From: Altererythrobacter sp. B11
Lineage (GTDB): Bacteria; Pseudomonadota; Alphaproteobacteria; Sphingomonadales; Sphingomonadaceae
NCBI RefSeq assembly: GCF_003569745.1
Contig: NZ_AP018498.1
Span: forward strand, 2,207,001 to 2,271,000
DNA: 64,000 bases
Reading direction: 5' to 3'
Shown: positions 1 through 64,000 of the stretch, piece after piece
How positions within the stretch are numbered: the stretch's first letter is position 1
Layout of the letters: the number at the start of each line of letters is the position of its first letter
Program-made: the position numbers and the translations under genes
Notes under the pieces: model-generated
What the model was told of the DNA's origin: nothing
What the model saw: only the letters and a program-made list of their open reading frames with translations
The model's database searches: none

Positions 1-480
1 GATCTGGGCGGCTGCGTCGCCAGCCTCGAGGGCGACGGCTGCTTCGGCAGCGCGCTGGGATCGCTGCAGGCCACCGCCTTCCGGAACCGCGGCATCGCCG
101 GTTCCTACGCGCTCGATCTCGGCCGCACCGAGCTGGGACTGGGCGCGGGCTACAACCGGCGCAAGCTGATCGCGGCGGAGGATTCGATCCTCGCCCCGCT
201 GAACGGCGTCACCGACGAGAATGTCTGGCTGGCGGCCTATGCCAACACGCGGCTGGATGCGTCGTCCAGCATCGGCGCCAACGCCTATGTGAACTGGTTC
301 GACAGTGGATCGAGTTTCGCTGGCGAAGCAATCAGTTACAGCGCAACGCTGGCATATTATCGCAATTTCCTGCGCGGGCTCACCGGCACGGCGGCGGTGG
401 GGCTGGACGGCATCACGCGCGACGATCTGCCGGATTTCGTGTCCGCATCCGCGCTGCTCGGCCTGCGCTATTCCTTCTGA
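1..480 (+). CDS. XrtA-system outer membrane beta-barrel protein, 3' part
   Basis: The frame is open from the first base of the window and ends at a stop at 478-480, so only the C-terminal 159 residues are present. The sequence alternates polar and hydrophobic residues, is rich in Gly, Ala, Tyr and Asn, and ends in a terminal phenylalanine (LLGLRYSF), as expected for a beta-barrel recognised by the BAM machinery. Two cysteines (GGCVASLEGDGCF) lie about 10 residues apart near the left edge and could form a disulfide in a loop. The next gene, 22 bases downstream, is the XrtA-associated ATPase. In XrtA/PEP-CTERM exopolysaccharide operons this slot is held by a TIGR03016-type outer-membrane protein, so a role in polysaccharide export across the outer membrane is inferred from context and fold type rather than from a recognised motif. 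Confidence 0.75.
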   Translation, partial: DLGGCVASLEGDGCFGSALGSLQATAFRNRGIAGSYALDLGRTELGLGAGYNRRKLIAAEDSILAPLNGVTDENVWLAAYANTRLDASSSIGANAYVNWFDSGSSFAGEAISYSATLAYYRNFLRGLTGTAAVGLDGITRDDLPDFVSASALLGLRYSF

Positions 481-502
481 CCGGCCCCGAGGAGACCTGA
501 TC

Positions 503-1672
503 ATGTTCGACGATTTCTACGGCCTCACCGGCAAGCCCTTCCAGCTGACGCCCGATCCGGCCTTCTATTTCCGCAGCATCACCCATCGCAAGGCGCTGTC
601 CTATCTCGGATATGGCCTGGCGCAGGGCGAAGGCTTCATCGTCATCACCGGCGAGGTGGGCGCGGGCAAATCCACGCTGGTGGCGCATCTGGTGGACACC
701 ATCGACCCGCGCCAGCTGACCGTGGGGCAGATCGTCACCAGCAAGCTGGACGAAGAAGAAATCGTGCATGTGGTGGCGCAGGCCTTCGGGCTGGACATCG
801 CCGGGCATGACAAGGCCACCGCCCTGGGCGCGATCGAGGCCTTCCTGCATGAGGAAGCGCGCGAGGGCCGCCGCTGCCTGCTGATCGTGGACGAATCACA
901 GAACCTGGCCGTGGCCGCGCTGGAAGAGCTGCGCATGCTGTCCAACTTCCAGCTGGGCAACCATCCGCTGCTGCAGACGCTGCTGCTGGGCCAGCCCGAG
1001 TTCCGCACCGTGCTGCAGGGCCATGAATCGCTGGAGCAGCTGCGCCAGCGCGTGATCGCCGCCCACCACCTGACGCCGATGGAGCCGGCCGAGATCGAGC
1101 CTTACGTGATCCACCGGCTGGAGAAGGTGGGCTGGAACGGCACGCCGGCATTCGATCCGCAGGTCTTTGCCGATCTCCACGCGGCGAGCGGCGGCGTGCC
1201 CCGGCGGGTGAACCAGATCGCCAACCGCCTGCTGCTGCTGGGCGCGGTGGAACAGCGCAACCGGATCGACGGCGCCATGCTGGCCATGGTGCTGAAGGAG
1301 ATGGAAGGGGAGCGCGGATCGCGCGAGGCGCTCCGCGCGGCACCCCGTCCCGCGCAGGCGGGGATGCGCCCGGCGCACCCCGCGGAGGGCGCCCCGGTAC
1401 AGGATCGGCCGCGCTTCGGGCGCAAGGACGTGGAAGCCATGCTGGCCGCGCGCGACGCGCAAATTGCCGAGCTGCAACAAGCGATTATCGAGCTTTCCTC
1501 CCAGCGGGACGAGGCGCTGGTAAACGCGCTGCGCCCCGAAATCACTGCGATGCAGGAACAGGTCGCCCGCATCGATGCCCGCGTGTTCGAGCAGGAACGC
1601 ACGATCCGCCAGACGCTGACCATGCTCATCGAGTGGATCGAGAGCGAGATGGAGCAGAGCAAGGCGGCCTAG
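503..1672 (+). CDS. XrtA/PEP-CTERM system-associated ExeA-like AAA ATPase
   Basis: A 389-residue protein starting MFDDFYGLTGKPFQLTPDP, the usual opening of the TIGR03015/ExeA-type ATPases. Walker A is GEVGAGKST (about residues 50-58) and Walker B is CLLIVDES (about 125-132). The C-terminal 80 residues are charged, with a predicted coiled coil and an Ala/Pro linker before it. I chose the ATG at 503 because it has GGAG upstream and matches the family N-terminus; a longer in-frame reading upstream runs through the preceding gene. The family is found in exosortase-linked exopolysaccharide operons, probably energising or organising the export apparatus at the inner membrane. It sits 16 bases before the deacetylase gene in one operon. 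Confidence 0.9.
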   Translation: MFDDFYGLTGKPFQLTPDPAFYFRSITHRKALSYLGYGLAQGEGFIVITGEVGAGKSTLVAHLVDTIDPRQLTVGQIVTSKLDEEEIVHVVAQAFGLDIAGHDKATALGAIEAFLHEEAREGRRCLLIVDESQNLAVAALEELRMLSNFQLGNHPLLQTLLLGQPEFRTVLQGHESLEQLRQRVIAAHHLTPMEPAEIEPYVIHRLEKVGWNGTPAFDPQVFADLHAASGGVPRRVNQIANRLLLLGAVEQRNRIDGAMLAMVLKEMEGERGSREALRAAPRPAQAGMRPAHPAEGAPVQDRPRFGRKDVEAMLAARDAQIAELQQAIIELSSQRDEALVNALRPEITAMQEQVARIDARVFEQERTIRQTLTMLIEWIESEMEQSKAA

Positions 1673-1688
1673 GCCGCGGGAGGCTGGC

Positions 1689-2570
1689 ATGCGCGCCGTG
1701 GTCAACGGCCTTTCGGTGGATGTGGAAGCCTGGTTTCAGGTCGGCGCCTTCGAGCGGGTGATCGCGCGCGAGGACTGGCCGGGCCTTGAGGACCGGGTGG
1801 AGCGCAACATGCGCGAAATCCTCGACCTGTTCGACGAAGCGCAGGCCAAGGCGACATTCTTCACCCTCGGCTGGGTGGCATGCCGCCATGGCCCGCTGAT
1901 GCGCGAGATCGCCGCGCGGGGGCATGAGCTGGCCAGCCACGGCTGGGACCATCGCCGCGTGTTCACCATGGACCGCAAGGCCTTTGGCGAAGACATCGCC
2001 CGGGCGCGCAAGGCGATCGAGGATGCCGCGGGGCAGCAGGTCTCCGGCTATCGCGCGCCGAGCTTCTCGATCGACCAGCGCACCCCCTGGGCCTTCGCGG
2101 AACTGGCGGAGCAGGGCTATGCCTATTCCTCCAGCGTCGCCCCAGTGGCGCATGACCATTATGGCTGGCCCGAGGCACCGCGCTTCGCCTTCCACCCCTT
2201 GGCGGATGCCGATCTGGTGGAGATACCCGTCACCACCGCGGTGCTGGCGGGCCGGCGGCTGGCGCCGGGGGGCGGCGGCTTCTTTCGCGTGCTGCCCTAT
2301 GGCTTCAGCCGCTGGGCGATCCGGCAGGTGAACCGGGAGTATGGCCGGCCGGGCGTGTTCTATTTTCATCCGTGGGAGATCGACCCCGGCCAGCCGCGCG
2401 TGGCGCGCGCGCCGCTCCGTTCCCGCCTGCGGCATTACACCAATCTTCGCGGCATGGCCCCCAAGCTGCGCCGGCTGCTGGGCGATTTCGCCTGGGGCCG
2501 CATGGATGCGCTGGCGCAGCGGGAAGCCGCGGCGCTCGCTCCGGCCGCAGGAAGGGCGGCGGCGGCGTGA
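1689..2570 (+). CDS. XrtA-system polysaccharide deacetylase (DUF3473 type)
   Basis: A 293-residue carbohydrate esterase family 4 (NodB-like) protein. The metal-site Asp motif is VDVEAWFQV (D11), the His pair is in ASHGWDH (H84, H88), and GYRAPSFSI (about 120-128) is the conserved substrate-side segment. The C-terminal part (FYFHPWEID...) matches the DUF3473 extension seen in the TIGR03006 subfamily. It most likely removes acetyl groups from the exopolysaccharide or its lipid-linked intermediate. The first motif usually reads VDVEDYFQV in this subfamily; here Asp-Tyr is Ala-Trp, although the metal-binding Asp is kept. The stop codon overlaps the GTG start of the FemAB-like gene. Confidence 0.92.
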   Translation: MRAVVNGLSVDVEAWFQVGAFERVIAREDWPGLEDRVERNMREILDLFDEAQAKATFFTLGWVACRHGPLMREIAARGHELASHGWDHRRVFTMDRKAFGEDIARARKAIEDAAGQQVSGYRAPSFSIDQRTPWAFAELAEQGYAYSSSVAPVAHDHYGWPEAPRFAFHPLADADLVEIPVTTAVLAGRRLAPGGGGFFRVLPYGFSRWAIRQVNREYGRPGVFYFHPWEIDPGQPRVARAPLRSRLRHYTNLRGMAPKLRRLLGDFAWGRMDALAQREAAALAPAAGRAAAA

Positions 2571-3625
2571 ACGCGCCCATGGCCCTGCTGCGCGAGACGA
2601 TCCGCGAGGCGGACCTGCGCGACGGGCAGGAAGCCGCGCGCATCGAAGGTTTCGTGGCGGAGCAGCAGGGCACGATCTTCCACCGTCCGGCGTGGCTGCG
2701 CGCGGTGGAGCGCGGCACCGGCCAGCGCGCGCGGGGCCTGCTGGCCGAGCGCGGCGGCGCGATCACTGGCTGGTTGCCGCTGACGGAGGTCCATTCCCCG
2801 ATTTTCGGCCGGGTGCTTGCCTCCAGCGGCTTTGCCGTGGGCGGCGGCGTACTGGCTGCTTCACCCTCTGCCGTCATGGCGCTGTGCCGGGCGGTGCAGG
2901 AACTGGCGCTGCGGCTCTGCTGCGCCGCCGTGGAACTGCGGGGCGGTGCCGCTCCGCCGGACTGGAGCCTGCGCGAGGACAGTCATGCCGGCTTCGCGGG
3001 GCCATTGCAGGCCGATGCCGAAGCGCAATTGCTCGCCATCCCGCGCAAGCAGCGGGCGGAGGTGCGCAAGAGCCTGCAGACGGATTTCACCGTCACCATC
3101 GGCAGCGCGGCGGAGGACCGGCGCGCCCATTACGCGGTCTATGCGGAAAGCGTGCGCAATCTCGGCACGCCGGTGTTTCCCCGCAGCCTGTTCGCCGCCG
3201 CGCTGGATGAGCTGGACGGCGATATTCTCACCATCCGCCATCAGGGGCGGCCGGTGGCCAGCGTGCTCTCGCTCTATCACGGCGGCGCGGTGCTGCCCTA
3301 TTGGGGTGGCGGAACCTGGGCGGCGCGCCATCTGCGCGCGAATGAGCGGATGTATTTCGAACTGATGCGTCATGCCGCCGGCCGCGGCTGCCACCTGTTC
3401 GATTTCGGCCGCAGCAAGCAGGGCAGCGGCGCGTTCAGCTACAAGAAGAACTGGGGCTTCGCACCGCAGCCGCTTGCCTACGCCAGCTGGACCGTGCCCG
3501 GCAACGAAGCGCGCGACGCGGATCCCACCAGCGCCCGCCATGCGGCGCGGATCGCGGCGTGGAAGAAGCTGCCGCTGCCGATCGCCAATCGCATCGGCCC
3601 GGCCATCGCGCGGGGGCTGGGATGA
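2567..3625 (+). CDS. FemAB-like XrtA/PEP-CTERM system-associated protein
   Basis: A 352-residue protein of the FemAB/GNAT-fold family (TIGR03019 type). Recognisable parts are the N-terminal FHRPAWLRAVERG segment, the central RKQRAEVRKSL stretch and the C-terminal LFDFGRSKQGSGAFSYKKNWGF segment, typical of peptidoglycan- or polysaccharide-linked aminoacyl- or acyltransferases of this class. I place the start at the GTG at 2567, which overlaps the previous stop (GTGA); ATG at 2579 in the same frame is an alternative that would shorten the protein by four residues. The chemistry in XrtA clusters has not been established; transfer of an acyl or aminoacyl group to the polysaccharide is inference. 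It ends in an ATGA overlap with the glycosyltransferase gene. Confidence 0.88.
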   Translation: MNAPMALLRETIREADLRDGQEAARIEGFVAEQQGTIFHRPAWLRAVERGTGQRARGLLAERGGAITGWLPLTEVHSPIFGRVLASSGFAVGGGVLAASPSAVMALCRAVQELALRLCCAAVELRGGAAPPDWSLREDSHAGFAGPLQADAEAQLLAIPRKQRAEVRKSLQTDFTVTIGSAAEDRRAHYAVYAESVRNLGTPVFPRSLFAAALDELDGDILTIRHQGRPVASVLSLYHGGAVLPYWGGGTWAARHLRANERMYFELMRHAAGRGCHLFDFGRSKQGSGAFSYKKNWGFAPQPLAYASWTVPGNEARDADPTSARHAARIAAWKKLPLPIANRIGPAIARGLG

Positions 3626-4854
3626 GCGGCATCCTGTTCCTGGCGCACCGCCTGCCCTATCCGCCCGACCGGGGCGACCGCATACGCTCCTGCAATATCC
3701 TGCGCGCGCTGGCCGATCTCGGCCCGGTGCATGTCGGCTGCTTTGCGGAAAGCCGCGCCGATCTGCGGCATGAGGCATGGCTGCGGGAGGTTGCGGCGAG
3801 CCATTGCATGCCGCTGCGCAGCAAGCCCCTGCCGCTCGCCGGAGTGGAGGCACTGCTGCGCGGCGAAGCGATCAGCCTTGCCGCCTTCCGCCATCGCGGG
3901 CTGATGCGGTGGGTGCGGGAGACGCTGGCACGCGAGGCGGTGGATACGATCTACGTCTTTTCCGGGCAGATGGGGCAATATGTCCCCGCCGATTGGCAGG
4001 GGCGGCTGGTGGTCGATCTGGTGGATGTCGATTCCGCCAAGTTCGAAGCCTATGCCGCCACCGCGCGCCCGCCGATGGCGCAGATCCATGCGCGGGAGGG
4101 GCGGCTGTTGCGCTCGGAAGAGGCGCGGCTTGCGGCGCGCGCCGATCACACGCTGCTGGTGAGCGAGGCGGAAGCCGCGCTGTGCCGCGCGCGCGTGGGC
4201 GCTGCGGGGCGGGATATTCGCGCGCTGGCCATGGGCATCGATGCCGCGCGCTTCGATCCGGCTCAGGTGGCGCCGCATCCAGAGCTGGCGAGCGCGCCGG
4301 GGCCGCACATCCTGTTTACCGGGCAGATGGATTATCCGCCCAATGTCGCTGCCGCCCGGCGCGTGATCGAGCGCCTACTGCCCGCGATCCGCCAGCATAT
4401 CCCGACGGCGCAGTTCCATGTCGTGGGGCGGTGCCCCGGCGCACGGCTACGCGGCGCCGACGGGCAGGGCGGAGTGCGCGTGTGGGGCGAAGTGCCCGAT
4501 GTGCGACCCTTCCTTGCCGCTGCCGATCTGGTGATCGCCCCGATGGAGATCGCGCGCGGGGTGCAGAACAAGGTGCTGGAAGCCATGGCGATGGAGCGCG
4601 CAGTGCTGCTGACGCCCGATGCGGCGACCGGCATCGGCGCCATGGATGGGCAGGATTTCGCGGTGGAATCGAGCGACGGGGCGCTCGTCGCCCGGGCGCT
4701 CGCCCTGCTGGCGGCCCCGGCACGGGCGGCGGCGATGGGGCAGGCGGCGCGCCGCTTCGTGGTGGAACGGATGAGCTGGCCCGCCGCACTCGCCGCCCTG
4801 CCGGCGCTGCTGGGCCGCGATGGTCAGCAGCCGGGGCGGCGCGATGCAGCCTGA
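3622..4854 (+). CDS. XrtA-system glycosyltransferase (TIGR03087 type, GT-B fold)
   Basis: A 410-residue retaining GT-B glycosyltransferase. The N-terminus (LAHRLPYPPDRGDRIRS) is the hallmark opening of the TIGR03087 PEP-CTERM/XrtA glycosyltransferases. The C-terminal donor domain shows LFTGQMDYPPNV (about residue 231) and the family-4-like segment PMEIARGVQNKVLEAMAM, whose Glu contacts the nucleotide sugar. It should add a sugar to the growing lipid-linked repeat unit at the cytoplasmic face. The ATG at 3622 overlaps the FemAB-like stop (ATGA), showing coupling. Its 3' end overlaps the exosortase start by 11 bases. Confidence 0.9.
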   Translation: MSGILFLAHRLPYPPDRGDRIRSCNILRALADLGPVHVGCFAESRADLRHEAWLREVAASHCMPLRSKPLPLAGVEALLRGEAISLAAFRHRGLMRWVRETLAREAVDTIYVFSGQMGQYVPADWQGRLVVDLVDVDSAKFEAYAATARPPMAQIHAREGRLLRSEEARLAARADHTLLVSEAEAALCRARVGAAGRDIRALAMGIDAARFDPAQVAPHPELASAPGPHILFTGQMDYPPNVAAARRVIERLLPAIRQHIPTAQFHVVGRCPGARLRGADGQGGVRVWGEVPDVRPFLAAADLVIAPMEIARGVQNKVLEAMAMERAVLLTPDAATGIGAMDGQDFAVESSDGALVARALALLAAPARAAAMGQAARRFVVERMSWPAALAALPALLGRDGQQPGRRDAA

Positions 4855-6400
4855 TCTGGCCCTGCCGCGACCCGGCGCATGGCTCGCGCGCGTGCCGGCG
4901 GCATGGCGCGGGCCGCTGCTGCGGCTCGGCCTCGCCTGCGCCGGCGCGGTGCTGCTGTTCCTGCGCGACTGGCGCGACATGGCGCATCAATGGTGGGACG
5001 TTTCCACCTACAACCACATTCTGCTGATTCCCTTGATCCTGCTGTGGCTGGTGCGCCTGCGCGCGCCGCAGCTGGCCCATTTGCAGCCGGCGGCGTGGTG
5101 GCCGGGGCTGATCCCCGTGGCGGGCGCGCTGCTGCTGTGGCTGCTCGGCAGTATCAGCGGCCTCAACCTCGCCAGCCAACTGGGCGCGGTGGCACTGGTG
5201 CCGGGCCTCGTGCTGGCGCTGCTGGGGCCGCGCGTGGCGGCGGGGCTGCTGTTCCCGCTTTGCTACGTGCTGTTCCTGGTGCCCTTCGGCGATTTCCTGG
5301 TGCCGGCGCTGCAGATGGTGACGGCGAAGCTCACCATCGCGCTCACCCATGCCAGCGGAGTGCCCGCGCAGATCGAGGGCGTGTTCATCGATACGCCGGC
5401 CGGCCTGTTCGAGGTGGCGGAGGCCTGTTCCGGCGTGAAGTTCCTGATCGCCATGATCGCGCTGGGCGCGCTGGTGAGCCATGTGTGCTTCCGCAGCTGG
5501 TGGCGCCGCGCCGCCTTCATGGCGGTGGCGGTGGTGCTGCCGATCCTTGCCAATGGCGTGCGCGCCTGGGGGACGATCTATATCGCCCAGTCGCAGGGGG
5601 TGGAGTTCGCCGCCGGCTTCGATCACATCTTCTACGGCTGGATCTTCTTCGCGCTGGCGATGGCGGCGCTGCTCGCCGCCGGCTGGCCCTTCTTCGATCG
5701 CGATCCGGAAGAGCCCTTCCTCGATCCCGCAGCGCTGGCGGCGGCGCCGCTGTTCGGCTGGACCGACCGCTTCACGGGGCGCGGCTGGCCGGTGCTGGCG
5801 GTGCTGGCCGCCATGCTGCTGGGGGTGACGGGGTGGAGCGCGGCGGCGCACCGGATCGAAGCGCCGCTGCCGCAGGACATTCGCCTGCCGGCGGTGCCCG
5901 GATGGCAGCGCGTCGCCTATCGCCCGGAGATCGCCTGGCAGCCGCGTGCGGGCGGGGCGGATCAGCGCCTGATCGGCCGCTATCGCGATGCGCAGGGGCG
6001 AACGGTCGATGTGGTCTACGCGCTCTATTCCGCGCAGGACGAGGTGCGCGATGCGGGTGGTTTCGGGGAAGGGGCGCTGACGCCCGATACGCCCTGGCGC
6101 TGGCTGGAAGACGCGGCGCCCCTGGCCGGAGGCAAGGCGGAGTGGTTGCAGGCCGAAGGGCGGCTGAAGCGCTATGCGCTCACCCTCTACCGGACGGGCG
6201 ACCTGCTCACCGGCAGCAATGCCCGGCTGAAGCTCGCCAATATGCGCGACCGGATCGCCCTGCGCGCCCGCCCCACTGCCATGCTGATCCTTTCGGCTGA
6301 GGACCGGCCGGGCCAGCCGGCGCGGGACAGTGTCGAAGCGTTTATCCGCTCCGCCGGCCCACCCGCGCAATGGATGGACCGGCTGGCGCAACTGCCCTAA
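4844..6400 (+). CDS. xrtA: Exosortase A fused to a C-terminal EpsI domain
   Basis: A 518-residue integral membrane protein. Residues about 25-285 hold eight or so transmembrane segments and the exosortase catalytic set: Cys195 in VAEACSGVKF, Arg240 in ILANGVRAWG and His261 in FDHIFYGW. After a further transmembrane segment (about 310-330) comes a periplasmic EpsI-like domain (about 340-518, LPAVPGWQR...). Exosortase A is thought to cleave PEP-CTERM tails of secreted proteins after the Pro-Glu-Pro motif; EpsI is linked to exopolysaccharide production. I chose ATG 4844, 11 bases inside the previous gene; an in-frame ATG at 4820 would add eight residues. No protein with a PEP-CTERM tail is encoded in this window, so the substrates lie elsewhere. 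Confidence 0.93.
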   Translation: MQPDLALPRPGAWLARVPAAWRGPLLRLGLACAGAVLLFLRDWRDMAHQWWDVSTYNHILLIPLILLWLVRLRAPQLAHLQPAAWWPGLIPVAGALLLWLLGSISGLNLASQLGAVALVPGLVLALLGPRVAAGLLFPLCYVLFLVPFGDFLVPALQMVTAKLTIALTHASGVPAQIEGVFIDTPAGLFEVAEACSGVKFLIAMIALGALVSHVCFRSWWRRAAFMAVAVVLPILANGVRAWGTIYIAQSQGVEFAAGFDHIFYGWIFFALAMAALLAAGWPFFDRDPEEPFLDPAALAAAPLFGWTDRFTGRGWPVLAVLAAMLLGVTGWSAAAHRIEAPLPQDIRLPAVPGWQRVAYRPEIAWQPRAGGADQRLIGRYRDAQGRTVDVVYALYSAQDEVRDAGGFGEGALTPDTPWRWLEDAAPLAGGKAEWLQAEGRLKRYALTLYRTGDLLTGSNARLKLANMRDRIALRARPTAMLILSAEDRPGQPARDSVEAFIRSAGPPAQWMDRLAQLP

Positions 6401-6410
6401 CGCCGCGGCC

Positions 6411-8309
6411 ATGTGCGGAATTGCCGGCATTTTCCATTGCGGCACGGCGAAGCCCGTCGATCCGCTGCGGGTCGAGCGGATGTGCGATGTGCTGGCGCAT
6501 CGCGGGCCGGACGGATCGGGCGTATGGACCGCGCCGGGCGTGGGGCTGGGCCATCGGCGCCTGTCGATCATCGACCTCGCCGGTTCGCCCCAGCCGATGC
6601 ATGCCGCCGATGGCGGGGCGGTGATCGTCTTCAACGGCGAGATCTACAATTACCGCGAGCTCCGGCGGGAGCTGGAGCGGGACGGGGCGCAGTTCCGCAC
6701 GGACGGCGATACGGAAGTGATCCTCGCCGCCTGGCAGCGGTGGGGCGTGGACTGCCTCGAACGGCTGAACGGCATGTTCGCCTTCGCCCTCTATGATTGC
6801 CGCACGCGCAGCCTGTTCCTGGCGCGCGACCGCTTCGGCGTGAAGCCGCTGTTCATGGCGCATCTCAGCGATGGCAGCCTGGCTTTCGCGTCCGAGCTCA
6901 AGGGCCTGCTCGCGCACCCGCTGCTGCGGCGGGAGGCGGATCCGCTGGCGATCGAGGATTATCTCGCCTGGGGCTATGTCCCCGATCATCGCAGCATCCT
7001 GAAGGGGGTGGAGAAGCTCCCCGCCGGCCATTTCCGCCTGCTGCGCCACGATGCGCCGCCCGCCGCGCCGCAACGATGGTGGCAGCTGTCCTTCGCCGAG
7101 CGCCACCGGGGCAAGCCGCGCGATCTGGAGGCAGAACTGCTGCACCACATGCGCGAGGCGGTGACCAGCCGCATGGTCGCGGATGTGCCGCTCGGCGCCT
7201 TTCTTTCGGGCGGAGTTGATTCTTCCAGCGTGGTGGCGCTGATGGCGGAGGCGAGCCGGGAGCCCGTGCGCACCTGCTCGATCGGCTTCGACGTCGCTTC
7301 CGCCGACGAAACATCCCACGCCGCGCGCGTGGCCGAGCTGTTCGGCACCAGCCATGAGGCGCGGCGAGTCAGCGCCGACCAGTTCGGCCAGATCGACACG
7401 CTGGCGGCCCTGTTCGACGAACCCTTCGCCGATGCCTCCGCCCTGCCGACTTGGCGGGTGTGCCAGCTGGCCCGGGAGAAGGTGACGGTGGCGCTGTCGG
7501 GCGACGGCGCGGACGAGGCGATGGCGGGCTATCGCCGGCAGGTGTTCTTCGCGCATGAGGAGCGGGTGCGCGCACTGCTGCCCGCGCCGCTACGCCGGCA
7601 CGTACTGGGGCCGCTTGGCCAGCTCTACCCGAAGGCGGACTGGGCGCCGCGCCCGCTGCGCGCCAAGGCGACCCTGCTCGCGCTCGCCGAGGATGCGGAG
7701 CATGCCTATGCCCGCAGCCTCGCCGTGGCCGGGCCGGAGCGGCGCGCGGCGCTCTATTCGCGCGATTTCGCGCGGCGGATCGGCGGCTATCGCGCGGAGC
7801 AGCCCTTCATGGAGACGATGCGCAGCGCCCCAGCCCGATCAGGGCTGGACCGGGCGCAATATGCCGATCTCACCTTCTGGCTGCCCGGCGACATCCTGAC
7901 CAAGGTGGACCGCACCAGCATGGCGGTGGGCCTGGAAGCGCGCGAACCACTGCTCGACCACCGCCTCGTCAGCTTCGCCGCCGCTTTGCCCGAGCGGATG
8001 CGCGTGCAGGGCGGGCAGGGCAAATATCTGCTGAAGCAGGCCATGCGCCGCTATCTGCCCGACGACATACTGTTCCGCCCTAAGCAGGGCTTCGTCACGC
8101 CGATTGCGGACTGGCTGCGCGGCCCGCTGGCCGGGCAGGCGCGCGGCATTGCCGCCAGTGCGGCGCTGGCGCGCACCGGATGGTTCGATACGATCGCGGT
8201 CAGCCGTCTGGCGGAGCAGCACATCTCCGGCCGGTTCGACAATTCCCGTATCCTCTGGCAGCTGCTGATGCTCGATCGCTCGCTCGTCCGCCTCGGCATC
8301 ACCGGCTGA
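6411..8309 (+). CDS. XrtA/PEP-CTERM system amidotransferase (asparagine synthetase-like)
   Basis: A 632-residue glutamine-dependent amidotransferase of the asparagine synthetase B class (TIGR03108 type). It begins MCGIAGIF, placing the nucleophilic Cys at position 2 after Met removal, which fixes the start at 6411. The glutaminase domain shows AHRGPDGSG and FNGEIYNYRELR. The synthetase domain has the pyrophosphate-binding loop FLSGGVDSS (about residue 264-272) and VALSGDGADEAMAGY. In XrtA clusters it probably amidates a uronic acid or another carboxylate on the sugar polymer rather than making free asparagine; this is inference from context. It is the last gene of the operon, 10 bases after the exosortase. 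Confidence 0.92.
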   Translation: MCGIAGIFHCGTAKPVDPLRVERMCDVLAHRGPDGSGVWTAPGVGLGHRRLSIIDLAGSPQPMHAADGGAVIVFNGEIYNYRELRRELERDGAQFRTDGDTEVILAAWQRWGVDCLERLNGMFAFALYDCRTRSLFLARDRFGVKPLFMAHLSDGSLAFASELKGLLAHPLLRREADPLAIEDYLAWGYVPDHRSILKGVEKLPAGHFRLLRHDAPPAAPQRWWQLSFAERHRGKPRDLEAELLHHMREAVTSRMVADVPLGAFLSGGVDSSSVVALMAEASREPVRTCSIGFDVASADETSHAARVAELFGTSHEARRVSADQFGQIDTLAALFDEPFADASALPTWRVCQLAREKVTVALSGDGADEAMAGYRRQVFFAHEERVRALLPAPLRRHVLGPLGQLYPKADWAPRPLRAKATLLALAEDAEHAYARSLAVAGPERRAALYSRDFARRIGGYRAEQPFMETMRSAPARSGLDRAQYADLTFWLPGDILTKVDRTSMAVGLEAREPLLDHRLVSFAAALPERMRVQGGQGKYLLKQAMRRYLPDDILFRPKQGFVTPIADWLRGPLAGQARGIAASAALARTGWFDTIAVSRLAEQHISGRFDNSRILWQLLMLDRSLVRLGITG

Positions 8310-8332
8310 GCAGCGCCGCCGGCGGAGCGGGC

Positions 8333-9442
8333 TTAGCTGCTGCAGTGGCCCTGCGCCATGTAGTCGGCGCTGCGCATCTCCATCAGCCGGCTCACCGTCC
8401 GTTCGAACTCGAACGAACCATCGCCCGCGCGATAGAGCGCATCCGGCTGCGCATCGGCGGCGGCGAACAGCTTGACCTTGCATTCATAGAGCGCGTCCAC
8501 CAGCGTCACGAAGCGGGCGGCTTCGTTGCGCATATCCGGCCCCATCACCGGAATGCCGACGATGATTACCGTGTGATAGGCGCGCGCCAGCGCCAGATAG
8601 TCCGGCGTGCCGCGCGGCTCCCCGCAGAGCCGCTTGAAGCTGAACACCGCCACGCCCTTCAGGCTCTTGGGCACATGCAGCATGCGCCCCCCGCCCAGGT
8701 CGAGATCGGCGGCAGGAACATGCGCGGCATCCTCCACCGGATAGTCGGTCAGGCGGAAGAACACCTCGCGCAGCGCCTCGGTGGCGGCGGCGCCATTGGG
8801 CACATGCCAGGTTTCCAGCCCCGCGATCCGGTCCAGCCGGTAATCGGTCGGGCCGTTCAGCGGCACCACGTCGAGCTGCCGCTCGATCAGGCTGATGAAC
8901 GGCAGGAAATGCTCGCGATTGAGCCCGTCCTTGTAGAGATCTGCCGGCGGGCGGTTGCTGGTGGTGACGAGCGTCACGCCTTCATCGCAGATCAGCGCGC
9001 GGAACAGCCGGCTCATGATCATGGCGTCGGCGGAATTGTTCACCACCATCTCGTCAAAAGCGAGGCAGCGCAGGTCCTGCGCGATGGCGGCGGCAACGGG
9101 GGGGATCGGATCGCCGCTTTCGGACTTGCGCGCCTCGCGCAGCCGCGCGTGGACCTCCTGCATGAAGGCATGGAAATGCACGCGGCGCTTCCCCGTGATG
9201 GCCAGCGTTTCGTGGAACAGGTCCATCAGCATGGACTTGCCGCGCCCCACGCCGCCCCACATATAGACGCCGCGCACGGGCGCAGGGCGGGCGAACAGCC
9301 GCGCCAGCAAGCCTCCGCCGCGCTGCTTCTCAAGTTCGGATTGCAGCCGGTCCAGCCGCTCGGCCGCGCGCCGCTGATCCGCGTCGGGCTGCAATTCCCC
9401 CGCGGCGACCAGCTCTTCGAAACGCGAAAGCAGCCCTGCCAT
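8333..9442 (-). CDS. zapE: Cell division ATPase ZapE (AFG1-like)
   Basis: A 369-residue AFG1-family ATPase. Walker A is WGGVGRGKSM (about residues 63-72) and Walker B is RCLAFDEM; a sensor-like segment LVTTSNRPP follows, and the family motif FKRLCGEPRGTPDY is near residue 270. In E. coli ZapE associates with the Z-ring and affects constriction under low oxygen or heat; the mitochondrial relative AFG1 acts in respiratory complex turnover, which fits its position behind sdhB. The start ATG at 9442 shares a base with the stop of the upstream GFA gene (TGATG overlap). The gene is convergent with the XrtA operon, 23 bases away. Confidence 0.92.
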   Translation of the reverse strand: MAGLLSRFEELVAAGELQPDADQRRAAERLDRLQSELEKQRGGGLLARLFARPAPVRGVYMWGGVGRGKSMLMDLFHETLAITGKRRVHFHAFMQEVHARLREARKSESGDPIPPVAAAIAQDLRCLAFDEMVVNNSADAMIMSRLFRALICDEGVTLVTTSNRPPADLYKDGLNREHFLPFISLIERQLDVVPLNGPTDYRLDRIAGLETWHVPNGAAATEALREVFFRLTDYPVEDAAHVPAADLDLGGGRMLHVPKSLKGVAVFSFKRLCGEPRGTPDYLALARAYHTVIIVGIPVMGPDMRNEAARFVTLVDALYECKVKLFAAADAQPDALYRAGDGSFEFERTVSRLMEMRSADYMAQGHCSS

Positions 9443-9873
9443 CAATTGCGCGGCTGCATCGCCTCATATTGCGGCAGGGCAGGGTCGAAGCGGTCCCAAG
9501 TGACCGCATCCTTGGTGTAGATCACGCTTTCCGGCGCGATCAGATCGGGATCATCCAGCGATCCGGCCTGGATCATGATAAACTCGCCCGGCAGATCGCC
9601 CGAGGTATAGAGGCGGCCACCACAAGTGCCGCAGAAATGCCGCGTCACGCTGCCGCCCGTGTCACCGCTGTTGGTGTAGGTGGCGGGCGTCCCTTCCATC
9701 GTCAGCTGGCTGCGATGCACGCCGATGATAGTGGTATGGCCGGTGCCCGTCGCCTTCTGGCAATCCTTGCAGCAGCATTGGGAAACGAAGAGGCTCGGGC
9801 CGGCCAGTTGATAACGCAGGGCCCCGCACAGGCAGCCACCCGCCGCCGTCTGCCCTTCAACCAGTCCGCCCAT
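9442..9873 (-). CDS. GFA (CENP-V) family zinc-binding protein
   Basis: A 143-residue protein with the cysteine pattern of the glutathione-dependent formaldehyde-activating enzyme fold: GGCLCGALRY near the N-terminus, CCCKDCQKATG around residue 40 and HFCGTCGGRLY around residue 80. These bind one or two zinc ions. The founding member speeds addition of formaldehyde to glutathione, but most members have no proven reaction, so I give only the family. I chose ATG 9873 because GGAGAA lies 7 bases upstream and the GGCLCG motif follows directly; a longer frame to 9978 would overlap the sdhB 3' end without family similarity. It sits 28 bases after sdhB and is coupled to zapE. Confidence 0.85.
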   Translation of the reverse strand: MGGLVEGQTAAGGCLCGALRYQLAGPSLFVSQCCCKDCQKATGTGHTTIIGVHRSQLTMEGTPATYTNSGDTGGSVTRHFCGTCGGRLYTSGDLPGEFIMIQAGSLDDPDLIAPESVIYTKDAVTWDRFDPALPQYEAMQPRN

Positions 9874-9901
9874 CCGCTGTTCTCCGTTCAAATCCGGCCG
9901 T

Positions 9902-10684
9902 TCAAATCTGGCGTTCCGCCTGCATCTTCTTGATCTCCGCGATTGCCTTGGCCGGGCTGAGGCCCTTGGGGCACACATTCGCGCAGTTCATGATGGTGTG
10001 GCAGCGATAGAGGCGGAAGGGATCTTCCAGCGCATCCAGCCGCTCGCCAGTCATCTCGTCGCGGCTGTCCGCCAGCCAGCGATAAGCCTGCAGCAGGATC
10101 GCCGGGCCGAGGAACTTGTCGGAATTCCACCAATAGCTGGGGCAGGCGGTGGAGCAGCAGGCGCACAGGATGCACTCATACAGTCCGTCCAGCTGTTCGC
10201 GCTGTTCGGGGCTCTGCAGCCGTTCCTTGCCGCTGGGCGTGGTGGAGACGGTCTGCAGCCACGGACGAATGGAGGCATATTGCGCATAGAAATGCGTGAA
10301 GTCGGGCACCAGATCCTTCACCACTTCCATATGCGGCAGCGGGGTGACGCGGATTTCGCCCTTCAGGTCCTGCATCGCCGTGGTGCAGGCGAGGCCGTTC
10401 TTCCCGTTCATGTTCATCGCGCAGGATCCGCAGATCCCTTCGCGGCAGGACCGGCGGAAGGTCAGTGTCGGGTCGACCTCGTTCTTGATCTTGATGAGCG
10501 CGTCGAGGACCATCGGGCCGCAATCGTCCAGATCGATCTCGAACGTATCGTAGCGCGGGTTCTGCCCGCTGTCCGGATCCCAGCGATAGATCTTGAACTT
10601 CTGCACCCGGGCGGCGCCTTCGGCCTTGTGGTGCTTGCCCGGCGCATTGATCTTGCTGTTCTTCGGAAGGGTGAAGGTGGCCAT
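9902..10684 (-). CDS. sdhB: Succinate dehydrogenase iron-sulfur subunit
   Basis: A 260-residue SdhB. The [2Fe-2S] cysteines are in [16 protein letters not shown] with a fourth Cys in GLACTT; the [4Fe-4S] site is [12 protein letters not shown]; and [12 protein letters not shown] completes the [3Fe-4S] and [4Fe-4S] ligands. It passes electrons from FAD in SdhA to ubiquinone in complex II at the inner membrane. The N-terminus carries about 24 extra residues before the ferredoxin fold, common in alphaproteobacteria. No sdhC, sdhD or sdhA is adjacent: the upstream neighbour is a divergent HAD phosphatase, so sdhB here heads a small operon sdhB-GFA-zapE separate from the rest of complex II, at least within this window. 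Confidence 0.97.
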
Positions 10685-10812
10685 GGTGCGCGCATTCCTC
10701 GCTTTGTTGCGGCCTATCTACTCATTCGGACGCGGAGGGCAAGGGAAGCTGCGGTGATGCGCGGCGATTGCCGTTGGCGGGCCGCCTGCCTTTGGTGCAA
10801 GGGGGCGGGGAG

Positions 10813-11490
10813 ATGACCGCCTTCGCCCTCTATGATCTCGACAAGACGGTGCTGCGCCGTGCCAGCTTCACCCCGTTCCTGATCTTCGCCGCCCGCCGCG
10901 CCGCGCCTTGGCGGGTGTTGCTGCTGGCGGTGTGGCTGCTGGCGATGGCGGCGTACAAGGTGGGGCTGTGTTCGCGCGGGGCGCTGAAAGGCTTCGGGCT
11001 GCGGCTGTTCCTTGGCGGGCGCGTGACGGAGGCCCGGCTGCGGGCGCTGGGGGAGGCATTTGCCGACCATGTCGTGCCCGGCTGGATCGCCCCGGGCGCC
11101 GCGCGCGCGATGGAGCAGGACCGGGCCGAAGGCCGCGAACTGGTGCTGGTGACCGCTGCCATGCATTTCTATGCCGAGCCGATCGCCCGCCGGCTGGGAT
11201 TCGCCGACATTCTCGCCACCCGGCATCATGCGCTCGATCCCCATGGCGCCTGCCGGATCGACGGGGAAAACTGCTATGGCCCCGAAAAGCCGCTCCGTGT
11301 CGCCGCCTTCCTCGCGGCGCGGGGGCTGGCGCGGGAGGCCTGCACGCTGCGCTTCTATTCCGACAGCGCCAGCGATGCGCCGCTGTTCGATTGGGTGGAC
11401 GAAGCGGTGCTGGTGGACCCCGGCCCCGGCGCGGCGCGCATGGCCGCTGCGCGGGGGTGGCGGGTCGCCCGCTTCGCTCAGGAAGGCTGA
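10813..11490 (+). CDS. HAD-IB family phosphatase (SerB-like)
   Basis: A 225-residue haloacid dehalogenase family phosphatase. The N-terminal motif YDLDKTVL supplies the nucleophile Asp and the second acid/base Asp (DxDxT); VTAAMHFY is motif II; a Lys follows in PEKPLR; and FYSDSASDAPLF is motif IV with the Mg-binding Asp residues. Between motifs I and II lies a helical, partly hydrophobic cap (LLLAVWLLAMAAYKVG), as in HAD-IB phosphatases that act on lipid- or amino-acid-linked phosphates. Substrate is not predictable. ATG 10813 was chosen because GGGGAG precedes it; an in-frame start at 10768 lacks a binding site. The 3' end overlaps the converging glycosyltransferase by 13 bases. Confidence 0.85.
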   Translation: MTAFALYDLDKTVLRRASFTPFLIFAARRAAPWRVLLLAVWLLAMAAYKVGLCSRGALKGFGLRLFLGGRVTEARLRALGEAFADHVVPGWIAPGAARAMEQDRAEGRELVLVTAAMHFYAEPIARRLGFADILATRHHALDPHGACRIDGENCYGPEKPLRVAAFLAARGLAREACTLRFYSDSASDAPLFDWVDEAVLVDPGPGAARMAAARGWRVARFAQEG

Positions 11491-12617
11491 GCCGGCGCCG
11501 CTTGCGGAGCTTCGAGCGCCCGCAGGATCGTGGCGATGTGGCGGTCCCAGGTAAACAGGTCGGCGGCCCGCGCCGTTGCCGCTTCCGCCATGCGGTGGCG
11601 GCGGGCGGGCTCATCAAGCAGCCCGCGGAGCACCTCGGCCAAGGCATCCGGGTCGTGCCCGTCCACCGCGTGGCCGGAAATCCCTTCCTCGATCAGCTCG
11701 ATCGCGCCGCCCTCGCGGCCCACCACCGGCACGGCGCCGGCCAGCATGGCATCCGCGATGGCAATGCCGAAGCCTTCGAAATCGCGCCCGCCGTCGGCTT
11801 CGACCTGCGGGTGGAGGAAGATGTCGGCGCGGGCATAGAGCTGCGCGGCATGTTCCTCGGTCACGAAGCCGAGGATTTCCACCTGTTCGCCCAGCTCCAG
11901 CTCGGCCGCGAGCGCGCGCAGGGCGGCAAGCTCGGGCCCGCGCCCGGCGATGGCATAGCGGAAGCGGCGGCCTTCCCGGCGCATGGCCGCGCAGGCCCGG
12001 AGGCAGGCGGCGATGTTCTTGCGCGGTTCCAGCCGGCACAGGGAGAGCAGGAATGGCTCGGTTCCAGCCGGATGGGGGGACGCGGGGGAACTGGTGCCCG
12101 ACGTGCCGTTCCACGCCACAATCGGCTCTGGCATGCCCGGTCCCAGTCGCGCCGCCAGCCGGCCGGCGCTGTGATGGCTTACCGCCACGATCCGGCGGGC
12201 GCGGCGGGCGACATGCCGCATCAGGCGCAGGGAAATGCCACCCGCATACATGAACTCGCGACCATGGAAGGTGGTGAAATAGGGCAGGCCCAGCAGCAGC
12301 GGCATCACCGATGTGCGCCAGGTGGTGCCATGCACCAGCAGCGGGGGGCCTGCGCGGCGCAGCTCCTGACGCATGGCCGTGCGGAATCGCAGCGGCACCG
12401 ACACTCCCTTGCCCGCGCCGATATCCACCACCAGCACCGGGCCGACCCGCTCGCGCCGGGGGCCGGCGCTCGTCTGGGTGAACACGGTCACCTCCGCTCC
12501 CGCCTGGGCATAGGCATGCGCCACGCCGCGCGCATAGGTCTGCATCCCGCCTTCGTCGGGGGTGTAGCCCTTGGCCATCACCCACAGGCGGCGGCCCGCA
12601 AGATTACCTGTATCCAT
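11478..12617 (-). CDS. Family 4 glycosyltransferase
   Basis: A 379-residue GT-B glycosyltransferase. The N-terminal acceptor domain has the glycine-rich GYTPDEGGMQTYA, and the C-terminal donor domain has LSLCRLEPRKN, followed by the E-x7-E motif in FEGFGIAIADAMLAG (about residues 281-295) that binds the nucleotide sugar. It should transfer a hexose from a nucleotide donor to a polysaccharide or glycolipid acceptor at the cytoplasmic membrane face. The gene is 8 bases downstream of the TagB/TagF-like gene, so the two are cotranscribed. The divergent flippase gene beyond them suggests one polysaccharide assembly locus. Confidence 0.88.
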   Translation of the reverse strand: MDTGNLAGRRLWVMAKGYTPDEGGMQTYARGVAHAYAQAGAEVTVFTQTSAGPRRERVGPVLVVDIGAGKGVSVPLRFRTAMRQELRRAGPPLLVHGTTWRTSVMPLLLGLPYFTTFHGREFMYAGGISLRLMRHVARRARRIVAVSHHSAGRLAARLGPGMPEPIVAWNGTSGTSSPASPHPAGTEPFLLSLCRLEPRKNIAACLRACAAMRREGRRFRYAIAGRGPELAALRALAAELELGEQVEILGFVTEEHAAQLYARADIFLHPQVEADGGRDFEGFGIAIADAMLAGAVPVVGREGGAIELIEEGISGHAVDGHDPDALAEVLRGLLDEPARRHRMAEAATARAADLFTWDRHIATILRALEAPQAAPAQPS

Positions 12618-12625
12618 TACCGGTC

Positions 12626-13777
12626 CTATGCCACGAATTCGTCGATCGCCTGCGCCGCGCGGCGCGAGGCAGGCTGATCGGTCACCGAAAAGCTGTCGGC
12701 GAACAGCGCGCGCTGGGTGGGGAGATAGTCGCCATGGGTGGCGATTGCCCGGTCAACCTCCGCCAGAATATCGGCCTCCGGCCCGGCAACCGGGCCGGCG
12801 TGCCAATGCGCGAAGGAGGGATCGTCGCGCCAGTCGAAGCCATGCGCGTCGAGGTGGAGCACCGGGCGCGGGTGCAGCAGGAATTCATAGACCTGGCTGC
12901 TCACATCGCCGCAATAGACATCCGCCAGATTGGTATAGCTCATGTCGGTCGCGGCCGGGCTGCCCCGGTCCACCAGAATATGCGGGCATTGCGCCACCCA
13001 CGGATCGACGGGGGCAACGCGGCTGAGGGCCGGCGGGCTGATGGTGACGGTGTAGCGCCGCTGGAACAGCATCACATGCGGCGCGAAGATGAGATTGTAG
13101 CGATCCGACTGCGCGAAGGCGCGCAGCAGCGCCGGCCCCATGCGGTAATAGCTCGAAAGCCGCGGCGAGGGGTGGGGGGCATAGAGCACTGTCGGCCGCG
13201 TGGGATCGGGGAAGGGGCTGGCAATCCGATGCTCCCCATAGAGATCGAACTTGGGATAGCCGGTGACGCGGATGCGTGCCGGGTCCACCCCCGCCTCCGC
13301 CGTCAGCCGCCGCGCGATCTTGGGGCCGGATACCAGCACCAGATCGAAGCGCGCGCTTTCTGGCCCGAAGCCGATCGCCCGATCCCCCGCGCCGTGGCGG
13401 GTGTGGATGATGCGCGGGCTATCGAGGCCATAGCGGGTCTTGAGCAGGAGCGAGGTCTTCTCCGTCACCACCAGTGCCTGGAAGCCGCGGAAGAAATCCA
13501 GATTGTCGCGATAGAGCAGGATCTTGCGCGCGGGGATCAGGCCTTGCAGCGATGCCGCGGCGAAGCGGGAAAGCGGGCGGGTGAGCCCCAGTTCGACGAT
13601 CCGCGCGCGCCCGCCCGCGGCGCCCGCCATCTGCCGCAGCCGCTCTGCCAGCGGGGCGCTGCCTGCGGCCAGCACCACCTCATGCGTGCCGCGCGCCGCC
13701 AGCTCCAGCGCGATCGGCAGGCTATGCGCGATCTGGTGCGACTGGTCATGATTGAAGAGGAAGCAGACGCGCGCCAT
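12626..13777 (-). CDS. TagB/TagF-like (CDP-glycerol glycerophosphotransferase family) protein
   Basis: A 383-residue GT-B protein. The C-terminal half carries TVLYAPHPSPRLSSYY, with the APH motif of the family, and YCGDVSSQVYEFLLHPRPVLHLD region (about residue 289-311), which corresponds to the conserved DxSS...EF...RP segment of CDP-glycerol glycerophosphotransferases. In Gram-positive bacteria these make teichoic acid; in alphaproteobacteria relatives occur in surface polysaccharide loci, where the donor may be CDP-glycerol or another nucleotide-activated polyol. The exact donor is not readable here. It begins the two-gene minus-strand unit and is divergent from the flippase, with 130 bases between start codons in which I see no clear promoter match. 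Confidence 0.72.
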   Translation of the reverse strand: MARVCFLFNHDQSHQIAHSLPIALELAARGTHEVVLAAGSAPLAERLRQMAGAAGGRARIVELGLTRPLSRFAAASLQGLIPARKILLYRDNLDFFRGFQALVVTEKTSLLLKTRYGLDSPRIIHTRHGAGDRAIGFGPESARFDLVLVSGPKIARRLTAEAGVDPARIRVTGYPKFDLYGEHRIASPFPDPTRPTVLYAPHPSPRLSSYYRMGPALLRAFAQSDRYNLIFAPHVMLFQRRYTVTISPPALSRVAPVDPWVAQCPHILVDRGSPAATDMSYTNLADVYCGDVSSQVYEFLLHPRPVLHLDAHGFDWRDDPSFAHWHAGPVAGPEADILAEVDRAIATHGDYLPTQRALFADSFSVTDQPASRRAAQAIDEFVA

Positions 13778-13907
13778 CCCCGGTGGCGCTAGCGCAATGG
13801 CCCGTCAAAGCAAGCCCCCGAAGCGGGCCTGCCGGAGCGGCCCGGTGGTGGATGTTCGTGGCTGCAGGCATTGAACCTTCGCCCGCTCTCGTCCAAAGGG
13901 CCAAGCC

Positions 13908-15227
13908 ATGTCATCCACGCCGGCCAGCGGCAAGCGCAAGGGCTTGCCCAATATTCTTGGCAATATCGCCTGGCTGGTAGGCGGCAAGGGCTTCGGCGCG
14001 ATCTGCAGCCTCGTCTATCTTGCGCTGCTCTCGCAATCGCTGGGCATCCGCGATTTCGGCCACTTCTCGCTGATCTTCGGCACCGGGCAGGCGCTGGTGG
14101 CCATCGCCGGCTTCCAGACCTGGCAGACCATGGTCCGCTTCGGCGCGCAGGCCATCCACCAGCAGGACTGGGGCCGCTTCGGCCGGCTGGCCTGGCTGTG
14201 CGGTGGGCTTGAGGCGGCGGGGGCGATCTTCGGCTGCCTGGCCGCCTATGTGATCTATTTCGGCTTTGCCGACCGGCTCGGCCTCAATCCCGCCTATGTG
14301 CACATGGCCTTTGCCTTCAACTGCGCGCTGGTGTGGGCGCGGGTGACCACGCCCAATGGCATCGTGCGCGTGCTCGACCGGTTCGATGTGTCGATCTATG
14401 TCGAAGCCGTCGTGCCGGCCGGGCGTGTGTTGGCGGCGATTGCGATCGTGGTGATGGGCGCAAGCGTGGGGCGGTTCCTCTTCGCCTGGGCGGCGATCGA
14501 TTTGCTCGCCGCCGCGTTGTACTGGATCGCCGCCTGGCGCCTTGCGCCGCATGCGCTGGCGCGCCGCCATATTGGCGGCATCCGCACCGCGCTGCGGGAA
14601 AATCCCGGCGCAGCCCGTTTCTTCGGCATCACCTATCTCAGCTCCACGCTCGATGCGCTGTTCAAACAGGGCCCGCTGCTGGCAGTGGGCTACTTCCTCG
14701 GCACCAGCACGGCGGGCATCTATCGCCTGGCGGACCAGCTGGCGCAGGGCTTCGGCAAGCTCTCTGCGCTGCTCGGCCGGGCGATCTATCCCGAAATCAC
14801 CCTGGCGCGCATCTCCAATGACGCGGGCGATTTCCGCCGCCTGGTGCTGCAGATCACCGGCATCGCCGGGATCGGCGGCCTGATCGTGACGCTGGTGGCG
14901 CTGTTCTTCGGGGGGGACGTGCTCGGGCTGATCGGTGGCGAGGCCTATGCGCGGGGAGGGGTGATCCTGCTGCCGCTGGTGATCGGCGCGGCGTTCGAAC
15001 TCGCCAGCGTCTCTTACGAGCCGGTGCTGCATTCCACTGGCCATGCGGCCTATCCGCTGATCGCGCGGGTTATTGCCGTGCTGACGCTGGGGGTCGGCAT
15101 CTTCGCCTTCGTGTCTGCCGGGCCGGTGGGCATCGGTTGGGCCGTGGCGCTGGGCATGGCGGCGGGCTATCTCGCCATGAGCGTAATCGTCTGGATCGTG
15201 CTCCACTGGGATCGAAAGCGGGCCTGA
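13908..15227 (+). CDS. Polysaccharide flippase (MATE/PST superfamily, Wzx-like)
   Basis: A 439-residue membrane protein with about 12 hydrophobic helices from residue 18 to the C-terminus. The opening (NILGNIAWLVGGKGFGAICSL) and the LSQSLGIRDFGHFSL loop are typical of lipopolysaccharide/O-antigen flippases of the polysaccharide transporter family. It should move undecaprenyl-linked oligosaccharides from the cytoplasmic to the periplasmic leaflet. The stop shares a base pair with the next start (TGATG), coupling it to the nucleotidyltransferase. With the two glycosyltransferase genes on the other side it forms a compact surface-glycan locus. Confidence 0.87.
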   Translation: MSSTPASGKRKGLPNILGNIAWLVGGKGFGAICSLVYLALLSQSLGIRDFGHFSLIFGTGQALVAIAGFQTWQTMVRFGAQAIHQQDWGRFGRLAWLCGGLEAAGAIFGCLAAYVIYFGFADRLGLNPAYVHMAFAFNCALVWARVTTPNGIVRVLDRFDVSIYVEAVVPAGRVLAAIAIVVMGASVGRFLFAWAAIDLLAAALYWIAAWRLAPHALARRHIGGIRTALRENPGAARFFGITYLSSTLDALFKQGPLLAVGYFLGTSTAGIYRLADQLAQGFGKLSALLGRAIYPEITLARISNDAGDFRRLVLQITGIAGIGGLIVTLVALFFGGDVLGLIGGEAYARGGVILLPLVIGAAFELASVSYEPVLHSTGHAAYPLIARVIAVLTLGVGIFAFVSAGPVGIGWAVALGMAAGYLAMSVIVWIVLHWDRKRA

Positions 15228-15976
15228 TGGTGGCGGCGCTGGTCCTTGCCGGCACGCGGCCCGGTGGCGATCCCTTCGCACAGGCCGTGGGTGCCGCGCA
15301 TAAGGCGCTGATCGTCATCGAGGGGCAGACCATGCTGGCGCGCGTGGTCGAGGCGTTGCGCGCGGCCGAGTGCGCGCCGGTGATCGTATGCTGCGACGAA
15401 GGGCCGGTGGCGGATCTTGCCCGCGCGCTGGGGGCGGAGATCGTGCCGCCTCGCAGCGGGCCGAGCGGCAGCGTTCTGGCGGCTTTCGACCAATCCGGCG
15501 CGCCGCTGCTCGTCACCACCGCCGATCACGCCCTGCTGCGGCCCGAATGGGTACGTGAGCTGATCGACAAGGCGCCCGGAGAGGCTGACCTTGCCGTGAT
15601 GCTGGCGGAGCGCGCACGGATCGAAGCCGCCATGCCGGGCAGCCGGCGCACCTATCTGCGCTTTGCCGATGGACACTGGTCCGGCTGCAATCTCTTCCTG
15701 CTCCGCACGCCGCGCGCCCGCAAGGCGATCGAAACCTGGGCCGTGGTGGAGGCGGATCGCAAGCGCCCGTGGAAGATCGTCGCCCGTCTCGGTCTCGGCA
15801 ACCTGCTGACCTATCTCCTCGGCCGCCTGTCGCTGGCGGACGGGCTCGCCCGGCTGGGCCGCCGCTTCGGCGCGGAGATTGCGCTGGTTCCGGCCAGCGA
15901 CGGGCTGGCGGCGGTGGACGTGGATAGCGAGCGCGATCTGGCCGACGTCACCGCCCTGCTGGCGCGGCGCGGATAG
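15227..15976 (+). CDS. MobA-like nucleotidyltransferase family protein
   Basis: A 249-residue protein with an NTP-transferase N-terminus: VAALVLAGTRPGGDP (residues 2-16) takes the place of the LAGG...R nucleotide-binding loop, followed by HKALIVIEGQTMLARVVEAL and the DHALLRPEWV segment with a conserved Asp-His. The C-terminal half is less typical. It may form a nucleotide-activated sugar or polyol for the adjacent flippase and glycosyltransferases, but relatives also act in molybdenum cofactor maturation, so substrate is open. ATG 15227 overlaps the flippase stop; a longer frame from 15137 would run far into the flippase. A hairpin terminator lies just downstream. Confidence 0.78.
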   Translation: MVAALVLAGTRPGGDPFAQAVGAAHKALIVIEGQTMLARVVEALRAAECAPVIVCCDEGPVADLARALGAEIVPPRSGPSGSVLAAFDQSGAPLLVTTADHALLRPEWVRELIDKAPGEADLAVMLAERARIEAAMPGSRRTYLRFADGHWSGCNLFLLRTPRARKAIETWAVVEADRKRPWKIVARLGLGNLLTYLLGRLSLADGLARLGRRFGAEIALVPASDGLAAVDVDSERDLADVTALLARRG

Positions 15977-15982
15977 CTGCGG

Positions 15983-16022
15983 CGCAAAGAAAAAGGGCCG
16001 GCCCTTTCGGTGCCGACCCCTT
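15983..16022 (-). terminator. Intrinsic terminator downstream of rne
   Basis: Read on the minus strand, AAGGGGTCGGC and GGCCGGCCCTT form a long GC-rich stem, with one bulge and one G-U pair, around the loop ACCGAAAG, followed by TTTTTCTTT. The core AAAGGGCC/GGCCCTTT at 15992-16007 is also a perfect palindrome. The T-run is on the minus-strand side, so it terminates rne 27 bases after its stop; it may also slow plus-strand transcription from the nucleotidyltransferase gene that ends at 15976. Confidence 0.8.
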
Positions 16023-16048
16023 TCTGACTTCAAGCAATTGCGGCGCGA

Positions 16049-18820
16049 TCAGGCGCCGAAGGTGCGCTGCCACCAGCCACGCCGCGGCGAACCGCCTTCG
16101 GCATCACCATTGGCATCGTTCGCAGCTTCCGGGTCACTCGCGTCCTGCGGCTGCGCTTCCACTGTCGGAGCGGCGGGAGCGGGTTCCTCCGCAGCCGCTT
16201 CTGGCTCGGGCTGCGCTTCGGCTTCGACGTCCGCCTTCTTGCGACGCGTGCGCTTGGGCTTGGCCGGTTTTGCTTCCTCGGCCGCTTCCGGAGCGGCGCT
16301 GGCTTCGCCGGCGTCCTCGGTTACGACTGGTTCCGCCTTCTTGGCGCGGGAGCGACGCTTCGGCTTCTCGGCGACTGCCTCTTCCACCACGGGCGCTTCT
16401 TCAGCGGGCGCAGCGGCTTCCGCTTCAGCTTCGGGTTCAGCCTTTTTGCGGCGCGAGCGGGGCTTGCGCTTGGGCTGCTCTTCCTCGGCAGGGGCGTCCG
16501 CGGCTTCGGCGACTGCGGGTTCCGCGGGCGCTTCCGCCTCCGGCTCCGCTTGCTCGCTCACCGCATCGGGCTCGCCCACATCGGCATCGCCCTCGGCCTG
16601 TGCGTCGGATTGTGCTTCACCGGCCTCACCGGAGTCGTCCTGCCGACGCCTGCGGCGGCCACCACGGCGGCGGCGCTTGCGCGGGGTATCGCCCTCGTCA
16701 GCGCCGGTCGCTTCGGCCGGAGCGCCACCTTCGTCCTCAGCTTCGTCGTCACCGTCTTCGGCGGAGGACTCATCGTCCTCGCCATCGCGCTCCTCGCCAT
16801 CGCGGCGGTTGCGGCCGCGGCCGCCCCGGCGACGACGGCGGCGCTTCTTGCGCGGCTCGTCATCCTCTGCGGACTCGGATTCCTCGGCGGCTTCCGCTGC
16901 CTCGTCCTCTTCCTCCTCATAGTCGCTGTCATCATCCTCATCGATGATCGGAGCGAATTTCGGAGCTTCGGCCGGGCGGGGGCCGGAACTGGTGACGCGC
17001 ATCTTCGCGCCTTCGTCCTCGCCTTCGGGCACCACTTCCACGGAGACGCCATAGCGCTGCTCGATCTCGGACAGATCGGCGCGCTTGGCGTTGAGCAGAT
17101 AGATCGCCGCCTCGGTGGAGGCATAGAGGCTGATCGTCGTGCCCTTGCCCTTGGCCGCTTCGTCCTCGATCAGGCGCAGAGCCGAAAGGCCGGCGCTGGA
17201 GGCGGTGCGGACAAGGCCCGTGCCGTCGCAATGCGGGCAGGCGCGGGTGGTCGCTTCCAGCACACCGGTGCGCAGGCGCTGGCGGCTCATTTCCATCAGG
17301 CCGAAGCCGGAGATGCGACCCACCTGAATGCGCGCGCGGTCGTTCTTCAGCGCGTCCTTCATCGCGCGCTCGACCTTCCGCACGTTGGAGCCATGCTCCA
17401 TGTCGATGAAGTCGATCACCACCAGCCCGGCCATGTCGCGCAGGCGCAGTTGGCGCGCGATCTCGCGCGCGGCTTCCAGATTGGTGTTGAGCGCGGTCTG
17501 CTCGATCCCGTGCTCCTTGGTGGAGCGGCCCGAGTTGATGTCGATGGACACCAGCGCCTCGGTGGGATTGATGACCAGATAGCCACCCGATTTGAGCTGC
17601 ACCACGGGGTCGTACATGGCCGAGAGCTGGTCTTCCGCGCCGAAGCGCTGGAACAGCGGCACCGGATCGGAATAGGCCTTCACCCGCCGCACATGGCTGG
17701 GCATCAGCAGCTTCATGAAGGAGCGGGCGGACTTGTAGCCTTCCTCGCCCTCAACGATCACTTCTTCGATGTCGCGATTGTAGATGTCGCGGATCGCGCG
17801 CTTCACCAGGTCGGAATCCGAATGGATCATCGTCGGCGCGCTGGAGGCCAGCGTCTGCTCGCGGATCTCGTCCCACAGGCGGGCGAGATAGTCGAAGTCG
17901 CGCTTGATCTCGGTCTTGGTGCGCTGCAGGCCGGCGGTCCGGACGATCAGGCCCATGGAGCGCGGCAGGCTGAGCTCGCCCACGATCTGCTTCAGGCGCT
18001 TGCGGTCCCCGGCGGAGCTGATCTTGCGGCTGATGCCGCCGCCATGGCTGGAATTGGGCATCAGCACGCAATAGCGGCCGGCGAGGCTGAGATAGGTCGT
18101 CAGCGCGGCGCCCTTGTTGCCGCGCTCTTCCTTCACGACCTGGACCAGCAGCACCTGGCGCCGCTGGATCACATCCTGGATCTTGTAGCGGCGGCGCAGC
18201 GCCTGGCGCTTGGCGCGCAGCTCGTCCATTTCCTTGGCGCGGTTGCGGCTTCCGCCACGGCCCTGGCGGCGGCCGCGGCCGCGGCGGCCTCGGACCCGGC
18301 CGTTCTCGCCCTCATCACCGTCATCGGAGGATTCGTCGCCGTCTTCACCGGCTTCGTCATCCTCGACATGGCCATCCTCGATCGTGGCCACATCATCCTT
18401 CTCGCTGGTGTCGATTTCCTCGACGCCGCCGGAATGCTCGCGCTCTCCGTCGTAATCGTCGCCGTCGGAATCCAGCGTGTCGCCGTCGTCCTCGTCATCC
18501 TCGGCAGCGCGCAGCGCGGCTTCCTCGTCCGCATGGGCCTGCTCCTCAGCAAGCAGCGCCTCGCGGTCGGACTGCGGGATCTGGTAATAATCGGGATGGA
18601 TTTCGCTGAAGGCGAGGAAGCCGTGCCGGTTCCCGCCGAAATCGACGAAGGCCGCCTGCAGCGAAGGTTCTACGCGGGTAACCTTGGCGAGGTAGATGTT
18701 ACCCTTGATCTGCTTGTGATCGGCGGATTCGAAATCAAACTCTTCGATCCGGTTGCCCTTGAGCACCGCCACCCGCGTTTCTTCCGGGTGGCGCGCATCG
18801 ATTAACATGCGCGTTGCCAT
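16049..18820 (-). CDS. rne: Ribonuclease E (degradosome endonuclease)
   Basis: A 923-residue RNase E/G. The S1 RNA-binding domain starts near residue 38 (GNIYLAKVTRVEPSLQAAFVDFG), is interrupted at about 78-215 by a very acidic and then Arg/Gly-rich insertion, and resumes at RRQVLLVQVVKEE. Catalytic metal-binding Asp residues are in ALVSIDINSG and GLVVIDFIDME, and the Zn-link is CPHCDG. After about residue 600 the protein becomes a disordered scaffold with alternating acidic and Arg/Lys-rich blocks, including three PKR-x-R-KKA type modules, and ends PRRGWWQRTFGA. The GWW element corresponds to the PNPase-binding peptide known from Caulobacter RNase E. Start ATG 18820 has GGAGAA 6-11 bases upstream. 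Confidence 0.97.
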   Translation of the reverse strand: MATRMLIDARHPEETRVAVLKGNRIEEFDFESADHKQIKGNIYLAKVTRVEPSLQAAFVDFGGNRHGFLAFSEIHPDYYQIPQSDREALLAEEQAHADEEAALRAAEDDEDDGDTLDSDGDDYDGEREHSGGVEEIDTSEKDDVATIEDGHVEDDEAGEDGDESSDDGDEGENGRVRGRRGRGRRQGRGGSRNRAKEMDELRAKRQALRRRYKIQDVIQRRQVLLVQVVKEERGNKGAALTTYLSLAGRYCVLMPNSSHGGGISRKISSAGDRKRLKQIVGELSLPRSMGLIVRTAGLQRTKTEIKRDFDYLARLWDEIREQTLASSAPTMIHSDSDLVKRAIRDIYNRDIEEVIVEGEEGYKSARSFMKLLMPSHVRRVKAYSDPVPLFQRFGAEDQLSAMYDPVVQLKSGGYLVINPTEALVSIDINSGRSTKEHGIEQTALNTNLEAAREIARQLRLRDMAGLVVIDFIDMEHGSNVRKVERAMKDALKNDRARIQVGRISGFGLMEMSRQRLRTGVLEATTRACPHCDGTGLVRTASSAGLSALRLIEDEAAKGKGTTISLYASTEAAIYLLNAKRADLSEIEQRYGVSVEVVPEGEDEGAKMRVTSSGPRPAEAPKFAPIIDEDDDSDYEEEEDEAAEAAEESESAEDDEPRKKRRRRRRGGRGRNRRDGEERDGEDDESSAEDGDDEAEDEGGAPAEATGADEGDTPRKRRRRGGRRRRRQDDSGEAGEAQSDAQAEGDADVGEPDAVSEQAEPEAEAPAEPAVAEAADAPAEEEQPKRKPRSRRKKAEPEAEAEAAAPAEEAPVVEEAVAEKPKRRSRAKKAEPVVTEDAGEASAAPEAAEEAKPAKPKRTRRKKADVEAEAQPEPEAAAEEPAPAAPTVEAQPQDASDPEAANDANGDAEGGSPRRGWWQRTFGA

Positions 18821-19264
18821 TTAATATTCTCCGGGCGCGCGCGGTCCGCATGGCAGTGCCATGGTCCGTTGCGCGCCGATCTGTGTGAAAAATCCTGCCG
18901 CGGATCCGGCCGGTGCCGGAAGCGCGATCGAATGATGTGCGGTCGCCCGGCGCAAATGGCCCGGCGACGCGGCGAAATGTGTCTGCCGTAACGAAAAGGC
19001 GCAGCCTTGACGTATGTGCGCGAGCACTTGCCGCCCAAGCGCCGCCATACGGCTGCGTTTCGGCGGAATGGCTCTTGCTTCTCATTATGGCATCAACCTG
19101 TAGGCATGTCCGGGGCCGGCGGTGCGCCCGCCCGGGAATGTCGGGCCATGTAAGGGCCGGACGCGGATTTGCTAGCATCCGGGGAAAGCGTCGGCAACCA
19201 TATTGCGCGCCGGCGTAAATTTCCCTTGGTTCGATGGCGGGGCAATCGCTAACCGGATCGCGGC
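18821..19264 (+). other. 444-base intergenic region between rne and the amidase gene
   Basis: This is the only gap of more than 300 bases without a convincing gene. It separates the divergent rne (-) and N-acetylmuramoyl-alanine amidase (+) genes and so must contain both promoters and the leader of rne. Several short frames cross it, but none has a plausible ribosome-binding site together with family-like sequence. I see one clear palindrome near rne (listed separately) and no convincing -35/-10 pair: TTGACG at 19007-19012 has no matching -10 at 16-18 bases. A small RNA cannot be excluded from sequence alone. Confidence 0.6.
18849..18863 (-). promoter_or_regulatory. Palindrome in the rne leader
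   Basis: The perfect 15-base palindrome CATGGCA-G-TGCCATG, flanked on both sides by GGTCCG, begins 28 bases upstream of the rne start codon. As RNA it gives a 6-bp stem with a 3-base loop. In E. coli the rne leader is a structured target for feedback cleavage by RNase E; a similar role here is inference. It could instead be a protein operator. Confidence 0.35.
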
Positions 19265-20134
19265 ATGTTCTACCGCCTGCAGATAGTGCTGGTGTTCCTT
19301 GCGCCCTTCCTGCTGCTGGGCGTGCTGGCGGCGTTCGGCCTTTCGCTGCCGGTGCCGCACCTGGGGCGCGGCTATGTCATCCGGATCGACTTGCCGGAGC
19401 CGGGGGCGCCCGTGGCGCTGCCGCAGATCTTCGGGCCGCGGGATCCCTCCCGCCCGCTGGTGGTGATCGACGCGGGCCATGGCGGGCACGATCCGGGCGC
19501 CAGCGGGGGCGGCTTCGTGGAAAAGGCGATCGTCCTCGGCCTCGCGCGCGCCTTGCGCGATGAACTGGTGCGCGAAGGCGGCATCCGCGTGGCGATGACC
19601 CGCGATGACGATCGCTTCCTGGTGCTGGACGAGCGGGCGGAGATCGCGCGGCAGCTGGGGGCGGACCTGTTCCTGTCGATCCACGCCGATTCCGCGGGGG
19701 ATCGCGATACGGTGAGCGGCGCCAGCGTCTACACGCTGTCCGCCCGCGCATCGAGCGAGGCGGCGGCCCGCTATGCCGCGCGGGAGAACAGCGCCGACAT
19801 GGTGAACGGCCAATCCCTGGCCGACCAGCCGGAGGATGTGAGCGCGATCTTGATCGAACTTTCCCAGCGGCGCACGCAACAAGAATCGAGCGAGTTCGCC
19901 TCGCTGATCCTGCGGGAAGGGGAAGGCACGCTGGTGTTCAATCCGCAGCCGCGGCGATCGGCGGCGCTGGTCGTGCTGCGGGCACCGGACGTGCCCTCGG
20001 TGCTGTTCGAATCCGGCTTCGTCACCAATCCCGATGATGCGGCGCGGATCGCATCGCCGCAGGGGCAGGCGCGCTTTGCCCGGGTGATGGCGCGCGCGAT
20101 CCGCATCTATTTCGCCCGGAAGGCGGGCGCCTGA
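19265..20134 (+). CDS. N-acetylmuramoyl-L-alanine amidase (Amidase_3, AmiC-like)
   Basis: A 289-residue zinc amidase that cleaves the bond between MurNAc and L-Ala in peptidoglycan. The zinc ligands are His72 in IDAGHGG, Glu86 in FVEKAIV and His140 in LSIHADS, with the catalytic Glu249 in VLFESGF. The first 25 residues form a hydrophobic helix (LVFLAPFLLLGVLAAFGL) that acts as a signal anchor or signal peptide, so it works in the periplasm. An AMIN domain, present in E. coli AmiC, is missing, giving a shorter protein than usual. It precedes the penicillin-binding protein 1A gene by 102 bases, matching the amidase-mrcA pair seen in many alphaproteobacteria. Confidence 0.94.
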   Translation: MFYRLQIVLVFLAPFLLLGVLAAFGLSLPVPHLGRGYVIRIDLPEPGAPVALPQIFGPRDPSRPLVVIDAGHGGHDPGASGGGFVEKAIVLGLARALRDELVREGGIRVAMTRDDDRFLVLDERAEIARQLGADLFLSIHADSAGDRDTVSGASVYTLSARASSEAAARYAARENSADMVNGQSLADQPEDVSAILIELSQRRTQQESSEFASLILREGEGTLVFNPQPRRSAALVVLRAPDVPSVLFESGFVTNPDDAARIASPQGQARFARVMARAIRIYFARKAGA

Positions 20135-20236
20135 CGGGGGCGGGCGGCGCCGCGGCCAGCCATTTCCGGCGCCGTGGGAAGCTGCGCCGTTGGTTCTGGC
20201 GCGAGTCAGAAATCGCATGCTAAGGGCAGCCGCGAC

Positions 20237-22753
20237 ATGGCCGATACCGATCAGACCGCCGGCGAGAGCTTCCGCTACCGCATTCGCCGCGATGCCTCCG
20301 GCGCCTTCACCTGGCTGCGGCAGAACTGGCGCGAGAAGCGGTGGTTCCGCTGGCTTGCGAGCGCCGTGCTGGTGGGTCTGCTCGCCTTCCTGGCGGGCTG
20401 GATCGTGCTGGCGCGCAACCTGCCCGATGCCGAGACGCTGCTGGATTACGAACCGCCGCTGCCCACCATGGTGCGCGGTATCGATGGCGAGATCGTGCAT
20501 TCCTATGCGCGTGAACGCCGCGTGCAGTTGCAGTTCAAGGATCTGCCGACCCAGCTGATCAACGCCTATACCTCGGCCGAGGATAAGACCTTCTGGACCC
20601 ATGGCGGCATCGACCTGGGCGGGTTTGCCGGCGCGGTGATCGACTATGTCAGCAAGATCGGCTCGGGCGAACGCGCCGTGGGCGGTTCCACCATTACCCA
20701 GCAGGTGGCGAAGAACATCCTGGTGGGCAATGAATATTCGGTCACCCGCAAGCTCAAGGAGATGATCCTGGCCCGCCGCATAGAAGGCGTGCTGAGCAAG
20801 CGGGAAATCATCACCCTCTATCTCAACCAGATACCCCTCGGGCGCCGCAGCTTCGGCGTGCAGGCCGCCGCGCGCGCCTATTTCGACAAGGATGTGGGTG
20901 ATCTCACCCTGCCGGAAATGGCCTATCTGGCGATCCTGCCCAAGGCGCCGGAAACCTACAGCCGCCCGCAGCACTATGATGCGGCACTGGCGCGGCGGAA
21001 CTTCGTGCTCGATCAGATGGCGGAGAACGGCCACATCACCCGGGCCGAGGCGGAAGCGGCCAAGGCAGCGCCGCTGGGCATCGTCCGCCAGCGCGAAGAA
21101 CGCTCGGTGGATGCGGGCTATTTCCTCGAGGAAGTGCGCCGCGAGCTGATCTCGCGCTATGGCGAGAATGCCGAGGACGGGCCTGACAGCGTCTATGCCG
21201 GCGGCCTGTGGGTGCGCACCTCGCTCGACCCGGAGATGCAGACGGCGGCGCAGAATTCGCTGCGGGCAGGGCTGCTGCGCTATCAGGGCAATCGCGCGTG
21301 GAGCGGGCCGGTGGCGACGATCGACCCCGGCAAGGGCGACCTCATGAAGCAGCTCGCCAGCTCCTATCTCTCCATCAATTATCAGAACTGGCGCATCGGC
21401 GTGGTGACGCAGGTGTCAGGCGGCGGCGCGCGGATCGGCTTTGCAGACGGCAAGGAGGCGCCGCTTTCCAACGTGCCTGATGCGCTCAAGGTGGGCGATG
21501 TGATCGCCGCTTCGCCCAGCGGCAATGGCTGGCGCGTGCGCACCGTGCCCGAAGTGTCCGGCGGTTTCGTGGCCGAAGATCCGAACACCGGCCGCATCCT
21601 TGCCATGCAGGGCGGCTTCGATCCGCGGATCGACAGCTTCAACCGGGCGACGCAGGCGCTCCGCCAGCCGGGTTCGACGATCAAGCCCTTCGTCTATGCC
21701 ACCGGCCTCGACCACGGGATGACTCCCGCCACCATGGTGCCGGACCAGACCTATTGCTATTACCAGGGCGCCAATCTGGGCGAAAAGTGTTTCCGCAATT
21801 TCAGCGGCGGCGGCGGCGGTGTTCACACCATGCGCTGGGGGCTCGAGCAGTCCCGTAACCTCATGACCGTGCACATCGCCATGGATGCCGGCATGAACAA
21901 TGTGGTCAAGACGATCGACCGGGTGGGGATCGGCACATACGATCCCTATCCCGCCTTTGCGCTGGGCGCGGGCGAAACCACGGTGGAGCGGATGGTCGGC
22001 GCCTATTCCGCGCTGTTCAACCACGGGCTCAAGCACGAGCCGACCGTGATCGACTATGTGCAGGACCGGAACGGCAAGGTGATCTGGCGCGCCGACAAGC
22101 GTGAATGCACCGGCTGCAACATGGACAATTGGGACGGCAAGCCGATGCCGCGCCTCGCCCAGCGGGGCAAGCAGGTGCTCGATCCGCGGACCGCCTATCA
22201 GGTGGTGCACATGATGGAAGGCGTCGTCCAGCGGGGCACGGCCGTGGTGCTCAACGACCTCGGCCTGCCGCTGGCGGGGAAGACGGGCACCACCAACGGG
22301 CCGACGAATGTGTGGTTCGTGGGCGGATCGCCCGATCTGGTGGCCGGCGTCTACATGGGCTTCGACCGGCCGCGGAACATGGGCGGCTATGCCCAGGGCG
22401 GCACGCTCGCGGCGCCGATCGTGAAGCAGTTCATCAAGGAAACGCGTGACAAGTGGACGGGGCGGCCGTTCCTCGCACCCGAGGGCGTGCGGATGGTGCG
22501 GATCGATCGCCGCACCGGCCGCCGGGTGTTCGATGCCTGGCCGAGCGGAGAGGCGCGCGCGCCGGTTATCTGGGAGGCCTTCAAGCCCGATACGGAGCCC
22601 CGCCGCCTGCGCCGCCGCGATCAGGTGGACGAGTTGCGCGAGCTGATCCTGGCGCAACTGCGCCGGCGCGAAGCGCGTGCCGCCAACGCCGCCGCCAACC
22701 GGAACCAGGGCGAGCAGTCGGACTTCGTGGAGGAGCAGGGCGGGCTCTACTGA
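20237..22753 (+). CDS. mrcA: Penicillin-binding protein 1A (bifunctional transglycosylase/transpeptidase)
   Basis: An 838-residue class A PBP. Cytoplasmic tail 1-38, one transmembrane helix at about 40-59, a GT51 glycosyltransferase domain (about 75-260) with catalytic Glu115 in SAEDKTFWTHGG, a regulatory OB-like insert (about 355-440), and a transpeptidase domain with Ser480 and Lys483 in PGSTIKPF, the SRN motif at 539-541 and KTGTT near 676. A basic, Arg/Ala-rich tail ends the protein. It polymerises and crosslinks glycan strands in the periplasm. ATG 20237 was chosen because AAGGG lies about 10 bases upstream; an in-frame start at 20174 would add a stretch unlike the family. Confidence 0.96.
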   Translation: MADTDQTAGESFRYRIRRDASGAFTWLRQNWREKRWFRWLASAVLVGLLAFLAGWIVLARNLPDAETLLDYEPPLPTMVRGIDGEIVHSYARERRVQLQFKDLPTQLINAYTSAEDKTFWTHGGIDLGGFAGAVIDYVSKIGSGERAVGGSTITQQVAKNILVGNEYSVTRKLKEMILARRIEGVLSKREIITLYLNQIPLGRRSFGVQAAARAYFDKDVGDLTLPEMAYLAILPKAPETYSRPQHYDAALARRNFVLDQMAENGHITRAEAEAAKAAPLGIVRQREERSVDAGYFLEEVRRELISRYGENAEDGPDSVYAGGLWVRTSLDPEMQTAAQNSLRAGLLRYQGNRAWSGPVATIDPGKGDLMKQLASSYLSINYQNWRIGVVTQVSGGGARIGFADGKEAPLSNVPDALKVGDVIAASPSGNGWRVRTVPEVSGGFVAEDPNTGRILAMQGGFDPRIDSFNRATQALRQPGSTIKPFVYATGLDHGMTPATMVPDQTYCYYQGANLGEKCFRNFSGGGGGVHTMRWGLEQSRNLMTVHIAMDAGMNNVVKTIDRVGIGTYDPYPAFALGAGETTVERMVGAYSALFNHGLKHEPTVIDYVQDRNGKVIWRADKRECTGCNMDNWDGKPMPRLAQRGKQVLDPRTAYQVVHMMEGVVQRGTAVVLNDLGLPLAGKTGTTNGPTNVWFVGGSPDLVAGVYMGFDRPRNMGGYAQGGTLAAPIVKQFIKETRDKWTGRPFLAPEGVRMVRIDRRTGRRVFDAWPSGEARAPVIWEAFKPDTEPRRLRRRDQVDELRELILAQLRRREARAANAAANRNQGEQSDFVEEQGGLY

Positions 22754-22757
22754 TTTG

Positions 22758-22784
22758 GGGAAGGGCGCCTTGCGCACCCTTCCC
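22758..22784 (+). terminator. Hairpin between mrcA and the peroxiredoxin gene
   Basis: GGGAAGGG (22758-22765) and CCCTTCCC (22777-22784) are perfect inverted copies enclosing a smaller CGC/GCG stem. It starts 4 bases after the mrcA stop. It is not followed by a T-run, so it may be a weak terminator or an mRNA-stabilising 3' structure rather than a strong intrinsic terminator. Confidence 0.4.
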
Positions 22785-22826
22785 TTGCCGGTGGACTTTG
22801 CCCGCGGCGCGGTTCATTATCCGCGC

Positions 22827-23372
22827 ATGACCACGCGCCCGTTCCTCATCGCCGCGGCCGCCGCCGCCCTGCTGGCCCCAGTCCCCGGCTCCGCCGCGCT
22901 GAAGCAAGGCGCGAAGGCGCCGGAGATCGTCACCAGCGGCGCGCTTGCGGGGAAGACCTTCTCCTTCGATCTGCAGAAGGCGCTGAAGCAGGGACCGGTG
23001 GTGCTCTATTTCTTCCCCAAGGCGTTTACCCAGGGCTGTACGCTGGAAGCGCATGCCTTCGCGGAGGCCATGCCGCAGTTCAAGGCCGCTGGCGCGCAAG
23101 TGGTGGGCCTTTCCGCCGACGACCTGCCGACGCTGCAGAAGTTCTCGACCGAGGAATGCCGCGATGCCTTCCCGGTTGCCCAGGCGAGCGCACAGACGAT
23201 CAAATCCTATGACGTGGCCTTCGCGCGCGACGGCAAGGACACGGGCCTCTCGGACCGCACCTCCTACGTCATCGCACCTTCGGGCAAGGTCGTGATGGTC
23301 CATTCCGACCTCGACTGGCGCAAGCATGTGGAGCTCACGCTTGCGGCGGTGAAGTCGCTCGGCAAGCCTTAG
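22827..23372 (+). CDS. Exported peroxiredoxin (AhpC/TSA, BCP-like)
   Basis: A 181-residue thiol peroxidase. Residues 1-23 form a signal peptide (FLIAAAAAALLAPVPGSAA), so it probably acts in the periplasm. The peroxidatic cysteine is in FFPKAFTQGCTLEAH (about residue 72), matching the PxxxTxxCT motif of BCP/PrxQ proteins, and a second cysteine in STEECRDAFP (about 112) is a likely resolving residue. It would reduce H2O2 or alkyl peroxides with thioredoxin-type donors. I chose ATG 22827 because it gives a proper signal peptide; the frame is open upstream to 22677 inside mrcA. Confidence 0.87.
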   Translation: MTTRPFLIAAAAAALLAPVPGSAALKQGAKAPEIVTSGALAGKTFSFDLQKALKQGPVVLYFFPKAFTQGCTLEAHAFAEAMPQFKAAGAQVVGLSADDLPTLQKFSTEECRDAFPVAQASAQTIKSYDVAFARDGKDTGLSDRTSYVIAPSGKVVMVHSDLDWRKHVELTLAAVKSLGKP

Positions 23373-23463
23373 CTTCCGACGTCCCGCTCGCTTCGGCGGG
23401 CGCTCCCCACCACTTTCGCATTCCGGCGGCCTGCGCTAGGGGCCGCTCCCAAGGAGATTTGCC

Positions 23464-24591
23464 ATGCGTGCCGAAGGGCAGGCTAATATTGACCGGATCG
23501 AAGCGGCGTTGGCGCTTGTGCGCAAGTCGCTCGACTGGGACCGCGCGCTGCGCCGGCTGGACGAACTCAATGCGCGGGTGGAAGACCCGACGCTGTGGGA
23601 CAATCCCAAGCAGGCGCAGGCGATCATGCAGGAGCAGAAGCGCCTCAGCGCCGCTATCGGCACCGTGCGTTCGATCACGCAGGAGATGAACGACGCGGTG
23701 GAATTCGTCGAACTCGGCGAGGCCGAGGGGGACGACGAAACGATCGCGGAAGGCCTGGCCACCCTGCAGGCGCTGGCCGATCGCGCGGATAAGGACAAGG
23801 TGCAGGCGCTGCTGGCCGGCGAGGCCGATGGCTTCGACACCTATCTGGAAATCCACGCCGGCGCCGGCGGCACCGAAAGCCAGGACTGGGCGGAGATGCT
23901 CCAGCGGATGTACACCCGCTGGGCCGAGCGCAAGGGCTACAAGGTCGAGCTGGTCGATTATCACGCGGGCGACCAGGCCGGGATCAAATCGGCCACGCTG
24001 CTGCTGAAGGGCGAGAACGCCTATGGCTATGCCAAGACGGAAAGCGGCGTCCACCGGCTGGTGCGCATCAGCCCCTATGACAGTTCCGCCCGCCGCCACA
24101 CCAGCTTCAGCTCGGTATGGGTGTATCCGGTGATCGACGACGATTTCGAGGTCGAAATCAATCCGGCCGACCTCAAGATCGATACCTATCGCGCCTCGGG
24201 CGCGGGCGGCCAGCATGTGAACACCACCGATTCCGCGGTGCGCATCACGCACCAGCCGAGCGGCATCGTGGTCGCCAGCCAGATCGACCGATCCCAGCAC
24301 AAGAACCGCGAAATCGCGATGAACATGCTGAAGGCGCGCATCTTCGAGGAAGAGATGCGCCGGCGCGAGGAAGCCGCCAGCGCCGAGCACGCCTCCAAGA
24401 GCGATATCGGCTGGGGGCACCAGATTCGCAGCTATGTGCTGCAGCCCTATCAGCTGGTGAAGGACCTGCGGACCGGCACCACCTCCACCAGCCCGGACGA
24501 CGTGCTGGATGGCAAGATCGACGATTTCATCGCCGCCGCGCTCGCGCAGCGCGTGACGGGCGAAGCCGTCGAAGTGGAGGATGTCGAATAG
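23464..24591 (+). CDS. prfB: Peptide chain release factor 2
   Basis: A 375-residue RF2. The GGQ tripeptide that triggers peptidyl-tRNA hydrolysis is at 248-250 (SGAGGQHVNTT). The stop-codon recognition tripeptide, usually SPF in RF2, reads SPY here at 203-205 (VRISPYDS); Tyr keeps the aromatic ring and this variant is familiar in alphaproteobacteria. The gene has one uninterrupted frame: the in-frame UGA and +1 programmed frameshift that autoregulate prfB in E. coli are absent, and the N-terminus (MRAEGQANIDRIEAALALVR) aligns with the region where the shift would lie. A strong AAGGAG ribosome-binding site lies 7 bases before the ATG. Nothing nearby suggests an operon with mrcA. Confidence 0.96.
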   Translation: MRAEGQANIDRIEAALALVRKSLDWDRALRRLDELNARVEDPTLWDNPKQAQAIMQEQKRLSAAIGTVRSITQEMNDAVEFVELGEAEGDDETIAEGLATLQALADRADKDKVQALLAGEADGFDTYLEIHAGAGGTESQDWAEMLQRMYTRWAERKGYKVELVDYHAGDQAGIKSATLLLKGENAYGYAKTESGVHRLVRISPYDSSARRHTSFSSVWVYPVIDDDFEVEINPADLKIDTYRASGAGGQHVNTTDSAVRITHQPSGIVVASQIDRSQHKNREIAMNMLKARIFEEEMRRREEAASAEHASKSDIGWGHQIRSYVLQPYQLVKDLRTGTTSTSPDDVLDGKIDDFIAAALAQRVTGEAVEVEDVE

Positions 24592-24647
24592 CGTCTTCCC
24601 GGCGGTGGTTTTGCCGACCGCGTGAAGAGACGCTAGATGTGCAGCCC

Positions 24648-25370
24648 ATGCAGCGCCTGATCGCCCCCGTCCTGCTGGCCTCCTGCCTGGCGGCGTGCCA
24701 GCCGGCCGCCGACGACGGCAGGCCGCCCAGCGCGCGCGAGTTCCCGCGTGCCTATCGCGGTGTGTCGGCCCCGGCGGGCAGCAGCGTCAGTTCCGAAAAG
24801 GCGCGTGACGACCGGCGCGAGGCCGAGACGGTGATGGAGCTTGCCGACATCCGCCCCGGCATGACGCTGGCCGATCTGGGCGCGGGCGAGGGCTATTATA
24901 CCGTGCGGCTTGCCGATCGCGTGGGGCCGCGCGGGCGCGTGCTGGCCGAGGATATCGATCCGGGCGTGCGCCGCCGGCTGGCCGACCGCGTGGAACGCGA
25001 ACGGCTGGACAATGTTTCGGTACAACTGGGCACCGTGGACAATCCGAAGCTGCCGGAAAATAGCTTCGACCGGATTTTCATGGTGCATATGTATCATGAG
25101 GTCGCCGAACCCTATGCCTTCCTGTGGAACATGCGTTCCGCCCTGCGCGAAGGTGGCAAGGTGATCGTGGTGGAGGTGGATGGGCCGCCTTCGCAACATG
25201 GGCTGGAGCCCAAGCTGCTGTTTTGCGAATTCGACCATGTCGGCTTCCGGCTGGAGGAATTTGTTCGCAAGCCGGAACTTGCAGGCTATTATGCGCAATT
25301 CGTGGCTGAAGGCCTGCGGCCTGAGCCGCAGGACATCGAACCATGCAGCCAGCCGGGCGACCAGAATTGA
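24648..25370 (+). CDS. Class I SAM-dependent methyltransferase with a lipoprotein signal
   Basis: A 240-residue protein. The N-terminus MQRLIAPVLLASCLAACQ has a hydrophobic stretch and a lipobox (LAAC, Cys17), predicting export and lipid attachment. The rest is a Rossmann methyltransferase: motif I LADLGAGEGYYTVRLA (about 75-90), an acidic residue after beta-2 (VLAEDIDP), and MVHMYHEVAEPYAFLWNMRSAL for the central part. SAM is not expected in the periplasm, so either the signal is not used, the protein faces the cytoplasm, or it has lost methylation. It is in the same direction as prfB (56 bases away) and the flavin oxidoreductase (36 bases). ATG 24648 was chosen because it yields the lipobox. 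Confidence 0.82.
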   Translation: MQRLIAPVLLASCLAACQPAADDGRPPSAREFPRAYRGVSAPAGSSVSSEKARDDRREAETVMELADIRPGMTLADLGAGEGYYTVRLADRVGPRGRVLAEDIDPGVRRRLADRVERERLDNVSVQLGTVDNPKLPENSFDRIFMVHMYHEVAEPYAFLWNMRSALREGGKVIVVEVDGPPSQHGLEPKLLFCEFDHVGFRLEEFVRKPELAGYYAQFVAEGLRPEPQDIEPCSQPGDQN

Positions 25371-25406
25371 AATGCACCGGGTAACCGGTGTGGTGCGGGG
25401 ATTTAG

Positions 25407-26813
25407 ATGGATTTCAAAGGGTTAAAGCCCATTCTCTATGGCGGGCGGGAAGTCTGGCCGCTGATCGAAGGCGGCAAGGGCGTATCGGCCACCAATCATG
25501 CGAGCTCTGGTGCCTGGGCGGCGGCCGGCGGCATCGGCACGGTGAGCGCGGTGAACGCCGACAGCTATGATGCGGAAGGCAAGATCATCCCGCAGGTCTA
25601 TGACCAGCTGACGCGCAAGGAGCGGCACGAGCAGTTGGTGCGCTATGCGATCGACGGCGCAGTGGAACAGGTCCACCGCGCCTACGATATTGCCGGCGGC
25701 CGCGGTGCGATCAACATCAACGTGCTGTGGGAAATGGGCGGGGCGCAGGCCGTGCTCGAAGGCGTGCTCGAACGCACGCGCGGGCTGGTGGCCGGGGTGA
25801 CCTGCGGCGCCGGCATGCCCTATCGCCTGGCGGAGATCGCCGCGCGCTTCAACGTCAACTATCTGCCGATCATCAGCTCCGCACGCGCCTTCCGCGCGCT
25901 GTGGAAACGGTCCTATCACAAGGTGGCCGATCTCATGGCGGCGGTGGTCTATGAAGATCCGTGGCTGGCTGGCGGCCACAACGGCCTGTCCAATGCGGAA
26001 GACCCCACCAAGCCGGAAGATCCCTATCCGCGGGTGAAGGCGCTGCGCGAAACGATGCGCAAGGAAGGCATTCCCGAATCGGTGCCGATCGTAATGGCGG
26101 GCGGGGTGTGGTTCCTGCGCGAATGGAACAACTGGATCGACAATCCCGAACTGGGCGCGATTGCCTTCCAGTTCGGCACCCGGCCGCTGCTCACGCATGA
26201 AAGCCCGATCCCGCAGGGTTGGAAGGATCGGCTGCGCACGCTGGAACCCGGTGACGTGCTGCTGCATCGTTTCAGCCCCACGGGCTTCTACAGCTCGGCC
26301 GTGCGCAATCCCTTCCTGCGCAATCTCGAAGGCCGCAGCGAGCGGCAGATTCCCTATTCGCGTGTCGAAGCGGGCGAGCACACGGTGCAGCTCGACGTTG
26401 GCGTGAAAGGCAAGAACTTCTGGGTCACGCCCAAGGACCGCGACCGCGCCCGTGCCTGGGTGGCGCAGGGCTATTCCGATGCGCTGAAGACGCCGGACGA
26501 CACGGTGGTGTTCGTGACGCCGGAAGATCGCCAGACGATCCGCGAAGATCAGGCCGCCTGCATGGGCTGCCTGTCGCATTGCGGCTTCTCGTCGTGGAAG
26601 GACCACGATGATTACACCACCGGCCGCCTGGCCGATCCGCGCAGCTTCTGCATCCAGAAGACGCTGCAGGATATCGCCCATGGCGACGATGTGGAGCAGA
26701 ACCTGATGTTCGCCGGCCATGCGGCCTATCGTTTCAAGCAAGATCCCTTCTATTCCAACAATTTCACCCCCACGGTGAAGCAGCTGGTCGATCGCATCCT
26801 GACCGGGGATTGA
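25407..26813 (+). CDS. NAD(P)H-dependent flavin oxidoreductase (nitronate monooxygenase-like) with C-terminal Cys cluster
   Basis: A 468-residue TIM-barrel flavoprotein. GLVAGVTCGAGMPYR and VPIVMAGGVWFLREWNN (about 228-244) correspond to the FMN-phosphate-binding loops of the 2-nitropropane dioxygenase/FabK family, and AIAFQFGTRPLLTHE to the segment that follows. Unlike the usual enzymes of about 330-360 residues, this one has about 100 extra C-terminal residues containing AACMGCLSHCGF, a compact CxxCxxxC group, and a later Cys in RSFCIQK. The cluster could bind a metal or an iron-sulfur centre; this is inference. Substrate unknown. Start ATG 25407 opens MDFKGLKPILYGGREVWPL and has no strong ribosome-binding site. 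Confidence 0.82.
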   Translation: MDFKGLKPILYGGREVWPLIEGGKGVSATNHASSGAWAAAGGIGTVSAVNADSYDAEGKIIPQVYDQLTRKERHEQLVRYAIDGAVEQVHRAYDIAGGRGAININVLWEMGGAQAVLEGVLERTRGLVAGVTCGAGMPYRLAEIAARFNVNYLPIISSARAFRALWKRSYHKVADLMAAVVYEDPWLAGGHNGLSNAEDPTKPEDPYPRVKALRETMRKEGIPESVPIVMAGGVWFLREWNNWIDNPELGAIAFQFGTRPLLTHESPIPQGWKDRLRTLEPGDVLLHRFSPTGFYSSAVRNPFLRNLEGRSERQIPYSRVEAGEHTVQLDVGVKGKNFWVTPKDRDRARAWVAQGYSDALKTPDDTVVFVTPEDRQTIREDQAACMGCLSHCGFSSWKDHDDYTTGRLADPRSFCIQKTLQDIAHGDDVEQNLMFAGHAAYRFKQDPFYSNNFTPTVKQLVDRILTGD

Positions 26814-26937
26814 GGCGCTATCCGGTGCTGCGGCGTCGCTCCGTTCGGCGGCCCCGAGCAGTGCCGGATTGGGAAACTCGTGCGAGCAGGGCGGGGCGCG
26901 CTTGAAGCGAATCCACGCGCGGCGCTAAGGAGCGGAA

Positions 26938-27402
26938 ATGCGCCGCTTTCTTGCCGCCCTTCTGCTGCTCGCCTGCCTGTCCGCCCCCGCCATGGGGCAG
27001 GAACGGGAGACGCCCTATTGGGCGACCTTGCGCGCGAGCGAGGTGAACATGCGCGTTGGGCCCAGCTCCGACTATCCCGTCTCCTGGGTCTATCGCCGGC
27101 AAGGGCTGCCGGTGAAGGTCATTCGCCTGAACCAGGGCTGGCGTCTCGTGCAGGACCCCGATGGTGCGGAAGGCTGGATCGTCGCCCGCCTGCTCAGCCC
27201 CGAACGCGGGGCCATCGTGATCGGCGAGGGCATGGCGGAAATCCACAAGGATGCCGCTGCCGGATCGCCCGTGCTGTGGCGGGCCGAACCGGGCGTGGTC
27301 GGCCGGCTCGGCGAGTGCGAGCAAGGCTGGTGCCGGCTCGATATGGACGGCCGCAAGGGATGGGTGCGCGAGGACCGCATCTGGGGCGGCGGGGAGCCGT
27401 AA
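26938..27402 (+). CDS. Exported SH3 domain protein
   Basis: A 154-residue protein with a signal peptide at 1-20 (FLAALLLLACLSAPAMG) and two bacterial SH3-like repeats: ASEVNMRVGPSSDYPVSWVYRRQGLPVKVI (about 33-62) and a second part from about 90 to 150 ending GRKGWVREDRIWG. Such SH3b domains usually bind peptidoglycan or mediate contacts in the periplasm. No enzyme domain is attached. AAGGAGCGGAA precedes the ATG. It stands alone between the flavin oxidoreductase and a convergent lipoprotein gene. Confidence 0.85.
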   Translation: MRRFLAALLLLACLSAPAMGQERETPYWATLRASEVNMRVGPSSDYPVSWVYRRQGLPVKVIRLNQGWRLVQDPDGAEGWIVARLLSPERGAIVIGEGMAEIHKDAAAGSPVLWRAEPGVVGRLGECEQGWCRLDMDGRKGWVREDRIWGGGEP

Positions 27403-27423
27403 TCTCGCCCGCTGCCAGGGGTT

Positions 27424-27813
27424 TCAGGCGGTCTTTTCGGCGGTGAGCGTCTGGCCGTTTTCCGACGTGATCGTCAAAGTCCCGTCCGCTGCCGGCTTGG
27501 TGAGGGTGTAGCAGGTTTCGCCCTCGGCCGTGCCGGCGGACAGGCACAGGCGGTCGCCTTCCTCCTGCCAGCTGCCCTGGGCGATGATGTCTCCGCCGAC
27601 GCTGTCGATATAGGTGCCGTCCGCGGCCAAAAAGCGGGACAGCGCGCGGCCATCCTCCAGCGTAATCTCATAGGATCCGGCCATGGCGCTGGGCGGCGCC
27701 TCCTCCACCAGCGGAGCATTATCGGTTTCCTGCTCGGCGGGCTCCTGTGCGGAACAGGCGGCGAGCAGGCTGAGCGATCCGGCCAGGGTTCCGGCAAGAG
27801 CGAGTGTCTTCAT
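27424..27813 (-). CDS. Small lipoprotein of unknown function
   Basis: A 129-residue predicted lipoprotein: MKTLALAGTLAGSLSLLAAC holds the signal and lipobox (Cys20). After an acidic linker (about 22-50) comes a small beta-rich domain (about 53-129, AGSYEITLEDGRALSRFLAADG...) with two cysteines, in RLCLSAG and ETCYTL, that could form a disulfide. I do not recognise the domain. The start at 27813 has GAGAGG upstream; a frame extending to 27846 lacks a site. It lies downstream of the thiolase gene on the same strand with 96 bases between and may be cotranscribed. Confidence 0.75.
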   Translation of the reverse strand: MKTLALAGTLAGSLSLLAACSAQEPAEQETDNAPLVEEAPPSAMAGSYEITLEDGRALSRFLAADGTYIDSVGGDIIAQGSWQEEGDRLCLSAGTAEGETCYTLTKPAADGTLTITSENGQTLTAEKTA

Positions 27814-27909
27814 GGTTCCTCTCCGTGTTGAGGGGTAGGGTAACATGGCGACGCTGGCGCTGACACCGCCGGGCGGCGGCGCGAGGCTTTGCCCCGCGCC
27901 GCTTGGGCA

Positions 27910-29106
27910 TCAGAGGATTTCCACCGCCACGGCGGTCGCTTCCCCGCCGCCGATGCACAGGCTGGCAATGCCCTTCTTTCCGCCGCGCGCCTTCAGCGCC
28001 GCCAGCAGGGTGACGATGATGCGCGTGCCGCTGGCACCGATGGGGTGCCCCAGCGCGGTGCCGCCGCCGTTCACATTGATCTTCTCATGCGGGATGCCGA
28101 TGTCGCGCATGGCGAACATGGCCACGCAGGCGAAGGCCTCGTTCACTTCGAACAGGTCGATCTCGTCCACGCTCCAGCCGGTCTTCTTCAGCAGCTTCTC
28201 GATCGCGCCCACCGGCGCAATCGTGAATTCCTTCGGCTCCTGCGCATGGGCCGCCATGCCCACGATCCGAGCGACAGGCGCAAGGCCCTTGTCCTTCGCC
28301 ACGCTTTCGCGCGTCACCACCAGCGCGGCCGCGCCGTCGGAGATGGAGGAGGACGTCGCCGCCGTGATCGTGCCGTCCTTGGCGAAGGCGGGCTTGAGCT
28401 GGGGAATCTTTTCCGGCCGGCCCTTCGAGGGCGCTTCGTCCGTATCGACGGTGACCTCACCCTTGCGGGTGGCAATCGTCACCGGCGCGATCTCCTCCGC
28501 GAAGGCACCGCCGGAAATGGCCGAGTTCGCCCGTGCGAGCGATTCGATGGCATATTCGTCCATGTCCTCGCGCGTGAGCTGGTACTGATTGGCCATGGTC
28601 TGGGCGAAGGAGCCCATCGCCGCGCCGGCCTCATAGGCATCTTCCAACCCGTCCAAGAACATGTGGTCATAGGCCGTGTCATGGCCGAGCCGTGCGCCCG
28701 AGCGGTGCTTTTTGAGCAGGTAGGGGGCGTTGGTCATGCTCTCCATGCCGCCCGCGATCACCATGTCCACCGCGCCGGCGGCCAGCGCTTCCGCGCCCAT
28801 GATCACGGTCTGCATGCCGCTGCCGCAGACCTTGTTCACCGTCGTGGCCTCCACGGACTTCGGCAGGCCGGCCTTGATCGCCGCCTGTCGCGCCGGCGCC
28901 TGGCCGAGACCTGCCGGAAGCACGCAGCCCATATAGATGCGATCCACGTCCTCGCCGCTCACGCCCGCGCGCTCCACCGCCGCCTTCACCGCCGTGGCGC
29001 CGAGATCGGTTGCGGAGGCATCCGCCAGCGAGCCCTGCATGCTGCCCATGGGCGTGCGCGCATAGGAGAGGATGACGATGGGATCGGCGTCGCTGAAATT
29101 CGGCAT
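27910..29106 (-). CDS. Acetyl-CoA C-acetyltransferase (thiolase)
   Basis: A 398-residue degradative/biosynthetic thiolase. The acyl-accepting cysteine is Cys94 in NKVCGSGMQT; the His base is in ALGHPIGASG (about 354-363), and the second active-site Cys is in SLCIGGGEATAVAVE near the C-terminus. It condenses two acetyl-CoA to acetoacetyl-CoA, or the reverse, in ketone-body, polyhydroxybutyrate or beta-oxidation metabolism. I chose ATG 29106 because it matches the family start and has AGGAGA upstream; the frame runs on to 29244 through the shared intergenic region with nuoA. Confidence 0.95.
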   Translation of the reverse strand: MPNFSDADPIVILSYARTPMGSMQGSLADASATDLGATAVKAAVERAGVSGEDVDRIYMGCVLPAGLGQAPARQAAIKAGLPKSVEATTVNKVCGSGMQTVIMGAEALAAGAVDMVIAGGMESMTNAPYLLKKHRSGARLGHDTAYDHMFLDGLEDAYEAGAAMGSFAQTMANQYQLTREDMDEYAIESLARANSAISGGAFAEEIAPVTIATRKGEVTVDTDEAPSKGRPEKIPQLKPAFAKDGTITAATSSSISDGAAALVVTRESVAKDKGLAPVARIVGMAAHAQEPKEFTIAPVGAIEKLLKKTGWSVDEIDLFEVNEAFACVAMFAMRDIGIPHEKINVNGGGTALGHPIGASGTRIIVTLLAALKARGGKKGIASLCIGGGEATAVAVEIL

Positions 29107-29144
29107 GGACGGGCTCTCCTGAGCAGGGATGTGATGGGAAGTGC

Positions 29145-29173
29145 GATTTAGGAAGCGGATGTGACATTGGCAA
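29145..29173 (-). promoter_or_regulatory. Candidate promoter for the thiolase gene
   Basis: On the minus strand TTGCCA (29168-29173) and TAAATC (29145-29150) are separated by 17 bases, a fair match to a housekeeping sigma-70 promoter, 39 bases upstream of the thiolase start. The same 187-base gap must hold the nuo operon promoter on the other strand, for which I find no clear pair. Confidence 0.35.
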
Positions 29174-29293
29174 TTAATACCCCGCACACCCGCTGCGCCG
29201 CCGGGGTCGGGCGAAAAGCGCGCCATGCCCCTTGAATGCCGCAATGCAGGGGGATAGGGGCCTCACGTCCGGTATTCCTAGCGAGTCAGCCCT

Positions 29294-29668
29294 TTGGTCG
29301 ATCTCACCCAATATCTTCCGATCCTGATCTTCCTCTTCATTGCGGTGGGTCTGTCGTCCCTGTTCGTGTTCCTGCCGATCGGCGTGTCGCGCCTCACCGG
29401 CAGCTACAAGCCGTCGGCGGAAAAGCTCAGCGAGTATGAATGCGGCTTCCCCGCCTTCGAAGATCCGCGCAGCCAGTTCGACGTGCGCTTCTATCTGGTG
29501 GCGATCCTGTTCATCATCTTCGACCTGGAAGCGGCATTCCTGTTTCCTTGGGCGGTGAGCCTCGATCTCACCGGATGGGCGGGCTGGCTGACCATGATGA
29601 TCTTCCTGTTCGAACTGGCCATCGGCCTTGCCTATGCGTGGAAGAAGGGAGCGCTGGAATGGGAGTGA
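29294..29668 (+). CDS. nuoA: NADH-quinone oxidoreductase subunit A
   Basis: A 124-residue membrane subunit of complex I with three transmembrane helices (about 6-26, 63-84, 94-114). The conserved quinone-site loop is [20 protein letters not shown], followed by [19 protein letters not shown]. The only start that keeps the first helix is TTG at 29294 (TTGGTCGATCTC); no ATG or usable GTG precedes the helix, and the ribosome-binding site is poor. It opens the nuo operon and overlaps nuoB by 10 bases. Confidence 0.96.
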
Positions 29669-30273
29669 AGGACGATATTCCCGGCGCCCATCTGGCGGCC
29701 AGCTCGACGCGCGATCCCGCGCATAACGCGGCGCTGCACCACCAGCCCACCGCGCTCGGCGGCGAGACGCGGCATCCGGACGCCGACTATTTCAACGCGC
29801 TGCAGACCGAGGTGAACGACAAGGGTTTCCTCGTCACCAGTACGGAAGAGCTGTTCCAGTGGGCCCGCACGGGTTCGCTGTGGTGGATGACCTTCGGCCT
29901 CGCCTGCTGCGCGGTGGAGATGATCCATGTGAACATGCCGCGTTACGACATGGAGCGGTTCGGCGTCGCCCCGCGCGCGTCCCCGCGCCAGAGCGACGTG
30001 ATGATCGTGGCCGGCACGCTGTGCAACAAGATGGCTCCGGCGCTCCGCAAGGTCTATGACCAGATGTCGGATCCGAAATACGTGATCTCCATGGGCAGCT
30101 GCGCCAATGGCGGCGGCTATTACCACTACAGCTACAGCGTTGTGCGCGGCTGCGACCGGATCGTGCCCGTGGATATCTACGTGCCGGGTTGCCCGCCGAC
30201 TGCCGAAGCGCTGCTGTACGGCGTGATGCAGCTGCAGCGGAAGATCCGCCGCGAAGGGACGATTGAACGATAA
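29659..30273 (+). CDS. nuoB: NADH-quinone oxidoreductase subunit B
   Basis: A 204-residue subunit carrying the terminal [4Fe-4S] cluster N2, which passes electrons to quinone. Ligands are the paired Cys in GLACCAVEM, Cys in [12 protein letters not shown] and Cys in VPGCPPTAE. The first 55 residues form a hydrophilic extension before the conserved core. ATG 29659 overlaps the nuoA end; GTG 29665 is possible but less likely. The stop TAA shares its last base with the nuoC ATG. Confidence 0.97.
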
Positions 30274-31247
30274 TGGCCGCCGTCCTCCATTCCGCCCCGA
30301 AGATCTCCGTGATCGAAGGGATCGCCGATACGCTCGCCGCCGCGCTGGGCGACATGCTGATCCACCAGAAGGAAGAGCATGGCGAGATCGTGCTCTCCGT
30401 GCAGCGGGAGCGCGTGGAAGACGCGCTGCGCCTGCTGCGTGACGAGCATGAATACCAGCAACTGATGGAGATCGCCGGCGCGGATTATCCGATCCGCGAA
30501 GAGCGGTTCGAAGTCGTCTACATGCTGCTGTCGGTCACCCGCAATCACCGCATCATGGTGAAGTGCCGCGCTGCCGAAAATACTCCCGTACCCACGGTCA
30601 CCACGCTGTGGCCTAATGCCGGGTGGCTGGAGCGCGAGGTGTACGACATGTACGGCGTGCTGTTCGACGGCAACACCGACCTGCGGCGTATCCTCACGGA
30701 CTACGGCTTCGAAGGGCATCCCTTCCGCAAGGATTTCCCGCTCACCGGCTATCAGGAACTGCGCTATTCCGAGGAGGAAAAGCGCGTGGTGTATGAACCC
30801 GTCGAGCTGGCGCAGGATTTCCGCACCTTCGATTTCATGAGCCCATGGGAAGGCGCGGATTACATCCTGCCGGGCGACGAGAAGTCGCAGGTTCCGCCGC
30901 CGGCCCCGATGCCGCAGGCGGTGAAGGAGCCGAATGGCACGGTCGACACCAAGGAACCGGTGACCCGGGGCGACCCGAAGGCCGATGTGCCGCAGACGAC
31001 CGACAAGCCTTCCGATACCGGCGCGGGCGCGAAGACGGACGCCAAGGCTGCCGATCGTGTGGCGCCCGCATCGCGCGGCGGCACGGTTGCGGGGCAGGGT
31101 GACGGCGAGCCGGTGCCGGTCGAGACTGATGTGGCGGAGCCCGAGGCTCCCGAGCCGACCGAGAGCCGGTCTGACGAAGCCGCGCCCAAGCCGCGCGGCC
31201 GCCGCAAGAAGGGTTCCACCGCGCCCGGCAAGGACGGAGACGAGTAA
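30273..31247 (+). CDS. nuoC: NADH-quinone oxidoreductase subunit C with long disordered tail
   Basis: A 324-residue protein. Residues 1-202 are a normal 30-kDa NuoC subunit, with [19 protein letters not shown] (about 121-139) and [18 protein letters not shown] (about 143-160). Residues 203-324 are an extra tail rich in Pro, Ala, Asp, Glu and Lys, low in complexity, ending in a basic patch ([11 protein letters not shown]) before a short acidic end. Most NuoC proteins end around residue 200-220. The tail could be a flexible linker or docking peptide on the peripheral arm. The gene is coupled to both neighbours by TAATG overlaps. Confidence 0.95.
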
Positions 31248-32461
31248 TGGCGGGCCTGATCCAGGAATCGTCGCCCACCACCGGCGATGACGTCATCAGC
31301 AATTACACGATCAACTTCGGGCCGCAGCACCCGGCGGCGCACGGCGTGTTGCGCATGGTCATGGAGCTGGACGGCGAGATCATCGAGCGGATCGATCCGC
31401 ATGTGGGCCTGCTCCACCGCGGCACCGAGAAGCTGATCGAGCACAAGACCTATCTGCAGGCGCTGCCCTATTTCGACCGGCTCGATTACTGCAGCCCGCT
31501 GTGCATGGAGCACAGCTATGTGCTGGCAATCGAGAAGCTGCTGAATCTCGAAGTGCCGCTGCGCGCGCAATATCTGCGCGTGCTGTTTGCGGAGCTGACG
31601 CGCATCAGCAACCACCTGCTCAACATGGGCAGCCATGTGATGGACGTCGGCGCGATGACGCCGAACCTGTGGCTGTTCGAACTGCGCGAGGACTGCCTCA
31701 ATTTCTTCGAACGCGCGTCGGGCGCGCGGATGCACAGCGCCTGGTTCCGTCCGGGCGGCGTGCATCAGGACGTGCCGCTGAAGCTGCTCGCCGATATCGG
31801 CGACTGGGTCGACACGCGCCTGCCCGAGCTGTTCGAGGATGCGCTGTCGCTGGTTGCGGACAACCGCATCTTCAAGCAGCGCAACGTCGATATCGCGCTG
31901 GTGAGCAAGGAAGATGCGCTGGCCTGGGGCTTTTCCGGGCCGATGATCCGGGCGGCGGGCATCCCGTGGGATATCCGCAAGAGCCAGCCCTATGATGTGT
32001 ACGACCGGATGGATTTCGAAATCCCGGTGGGCACCAATTCGGACTGCTACGACCGGTTCATGGTCCGCGCGGAAGAGGTGCGCCAGTCCGCTCGCATCAT
32101 GAAGCAGTGTCTGGCCGAGATTCCGGAAGGGCCGATCGCCAGCAGCGACCGCAAGATTGTGCCGCCCAAGCGCGGCGAGATGAAGCAGTCGATGGAAGCG
32201 CTGATCCACCACTTCAAGCTCTACACTGAAGGCTTCCATGTGCCGGCGGGGGAGGTCTATGTGGCGACCGAAAGCCCCAAGGGGGAATTCGGCGTCTATC
32301 TGGTGAGCGACGGCACCAACAAGCCCTATCGCTGCAAGATCCGCCCCACGGCCTTCAGCCATCTGCAGGCGATGGATTTCATGAGCAAGGGACACATGCT
32401 GCCGGATGCGACTGCCATTCTCGGCGCGATCGACGTGGTGTTCGGGGAGTGCGACCGGTGA
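31247..32461 (+). CDS. nuoD: NADH-quinone oxidoreductase subunit D
   Basis: A 404-residue 49-kDa subunit that lines the quinone cavity of complex I. Conserved segments are [14 protein letters not shown] (about 24-37), with the quinone-headgroup His, [13 protein letters not shown] (about 53-65), [13 protein letters not shown], and the C-terminal DVVFGECDR. Length and sequence are standard. ATG 31247 overlaps the nuoC stop. Its own stop overlaps the GTG of an NTF2-like gene instead of leading directly into nuoE. Confidence 0.97.
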
Positions 32462-32790
32462 GTAAGCTGGCCATCGCCGAACTGATGATCGCGCATTACA
32501 ACGCGCAGGATGCCGACGCCTATGTCGCGCTGATGACGGAGGATGCCTGCGAGGCAGGCTATCGCGGCGCAGTGGTCCGCGAAGGGCGCGAGGGCACGCG
32601 CGAAGGTCTCAAGAAGATGTTCGCCGAGTTCCCGCAGAATCGCGCGGAAATCCTCAAGGGCTACGAACTCGGCGATTATGCCGTGTTGCACGAGCGTGTA
32701 TCGCGCTCCAGCGACAGCGAGCCGTTCGAAGTCATGTCTGTCTATTCCTTCGAGGGCGACAAGTGCTCTCGCGTGGAGTTTATCCGCTAA
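32458..32790 (+). CDS. NTF2-like (SnoaL) family protein inside the nuo operon
   Basis: A 110-residue protein starting with GTG at 32458, which overlaps the nuoD stop (GTGA). The sequence [30 protein letters not shown] is the typical opening of the nuclear transport factor 2/SnoaL cone fold (helix with a shared cavity), and [14 protein letters not shown] the next helix. Members may be small isomerases, hydrolases or non-enzymatic binding domains, so no function is assigned. It is not a complex I subunit. Its stop shares a base with the nuoE ATG, so it is produced with the operon. Confidence 0.8.
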
Positions 32791-33458
32791 TGGCTGATCG
32801 TCATCTCGAGCCCGACAGCCCGGAAATCCGCGCGCGCTGGGGCAATTGGACCTTCAACGAGAAGTGGGCGGCCAAGGCGAAGGAAGCCGTGGCCCGCTAT
32901 CCCGAGGGCCGGCAGAAGAGCGCCGTGATGGCGCTGCTCGATTACGCCCAGCGCCAGGTGGGCGAGGAAACGAACACGCAGGGCTGGCTGCCGATCCCGG
33001 TGATCGAATATGTCGCCGCGCAGCTGGACATGCCGGTGATCCGCGTGGTGGAGGTCGCGACCTTCTACACGATGTACAACCTCGTCCCGGTGGGCAAATT
33101 CCATGTGCAGGTCTGCGGCACCACGCCCTGCATGCTGCGCGGCTCGGACGATATTCTCGATGCCTGCTACAAGCGCGGGATGAAGAAGGGCCACACCACC
33201 GGTGATGGCCTGTGGACGCTCAGCGAAGTGGAATGCATGGGCAACTGCGCCAGCGCGCCCATGGTCCAGATCAATGACGACAATTACGAGGACCTCACGC
33301 CCGAACGGCTCGACGCCGTGCTCGACGCGCTGGCCGCCGGCCAGACGCCCAAGCCCGGGACCCAGGAGCCCGGCCGTCATACGGTTGAGCCTTCGGGCGG
33401 CCCGAGCACGCTGAAGGACATGGTGAGCGAAAATCACGATTACCGGGGTGAGTGGTGA
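32790..33458 (+). CDS. nuoE: NADH-quinone oxidoreductase subunit E
   Basis: A 222-residue 24-kDa subunit with a thioredoxin-like fold holding the [2Fe-2S] cluster N1a. Ligand cysteines are in VQVCGTTPCMLRG (about 111-122) and ECMGNCASAP (about 149-158). The helix RQKSAVMALLDYAQRQ and EVATFYTMYN are the usual N-terminal features. The C-terminal about 35 residues (PGTQEPGRHTVEPSGG...) form an extra flexible end common in alphaproteobacteria. ATG 32790 overlaps the previous stop, and its TGA overlaps the next small gene. Confidence 0.97.
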   Translation: MADRHLEPDSPEIRARWGNWTFNEKWAAKAKEAVARYPEGRQKSAVMALLDYAQRQVGEETNTQGWLPIPVIEYVAAQLDMPVIRVVEVATFYTMYNLVPVGKFHVQVCGTTPCMLRGSDDILDACYKRGMKKGHTTGDGLWTLSEVECMGNCASAPMVQINDDNYEDLTPERLDAVLDALAAGQTPKPGTQEPGRHTVEPSGGPSTLKDMVSENHDYRGEW

Positions 33459-33628
33459 TGCCGAAATCGCTCAGGCTTGGCGCTCCGCTGGTCGGGATCG
33501 TTTTCCTCCTGCTCGCGGTGTTCAAGTTCCTCACCGGCCACAACTGGATCGTCTGGCTGATCCTGGCTTTCCTGTTCGGCGGCTTCCGCTTCTTCTTCGA
33601 CAAGGCGGAGAAGGAGCCGGAGGCATGA
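33458..33628 (+). CDS. Tiny two-helix membrane protein in the nuo operon
   Basis: A 56-residue protein starting at ATG 33458, which overlaps the nuoE stop. It begins [21 protein letters not shown], has two hydrophobic helices (about 8-22 and 29-46) separated by KFLTGHNW, and ends in a charged tail ([10 protein letters not shown]). I do not recognise the family. Its position, two-sided coupling (ATGA with the next gene) and membrane nature suggest a possible small accessory to complex I assembly, but this is inference from location only. Confidence 0.7.
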
Positions 33629-33774
33629 GTATCGCCACCATCATCATTGCTCTGGTGCTTGCCCTCGTTGCATGGAAAGTGCTCGCCGGAGTTCTCAGGA
33701 TCGGCGCGATCCTCGTAATCGTCGTGCTTGCCGCCTTCTTCCTTTCGCATGTCCTTTCGCAGGGAACGATCTGA
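33625..33774 (+). CDS. Tiny hydrophobic membrane protein in the nuo operon
   Basis: A 49-residue, almost wholly hydrophobic protein ([20 protein letters not shown]...) with two predicted membrane helices, at about 3-20 and 24-43. The ATG at 33625 overlaps the stop of the preceding small gene (ATGA), and its own stop shares a base with the nuoF ATG. No family recognised. The pair of tiny genes between nuoE and nuoF may be lineage-specific accessory subunits or may simply act as coupled translation bridges. Confidence 0.65.
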
Positions 33775-35066
33775 TGCTCGCTGACAAGGACCGCATCTTC
33801 ACCAATCTCTACGGCTATCAGCCGTGGAACCTGCCCGCCGCCCAGGCGCGCGGGGACTGGGACGATACCAAGGCCATCCTCGCCAAGGGGCAGGATGCCA
33901 TCATCGAGGAAGTGAAGGCGTCCGGCCTGCGCGGCCGCGGCGGCGCGGGCTTCCCCACCGGCATGAAGTGGAGCTTCATGCCCAAGGAATCCAAGGACGG
34001 GCGGCCCAGCTTCCTCGTCATTAATGCCGACGAATCCGAGCCAGGGTCGTGCAAGGATCGCGAGATCATTCGCCACGATCCGCATAAGCTGGTGGAAGGG
34101 GCGCTGATCGCTGGCTTCGCCATGCGTGCGCGGGCGGCCTATATCTACATCCGCGGCGAATATATCCGCGAGGCCGAAGTGCTCTTCGCTGCCGTGGCGG
34201 AAGCCTATGACGCGGGCCTGCTGGGCAAGAACGCCGCCGGCTCCGGCTATGATTTCGACGTCTTCGTCCATCGCGGCGCGGGCGCCTATATCTGCGGCGA
34301 AGAGACCGCGATGATCGAAAGCCTCGAAGGCAAGAAGGGCCAGCCCCGGCTCAAGCCGCCGTTCCCGGCGGGCGCCGGCCTCTATGGCTGCCCCACCACG
34401 GTCAACAATGTGGAATCGATCGCCGTGGTGCCCACCATCATGCGACGCGGCGGGGCGTGGTTCGCCAGCTTCGGGCGCGAGAACAACAAAGGCACCAAGC
34501 TGTTCCAGATCAGCGGGCATGTGGAAAAGCCCTGCGTGGTGGAAGAGGCGATGAGCATCCCCTTCCGCGAACTGATCGAAAAGCATTGCGGCGGCATTCG
34601 CGGCGGGTGGGACAATCTGCTCGCCGTGATCCCCGGCGGCTCCTCCGTCCCGCTCGTCCCCGGCGAGATGATGATGGACGTGCCGATGGATTTCGACGGC
34701 TGCAAGGAAGTCGGTTCCGGCCTCGGCACCGCGGCGCTGATCGTGATGGACAAGTCCACCGACATCGTGCGCGCGATCAGCCGCCTCAGCCACTTCTACA
34801 AGCACGAGAGCTGCGGCCAGTGCACGCCGTGCCGCGAAGGCACGGGCTGGATGTGGCGCGTGATGGAGCGGCTGCGCACGGGGGACGCGCGGGTCGAGGA
34901 GATCGACCTGCTGCAGCAGGTGACGAAGCAGGTGGAAGGCCACACGATCTGCGCCCTGGGCGACGCGGCCGCCTGGCCGATCCAGGGCCTCATCAAGCAT
35001 TTCCGCCCCGAGCTGGAACGCCGCATCGCCGAGCGCGAGGGCGTGCTGCAGGAGGCGGCGGAGTAA
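33774..35066 (+). CDS. nuoF: NADH-quinone oxidoreductase subunit F
   Basis: A 430-residue 51-kDa subunit that binds NADH, FMN and the [4Fe-4S] cluster N3. The glycine-rich nucleotide site is [13 protein letters not shown] (about 50-62), the FMN region [26 protein letters not shown] (about 170-183), and the cluster cysteines are in [13 protein letters not shown] (about 345-357) plus GHTICALGD (about 395). It accepts hydride from NADH at the tip of the peripheral arm. ATG 33774 overlaps the previous tiny gene and fits the family N-terminus [14 protein letters not shown]. Confidence 0.98.
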
Positions 35067-35845
35067 TGCCCCGCGTCTCGCCCATCCTGCGCGGGCTTGT
35101 GCTGTCGGCAGCGATAGTTGCGGGCTACGTGCCCGCCGTCGCCGGCGAGCAGCAGACAGAAGGTGAGAAGCGGCACAGTATCCTCAAACCCGAGCTTCAG
35201 ACCGGCACTGCCTTCCGCGCAAAGCCGCGGGAAGTGGAAGATCCTGCGGTCGTGAACCGGATGAGCAAGGCAGTGGCCAATTGCGTCAATGGTCGCGAAG
35301 CGGGGATGGTCCGCTCTTTCCTGAGCGTGAGCGACCCGGTGGACACCGATCGCGAAGCAGCGGACTTCCGCTGGAGCCGCTTCATGGACGTGTTGGAAGG
35401 GTGCATGAAGACGCGCTGGAACGAAATGCCTAACGATCCGCGGCGAACGACGCTGGGTATGGCCTTCAGCGACAGTCGCCTGCGGGCACTTCTGGAAGAA
35501 GAAGTGTATCTGGCTCAGAACGACACTGCTCCCGAGGCGGTGGCCGGACAGCCGTTTCAGACCAAGCGCTTCTATGTTTCGTCCGATGAGAATCTGGCCA
35601 GAGCACAGGGGCTTGCCGATTTCGCGGACTGCCTCGCGCATCGTGATCCCAAGACGGCGGACGCCTTGCTTCGCACCGAACCTGGATCATCGGCAGAGCG
35701 GCAGGCGGCAAAGGCGCTGGCGCCTTCGCTCGGCGCGTGTCTGGCCAAGGATCAAACGATTGAGTTTACCGCCAGCTCGATAAGGGCTCTGGCAGCTGAC
35801 GGGCTGTGGGCGTGGACCACGCTCGGTCCGGCGACAGCGGAATAG
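35066..35845 (+). CDS. Exported protein of unknown function between nuoF and nuoG
   Basis: A 259-residue protein with an N-terminal signal peptide (residues 1-27, LVLSAAIVAGYVPAVAG). The mature part is hydrophilic and mostly helical, with four cysteines spaced through it (ANCVNG, LEGCMK, FADCLAH, LGACLA), suggesting two disulfides and a duplicated layout: the NCV/GCM pair in the first half and the DCL/ACL pair in the second. I do not recognise it. ATG 35066 shares its first base with the nuoF stop. It is 9 bases from nuoG, so it is translated from the nuo mRNA, yet it would be exported to the periplasm. Confidence 0.8.
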   Translation: MPRVSPILRGLVLSAAIVAGYVPAVAGEQQTEGEKRHSILKPELQTGTAFRAKPREVEDPAVVNRMSKAVANCVNGREAGMVRSFLSVSDPVDTDREAADFRWSRFMDVLEGCMKTRWNEMPNDPRRTTLGMAFSDSRLRALLEEEVYLAQNDTAPEAVAGQPFQTKRFYVSSDENLARAQGLADFADCLAHRDPKTADALLRTEPGSSAERQAAKALAPSLGACLAKDQTIEFTASSIRALAADGLWAWTTLGPATAE

Positions 35846-35854
35846 AGGGGCAAG

Positions 35855-37861
35855 ATGCCTAAAGTCACCGTAGACGGCGTAGAGATCGAGGTTCCGAACG
35901 GGGCCACCGTGCTGCAGGCTTGCGAGCTTGCCGGTAAGGAAATCCCGCGCTTCTGCTATCATGAGCGGCTGTCGATCGCCGGCAATTGCCGCATGTGTCT
36001 GGTCGAGGTGAAGCCGGGGCCGCCCAAGCCGCAGGCGAGCTGCGCGCTGCCGGCGACCGAAGGGCAGGAAATCCGCACCGATAGCGAAATGGTCAAGAAG
36101 GCGCGGGAAGGGGTGATGGAGTTCCTCCTCATCAACCATCCGCTCGATTGCCCCATCTGCGACCAGGGCGGTGAGTGTGACCTGCAGGATCAGGCCGTCG
36201 CCTATGGCCGCGGCGGCTCGCGCTATTACGAGAACAAGCGCGCGGTGACCGAGAAATACATGGGCCCGCTGATCAAGACGATCATGACCCGCTGCATCCA
36301 CTGCACCCGCTGCGTGCGCTTCTCGGAAGAGATCGCCGGCGTGGACGAAATCGGCGCGCTCTATCGCGGCGAGGACATGCAGATCACCACCTATCTCGAA
36401 CGCGCGGCCAGCCACGAGCTGTCCGCCAATGTGATCGACCTGTGCCCGGTCGGCGCGCTGACCAGCCGCCCCTACGCCTATGAGGCGCGGCCGTGGGAGC
36501 TCCGCAAGACGCTGGGCATCGACGTGTCGGACGCAATGGGCACCAACATCCGCATCGACAGCCGCGGGCGCGAGGTGCTGCGCATCCTGCCCCGCGTCAA
36601 TGACGATGTGAACGAGGAGTGGATCAGCGACAAGGCGCGCTTCCAGGTCGACGGGCTCGTCCGCCGCCGCCTCGACAAGGTGTGGATCCGCCGGCGCGGC
36701 AAGCTCGAGCAGGCGAGCTGGGACGAGGCGTTCAAGGCCATTGCGAAGGTGAAGCCCGGCGCCAGCACGGCGGCGATTGCCGGCGACATGCTGGACTGCG
36801 AGACGATGTTCGCGGCGAAGTCGCTGCTCGGCGCGCTGGGCTCGACCCTGATCGAGAGCCGCCAGACCGGGATGGACTATCCGGTCGGCAATCTCGCCGC
36901 GCTGAATTTCAACACGACCTTTGCGGGAATTGAAGAGGCTGACGCGGTCCTCATCGTCGGCAGCCATGTCCGCTGGGAGGCGCCGCTGCTCAATGTGCGG
37001 CTGCGCAAGGCGGCCAAGAAGGGCGCGAAGATCTTCCTCATCGGGCCGGAATGGGAGACCACCTATCCGGCCGAGTTCCTCGGCGATGACCCCACACTCT
37101 TGCACAACCTCCCCGAAGGCGTTGCAGAGGCGATGCAGAAGGCCGAAAAGCCGGCCATTATCGTCGGCGGGGCGGGGCTTGTGGCCGGCGCGCTCGATCC
37201 GGCGCTGACGCTGGCGGAGCAATGGAATCTGGTCCGCGAAGGCTGGAACGGCTTCAATGTGCTGCATTTCTCCGCCGCGCGCATGGGCGCACTGATGCTC
37301 GGTTTCGCGCAGAAGGGCGGCCTTGCTGACCTCGTGAGCGCAGAGCCGAAGCTGGTGCTGGCACTGGGCGCAGATGAGGTGGATTTCTCCAAGTTCCCCA
37401 ATGCCTTGAAGGTCTATATCGGCCATCACGGGGACAAGGGTGCCCATGCCGCGGACATCATCTTGCCCGCCAGCGCCTACACCGAGAAATCAGGCACTTA
37501 CGTGAACGCCGAAGGCCGCGTGCAGTTCGCCGACAAGGCGGTGTTCGCCCCCGGCGACGCGCGCGAGGACTGGACGATCCTGCGCGCTCTCGCCGATGCG
37601 CTGGGTGTCTCCGTCGGCTTCGACAGCTTCGACGAATTGCGCGCTGCGATGATCGCCGAAGTTCCGGCCCTTGGCAGGGAAGGCCTGGCGGATTACGGAG
37701 CGCTGCCGAAGGCGAATGCGTCGGCGCGCGCCACGGGTAGCATCGCCTATCCGATCAAGGACTTCTACATGACCAACCCGATCAGCCGGGCGAGCCCCAC
37801 CATGCAGCGCTGCTCTGCCGAGCTGCTGCATGGCGCCGATCTGGCGGAGGCGGCGGAATGA
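35855..37861 (+). CDS. nuoG: NADH-quinone oxidoreductase subunit G
   Basis: A 668-residue 75-kDa subunit of the peripheral arm. The N-terminal ferredoxin domain binds [2Fe-2S] through Cys in [17 protein letters not shown] and QASCALP; the His-Cys3 [4Fe-4S] site is in [17 protein letters not shown], and the second [4Fe-4S] in [10 protein letters not shown] with a late Cys in DLCPVGAL. The remainder is a molybdopterin-oxidoreductase-like domain without cofactor. GGGG precedes the ATG by a few bases. The stop overlaps the nuoH ATG. Confidence 0.97.
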
Positions 37862-38901
37862 CCGCTTTCTTCGAATCGCTGGGCATGTCCTACGGTTGGG
37901 CCTGGGCGGTCGCGACCTTTGCCGGGATCCTGCTGATCGCGCTGCCGCTGATGCTGGCCGTGGCTATGGTGATCTATGCGGAGCGCCGCTTCTGGGGTGC
38001 CTTCGCGCTGCGCCGCGGGCCCAACGTCGTGGGCCCCTTCGGGCTGCTGCAGAGCTTCGCGGACGGCCTCAAGGTCTTCCTGCAGGAAACCATCATTCCC
38101 TCGGCGGCGAACAAGGGCCTGTTCCTGATCGCGCCGATCATCACCTTCTCCGTGGCGCTGATGGCCTGGGCGGTGATCCCGTTCAATTCGGGCGCCGTGC
38201 TTGCGGACATCAATGTCGGCCTGCTCTACGTGCTGGCGATCAGCTCGCTCGGCACCTACGGCGTGGTGATCGCGGGCTGGGCGTCCAACTCCAAGTACCC
38301 GTTCTTCTCCGCCATGCGCGCCGCCGCGCAGATGATTTCCTATGAAGTCTCGATCGGCTTCATCCTGATCTCGGTGGTGCTGTGGGCGGGCACGTTCAAC
38401 ATGAACGGCATCGTCGAGGCGCAGCGCGGGGCAATCCTCGGGATCAATGCCTTCGGCGTGAATCCGCTGCTGTTCCCGATGTGGGTGCTGTTCCTGATCT
38501 CGGCCATGGCCGAAACCGCGCGCGCGCCGTTCGACCTCACCGAGGCGGAGAGCGAGCTCGTCGCAGGCTACCAGACCGAATATTCCTCCATGGCCTTCGC
38601 GCTTTACTGGCTTGGCGAGTACGCGAACGTCCTGCTGATGTGCACGCTCAACGCGGTGCTGTTCTGGGGTGGCTGGCTGCCGCCGGTGGATTGGGCGCCG
38701 CTCTACGCCGTTCCGGGCGTGATCTGGCTGCTCGCAAAGACCTTCTTCTTCTTCTTCGTGTTCAGCTGGGTGAAGGCCACCGTGCCGCGCTATCGCTACG
38801 ACCAGCTGATGCGGCTTGGGTGGAAGGTGTTCCTGCCGCTGAGCCTGCTGTTCGTGGTGCTCGTTTCCGGCTTCCTGATGCTTACGAGGTATGGCGCATG
38901 A
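37858..38901 (+). CDS. nuoH: NADH-quinone oxidoreductase subunit H
   Basis: A 347-residue membrane subunit (eight helices) that joins the peripheral arm to the proton-pumping arm and forms part of the quinone channel. [21 protein letters not shown] (about 41-60) and [26 protein letters not shown] (about 217-242) are the conserved quinone-site loops. Length is normal. ATG 37858 overlaps the nuoG stop; its TGA overlaps the start of an exported hypothetical gene rather than nuoI. Confidence 0.98.
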
Positions 38902-39377
38902 AGTGGGTCGTCATCATTGCTGCGGGAATCGCTTCACAGGCGGCCGCAGCCGAAACCTCAGCATACGATTGTATGCTTGGGGAAATCTATTCGATCCGTG
39001 CCGATAGCGAAGGCAAGGACGTCGTCAATCCAATCCAGTTTCGTGGCGGTCTCGGTGATAAGGCGTGGGGCTTCTCGCTCATCCAGGACGAGGAAACCGT
39101 CGAGATTTCTTGGCCCGAAAGCCCAATGCAATTTTCCGGGAAATCTCCACTGATCCAGACGAGCGAAGATTCCTATGCAAGTTTTCGCGTTGGGCGAGGG
39201 CCGTGCCTTTTCACGGAAGGCCACTGCGGAACGCTGCTTCAGTTCGCCAAACAGTCTGACGGGCGCCTCAAAATTCAGCTTCAGCCGATAGCGCTTTTGA
39301 GTTTCGAGGATGGGCATCGTGAGCCATTCATTGCGTACATCAACGGAACTTGTGAAGCGAAGGACGGCGATCAATGA
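38898..39377 (+). CDS. Low-GC exported protein of unknown function between nuoH and nuoI
   Basis: A 159-residue protein with a signal peptide (residues 1-18, [15 protein letters not shown]). Mature part is beta-rich with four cysteines (YDCML, GPCLF, GHCGT, GTCEA), suggesting two disulfides. No family recognised. A hand count over 38941-39300 gives about 55% G+C, clearly below the 62-70% of adjacent nuo genes, and the third codon positions are less biased, consistent with recent acquisition. It is nonetheless seamlessly inserted: ATGA overlap with nuoH at its start and an ATGA overlap with nuoI at its end. Confidence 0.78.
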
Positions 39378-39859
39378 CTCCCGCCCAGCTCGTCAAATCC
39401 TTCACCCTGTGGGAATTCCTCAAGGCGCATTCGCTGACCTTGAAATATTTCTTCAAGCCGAAGGCGACGATCAACTATCCCTTCGAGAAGAACCCGCTGT
39501 CCCCGCGTTTTCGCGGCGAGCATGCGCTGCGCCGCTATCCTAACGGGGAAGAGCGTTGCATCGCCTGCAAGCTGTGCGAGGCGGTGTGTCCGGCACAGGC
39601 GATCACGATCGAAAGCGAACCGCGCGAGGACGGCAGCCGCCGGACGACGCGCTATGACATCGACATGACGAAGTGCATCTACTGCGGCTTCTGCCAGGAA
39701 GCCTGCCCGGTGGATGCGATCGTCGAAGGGCCGAATTTCGAGTACTCCACCGAAACGCGCGAGGAGCTGCTCTATGACAAGGCAAAACTGCTGGCGAACG
39801 GGGACAAGTGGGAGCGGGCGATTGCCGCGAACCTTGAAGCCGATGCGCCCTATCGTTAA
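39374..39859 (+). CDS. nuoI: NADH-quinone oxidoreductase subunit I
   Basis: A 161-residue 23-kDa subunit with two [4Fe-4S] clusters (N6a and N6b). The two ferredoxin motifs are [12 protein letters not shown] (about 60-71) and [12 protein letters not shown] (about 99-110). The N-terminal amphipathic segment ([21 protein letters not shown]) associates with the membrane arm. Length matches alphaproteobacterial and mitochondrial orthologues. Start ATG 39374 overlaps the preceding gene by four bases. Confidence 0.98.
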
Positions 39860-39886
39860 CCGGCGCACGGGATCGTACGGGGCTTC

Positions 39887-40507
39887 ATGATTCACATATT
39901 CGCCTTCTATCTGTTCGCCGTGCTGGTCATCGCCAGCGCCACGCTCACCGTGATGGCGCGCAATCCGGTGCATTCGGTGCTGTGGCTGATCCTCTCCTTC
40001 TTCAATGCGGCGGGGCTGATGATCCTGGTCGGCGCAGAGTTCATCGCGATGCTGCTGGTGATCGTCTATGTCGGCGCGGTCGCGGTGTTGTTCCTCTTCG
40101 TGGTGATGATGCTGGACATCGACTTTGCGGAGCTGCGGGCCGGCTTCGTGAAGAACTTCCCGCTCGGCATCGCCATTGCGCTGGTATTGCTGGCGGAGCT
40201 GGTCCTGGGCGTCGGTGCCTATCGCGTAGGCGCGCTGCAGCTCGGTACCCCGTCCGGTGACGCAGCGCCGATCCTGGGCGAAAGCAATATCGAGAACATC
40301 GGCGCGCTACTCTACGGCAAGTACCTGTTCCTGTTTGAAAGCGCGGGTGTGATCCTGCTCGTGGCAATGGTCGGCGCGATCGTGCTCACTCACCGCGAAG
40401 TGCGCGCCCCGCGCGGACAGCAGAAGATTTCCCGCCAGATCGCCCGCCGGCCGGAAGAGGCGACTGTCAACGCGCGACCCGAAGTGGGCAAGGGGGTGCA
40501 GCTGTGA
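39887..40507 (+). CDS. nuoJ: NADH-quinone oxidoreductase subunit J
   Basis: A 206-residue membrane subunit with five helices. Conserved parts are [23 protein letters not shown] (about 22-44) and [26 protein letters not shown] (about 50-75), which carries the pi-bulge helix that undergoes conformational change in the pumping cycle. The last 40 residues are cytoplasmic and basic. It follows nuoI after 27 bases, the largest gap within the operon, and overlaps nuoK. Confidence 0.96.
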
Positions 40508-40809
40508 TCGGCATCGAACATTATGTCGTGGTGAGCTCGATCCTCTTCGTGCTCGGCGTGCTCGGCATCTTTCTCAACCGCAAGAACATCATCATCATCC
40601 TGATGGCGATCGAGCTGATCCTGCTCGCGGTGAACATCAATCTGGTCGCCTTCAGCGCCTTTCTCGGCGATCTGACAGGGCAGATCTTCGCCATGTTTGT
40701 GCTGACCGTGGCTGCCGGTGAGGCCGCCATCGGACTCGCCATTCTGGTGATCTATTTCCGCAGCCGCCACACGATCGCGGTGGACGACGTCAACCGGATG
40801 AAGGGGTAA
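40504..40809 (+). CDS. nuoK: NADH-quinone oxidoreductase subunit K
   Basis: A 101-residue, three-helix membrane subunit homologous to MnhC antiporter subunits. The membrane glutamates for proton transfer are in [16 protein letters not shown] (about 35-50) and [18 protein letters not shown] (about 71-88). It starts with GTG at 40504, overlapping the nuoJ stop (GTGA). nuoL starts 7 bases after its stop. Confidence 0.97.
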
Positions 40810-40816
40810 CGGTCAG

Positions 40817-42877
40817 GTGTCGTCCATACTGGTCATCGTATTCCTGCCGCTGCTGGCAGCACTCGTCGCAGGGCTGGGCAATCGCGCCATCGGCAATGTG
40901 CCCGCGAAGGTGGTCACCACCGGCGCACTGTTCCTTTCCTGCGCGCTATCCTGGCCGATCTTCCTCACCTATATCGGTGGCGACGTGCCGGCGCAGGTCG
41001 TGCCGGTCCTCAAGTGGGTGCAGTCCGGCGCGCTGACGTTCGACTGGGCGCTGCGCGTGGATACGCTCACCGCGATCATGCTGGTCGTGGTGACCAGCGT
41101 CTCCGCGCTCGTCCATCTCTATAGCTGGGGCTACATGTCGGAAGACCCCGACCAGCCCCGCTTCTTCGCCTATCTCAGCCTGTTCACCTTCGCCATGTTG
41201 ATGCTGGTGACGGCGGACAATCTGGTGCAGATGTTCTTCGGTTGGGAAGGCGTGGGTCTCGCCAGCTACCTGCTGATCGGCTTCTGGTTCCGCAAGCCGA
41301 GCGCGAGTGCCGCCGCGATCAAGGCCTTCGTGGTCAACCGCGTGGGCGATCTCGGCTTCATGCTCGGCATTTTCGGCACCTTCCTGGTGTTCCAGACCGT
41401 CTCCATTCCCGAGATCCTCGCTGCCGCGCCGGCCATGAAGGGTGCGTCCACCATCGGTTTCCTTGGCATGCGGCTCGATACGATGACGGTGCTGTGCCTG
41501 CTGCTGTTCGTGGGCGCGATGGGTAAGTCGGCCCAACTGGGGCTGCACACCTGGCTTCCGGATGCGATGGAGGGCCCGACGCCGGTGTCCGCGCTGATCC
41601 ACGCCGCCACGATGGTGACAGCGGGCGTGTTCATGGTGTGCCGCCTTTCGCCGATGTTCGAAGCGGCTCCGGCCGCGCTGACCTTCGTCACCTTCATCGG
41701 CGGCGCGACCTGCTTCTTCGCCGCGACGGTGGGTACCACGCAATGGGACATCAAGCGCGTGATCGCCTATTCCACCTGCTCGCAGCTGGGCTACATGTTC
41801 TTTGCGGCAGGCGTAGGCGCCTATGGCGCGGCCATGTTCCACCTGTTTACGCATGCCTTCTTCAAGGCGCTGCTGTTCCTGGGCGCCGGCTCGGTGATCC
41901 ATGCGATGCATCACGAGCAGGACATGCGGTACTATGGCGCGCTGCGTAAGCAGATCCCGATCACTTTCTGGGCGATGATGGCCGGCACGCTGGCGATCAC
42001 CGGTGTGGGTGTGGCGGGCGTGTTCGGCTTTGCCGGCTTCTATTCCAAGGATGCCATCATCGAAGCGGCCTATGCCAGCGGTACGGAAATGGGCCGCACG
42101 GCCTTCTGGCTCGGCGTCGTGGCTGCGCTGCTGACGAGCTTCTATTCCTGGCGCCTGATGTTCCTGACCTTCTGGGGCAAGCCGCGCTGGGCCGACAGCG
42201 AGCATATCCAGCACGCCGTCCACCACGGGCATGACGAGCCGGAAGATGCCAATCCTCCCTCGCAGGAAGATGCCGGGCATGATGCGACGCATCACGTGCC
42301 GAGCCCGCACGAGGACGATGGCACCGCCGGCTATCAGCCGCATGAAAGCCCGGTGGTGATGCTGGTGCCGCTGATCGTGTTGTCGCTGGGGGCGGTCTTT
42401 GCCGGCTTCCTGTTCTACGCGCCTTTCATCGAAGGCGAGGCGTTCTGGAACGGATCGATCGCCTACAACGAGCATCTGGTGCATGCGATGCACGGTGTGC
42501 CGCCGCTGGTGAAGCTGGCTGCCACAATCGTGATGCTGATCGGCCTCGTCAGCGCCTGGTATGCCTATATCCGCAACACGGCAGTTCCGGCCGCGGTGGC
42601 GGAGCAGCTCGGGCCGGTTTACCGCTTCCTCTACAACAAGTGGTATTTCGACGAGATCTATCATTTCCTGTTCGTGAAGCCCGCTTTCGTGATCGGCCGC
42701 CTGTTCTGGCTGCGCGGCGACGTGGGCCTGATCGATCGCTTCGGTCCCAATGGCGCGGCCTGGGTGGTGGAGAAGGGCTCTGTGCTCGCGCATCGCGTGC
42801 AGTCGGGCTATCTCACCAGCTATGCCCTGGTGATGCTGCTCGGCCTTGTCGCCGCTATCAGCTGGGTGCTTGTCTGA
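40817..42877 (+). CDS. nuoL: NADH-quinone oxidoreductase subunit L
   Basis: A 686-residue antiporter-like proton-pumping subunit with about 16 helices. [19 protein letters not shown] (about 137-155) holds the key Glu, and [25 protein letters not shown] (about 240-264) the conserved Lys/His region. Between residues about 460 and 515 lies a hydrophilic loop with many histidines and acids ([27 protein letters not shown]), before the lateral helix region. It begins with GTG 40817. Its stop shares a base with the nuoM ATG. Confidence 0.97.
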
Positions 42878-44409
42878 TGGGAGGCTTCCCCATTCTTTCG
42901 CTGATGTTGCTCGTTCCGCTGGCGGGCGCGATCGCCTGCCTGTTCGCGGAGGCGAAGCTCGCCCGCATGATCGCGCTGGCTGCGACGCTGATCGATCTGG
43001 TGCTCGGCATCGCCTTGTGGGCCAGCTTCGATGTGGGCGGGGCACAATGGCAGTTCGTCGAACGGGCGCCGATCTTCGCAACCTTCCAATGGGCGCTGGG
43101 GATCGACGGCATCGCACTGATGCTGATCGTGCTCAGCGTGTTCCTGATGCCGATCTGCATCGGGGCGAGTTGGAACGCGATCACCCGCCGCGTGGGCGAA
43201 TACATGGCGGCCTTCCTGCTGATGGAAGTGCTGATGATCGGCGTGTTCGCCGCGCAGGACCTGTTCCTGTTCTACATCTTCTTCGAAGCTGGCCTTATCC
43301 CGATGTATCTGATCATCGGCATCTGGGGTGGCGATAACCGCATCTACGCGAGCTATAAGTTCTTCCTCTACACGCTGCTCGGCTCGGTGCTGATGCTGAT
43401 CGCGATGCTGTGGATGGTGAATGTCGCGGGCACTACGGACATCCCCACGCTGATGGCCTATGACTTCCCGGCAGGGGCGCAGACCTGGCTGTTCCTGGCA
43501 TTCTTCGCCAGTTTCGCGGTGAAAATGCCGATGTGGCCGGTGCATACCTGGCTTCCCGATGCGCACGTTCAGGCGCCCACTGCGGGCTCCGTCATCCTTG
43601 CCGGCGTGCTGCTGAAGATGGGCGGCTATGGCTTCATCCGCTTCAGCCTGCCGATGTTCCCGGAAGCGAGCGCGCAATTCGCCTGGCTGATCTGGGGCCT
43701 CTCCATGGCGGCGGTGGTGATCACCAGCCTCATCGCGCTGGTCCAGCACGATATGAAGAAGCTGATCGCCTATAGTTCGGTAGCCCACATGGCCATCGTC
43801 ACCATGGGCCTGTTCGCTTTCAACACGCAGGGCCTGGAAGGCGCGATGATCGTGATGCTCAGCCACGGCCTCGTGTCGGGCGCGCTGTTCCTCTGCGTCG
43901 GCGTCATCTACGATCGCCTGCATACGCGGGAAATCGATCGTTATGGCGGCCTGTCGATCAACATGCCGCGCTATGCGATGTTCTTCCTGCTGTTCACCAT
44001 GGCGAGCATCGGCCTTCCGGGCACGAGCGGCTTTGTCGGCGAATTCCTGAGCCTCGCGGGCATCTATCAGGCGTCCAGCTGGGTCGCGCTGATCGGTACG
44101 ACCGGGATCATTCTCGGTGCGGCCTATATGCTCTTCCTCTATCGCCGCGTGGCTTTTGGCGAGCAGAAGAACGCCGACGCAGCCGCCATGCCCGATCTCG
44201 ATGGACGTGAGTGGCTGATGCTGGGTTCGCTCGCTGCCGCTGTGCTGTGGATGGGCGTCTATCCCGAGAGCTTCCTTGCCCCCATCCGGCAGGATATCCA
44301 GGCGCTTGATGCCCGGGTTGCGCGATCGGCGCCGCATGGCGATGCCAATTTGAAGATCGGCGCGCCCCTGCCCGCCGCAGAAACTGAAGCGCACGGGGAG
44401 GCGCACTGA
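42877..44409 (+). CDS. nuoM: NADH-quinone oxidoreductase subunit M
   Basis: A 510-residue antiporter-like membrane subunit with 14 helices. Conserved residues for proton transfer are the Glu in [20 protein letters not shown] (about 112-131) and Lys in [26 protein letters not shown] (about 209-234). The C-terminal cytoplasmic stretch is short and ends in HGEAH. ATG 42877 overlaps the nuoL stop; an in-frame start far upstream at 42640 lies within nuoL and is rejected. The stop overlaps the nuoN ATG. Confidence 0.97.
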
Positions 44410-45872
44410 TGGAGTTTTCGACCTCCCTTGCGCTGATCGCGCCGGAGATTGTCCTGTCCGTCAGCGGCCTTGCGCTGCTGCTCGTTGCCGCCTGGGGCGG
44501 GGACAAGGCGTCGCGCCTGATCAGCATCCTTGCCTGCGTGGCCCTCGGTGGCGCCTTCTTCCTTGTGGCGCCAAGCGTCTGCGGCGCAGCTGCTGGCCCG
44601 GATACGATTGCCTTTGGGGGCCAGTTCGCGGCGGATGCCTTCGCCGGCTTCGCCAAGCTGATGATCTTCGCGGCTTCGGGCGCCGTGCTGGTGGTGGCTC
44701 CGGCCTTCCTCGAGCGTACGGGCTCCATGCGTGCCGAATTGCCGGTGCTTGTGCTGTTCGCCGCCCTGGGCATGAGCATCATGGTCTCGGCGACAGACCT
44801 GCTGACGCTCTACATCGGGCTCGAGCTCAACAGCCTTGCGTCCTACGTGCTTGCCGCGTTCCTGCGCACGGATGATCGCTCGGCGGAGGCGGGCCTCAAG
44901 TATTTCGTGCTTGGCGCGCTGGCCTCGGGCATCCTCCTCTTCGGCATCAGCCTGACCTACGGCTTTACCGGCAGCACCAGCTTCGCCGGGATCGGCGCTG
45001 CCTTTGCCGGTGCGCTGCCGATGGGTGCCCTGTTCGGACTGGTGTTCGTTCTCGCGGGCCTCGCCTTCAAGATCAGCGCCGTGCCGTTCCATATGTGGAC
45101 GCCAGACGTTTATGAGGGCGCGCCCACACCGGTGACGGCCTTCTTCGCCACGGCGGCGAAGGCTGCGGCGGTGGTGCTGCTGGCCCGGGTTTCGCTCAGC
45201 GCATTCGGCGGCCACGCGGATGTCTGGCGCCAGATTGTGGTGTTCCTCTCGCTCGCGTCGATCGTCGTCGGCGCACTGGGCGCGATCGGGCAGAGGAGCC
45301 TGAAGCGGCTGCTCGCTTACTCATCGATCAACAATGTCGGCTTCCTGCTGATCGGCCTTGCCGCTGCAACGCCGCAGGGTGCCAGTGCGATGCTGGTCTA
45401 TCTCGCCATCTATGTCGCGATGACGGTGGGCAGTTTCATCGTGCTGATGATGCTCAAGGATGCGCAGGGCGAACCGGTGGTGGCGATCGCTGATCTGGCC
45501 GGCCTGTCAACCACGCGCCCCGCGCTGGCATGGTGCATGATGGCGCTGATGTTCAGCACCGCTGGCATTCCGCCGCTGTTCGGCTTCTGGGCGAAGTTCG
45601 TCGTCTTCCAGGCCGCAGTGCAGGCCGATCTGATTGTGCTGGCAGCCCTGGGCATTGCCGCATCGGTGATCGGCGCCTTCTACTACATCATGATCGTCAA
45701 GGTGATGTTCTTCGACGAGCCGGTGGACCGGGTGAAGGGCGAGAGCGACTGGGCGCACTGGGCGCTGCTGGCGATCAGCACGCTGGTGATTTCTCCGCTG
45801 GGCTATCTTCTCACGGGCTGGCTCGGCAGGCTGGCGGACGGGGCCGCCGCGGCACTCTTCCTGCTGGCCTGA
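44409..45872 (+). CDS. nuoN: NADH-quinone oxidoreductase subunit N
   Basis: A 487-residue antiporter-like membrane subunit, the third proton-pumping unit. Conserved parts include IGLELNSLASYVLAAF (about 136-151), with the membrane Glu, and FKISAVPFHMWTPDVYEGAPTPVTAFF (about 220-246), with the Lys/His region. It completes the operon nuoA-N, so all 14 standard subunits are present in order. The ATG overlaps the nuoM stop (TGATG). birA starts two bases after its stop. Confidence 0.97.
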   Translation: MEFSTSLALIAPEIVLSVSGLALLLVAAWGGDKASRLISILACVALGGAFFLVAPSVCGAAAGPDTIAFGGQFAADAFAGFAKLMIFAASGAVLVVAPAFLERTGSMRAELPVLVLFAALGMSIMVSATDLLTLYIGLELNSLASYVLAAFLRTDDRSAEAGLKYFVLGALASGILLFGISLTYGFTGSTSFAGIGAAFAGALPMGALFGLVFVLAGLAFKISAVPFHMWTPDVYEGAPTPVTAFFATAAKAAAVVLLARVSLSAFGGHADVWRQIVVFLSLASIVVGALGAIGQRSLKRLLAYSSINNVGFLLIGLAAATPQGASAMLVYLAIYVAMTVGSFIVLMMLKDAQGEPVVAIADLAGLSTTRPALAWCMMALMFSTAGIPPLFGFWAKFVVFQAAVQADLIVLAALGIAASVIGAFYYIMIVKVMFFDEPVDRVKGESDWAHWALLAISTLVISPLGYLLTGWLGRLADGAAAALFLLA

Positions 45873-45873
45873 C

Positions 45874-46599
45874 TTGCCTCCCCGCTTCGAGATCGTTCGC
45901 GAGACGGGCTCTACCAACGCGGATCTGCTTGCGCGGATTCGCTCGGGCAACGCCCCGCCGGAGGGCTTCTGGCTAATCGCTGACGCGCAAGTGGCCGGTC
46001 GCGGGCGGCAAGGGCGCAACTGGCTGGACGCGCCGGGCAATTTCATGGGCTCCACGGTGGTTCACCTTGGGCCGGATCAGCCGCCCCCCGCGAGCCTGTC
46101 ATTCGCAGCGGCCCTGGCGCTGTACGAGACGATCATCGAAGTCCTGGGCCGTCCCGTGGGGGTCACCCTGAAATGGCCGAACGACGTCTTGATCGGCGGC
46201 GCGAAGTTCTCCGGCATATTGCTGGAGCGGGAAGGGGCCCATGCGGTGATCGGCATCGGCGTGAATCTCTCCGCTGCCCCGGACATCGCCGGCCGATCGA
46301 CCCGCAGCCTTGCCCAGAGCGGGCCGGCGCCCGATCGCGATGCTTTCGCCCGCGTGCTCGCCCTGCAGATGGATCGCGAATTGGCTCGCTGGCGCGAGTT
46401 CGGCCTCGCACCGCTGCTGGAGCGGTGGCTTGCAGCTGCGCATCCGGCGGGCGCGCCGCTTTCGGTGCATGATTCGTCAGGCGTGCGCTTGTCCGGCCAT
46501 TTTGCCGGGGTGACCGACGACGGCGCCCTGCGGCTGAGCTTGGCGAATGGTGAAGTGCGTGTCATCCACGCGGGCGACGTGGAGCTGGAAGGGAACTGA
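45874..46599 (+). CDS. birA: Biotin--[acetyl-CoA-carboxylase] ligase (no DNA-binding domain)
   Basis: A 241-residue class I biotin protein ligase. The biotinyl-AMP loop is GRGRQGRNW (residues 42-50) and the adenylation motif is KWPNDVLIGG (100-109); a C-terminal SH3-like domain begins near 190. The N-terminal winged-helix repressor domain of E. coli BirA is missing, so it should only attach biotin to BCCP-type carriers and not regulate biotin genes. The only start that keeps the full catalytic domain is TTG at 45874, two bases after the nuoN stop; no ATG occurs before residue 58. Confidence 0.93.
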   Translation: MPPRFEIVRETGSTNADLLARIRSGNAPPEGFWLIADAQVAGRGRQGRNWLDAPGNFMGSTVVHLGPDQPPPASLSFAAALALYETIIEVLGRPVGVTLKWPNDVLIGGAKFSGILLEREGAHAVIGIGVNLSAAPDIAGRSTRSLAQSGPAPDRDAFARVLALQMDRELARWREFGLAPLLERWLAAAHPAGAPLSVHDSSGVRLSGHFAGVTDDGALRLSLANGEVRVIHAGDVELEGN

Positions 46600-46602
46600 G
46601 CG

Positions 46603-47382
46603 ATGCTGCTCGCCGTGGACGTCGGCAACACTAATGTGGTCTTCGCGCTGTTCGAGGGCCGCGAAATCCGTGCACGCTGGCGGATCGCCACCGACCCGCG
46701 ACGGACTGCCGATGAATATGCTGTGTGGCTGCTCCAACTCCTCGCAATAGAGGGGAGGGGCCCCGGCGACGTCGACCGGATGATCATTTCCACCGTCGTC
46801 CCGCGCGCCCGGCACAATCTGGCAGTGCTAGGGCAGAAGTATTTCGGGCTGACGCCGCTGTTCGCCGGCGAGGGGGCTGCCGACTGGGATTTCCCGATTG
46901 AGGTCGAGGCCCCGCGCTCGCTGGGGGCCGATCGCGCGGTCAACGCCGTGGCTGCCCATGCGAAGTATTTCGGCGACCTGATCGTAATCGATTTTGGCAC
47001 GGCCACGACCTTCGATGTCGTGGATTTCAAGGGCGCCTACAAGGGCGGGATCATTGCGCCCGGCATCAATCTTTCGCTGGATGCGCTGGTGAACAACACG
47101 GCCAAGCTGCCGCGGATCGCGATTGAGGCGCCGCGGGGCAATTCGCTGATTGGCCGGAATACGGAAGACCAGATGCTGATTGGTGTGTACTGGGGCTACG
47201 TGGCGATGATGGAAGGGCTGATTGCCCGCCTGCGCGCCGAAATCGGCAGACCGGCAAAGGTGGTCGCCACGGGCGGGCTGGCCTTGCTGTTTGACAAGCA
47301 CACGGAGATTTTTGACGCGGTGGATGCAGATTTGACATTGGAAGGCCTGGCGATCCTGGCCGCAAAGGCGGATGCGGCGTGA
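46603..47382 (+). CDS. coaX: Type III pantothenate kinase
   Basis: A 259-residue ASKHA-fold kinase that phosphorylates pantothenate, the first step of coenzyme A synthesis. [17 protein letters not shown] contains the phosphate-1 DxGNTN motif (residues 6-11), [12 protein letters not shown] (about 108-119) and [12 protein letters not shown] (about 129-140) are the other family motifs, and [15 protein letters not shown] the pantothenate-side loop. Located 3 bases after birA and overlapping rnj by four bases (GTGA), in an order conserved in many alphaproteobacteria. Confidence 0.96.
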
Positions 47383-49028
47383 AGAAGGATTTCACGCCGG
47401 AAAACGAATTGCTGTTCCTTGCGCTCGGTGGATCGGGCGAGATCGGAATGAACGTCAACCTCTACGGCTGCCAGGGCAAGTGGCTGATGGTCGATCTCGG
47501 CATGAGCTTCGGCGCCAATGAGTATCCGGGCACGGAGCTGCTGTTTGCGGATATCGAGTTCATCGAGGAGCGCGCCGACGACCTGCTGGGCATCGTGCTG
47601 ACCCACGCGCATGAAGATCACATCGGCGCCGTGCCCTATTTCGCCGCGGAACTGGGCGTGCCGCTTTATGCCACGCCGTTCACGGCTGAACTGGTGATGC
47701 GCAAGCTCGAGGAAGCAGGCCTGGTCGGCGAGGTGGAGCTGAACATGGTGGGCGAGGATCACGGCAGCATCGCCCTGGGCCCGTTCGAGGTCACCTATAT
47801 CCCGCTCGCGCATTCCATCGCGGAGGGGAATGCGCTGCTTATCGAAACACCCTTCGGCAGGATTTTCCATACCGGCGACTGGAAGCTCGACGAGGAGCCG
47901 CTGGTGGGTGAGCCCGCCACCGAAGAGGAACTGACCGAGATCGGTGACGAGGGCGTGCTCGCGCTCGTGTGCGATTCCACCAATGTCTTCAATCCGGCGC
48001 CGTCGGGCTCCGAAGGGGCGGTCTATCGCGGCCTGCTGGAGGAAGTGCGACGGCACCCGGGCAAGAGGGTGCTGGTGACGACCTTTGCATCCAATGTCGC
48101 CCGCCTGCAGACGCTGGGCCATGTGGCGGAAGAGACAGGGCGGCAGCTCTGCGTGGCTGGTCGATCGCTCGATCGCATCATCGAGGTGGCGCAGAACAAC
48201 GGCTATCTGGAGCATCTGCCCCCGCTGATCGACTTCAACACCGCAATGGATTTGCCGCGGGGAGAGGTGCTGATCCTGGCGACCGGCGGTCAGGGGGAAC
48301 CGCGCGCGGCGCTGGCGCGCATTGCGGAGGACAATCACCCGATCTCGCTGACCGAAGGCGATGTGGTGCTGTTTTCCAGTCGCCAGATCCCCGGCAACGA
48401 AATTGCCATCGGCCGCGTGCAGAATCGCCTGGCCGCGCGGGGGATCACCATGGTCACCGACCGGCAGAGTGAAATCCATGTCTCTGGCCATCCCGGCCGG
48501 CCCGAGCTGGAGGCGCTCTATGGCTGGCTCCGCCCTGAGATCCTCATCCCCGTGCATGGGGAGATGCGGCACATGCAGGAACAGGCGCGCGTCGGGCTTG
48601 AAAGCGGCATCCCTTCTGCCGTGGTGCAGAAGAACGGGGACATCGTCCGCATAGCGCCCGGCGCGCCCGGCAAGCTGGCCGAAGTGCGCTCCGGCAGGCT
48701 GGTGCTGGACGGCGACATCATCGTTCCCGCCGATGGGGAGGCGATCTCCATGCGCCGACGGCTTGCCCGTGATGGCCTGCTGATCGTAGTTCTCGATCGG
48801 CAGGCGAAAGCCCGGATCGAAGGGATCGGGCTTCCGCTGGATGAGGATTACGCCGCCTTCATTGAAGAGGCGGAAAGCGACGTGGCGAATGCGCTCCGCC
48901 GTCTCAAGGGGCGGGACCGCAACGATCCCGACGCCGTCACGGAAGCCGCACGGCTTGCGGCGCGCCGCGCGGCGCAGCGCTGGTCGGGCAAGAAGCCGCA
49001 GACCCGCGTGATCCTGCCGGCGGAGTAG
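47379..49028 (+). CDS. rnj: Ribonuclease J
   Basis: A 549-residue metallo-beta-lactamase/beta-CASP ribonuclease. The metal motif is [12 protein letters not shown] with His76, His78, Asp80 and His81; further ligands are in [10 protein letters not shown] and [15 protein letters not shown]. The beta-CASP domain includes [11 protein letters not shown] and [14 protein letters not shown], and the C-terminal motif [29 protein letters not shown] closes the active site. It has 5'-to-3' exo- and endonuclease activity in rRNA and mRNA processing. GTG 47379 overlaps the coaX stop. Together with RNase E in this window the organism has both decay enzymes. Confidence 0.95.
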
Positions 49029-49032
49029 GCCC

Positions 49033-49341
49033 ATGGCCTGGACATCGATCCTCGCGATCTATTTCCTCTGTTGGGTGTTCAGCGCGCTGCTGGTGCTGCC
49101 CTTCGGCGTGCGCACCCATCAGGAGGCGGGGCTGGATCTGGTGCCGGGACAGGCCGACAGTGCCCCGGCGAATTTTCGCCCCGGCCGGGTGATCCTGCGC
49201 GCGACGGTGCTGGCGGCGGTGCTCTGCGGCCTGTTCGTGGCCAATTACATCTATGGCTGGATCAAGCTGGAAGACATCGATTTCTTCGACAGCGGCCCTC
49301 CCGGATGGGTCGATCCGGAAGCAACACCCGGAGCCGGCTGA
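49033..49341 (+). CDS. DUF1467 family membrane protein
   Basis: A 102-residue protein with two transmembrane helices, at about 5-24 (ILAIYFLCWVFSALLVLPFG) and 54-74, and a connecting hydrophilic segment with FGVRTHQEAG, the recognisable DUF1467 signature. Function unknown. It commonly follows rnj in alphaproteobacteria, as here (4 bases after the rnj stop), and is the last gene of the long plus-strand series that began with nuoA. Confidence 0.85.
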   Translation: MAWTSILAIYFLCWVFSALLVLPFGVRTHQEAGLDLVPGQADSAPANFRPGRVILRATVLAAVLCGLFVANYIYGWIKLEDIDFFDSGPPGWVDPEATPGAG

Positions 49342-49353
49342 CCCTCCGCGCGA

Positions 49354-52131
49354 TCACGAGCGCAGCCGGTCGATCGACTGCGCCAGGGCAACATAGAGCT
49401 TGCCCATGTCGGAGGAGAGCAGCGTCACCGCCAGCGTATTGCCTTCGCGCGTGGACAGCACCGACCGCAGCATCCCTTCGAAGTCGTGGATGTAGCGGTT
49501 GATCGTCTCGCGAAGCTCCGCATCGTCGCCATAGAGTTCGGCCACAGCCTTACTGTTCTGGTTATCGAGCAGCCGGACCGCACGGCGCGTGAAGATGCCC
49601 CGGTCGCCCCGCAGATAGCTGGCCCACGCCGTATCCGTCACTTCGCTGTCGAGCGCCTTGGCGATATCGATCGCAGCCGAATTGAGACCTTCGGTGATCA
49701 GTGTCATGCGACGCGTGAAATCGCCGTCGACTGTCTCCTCGGCCTGCTCGCGCGCATGCGCCACCCGCCGCTCAAGATTGCCCGCGAGTTCGTTCACCAT
49801 CGCCAGCTGATCGCGCAGCTGGATGGCCGTTTCGCGGCCCGCATCGCCTGCATGCACAGCCGCTTCCTGCAGGTCCATGATCGCCTGCGTGACGTGCTGT
49901 TCCACTGCCTGGCCGATCGCTTCGCTGCTCTCGCTGCCGATGCGCTCGGCCATTTCCCGGATCCGCGCGGCCTGCTCGTCGCTCAGCCCATTGAGCGCCT
50001 GGCCCGCTGCTTCCTGCAGCGTGGCCACCGCTTCCTGCAGTTCCCCCCTGGCTTGGGCGGAGAGCGCCTCAGACTGCGCGGCCAAGGCTGCAAGCCGCTG
50101 CTCCAGCTCGGTCAGTTGCTCGGCCGTGGCTGTGCCGCTGCGCTGCGCCTGATCCACATTGCTCGCAAGCGCTGCGCCCTTGGCGCCCGCCTCGGCGATC
50201 AGATCCTTGAGCGAGCTTGCATGTGCTTCAAAGGCAAGCAGACGCTCCTCCGCTTCACCAATGGCCAGCGGCAGGTCTTCGCGGCTGTGCTGAGCGCCGG
50301 AACGAATGATCTCCAGCAGGCGGACGCTGGAATTGGTGAGCTCGGAAACCTTGTCGCCATTCTCATTGAGGATCGCCCTGCTTTCGGCCAGCTTCTCCGC
50401 CAGCCCGTGCGCGGCATGGGTGAGATTGTCCTGCGTGCGCCGGCCCTGGCTGGCGAGTCGCTCCATCTCGGCGCCGAGTTCGGCAAGCCGCTCCGCCATG
50501 GCCTCGCCCCGTTCGGCCAAGCCTGCCACATGCGCCAGCTGCTCCTCCTGCCGCTCGGCGATCTGTCGATCGAAGCGGGCGAGACGATGCTCCAGCTCCG
50601 CGAGCGAGGCAGCTTCGCGCTCGTTTGCCTGAACATTGCGCTGCTCCAGATGCGCTTCGAAAGCTTCGAACCGCTGGACGATCATGGCATCGACCCGTCC
50701 GGCCTCTTGGCTCAGGGCATCCAGCCGCTTGCGCGCGTTGGCCAGTGCCTGCTGGTCCACGTCCGAAACCTTGCGGATCGCTTCGAACATGCGCTCCTCC
50801 AGCGCTGAAACAGCAGCGGCCCAGGCTTCGGCGGCGTCGGTTTCGCCTTCGCGCAGGATGTCGGAGATGCGCTTTCCTTCCTCCACCAGCTGGGCGAGTC
50901 GGGCGCGCAGCACTTCCAGCGCCGCCTCCTCTGCCGCCTGCACCTCGTGCCGCTGCTGGTCGAGCTCTGCCCCGAGAGCGCGCGCGCGGTGACGCACGGC
51001 CGCCAGCGCAGCCTGCTCTGTGGTCTCCAGTTCGGCCCGGCGGGCGGCCAGCTCGGCGCGGAGGGTGTCGGCACGATCGCGCAGCTGTTCGAGCGCTGCA
51101 TCTTCCGCGCTTTCGGCGTCGCGGCGGCGGTTCTCCAGTTCCTCTTCCAGAGCTGCCGCACGGCGCCGCAGCGCAGCAAAGCTGTCTACCTCACGCCCGT
51201 CGAGCTCGGCGCGGAAGGCCGCGCTGCGTTCGTTGAGCGCGGCGAAGCGCCGCTCAGCGATGTCGCCCAGATGGCTGGCCTGCTGAGCGAACGCCGCCAC
51301 GGCCTCGTCCACCCGCTCGTGCAGCGCGTCCACCTGGCGTCCGCTGGCCTCGCCGAATTCGTTCAGCCGCTTCATCCCGGCGATCATCTCGCCAAGCTGT
51401 TCGCGGGCCACATGGCCAGCATTGCCGATCTGGTTGCTCACATCACGTGCGGAATTGGCGATCACAGGCAGCTCACCGCGCAGGCGATCCATGTTCTCCA
51501 GCGCCGTGCTGCTGACCTTGCCGATGACCTCCACCTGCGCGCCATTGTCGCGGATGAGACCCTGCAACCGATCAGCATGTTCGGAAAGCCGGTCGCTCGC
51601 CACACGGCCAAGGGATTCGAGATCGCGCGACTGGGCGGCGATGAACTCTCGTGCCAGGCTTAGCTCGCGATTGACCGTCGAAAGGCGCGTTTCCAGCTGT
51701 CGCGACTCCTCCGACAGAGAACGCGCTGTGGCAGCGAAGCGTCGTGCCTCTTGCCGGCTGTTACGGACTGCCAACAGCCACAGTGCCACGACCAGCAGGA
51801 CGGGCACGGCCCAGTCCACAATCCAGCCCTGCCACTGCAGGGGTGTGGCGCCGCGGAACATCTCGGCTTGATGGACCCAGCCGAAGAAGCCGGTCCAGCC
51901 GATCACGGCCAGAGCGGCGACGACAGGCACCACCCAGCCGAAGCTGCGCGCTGCGCCTGCTTCCATATCGGCGGCCCAATCGCCGGCCTGCGCGGAGCTA
52001 TCCACCCGTGTCTCCTCCGCCGCCGGCACCTGCTCCTCCACAGCCGCTGCGCCGCCTTCGGACGAAGCCACTTCCGTGCCATCCCTCTGCGATTCGGGGC
52101 CGATTGCCACCAGATTCTTTCTGCCTGCCAT
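49354..52131 (-). CDS. Large coiled-coil protein with two N-terminal membrane helices
   Basis: A 925-residue protein. Residues 1-62 form an acidic, disordered cytoplasmic segment; helices at about 64-86 and 104-122 make a hairpin in the inner membrane; residues 125-800 are almost continuous heptad-type coiled coil rich in Ala, Glu, Arg and Gln, with repeated blocks (for example ALRRRAAALEEELENRRRDAE followed by similar AxLRxELAARRAELE units). The C-terminal 120 residues (DGDFTRRMTLITEGLNSAA...) are a more globular, conserved-looking helical domain. No enzyme motif. The layout resembles the Caulobacter polarity factor TipN (two N-terminal membrane helices plus a long coiled coil), but I cannot show homology from sequence alone. 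It is divergent from the Hpt-like gene. Confidence 0.82.
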   Translation of the reverse strand: MAGRKNLVAIGPESQRDGTEVASSEGGAAAVEEQVPAAEETRVDSSAQAGDWAADMEAGAARSFGWVVPVVAALAVIGWTGFFGWVHQAEMFRGATPLQWQGWIVDWAVPVLLVVALWLLAVRNSRQEARRFAATARSLSEESRQLETRLSTVNRELSLAREFIAAQSRDLESLGRVASDRLSEHADRLQGLIRDNGAQVEVIGKVSSTALENMDRLRGELPVIANSARDVSNQIGNAGHVAREQLGEMIAGMKRLNEFGEASGRQVDALHERVDEAVAAFAQQASHLGDIAERRFAALNERSAAFRAELDGREVDSFAALRRRAAALEEELENRRRDAESAEDAALEQLRDRADTLRAELAARRAELETTEQAALAAVRHRARALGAELDQQRHEVQAAEEAALEVLRARLAQLVEEGKRISDILREGETDAAEAWAAAVSALEERMFEAIRKVSDVDQQALANARKRLDALSQEAGRVDAMIVQRFEAFEAHLEQRNVQANEREAASLAELEHRLARFDRQIAERQEEQLAHVAGLAERGEAMAERLAELGAEMERLASQGRRTQDNLTHAAHGLAEKLAESRAILNENGDKVSELTNSSVRLLEIIRSGAQHSREDLPLAIGEAEERLLAFEAHASSLKDLIAEAGAKGAALASNVDQAQRSGTATAEQLTELEQRLAALAAQSEALSAQARGELQEAVATLQEAAGQALNGLSDEQAARIREMAERIGSESSEAIGQAVEQHVTQAIMDLQEAAVHAGDAGRETAIQLRDQLAMVNELAGNLERRVAHAREQAEETVDGDFTRRMTLITEGLNSAAIDIAKALDSEVTDTAWASYLRGDRGIFTRRAVRLLDNQNSKAVAELYGDDAELRETINRYIHDFEGMLRSVLSTREGNTLAVTLLSSDMGKLYVALAQSIDRLRS

Positions 52132-52200
52132 CGGCCGAGATTATCACACGGCCGGATGCGATAAACCCCGGCTTAACTGCTGATCCACTATCGCGTTTCC

Positions 52201-52506
52201 ATGGTGGATGAGTCGGGAAATTTCGATTCGCATCTGGCGGCTGCGGCCGGCCAGGATTTGGGGCTGCTGGCGGAATTGCGCGCATGTTTCGTGGACAGCC
52301 TCACCCAGCATGTCGATCTTCTCGGCCGCGCGCGCTGCGATGCCAATTGGATCATGGCGGCGCTGCGGCTGAAGGGCCTTGGGGCGACCTTCCATTCCTC
52401 GGAACTGATCGATCTGGCCGGGGAGGCGGTGGACGGCGCCCCGGGTGACCCGGTGGTGCTGCGCAAGCTCGGCCGCTTTCGCGACCAGTTCACGACGAGC
52501 CATTGA
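52201..52506 (+). CDS. Hpt-like domain protein lacking the phospho-histidine
   Basis: A 101-residue helical protein resembling a histidine-containing phosphotransfer domain. The core reads AALRLKGLGATFHSSELIDLAGE (about 53-75), in the place where Hpt proteins have (A)AH-x-LKG...GA...L. The residue at the phosphorylated His position is Leu55 (codon 52363-52365), while the Lys-Gly that follows is kept. It could not carry phosphate in the normal way, so it may act as a binding partner or inhibitor in a phosphorelay. It is the first of four plus-strand genes (52201-56131), 69 bases from the divergent coiled-coil gene. Confidence 0.6.
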   Translation: MVDESGNFDSHLAAAAGQDLGLLAELRACFVDSLTQHVDLLGRARCDANWIMAALRLKGLGATFHSSELIDLAGEAVDGAPGDPVVLRKLGRFRDQFTTSH

Positions 52507-52583
52507 GCGCCCGCGCGCATCGCTTGCGCTCGAGGGGGCTGAACGCCTAGTCACTCCCCCTTCGACAGATGGGAGCGATCCGG

Positions 52584-53759
52584 GTGCGTGCCGCCCTTAT
52601 TTCGATAGCAGGACAGCCGCGTAATGCGGCAGGCGATGCGCCTCTCGCAGTAGCCGGTCGTTCGCTGGCTCTGCGCCAGCTGGACCTCGCCCGCGCGGCG
52701 GGGTGCGAGCGGATCATCGGCTTCGGCGGCGGAGCAGGCGGCGATGCGCTGGCCTTGCAGCACGCCGCCGAGGATGCGGGGCTGCGGTTTCAATCCATTG
52801 GCGGTGCACATGGCTTGCTCGGCGCTGTGCGTGCAGCTGACGAATTGCTCGTGCTGGCTCCCGGACTTTTCGCGGAGGATCGGCGCGGACTGGAGCAATT
52901 GAGGCGCGGTGGGGGTGTGCTGACGCTGCCTGCTGGGCCGGCCATTGCAGCAGGCTTCGAACGGATCGACCTCGAACGGGCCTGGGCCGGTGCCCTGCTG
53001 GTTCCGGGTGGACTGGTCGAACGGCTCGCCGACCTGCCGGATGACAGCAATCCCTTCGCGGCCCTGCTGCGGATCGGGCTCCAGGCCCGTCTCCCCGAGC
53101 GTGCGCTGTCGGAGGAGGTTCTGGTGGAGGGTAGCTGGTCCCTGCCGCGCAGCGACAAGGACGCGCGCGATCTGGAAGACAGCTGGCTGGATCGGCACCA
53201 GTCGCGTGGGCCCAGTTCCTCTCTCGCCGGAAGCGCCGCCCTCCTACTGCTGCGGCCGCTGGCGGGGCAATTGCTCGCCCGGCCGCGTGCGCTGCCGGGG
53301 GCGCTGGGACTGACGGGGCTGGCGATCGCTGCGGCGGCCGGTGCTGCGGCAGCCGGTTTTCCAGCCGTGGGCTTCCTCCTGCTCGCCATGGGCGCTGTCG
53401 GCATGCCCTTTTGCGCCGGGCTCGCGCAGCTGAACGCCGCGCCCTTCGGCCAAGCGCGCACTGCGCCCGTTCTGGTGCTGGAGCGGCTGTTAGACCTTAG
53501 CCTGGCCGTATGTGGCGCATCAGCCATAGAGGGTGGTGCCCTCCATGCGCTGTTCCCGCCGCTCGTACTGGTGGCCAGTCTGCACGCCGTGAATCCGGGA
53601 AGCGCCAAGCCGCCGGTGTCGTTGCTGGGGGACCGGGCGGTCCTCTCCCTGTTCCTCGCCAGCGCTGCAGCGTTCGGGCTGGCGGAAGCGGCACTGATGT
53701 TGCTGGCCCTTGCAGTGCTTGCCTTCGGCGTCGTAGCGCGATGGCGGAATAGCGGCTAA
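52584..53759 (+). CDS. Membrane protein resembling a degenerate IPCT-DIPPS fusion
   Basis: A 391-residue protein. Residues 1-170 resemble a sugar-nucleotide transferase but lack the LAGG...R/K signature (reading RAALISIAGQPRNAAGDAPLAVAG); residues about 195-235 (SDKDARDLEDSWLDRHQSR...LLLLRPLAGQLLARP) resemble the linker and start of a CDP-alcohol phosphatidyltransferase, and the remainder has five to six membrane helices. The catalytic D-G-x2-A-R motif expected after helix 2 is not found; instead the region reads GMPFCAGLAQL. The order matches the archaeal/bacterial inositol-phosphate cytidylyltransferase/DIPP-synthase fusion, so this may be an inactive relative. GTG 52584 was chosen because GGAG lies 8 bases before it; ATG 52569 in frame is possible. 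Confidence 0.6.
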   Translation: MRAALISIAGQPRNAAGDAPLAVAGRSLALRQLDLARAAGCERIIGFGGGAGGDALALQHAAEDAGLRFQSIGGAHGLLGAVRAADELLVLAPGLFAEDRRGLEQLRRGGGVLTLPAGPAIAAGFERIDLERAWAGALLVPGGLVERLADLPDDSNPFAALLRIGLQARLPERALSEEVLVEGSWSLPRSDKDARDLEDSWLDRHQSRGPSSSLAGSAALLLLRPLAGQLLARPRALPGALGLTGLAIAAAAGAAAAGFPAVGFLLLAMGAVGMPFCAGLAQLNAAPFGQARTAPVLVLERLLDLSLAVCGASAIEGGALHALFPPLVLVASLHAVNPGSAKPPVSLLGDRAVLSLFLASAAAFGLAEAALMLLALAVLAFGVVARWRNSG

Positions 53760-53821
53760 CGCGCATTTAACCTTGGTCTGCTACGGCAGGCCGATGAGGC
53801 GAACCCCATGACGGAGCAGGC

Positions 53822-54748
53822 GTGAGCGAGGTTGAAGGCATCCTGCGCGAGAGGCTTGCACGCGATGGTGCGGTGCTTGCCGGCGTCGCCCCGGTGCTTC
53901 GCCACCTGCTGCGCGGCGACGCGGGCGAGTTGTTTGCCGACGAGGTGGTGGCCCGCGTCCGCGGCATGCTGGCGGACCTTGCCGAGCAATTGCTGCTTGC
54001 GCTCGCTGTGCATGCCGATGTTCCCGATCGCGATGCCTTCCTCGCGGCGCAGTCGGATCATTTGATCGACCGTATGGCTGCAGATGGCGGGCTGCTGGGG
54101 CATGTTCACGGGCTGGCTCTGGAGGGCCGGCTGACGGAGCAGCTGCAACAGCGCAGTGGTATCGACGGCGTGCTGACCCCGCTGGTGCAGGATCTCGCCG
54201 CATCTCCGGAGCCGGAAATTTCAGCGCGCGCGATGGCATTTCTCGCTTCGCAAGCTCGCTTCGTGCAGCAGCAAAGGCGCATGGACCTGCCCCTGGGGGA
54301 GTTGCCGGGGGATTATTTCCACCGGGCCCTGTGCGCGCTCGCTGCTCATGCCGAGGCGGCCGATTGCGGCGGCGCTGCCGAGCCCGCCTGCGCGGCCCTG
54401 CGCGAAACGTTCGAGGAGGCCCGTAGCCGACTAGGGCTCGCGGCCCGCATCCTCCTGGGGCTGGGAGAGGATATCGCGCCGGCGCTGCAGGTGGAGCAAG
54501 CCGGAGTTGCCCTTTTCACCACGGCGCTGGCGCTGGTGACCGAGCAGGAACGCACGATGGTGTTGCTGTCCTTCGGGCAGGCAGCGTCGGACCGGCTTGC
54601 CGTTGCGCTCCGGACCGCCGGGCTTGACCGCGACGGCCTCCATACGCAGCTTTTCTTCATCAAGCCGGATGCCGATGTCGTTCGCGGTCTCGATCTGATC
54701 GACGGCGACACCGCAAGCGCGCTACTGCGCGAAGAGAGCGGGGCCTGA
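53822..54748 (+). CDS. Unrecognised helical protein between membrane pseudoenzyme and kinase-like genes
   Basis: A 308-residue, all-alpha, Leu/Ala-rich protein with no signal peptide or membrane segment. Repeating helical blocks (VLRHLLRGDAGELFADEVVARVRGMLADLAEQLLLAL; ALFTTALALVTEQERTMVLLSF) suggest a HEAT- or DUF2336-like helical bundle, but no family signature is clear. It starts with GTG at 53822, 62 bases after the previous stop, and ends 3 bases before the kinase-like gene, so the two are cotranscribed. A partner role for the kinase is inferred from position. Confidence 0.75.
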   Translation: MSEVEGILRERLARDGAVLAGVAPVLRHLLRGDAGELFADEVVARVRGMLADLAEQLLLALAVHADVPDRDAFLAAQSDHLIDRMAADGGLLGHVHGLALEGRLTEQLQQRSGIDGVLTPLVQDLAASPEPEISARAMAFLASQARFVQQQRRMDLPLGELPGDYFHRALCALAAHAEAADCGGAAEPACAALRETFEEARSRLGLAARILLGLGEDIAPALQVEQAGVALFTTALALVTEQERTMVLLSFGQAASDRLAVALRTAGLDRDGLHTQLFFIKPDADVVRGLDLIDGDTASALLREESGA

Positions 54749-54751
54749 GCG

Positions 54752-56131
54752 ATGTCGGGAACGACGATCCACATCGCCCGCGCGCGCACGGATACGGGCG
54801 ACCGGCTGATCGAAGCAGAAGAACCGCTGGCCAGTCTTCAGCGGCGATTGGGTGGCGAGCTTCCCGGCGTGGTGGCCGCGCCCGCTCTGCTCGAGCTAAT
54901 TCGCAAGGCGCGCCTTTATGGACTGCGTTTTGCAAGACCGATCCGCGCGCAGGACGGGGCGGAGCGGATTACGGCCTGGGCGGAAGTGGTGCCCGATGCA
55001 GACGGCTGCGCCATCAGCATGTCCAACTGGCACGTCGCTCCCCTTTCGCCCGCCGAGCTGCAGAAGACGGCCGAACGCCGCTCGAGCATCCTCCGTCAGT
55101 CAGCGGAGCTCTCCGCAAGGTTGGGGCCGGAGCAGGAATTGCTCGCGGTGGAGAGCCGCTGTGTCGATTTGGCAGACTTGTCCAGCCGGATGGAGCTGGG
55201 GCGCGGCCGACGCTGGACCGAATTCGTCGGTCTCGCGGGCGCCGAAGGAGGCCAGAAGCAGAACCTTCATTGGCGCCTGTTGGACGGCGCACGGCTGACG
55301 ATCGACGGATCATCGCGCAGCTGGACCGCGCATCTCATTCCGCTAGGGGCTGCCGCACCCGGCCGAGATGGCTTCGAACTGCATCTGGTTGCGGATGAGC
55401 CCCCGCTTGCGGAGCACGTCCCGCCAATGGTCGGCGCGACGAGGCAGGCCATGACCGCTGCCCTTGGCCGGGAACTCGCCCCCGTGCTGCGGCAGCCGGT
55501 GGCCCGGATCATCGCCAATGCGGAGACGATCCGGACGCAGCTCGCCGGTCCGCTGGCGGAGGAATACAGCAATTACGCCGCAGACATCGCGACAGCCGGC
55601 GAGCATCTGCTGGCCTTGATCGACGACCTTGTCGACCTTGAAGTGGTGGAGGACGAAGATTTCAGTACCGCCCCCGACCATATTGACCTGGCCGATGTCG
55701 CGCGGCGGGCGGCGGGCATTCTCGGCATGCGGGCGCGGGAGCGCGGGATAGGCATAGATGCCCCCAAGCCTGACGAGAGTGCGCCGGCAGTGGCCGAGTT
55801 CCGCCGCGTGCTGCAGATCCTGCTCAATCTCGTGGGGAATGCCATCCGCTACACGCCGGAAGGTTCGCAGGTTTGGCTTCGCGTCGAGAGCGAAGGCGCA
55901 ATTGCCCGGCTTGTCGTGGCGGATCAGGGCGAAGGCCTCTCCGAGGACCAGCAGACGCGAATTTTCGAGAAGTTCGAGCGCCTAGGCCGGACAGGCGATG
56001 GCGGATCGGGTCTCGGGCTGTATATCTCGCGGCGCCTTGCCCGCGCGATGGGCGGTGAACTTCGGGTGGAAAGCGCGCCCGGGCAGGGCGCTCGTTTCAT
56101 ACTGGACCTGCCGGCCGATCCCGAGGGCTGA
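54752..56131 (+). CDS. Histidine kinase-like protein with proline at the phospho-acceptor site
   Basis: A 459-residue cytoplasmic protein. The N-terminal 220 residues lack membrane helices and have a mixed fold that could be a PAS-like sensor. Residues about 235-300 form a dimerisation domain: GPLAEEYSNYAADIATAGEHLLALIDDLVDLE matches HisKA well, but the H-box HELRTP is PVLRQP (Pro244, codon 55481-55483). The HATPase_c domain (about 345-455) is intact: N-box LLNLVGNAIRYTPEG, G1 VADQGEGLSE, F-box IFEKFERLG, G2 GGSGLGLYIS. It can probably bind ATP but not autophosphorylate on His. It ends the operon; the next gene is convergent. Confidence 0.85.
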   Translation: MSGTTIHIARARTDTGDRLIEAEEPLASLQRRLGGELPGVVAAPALLELIRKARLYGLRFARPIRAQDGAERITAWAEVVPDADGCAISMSNWHVAPLSPAELQKTAERRSSILRQSAELSARLGPEQELLAVESRCVDLADLSSRMELGRGRRWTEFVGLAGAEGGQKQNLHWRLLDGARLTIDGSSRSWTAHLIPLGAAAPGRDGFELHLVADEPPLAEHVPPMVGATRQAMTAALGRELAPVLRQPVARIIANAETIRTQLAGPLAEEYSNYAADIATAGEHLLALIDDLVDLEVVEDEDFSTAPDHIDLADVARRAAGILGMRARERGIGIDAPKPDESAPAVAEFRRVLQILLNLVGNAIRYTPEGSQVWLRVESEGAIARLVVADQGEGLSEDQQTRIFEKFERLGRTGDGGSGLGLYISRRLARAMGGELRVESAPGQGARFILDLPADPEG

Positions 56132-56134
56132 GCC

Positions 56135-56341
56135 TCAGCGGCGCGCGACGCGCCCGGCCAGCCAGATCAACACCAGGCCAATTGCAGCGGTGATCGCGCC
56201 GCGCACAGCCCAGCTGCGGTCGGCCAGCATGAAGCTTTCCTGAGGCCACATCACGATGCCGAGCCCCTGCAGAGTCCACAGGAGCCCGGCCGCGAATAGC
56301 AATATGCCCAGGACCCGGATGATCCATCCGAGCAAGCGCAT
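56135..56341 (-). CDS. Small two-helix membrane protein
   Basis: A 68-residue protein with two hydrophobic helices (about 4-26 and 46-64), beginning MRLLGWIIRVLGILLFAAGLL. No family recognised. It lies 3 bases downstream of the gltA stop on the same strand and is therefore likely part of the gltX-gltA transcript, converging on the kinase-like gene with 3 bases between stops. Confidence 0.6.
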   Translation of the reverse strand: MRLLGWIIRVLGILLFAAGLLWTLQGLGIVMWPQESFMLADRSWAVRGAITAAIGLVLIWLAGRVARR

Positions 56342-56344
56342 GGC

Positions 56345-57631
56345 TCAGCGCTTCTCCACCGGCACGTAATCGCGCTGCGTCGGCCCTGTGTAGAGCTGGC
56401 GTGGGCGACCGATCACCTGGCCGGGATCGGAGATCATCTCGTTCCACTGCGCCACCCAGCCGACCGTGCGGGCAAGGGCGAAGAGGGCAGTGAACATAGT
56501 GGTCGGGAAGCCGATGGCGGAGAGGATGACGCCCGAGTAGAAGTCCACGTTGGGGAACAGCTTCTTCTCGACGAAATAGTCGTCCTTCAGCGCCAGTTCC
56601 TCGAGCCGCAGGGCGGTTTCGAACACCGGATCGGTCACGTTGAGCGCGTCGAACACCTCGCGCACGGTCTTCTGCATCACCGTGGCGCGCGGATCGTAGT
56701 TCTTGTACACGCGGTGGCCGAAGCCCATCAGGCGGAAGGGATCGTTCTTGTCCTTCGCCCGCTCGATGTAATGGGGAATGCGGTCGGGCGTGCCGATCTC
56801 GCGCAGCATGTTCAGCGCCGCTTCGTTGGCACCGCCATGCGCGGGGCCCCACAGGCAGGCAATGCCTGCCGCGATGCAGGCGAAGGGGTTCGCGCCGGAG
56901 GAACCGGCAAGTCGGACCGTAGAAGTCGAGGCGTTCTGCTCGTGATCGGCATGGAGGATGAAGATCCGGTCCATCGCCTTTTCCACCGCCGGAAGCACCT
57001 CATATTCCTCGGCCGGGACGCCGAAGGTCATGCGCAGGAAATTGCCGGTGTAGCTCAGCGAATTGGTCGGCTGCATGAAAGGCTGGCCGATCGAATATTT
57101 GAACGCCATGGCCGCGATCGTCGGCATCTTGGCGATCAGCCGGTGGCTGCTGATCCGGCGATGCTCCGGATCGGAAATATCCGTGCTGTCGTGATAGAAG
57201 GCCGAAAGCGCACCCACCACGCCGCACATGATCGCCATGGGATGCGCATCGCGGCGGAAGCCCTGGTAGAACTGCCGCAGCTGGTCGTGCAGCATGGTGT
57301 GGCGGGTGATCGTGTAGGTGAAAGTGTCCAGGTCATCCTGGCTCGGCAGTTCGCCGTTCAGCAGCAGATAGGCCACTTCCATGAAGCTGGAATGTTCGGC
57401 CAGCTGCCCGATCGGATAGCCGCGGTGAAGAAGGACACCTTCCTCGCCGTCGATATAGGTCAGCGCGCTCTCGCAGGACGCGGTGGACTTGTAGCCCGGG
57501 TCGAAGGTGAACATCCCGGTGGTGCCATAGAGCTTGCGGATATCGACCACATTGGGCCCGCAAGTGCCTTCCATGATCGGGAAGTCGAAATCCTGCCCCC
57601 CGGCCGACAGTTGTGCCTGCTTGTCCGACAA
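56345..57631 (-). CDS. gltA: Citrate synthase
   Basis: A 428-residue type II (hexameric, Gram-negative) citrate synthase that condenses oxaloacetate and acetyl-CoA. The catalytic His residues are in [12 protein letters not shown] and [10 protein letters not shown], and the catalytic Asp is in FPNVDFYSG. Residues 1-45 make the N-terminal beta-domain typical of NADH-regulated enzymes. The start is TTG at 57631: it has a perfect AAGGAG 7 bases upstream and MSDKQAQL follows, with no ATG nearby. The gene follows gltX by 26 bases on the same strand. Confidence 0.97.
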
Positions 57632-57638
57632 AATACGT

Positions 57639-57644
57639 CTCCTT
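57639..57644 (-). promoter_or_regulatory. Ribosome-binding site of gltA
   Basis: AAGGAG on the minus strand, 7 bases before the TTG start of gltA. It is a full match to the anti-Shine-Dalgarno sequence and decides in favour of the TTG as start. Confidence 0.85.
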
Positions 57645-57657
57645 GCGATCGATAATG

Positions 57658-59097
57658 TTAACCCGGCGCGCTGGCTTGCGCGTCGATCCGCGCCAGGCTC
57701 TCCTCTCGGCCAAGGAGGGCCAGCACATCGAAAATTCCCGGGGATGTGGTTTGCCCCGTCAGTGCCGCGCGAAGCGGCTGCGCGAGTTTCCCGAGGCCGA
57801 GCCCAAGCTCCTCTGCATAGGCTTTCAGATTGGCCTCCAGAGCCTCGATTGTCCAGTCCTGTTCGGCCTGCAAACGCGCGGAAATCTGCGACAGGAGCTG
57901 CCGTGCATCCTCCGTCAGCAGGCTCTCGGCCTTCTCGCTCATCGGCAGGGGCAGCTGCTGGAACAGGAACGCCGCGCCCTCGGCCAGTTCGTTCAGATCG
58001 CGCGCGCGGGTCTTGAGCACGGGCATGGCCCTTTCCAGCACCGCCGCGTCAGCCTGCGCGCCGATCCGCGGCGCCACCAGCGCCGCCAGCCGCGCGTCGT
58101 CCGCCCGGCGGATGTAATCGCCGTTCATGCTCTGCAGCTTCTTGAGATCGAAGCGCGAAGGGCTCCTGCCGACGCCTTCCAGCGTGAAGGCGGCGATTGC
58201 CTCCTCCCGGCTGAATTCCTCCTGGTCGCCGTGGCCCCAGCCGAGACGAAGCAAATAGTTGAACAGCGCTTCGGGAAGGATCCCGAGTTCGTCACGATAG
58301 GCATCGACGCCCATCGCCCCGTGCCGCTTGGATAGCTTGGCGCCGTCATTCCCGTGAATCAGCGGAATATGAGCGTAGATCGGGTCTTGCCAGCCGCCTT
58401 CGATCGCATCCATGGCGCGGATGATCGGCAGCTGGCGGAAGGCGTTGTTGAGGTGATCGTCGCCCCGGATGATATGCGTTACGCCCATGTCGTGATCGTC
58501 GACCACCACGGCGAGCATATAGGTGGGCGTGCCATCGGCGCGCAGAAGAATGTAATCGTCGATCTCGGCGTTCTTCACCGTCACGCGGCCCTGCACCGCA
58601 TCCTCGATCACCGTCTCCCCTTCGTCCGGCGTCTTGAGCCGGACGACGAAAGGCGCGCCCAGCGGAGCATCGGCGGGATCACGATCGCGCCAGCGCCCGT
58701 CATAGCGCAGCGGCTGCCTGGCGGCGCGCTGCGCGGCGCGCATCTCCTCCAGCTCCTCGGGCGTGGCGTAGCATTTATAGGCATGGCCGGCGGCCAGCAG
58801 CTTTTCCGCCACTTCGACGTGCCGGGAGCCACGCTCCGATTGGTAGACCGTATCCCCGTCCCAATCGAAGCCCAGCCAGCCGAGTCCATCAAGAATGGCG
58901 TCGATCGCCTCCGTGGTGGACCGCTTCTGGTCGGTATCCTCGATTCGCAACAGCGCCTTGCCGCCGTGGTGGCGGGCGAACAGCCAGTTGAACAGCGCCG
59001 TGCGGGCGCCGCCGATATGCAGAAAGCCTGTCGGGGAGGGCGCAAAGCGGGTCACGACAGGCCGATCCGATGCCGCCGTCACGCTATCGCTTGCCAT
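57658..59097 (-). CDS. gltX: Glutamate--tRNA ligase
   Basis: A 479-residue class I aminoacyl-tRNA synthetase charging tRNA-Glu. The HIGH motif is HIGG at 27-30 ([17 protein letters not shown]), and the KMSKS loop is KLSKR ([10 protein letters not shown]). The C-terminal anticodon-binding helical domain ends near the stop. Length and motifs fit the bacterial discriminating type. I chose ATG 59097 because it follows AGGAAG; a TTG at 59118 in frame would add seven residues and overlap the comEC upstream region. The start is only 29 bases from the divergent comEC start. Confidence 0.97.
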
Positions 59098-59126
59098 CTG
59101 CACTCGCTTCCTATCCAATAACCATC

Positions 59127-61316
59127 ATGGCTACGCGCCATTCGCCACTCGTTCCGTTGGGGGAGGACACGGGGGATGCTGCGTTGCAGCAGCCGCCTTG
59201 GCGAATGCGCGGCCTCTTGTCCAGCTTTGCAAATGGCGCCGAAGGGTTCCTGGCCGGTGCTGCGCTTGATCGCGGGCCATGGCTCGCGGTGGCGCTGGCA
59301 GCGGGAATCGCGGCCTGGTTCGCGCTCCCTACGCAAGCGAGCTGGGTGGCTGCCCTGGCCGGTGGCCTGCTCCTGGCGCTTGGCGCGGGCGCAATGTGGC
59401 GTGGGCGCCACGAGCGATCCCACCTGCTGACCGCTTTCGCCGTCGTGGGCTTGCTTTTCGCCTTTGGCGTCACGCTCGCCTGGACCCGGTCCGAAGTGGC
59501 CGGGACCGAACCCATCGCGCGGCCGATGTCGGCCGTGGTGGAAGGACGCGTGCTTCAGCGGGAGGAGCAGCCGGCCGAGGAGCGTGTTCGTCTCGTCCTC
59601 GCTATCCGGGAGCCGGGCGCCGGTCGGGCGATCAAGGTACGGATCAACATTCCGTTGGCACAGGACGACCCGCGGTTCACCGAAGGGGCGCTGCTGCGGC
59701 TGCGGGCACGGCTGATGCCGCCAGCCGCCCCCATGCTGCCCGGCGGCTATGATTTCGCGCGCACGGCTTGGTTCGCGGGGCTTGCCGCAACCGGCTCCGT
59801 GCAGGGGCCCGTCGTCGTGCTGGAAGAGGGGCCGGGCGGTGCTGTGCTGCCGGATCTGCAGCGGCGCCTGTCTGCCCATGTGCGGGAGAGGCTGGGGGGC
59901 TCCCCCGGCGCAATCGCGGCGGCCTTCGCCAGTGGAGATCGCGGCGCTATTGCCGAGAGCGATGAGGCGGCGATGCGCGATGCTGGCCTGACGCACCTGC
60001 TTTCGATCAGCGGTCTCCATGTCAGCGCGGTGATCGCCGCCGCCTATATCCTCGCCCTGAAGCTGTTGGCCCTGTGGCCCTGGCTGGCGCTGCGCGTGCG
60101 CCTGCCGCTGCTTTCGGCCGCTGTCGCCGCGATGGCGGGGATTGGCTACACCCTGCTGACGGGGGCGCAGGTGCCCACGGTGCGCAGCTGCGTGGGCGCG
60201 CTGCTGGTGCTGGGGGCGCTTGCATTGGGGCGTGAGCCGCTGAGCCTGCGCATGGTGGCCATCGCCGCGGTGGTCGTCCTGCTCCTGTGGCCGGAGGCGC
60301 TGGTTAGCCCCAGCTTCCAGATGAGCTTCGCGGCGGTAATTGCGATCGTGGCGTTGCATGAGGCTAGGCCGATCCGCGCCTTTCTCGCTCCCCGTGAAGA
60401 GGGATGGCTGTCGCGGGCCGGGCGGCGCGTGGCGATGCTGCTGCTCACCGGCCTGGTGATCGAGCTGGCCCTGATGCCGATCGTGCTGTTCCATTTCCAT
60501 CGCGCCGGGCTGTACGGCGCCTTTGCGAATGTAGTAGCCATTCCGCTCGTGACCTTTCTGTCCATGCCGCTGATTGCATTGGCGCTGGTGCTGGACCTCG
60601 CCGGGCTGGGCGCGCCGTTCTGGTGGATGGCCGGCAAGTCGCTCGATCTCCTGCTCTTCATCGCCTATCTCACCGCCGGGCAGGCGGGGGCCGTCAAGCT
60701 GATGCCGCAGATGGGCGGCCCGACCTTCGCCCTGTTCCTTGCGGGTGGGCTGTGGCTGGCGCTGTGGCGCGGACGGATGCGGCTGCTCGGTCTCGTTCCC
60801 ACGGCGCTGGCGACCCTGCTGCTGCTGGCAACCCCGCGGCCGGACCTGCTGATCTCCGGCGACGGGCGTCATGTCGGAATCGTGGGCGAGGATGAGCGGC
60901 TGATCATGCTGCGCGACAGCCGCAGCGACTATGCGAAGGACAATCTCCTGCAGATGGCTGCCCTTGAAGGGGAGCCGGTGGCGATGGCGGACTGGCCGGG
61001 AGCGAGGTGCTCGCGTGACTTCTGCGTCGTCTCCCTGCGGCGGGGTGGGCGGGACTGGCACATCCTGATGAGCCGTAGCCGGGAGATCATCGCTGAGCGG
61101 GCACTGGCAGCGGCCTGCGAGCGGGCCGACATCGTCATCGCCGATCGCTGGCTGCCGGCCAGTTGTCGGCCGCGCTGGCTGCGGGCCGACCGGCGCATGC
61201 TGAGCGAAACCGGCGGCCTCGCAATCGTGCTTGCCAGCCGGCACATCGACACGGTGGCGGAGGGGCAGGGCGACCACGGTTGGTGGCGCGCCGGCGTGCA
61301 GCGGAGCCGCCGCTGA
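59127..61316 (+). CDS. comEC: ComEC/Rec2 family DNA-uptake channel protein
   Basis: A 729-residue membrane protein. N-terminal helices and a DUF4131 region (about 40-200), then the competence domain (about 230-520) with THLLSISGLHVSAVIAAAY (about 292-310) and further helices, then a C-terminal cytoplasmic or periplasmic domain (about 580-729). The C-terminal domain occupies the place of the metallo-beta-lactamase-like nuclease of Bacillus ComEC but has no HxHxDH metal motif (reading LISGDGRHVGIVGEDERL), as in many alphaproteobacterial versions. It would pass single-stranded DNA across the inner membrane. No other com genes are nearby. ATG 59127 gives the first helix with a short cytoplasmic lead. 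Confidence 0.9.
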   Translation: MATRHSPLVPLGEDTGDAALQQPPWRMRGLLSSFANGAEGFLAGAALDRGPWLAVALAAGIAAWFALPTQASWVAALAGGLLLALGAGAMWRGRHERSHLLTAFAVVGLLFAFGVTLAWTRSEVAGTEPIARPMSAVVEGRVLQREEQPAEERVRLVLAIREPGAGRAIKVRINIPLAQDDPRFTEGALLRLRARLMPPAAPMLPGGYDFARTAWFAGLAATGSVQGPVVVLEEGPGGAVLPDLQRRLSAHVRERLGGSPGAIAAAFASGDRGAIAESDEAAMRDAGLTHLLSISGLHVSAVIAAAYILALKLLALWPWLALRVRLPLLSAAVAAMAGIGYTLLTGAQVPTVRSCVGALLVLGALALGREPLSLRMVAIAAVVVLLLWPEALVSPSFQMSFAAVIAIVALHEARPIRAFLAPREEGWLSRAGRRVAMLLLTGLVIELALMPIVLFHFHRAGLYGAFANVVAIPLVTFLSMPLIALALVLDLAGLGAPFWWMAGKSLDLLLFIAYLTAGQAGAVKLMPQMGGPTFALFLAGGLWLALWRGRMRLLGLVPTALATLLLLATPRPDLLISGDGRHVGIVGEDERLIMLRDSRSDYAKDNLLQMAALEGEPVAMADWPGARCSRDFCVVSLRRGGRDWHILMSRSREIIAERALAAACERADIVIADRWLPASCRPRWLRADRRMLSETGGLAIVLASRHIDTVAEGQGDHGWWRAGVQRSRR

Positions 61317-61333
61317 CCCGCCCTCACCAAAGT

Positions 61334-61347
61334 GGGGCCTCAGCCCC
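61334..61347 (-). terminator. Hairpin between comEC and lexA ends
   Basis: GGGGC (61334-61338), loop CTCA, GCCCC (61343-61347): a perfect 5-bp GC stem directly after the lexA stop and 17 bases beyond the comEC stop. The minus strand follows it with ACTTTGG, a weak T-rich stretch. It may serve the convergent pair as a bidirectional terminator. Confidence 0.4.
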
Positions 61348-62049
61348 TCAGTGGTAGCGGCGCAGCAGGCCCGCGAGCTTGCCCTGAACCTTCACCTCAT
61401 CAGGGCGGAAGAATTGCGGATCGTAGGAGGCGTTGGCGGGATCGAGCCGGATCATGCCGTTTTCCCGCCGCAGATATTTGAGCGTAGCCTCTTCATCGCG
61501 CACCAGCGCGACCACGATTTCGCCGTCCCGCGCCGTATCGGTGCGGCGGACGAGCGCATAATCGCCGTCAAAAATACCCGCTTCCACCATGGAGTCGCCG
61601 GATACCTCTAGCGCGTAATGCTCCCCCGCGCCCAGCAGGGCGGCGGGAACCGGCAGCACGCGGCTGTCCTCCAGCGCTTCGATGGGTACGCCCGCGGCAA
61701 TGCGCCCGTGGAGGGGGATTTCGATCACGTCATTGGCCGGGGAAGGGGCCGCGCGCGGTGCCGTGGCCACCTTGCCGACCACAGAGGCGGACGAGCCCGT
61801 ATCATTGGCGGCCTGCCGCAGCGATGCCGTCCGGTCTTCAGGCTGGCGCAGCACTTCCAGCGCGCGGGCGCGATTGGGCAGGCGGCGGATGAAGCCGCGT
61901 TCCTCGAGAGCGGAAATCAGGCGATGGACCCCCGATTTGCTCTTCAGGTCGAGCGCCTCCTTCATTTCCTCGAAAGACGGGGAAATGCCTGATTCCTCCA
62001 GCCGCCGCTGGATGAAAAGCAGGAGCTCGTGCTGTTTGGCGGTCAACAT
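61348..62049 (-). CDS. lexA: LexA repressor (SOS response)
   Basis: A 233-residue LexA. The winged-helix DNA-binding domain is at 1-65 ([20 protein letters not shown], then [18 protein letters not shown]). A longer than usual linker (about 70-108) leads to the latent protease domain: cleavage site Ala119-Gly120 in GRIAAGVP, nucleophile Ser153 in SGDSMVEAG, and general base Lys191 in EEATLKYL. RecA-stimulated self-cleavage would derepress SOS genes. ATG 62049 has GAGGAG upstream, and a LexA box lies 30 bases further upstream, so it regulates itself. Confidence 0.97.
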
Positions 62050-62079
62050 GAAGCCACTCCTCGAGATGTTCCAATTCGG

Positions 62080-62094
62080 GAACGAACATGGAAC
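62080..62094 (-). promoter_or_regulatory. LexA box (GTTC-N7-GTTC) upstream of lexA
   Basis: On the minus strand GTTC-CATGTTC-GTTC is an exact match to the alphaproteobacterial SOS box (direct repeat GTTC with 7-base spacer), 30 bases before the lexA start in the 69-base gap after moeA. A further GTTC (62084-62087) inside the spacer and an inverted GAAC nearby (62068-62071) enrich the site. It implies lexA autoregulation and its own promoter separate from moaC-moeA. Confidence 0.85.
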
Positions 62095-62118
62095 AATTAG
62101 GCAACCCGCGCTTGCCCG

Positions 62119-63324
62119 TCAAGCAATTCCGCCATTCTCGAGCAGATAGGCCTGAACCATCTCTCCTGCCCGCGCTGCGGGGGCGCCGATCTCCCGCCGG
62201 ATCAGCGCGTCTGCGCTGCCCAGCGCGGCAAGGGCGCTGCTGTCCTGCTGCGCGATCGGCGCGAGCCCGCCGGGATCGAGGCGCGCGCGGACGAATTCCA
62301 GCCGCCCGCCCACGCCGGGCAAATCGCCGGCCAGGGGGAAGCCGAGAAGGCGGGGAAGGGGCTCCGCCGCGCCGGCGATGCGGCGCAGCAGCGGCAGCAG
62401 GAAAAGGAACGCGGTGACATAGCTCGACACCGGATTACCCGGCAGACCGAGCACGATCTGCCGCCCGCGCCGGGCCACCAGCAGCGGCTTGCCCGGCTTC
62501 ATCGCCACGCGCCAGAAATCGATCCGCGCACCCCAGGCCTCCAGCGCGGGGCGGACAAGATCGTGATCGCCCACCGACGCTCCGCCGCTGGTGACCACCA
62601 CATCGGCCCCTTCGGTACGGGCGAGAGCGTCTGCAAGGGCGCCAAGATCGTCCCTGACCGGACCGATCCGCATGACCGATCCAGCCCAAGGCGCGGCCAT
62701 GGCAGCGAGCATGGCCCCGTTACTGGCGGGAATGCGATGCGGCGGACAGTTCTCGGGCGTCTCGGCCAGTTCGTCCCCGCTGTCGATCACGACGAGCGCG
62801 GGGCGCTGGCCGACAGGCACCGAGGCATGGCCGGCGGAGATTGCGAGGGCGATCTGCGCCGGGCCGAGCCGGGTGCCGCCCGCGAGCAGGCCAGCCCCGC
62901 GGCGGAAATCAAAGCCCGCTCGGCGCACATGACGCGGCGCAGCCTCTCCTGCGGGGGCGAGCGTGAGCCGCTCACCCTCTCCCACCGCCTCTTCCTGCAG
63001 CAGAACGGCCCCACCTTCTGCCGGCATCAGCGCGCCGGTGGAGATGCGGATCGCTTCTCCCCGCCGGAGCGCGCCCGCAAACGGGTGCCCGGCCGCGCTT
63101 TCGCCCACCACCTTCCACGGACCGGAGAGATCATCCGCGCGCATGGCATAGCCATCCATGGCCGAGAGGTCCGCCGCCGGCTGATCGCGCTGCGCTGCCA
63201 GCTCGGCCGCAAGAAAGCGCCCCAATGCCGCCTCGACCGGCAGGGTTTCGCTGCCGCGCGGCTCTGCCATTGCGAGCAGCCGCGCCTGCGCCTCACCAAG
63301 CGGAATGGGTTCCGGCAGACTCAT
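62119..63324 (-). CDS. moeA: Molybdopterin molybdenumtransferase
   Basis: A 401-residue MoeA that inserts molybdenum into adenylylated molybdopterin. The N-terminal [13 protein letters not shown] (about 54-66), [20 protein letters not shown], the central domain [20 protein letters not shown] (about 247-266) and [18 protein letters not shown] with [19 protein letters not shown] are the family signatures. It starts with ATG 63324, which overlaps the moaC stop (ATGA), so both are co-translated. lexA follows with 69 bases between and its own control site. Confidence 0.96.
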
Positions 63325-63791
63325 GCCGCGCGCCAGGTGCCGCTCTTGCCGCCGGTCTTTTCCAGCAGGCGGATGCTCTCGATTACCATGCCCTTGTCGA
63401 TCGCCTTGGCCATGTCGTAAATCGTCAGCAGCGCGAGGGAGACGGCTGTCATCGCTTCCATCTCCACGCCGGTGCGGCCGGTGAGCGAGGCGCGCGCGGT
63501 CACCTCCACGCTGTCATCCGCGAAGGTGAAGTCCACCGTCACCGCGTCCAGCGCGAGGGGGTGGCACAGCGGAATCAGGTCACCCGTGCGCTTGGCCGCC
63601 ATGATGCCGGCGATGCGCGCGGCGGCCAGCACGTCGCCCTTGGGCCCGCTGCCGTCCCGGATCGCATGAAGTGCTTCCGGGCTCATGCGAATGCGGCCCG
63701 TAGCGGTAGCGCTGCGTGCCGTTTCCGGCTTGCCGCCGACATCCACCATGCGCGCCGCGCCGCTCTCGTCGAGATGGGTAAGCCTGGTCAT
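63321..63791 (-). CDS. moaC: Cyclic pyranopterin monophosphate synthase
   Basis: A 156-residue MoaC, which converts 3',8-cyclo-dihydro-GTP into cyclic pyranopterin monophosphate, the first stable intermediate of molybdopterin synthesis. Conserved residues are in [16 protein letters not shown] (about 15-30), [18 protein letters not shown] (about 71-88), [24 protein letters not shown] (about 106-129) and the C-terminal [10 protein letters not shown]. Start ATG 63791 follows a purine-rich leader (GGGAGCAAAAGCAG). It begins the moaC-moeA unit. Confidence 0.97.
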
Positions 63792-64000
63792 CGGATCTGC
63801 TTTTGCTCCCTGGTGGATGGGCTGGCTGGAACACGCTGGAACAGGGTTCGTGCCAAAAAATTATCCCGGTATATCATCTGTGTGCGAGTAGGATCGGCAG
63901 AGGGGGTGGAACATTTCGCATTCCCCGCCCATGCCGCGCCGGCCTGGCTGTAGGACAGGCGGGCATGGAGCCGCTCCGTCAGAACAAGCGCCCGCCATCG
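63792..64000 (-). other. Sequence upstream of moaC at the right edge
   Basis: In these 209 bases I find no complete gene. On the minus strand a frame enters from the right edge and stops at a TGA at 63979-63981 (six codons only), which could be the 3' end of an upstream gene; the context is too short to name it. An AT-rich stretch (63856-63878 region) holds GATAAT on the minus strand as a possible -10, but no good -35 is at the right distance. Confidence 0.4.

Follow-up and report, generated by a model that had tools for sequence, protein, structure and literature searches.

A conserved operon of the Sphingomonadaceae encodes a histidine kinase-like and an Hpt-like protein that both lack the phospho-accepting histidine

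Pseudokinases such as DivL and pseudo-HPts such as AHP6 are already known, one at a time. DivL of Caulobacter, itself an alphaproteobacterial protein, combines HisKA and HATPase_c domains without a phospho-histidine and keeps all of its ATP boxes, yet it is without activity and works by binding (PMC4211667). AHP6 of Arabidopsis is a conserved HPt that lacks the acceptor histidine and represses a relay (PMC3572949). A third case is ChrS of C. glutamicum, an inactive histidine kinase that acts with another kinase, HrrS, as a heterodimer (PMC9491836). According to a 2010 survey the Sphingomonadales keep CckA-ChpT-CtrA, with the DivJ-PleC-DivK system degenerate or missing (PMC2877005), and a rewired regulator is therefore plausible in this order.

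The window examined here, a stretch of 64,000 nucleotides from the 3.84-Mb chromosome of Altererythrobacter sp. B11, carries four co-directional open reading frames on the forward strand, hpt (52201..52506), mem (52569..53759), hel (53822..54748) and hk (54752..56131), with intergenic gaps of 62, 62 and 3 bp, exactly where the original prediction had placed a four-gene operon. The start of a fifth gene, coil (49354..52131, reverse strand), lies 69 bp away in divergent orientation; it had been proposed as a possible associate of the operon, and it is indeed its syntenic neighbour in most loci. The gene order in the family is RNase J, a DUF1467-like gene and coil (reverse strand), then hpt, mem, hel and hk (forward strand), then gltA and gltX (reverse strand). 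The citrate synthase gene gltA (56345-57631 of the window) is a constant convergent neighbour of the operon; a citrate synthase acts as a cell-cycle checkpoint regulator in Caulobacter (PMC7083601), but the adjacency is probably a coincidence.

The kinase-like protein hk (459 aa) matched HisKA (E 6.6e-7) and HATPase_c (E 1.2e-27) in a Pfam/NCBIfam scan, and a search for hydrophobic segments along its length found none. In alignment its H-box reads PVLRQPV in place of HELRTPL, the position of the histidine being occupied by Pro244 (codon 55481..55483, forward strand), and the window protein has the intact N, G1, F and G2 set that had been read from it. None of 118 sequences from the Sphingomonadaceae (the GTDB family, which includes Erythrobacter, Novosphingobium, Croceibacterium, Aurantiacibacter and others) has a histidine at this site, where one half of the family has Pro and the other P, R, A, G, S, T, Q, E or N. 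The Glu that follows the H-box histidine and the Thr/Asn at +4 are kinase and phosphatase residues, and they too are replaced, by V and Q, in 89/95 and 88/95 sequences respectively. The key residues of the ATP-binding domain (N, D.G, F and G.G) are present in 95/95 of the hk sequences scored. The most conserved stretches of hk are DHp helices 1 and 2, including the motif IIANAETI, notwithstanding the loss of the phosphate site, and the DHp pattern GPL..Y..Y..DI..G.HLL is that of PleC/DivJ-like kinases, the best matches of hk outside its own group.

Retention of the ATP-binding residues while other parts of hk drift would be expected if the protein still performed phosphate chemistry in trans, phosphorylating the DHp of a heterodimer partner or some other acceptor. 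The ChrS-HrrS heterodimer provides a precedent for such an arrangement, and the DHp of hk does contain an invariant histidine, His285. His285 was considered as an alternative acceptor and rejected: the active kinases of sister families carry the same SGQHLL motif, and it is therefore no substitute. With the H-box histidine, the adjacent Glu and the Thr at +4 all replaced, and with DivL inactive despite its full set of boxes, chemistry in trans seems unlikely.

The loss of the histidine in the Hpt-like protein hpt (101 aa) follows a similar pattern. Its residue 55 is the Leu originally noted, within A-A-L-R-L-K-G (codon 52363..52365, forward strand), and a profile-profile alignment (hhalign, E 2e-8) places it on the histidine of the sister-family Hpts. 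A histidine occupies this site in 2/90 loci only (84 distinct, a few loci representing one genome twice), the other residues including M, L, Q, W and R. In those two loci (L112 and L159) the motif is HRLKG and the kinases are without their histidine; in L159, hel is missing between mem and hk. His65 was also considered as an alternative Hpt acceptor and rejected, being absent from the more distant half of the family. Neither a Pfam Hpt match for the window protein in the Pfam/NCBIfam scan nor a credible match in a PDB sequence search with the hpt and hel profiles was found, and three sister-family orthologues of hpt exceed the Pfam Hpt cut-off. The AF2 model of hpt (pLDDT 89), a helical bundle, has HptB (7c1i) as its best VIA match (Z 11.9, 97 of 101 residues, rmsd 2.3), and the 21 top rows are all HPt, Ypd1 or CheA-P1 structures; helical bundles score easily in such comparisons, though unrelated bundles rank lower here. 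Judging from its position beside coil and from the profile alignment, we take hpt to be orthologous to the histidine-bearing Hpts of sister families.

Of the two proteins encoded between hpt and hk, mem (396 aa) has an NTP-transferase-like N-terminus and a CDP-alcohol-transferase-like membrane C-terminus. One of its profiles (A2) weakly matches 4mnd, a bifunctional inositol-phosphate cytidylyltransferase/DIPP synthase (IPCT/DIPP synthase; E 5.8e-4), and one orthologue matches NTP_transf_3 with a score below the cut-off. In contrast to that enzyme, the CDP-alcohol phosphotransferase motif D..DG..AR is found in 0/113 mem orthologues, in agreement with the description of mem as a degenerate membrane pseudoenzyme. 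The divergent coil protein (925 aa) has, as judged by hydropathy, hydrophobic segments near residues 59-125, and further a long coiled coil and a very conserved C-terminal domain that is widespread in Alphaproteobacteria; in architecture it resembles TipN of Caulobacter, of which it may or may not be a homologue.

The helical protein hel (308 aa, GTG start) had been called unrecognised, and this has to be revised. The Pfam/NCBIfam scan gave nothing useful for the window hpt, mem and hel proteins, hel itself scoring no direct Pfam match, but five syntenic hel orthologues pass the cut-off of PF10098, DUF2336 (best E 8e-30), and the hel profile matches the DUF2336 profile (E 3.5e-11). Its AF2 model (m4f4c726de88b, pLDDT 93) is all-helical, and a Foldseek/VIA comparison with the PDB gave no fold match (best Z 3.8). 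A literature search for DUF2336 found no paper; the family now gains a conserved partner, a histidine kinase. In two loci from other alphaproteobacterial families (L177 and L179) a DUF2336 gene lies immediately upstream of a histidine-bearing PleC/DivJ-like kinase gene, and partnership with kinases may be a general property of DUF2336. In the sister families f4 and f8 (L312, L313, L315-L317) a DUF2336 paralogue converges on coil at its 3' end, which is a second DUF2336-coil link.

A search of close relatives showed the operon to be syntenic across the Sphingomonadaceae, the complete gene order from RNase J to gltX being found in 62/94 loci. Most of the incomplete loci are truncated where a contig stops, are without hpt (14) or have no mem that could be found (4), so that neither gene is obligatory. 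In the 14 loci without hpt the coil and mem starts are separated by 157-218 bp, and hpt has therefore gone from that place. The more distant half of the family keeps the kinase, and some of its genomes are without an adjacent coil. What is conserved among relatives is the absence of the histidines rather than the substitutions themselves, as neither Leu nor Pro is fixed. Nei-Gojobori comparisons of close pairs gave dN/dS values of 0.03-0.11 in hk, 0-0.16 in hpt, 0.03-0.16 in hel and 0.05-0.21 in mem, with a maximum of 0.22 over all genes, which indicates purifying selection. The pair of histidine-less phosphorelay proteins first seen in a single window is therefore a family-wide pair of pseudo-versions under purifying selection, and decay specific to this strain is ruled out by the relatives and by dN/dS. 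A sequencing or annotation error can be given next to no credence when the same state occurs in over 100 genomes. It could also be argued that the operon is a decaying relic that hitch-hikes between essential genes, given the loss of hpt and mem in some lineages and the fast evolution of hel and mem; the low dN/dS, the conservation of the ATP site and the DHp over the family, and a kinase gene that is open in nearly all loci read make this very improbable.

The origin of the operon becomes apparent outside the family. When the kinase profile was searched against the remaining families of the order (f2-f8), its best match was a kinase in 20/21 sister genomes, and 20/20 of these kinases keep an HELRTPL-type H-box. 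In 18/20 loci the gene immediately upstream of the sister kinase gene, on the same strand, is a DUF2336 homologue of hel. Earlier kinase trees without the sister families had left the pseudokinase unplaced. In a tree of 42 rows, 1) the pseudokinases form one clade (support 100/100) with a long stem (length 1.87); 2) this clade is nested among the histidine-bearing kinases of sister families (98/86); and 3) pseudokinases and sister kinases together stand apart from the DivL and CckA of this genome. Constraining all sister matches to one clade with the pseudokinases gave a p-AU of 0.058, because one match without a DUF2336 neighbour (L274) falls outside.

In the sister families coil sits elsewhere in the genome, apart from the DUF2336-kinase locus. 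The Hpt divergent from it has an intact histidine in 9/9 cases where an Hpt was found, and after it usually come a 183-aa response regulator and a second Hpt-like protein with AHDMKG. The sister families share this cluster of coil, Hpt, response regulator and second Hpt-like protein (AHDMKGQGGTFG) in strongly conserved form (L302-L318), its regulators being 61-86% identical, and no description of it was found; in one case (L315, 12217-13047) a flagellin gene lies near it. The regulator is present in 20/24 sister genomes versus 1/35 Sphingomonadaceae, and the window's genome has no orthologue of it. Every case read that has the regulator also has the histidines; without the regulator, no family member read has the kinase histidine, and the Hpt histidine occurs in two loci only, an association that amounts to one transition and one intermediate genome, that is, to one evolutionary event and not many. 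Whether relatives keep both histidines, a point on which the original prediction had staked its reading, therefore has a divided answer: relatives within the family lack both, but the sister families keep both, and the loss is for that reason an old event of the lineage that accompanied the loss of the response regulator.

The intermediate genome (G009) is the sole carrier of the regulator among the 35 Sphingomonadaceae and has a histidine in both kinase and Hpt, with HELRTPL in the kinase and AHRLK in the Hpt, the latter taken from a frameshifted stretch; it is a single frameshift-rich draft, 86% complete with 7% contamination. A 19-kb stretch of it (L329) holds coil, Hpt, regulator, second Hpt, a mem-like gene, a flagellar hook gene, DUF2336 and kinase. 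As the Hpt-regulator and DUF2336-kinase loci of the sister families are apart, it is mainly from this genome that a single relay can be inferred. The hook gene is flgK-like (11621-13342) and lies between mem and DUF2336; together with the flagellin gene mentioned above, it is a hint of motility.

These comparisons suggest that a signalling chain that once passed phosphate turned into a machine working by binding, and an ancestral phosphorelay was probably converted, at the base of the Sphingomonadaceae, into a module that does not use the kinase or Hpt histidines. The ancestral parts would have been a DUF2336 protein with a histidine-bearing PleC/DivJ-like sensor kinase and, beside the membrane coiled-coil protein, a histidine-bearing Hpt, a response regulator and a second Hpt. 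Loss of the regulator and of both phospho-histidines would then have followed, with the Hpt, DUF2336 and kinase genes gathered into one operon with the degenerate membrane protein, next to coil in most of the family. Since both proteins are selected pseudo-versions with the ATP motifs kept, they are best understood as working by binding and not by passing phosphate through histidines of their own. More tentatively, at what we would put slightly short of even chances, the whole phosphorelay may have lost its phosphate chemistry at the family base (kinase histidine, Hpt histidine and response regulator) and, with its scaffold gene, its ATP-binding domain and DUF2336 as partner all retained, become an ATP-sensing assembly whose signalling depends on binding alone. 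The pseudokinase would be a dimer shaped by its ATP-binding domain, on which its ancestral partners, DUF2336 and the pseudo-HPt, would dock, and which coil and mem may anchor at the membrane. All four operon products may thereby form the single complex first proposed; hpt, being missing from some loci, is therefore dispensable there.

Such a pseudokinase could act by binding another kinase or regulator, as DivL does, with DivK and CckA as candidates. In a specific form of this explanation, the DHp of hk would dock a phosphorylated DivK-type regulator and relay its state to CckA. The PleC/DivJ-like DHp pattern agrees with this, as does the presence in this genome of DivK-, DivL-, CckA- and ChpT-like genes (so named from H-box and receiver sequence), but the trees gave hk no clear placement relative to the entire PleC/DivJ group and a Tyr-bearing DivL-like protein is already encoded elsewhere in the genome (G000:C1:2106228), which leaves this specific form possible but rather doubtful. 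The genome also encodes a 610-aa kinase (G000:C1:2970728, L191) with an intact HELRTPV, a GP..Y DHp and a very long branch, which is possibly its PleC/DivJ-type kinase.

None of the papers searched describes a joint loss of the phospho-histidines of a kinase and its Hpt, with the regulator gone as well and both proteins under selection across a family. If the proposal is true, an ATP-sensing assembly without phosphate transfer has been derived from a whole phosphorelay. Active orthologues, an intermediate genome and pseudo-forms coexist within one order, the Sphingomonadales, and the change from phosphorelay to phosphate-free module is therefore testable by orthologue swaps. Among known systems, DivL is taken as the best model for the action of hk and AHP6 as that for a pseudo-HPt, but DivL has a Tyr in place of the histidine where hk has Pro or other residues, several PAS domains, and no partner Hpt with a lost histidine. 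AHP6 is a plant protein that opposes a relay with active paralogous HPts and is not paired with a pseudokinase, and the defect of ChrS arose recently in the laboratory, by mutation of its CA domain, whereas hk has an intact CA domain and no histidine. The DUF2336-kinase pair and the coil-Hpt-regulator-Hpt cluster of the sister families are direct orthologues of the window genes by synteny, tree and profile, and differ in having kept the response regulator and the histidines of kinase and Hpt. The operon resembles DivL and AHP6 in its probable mechanism but is neither.
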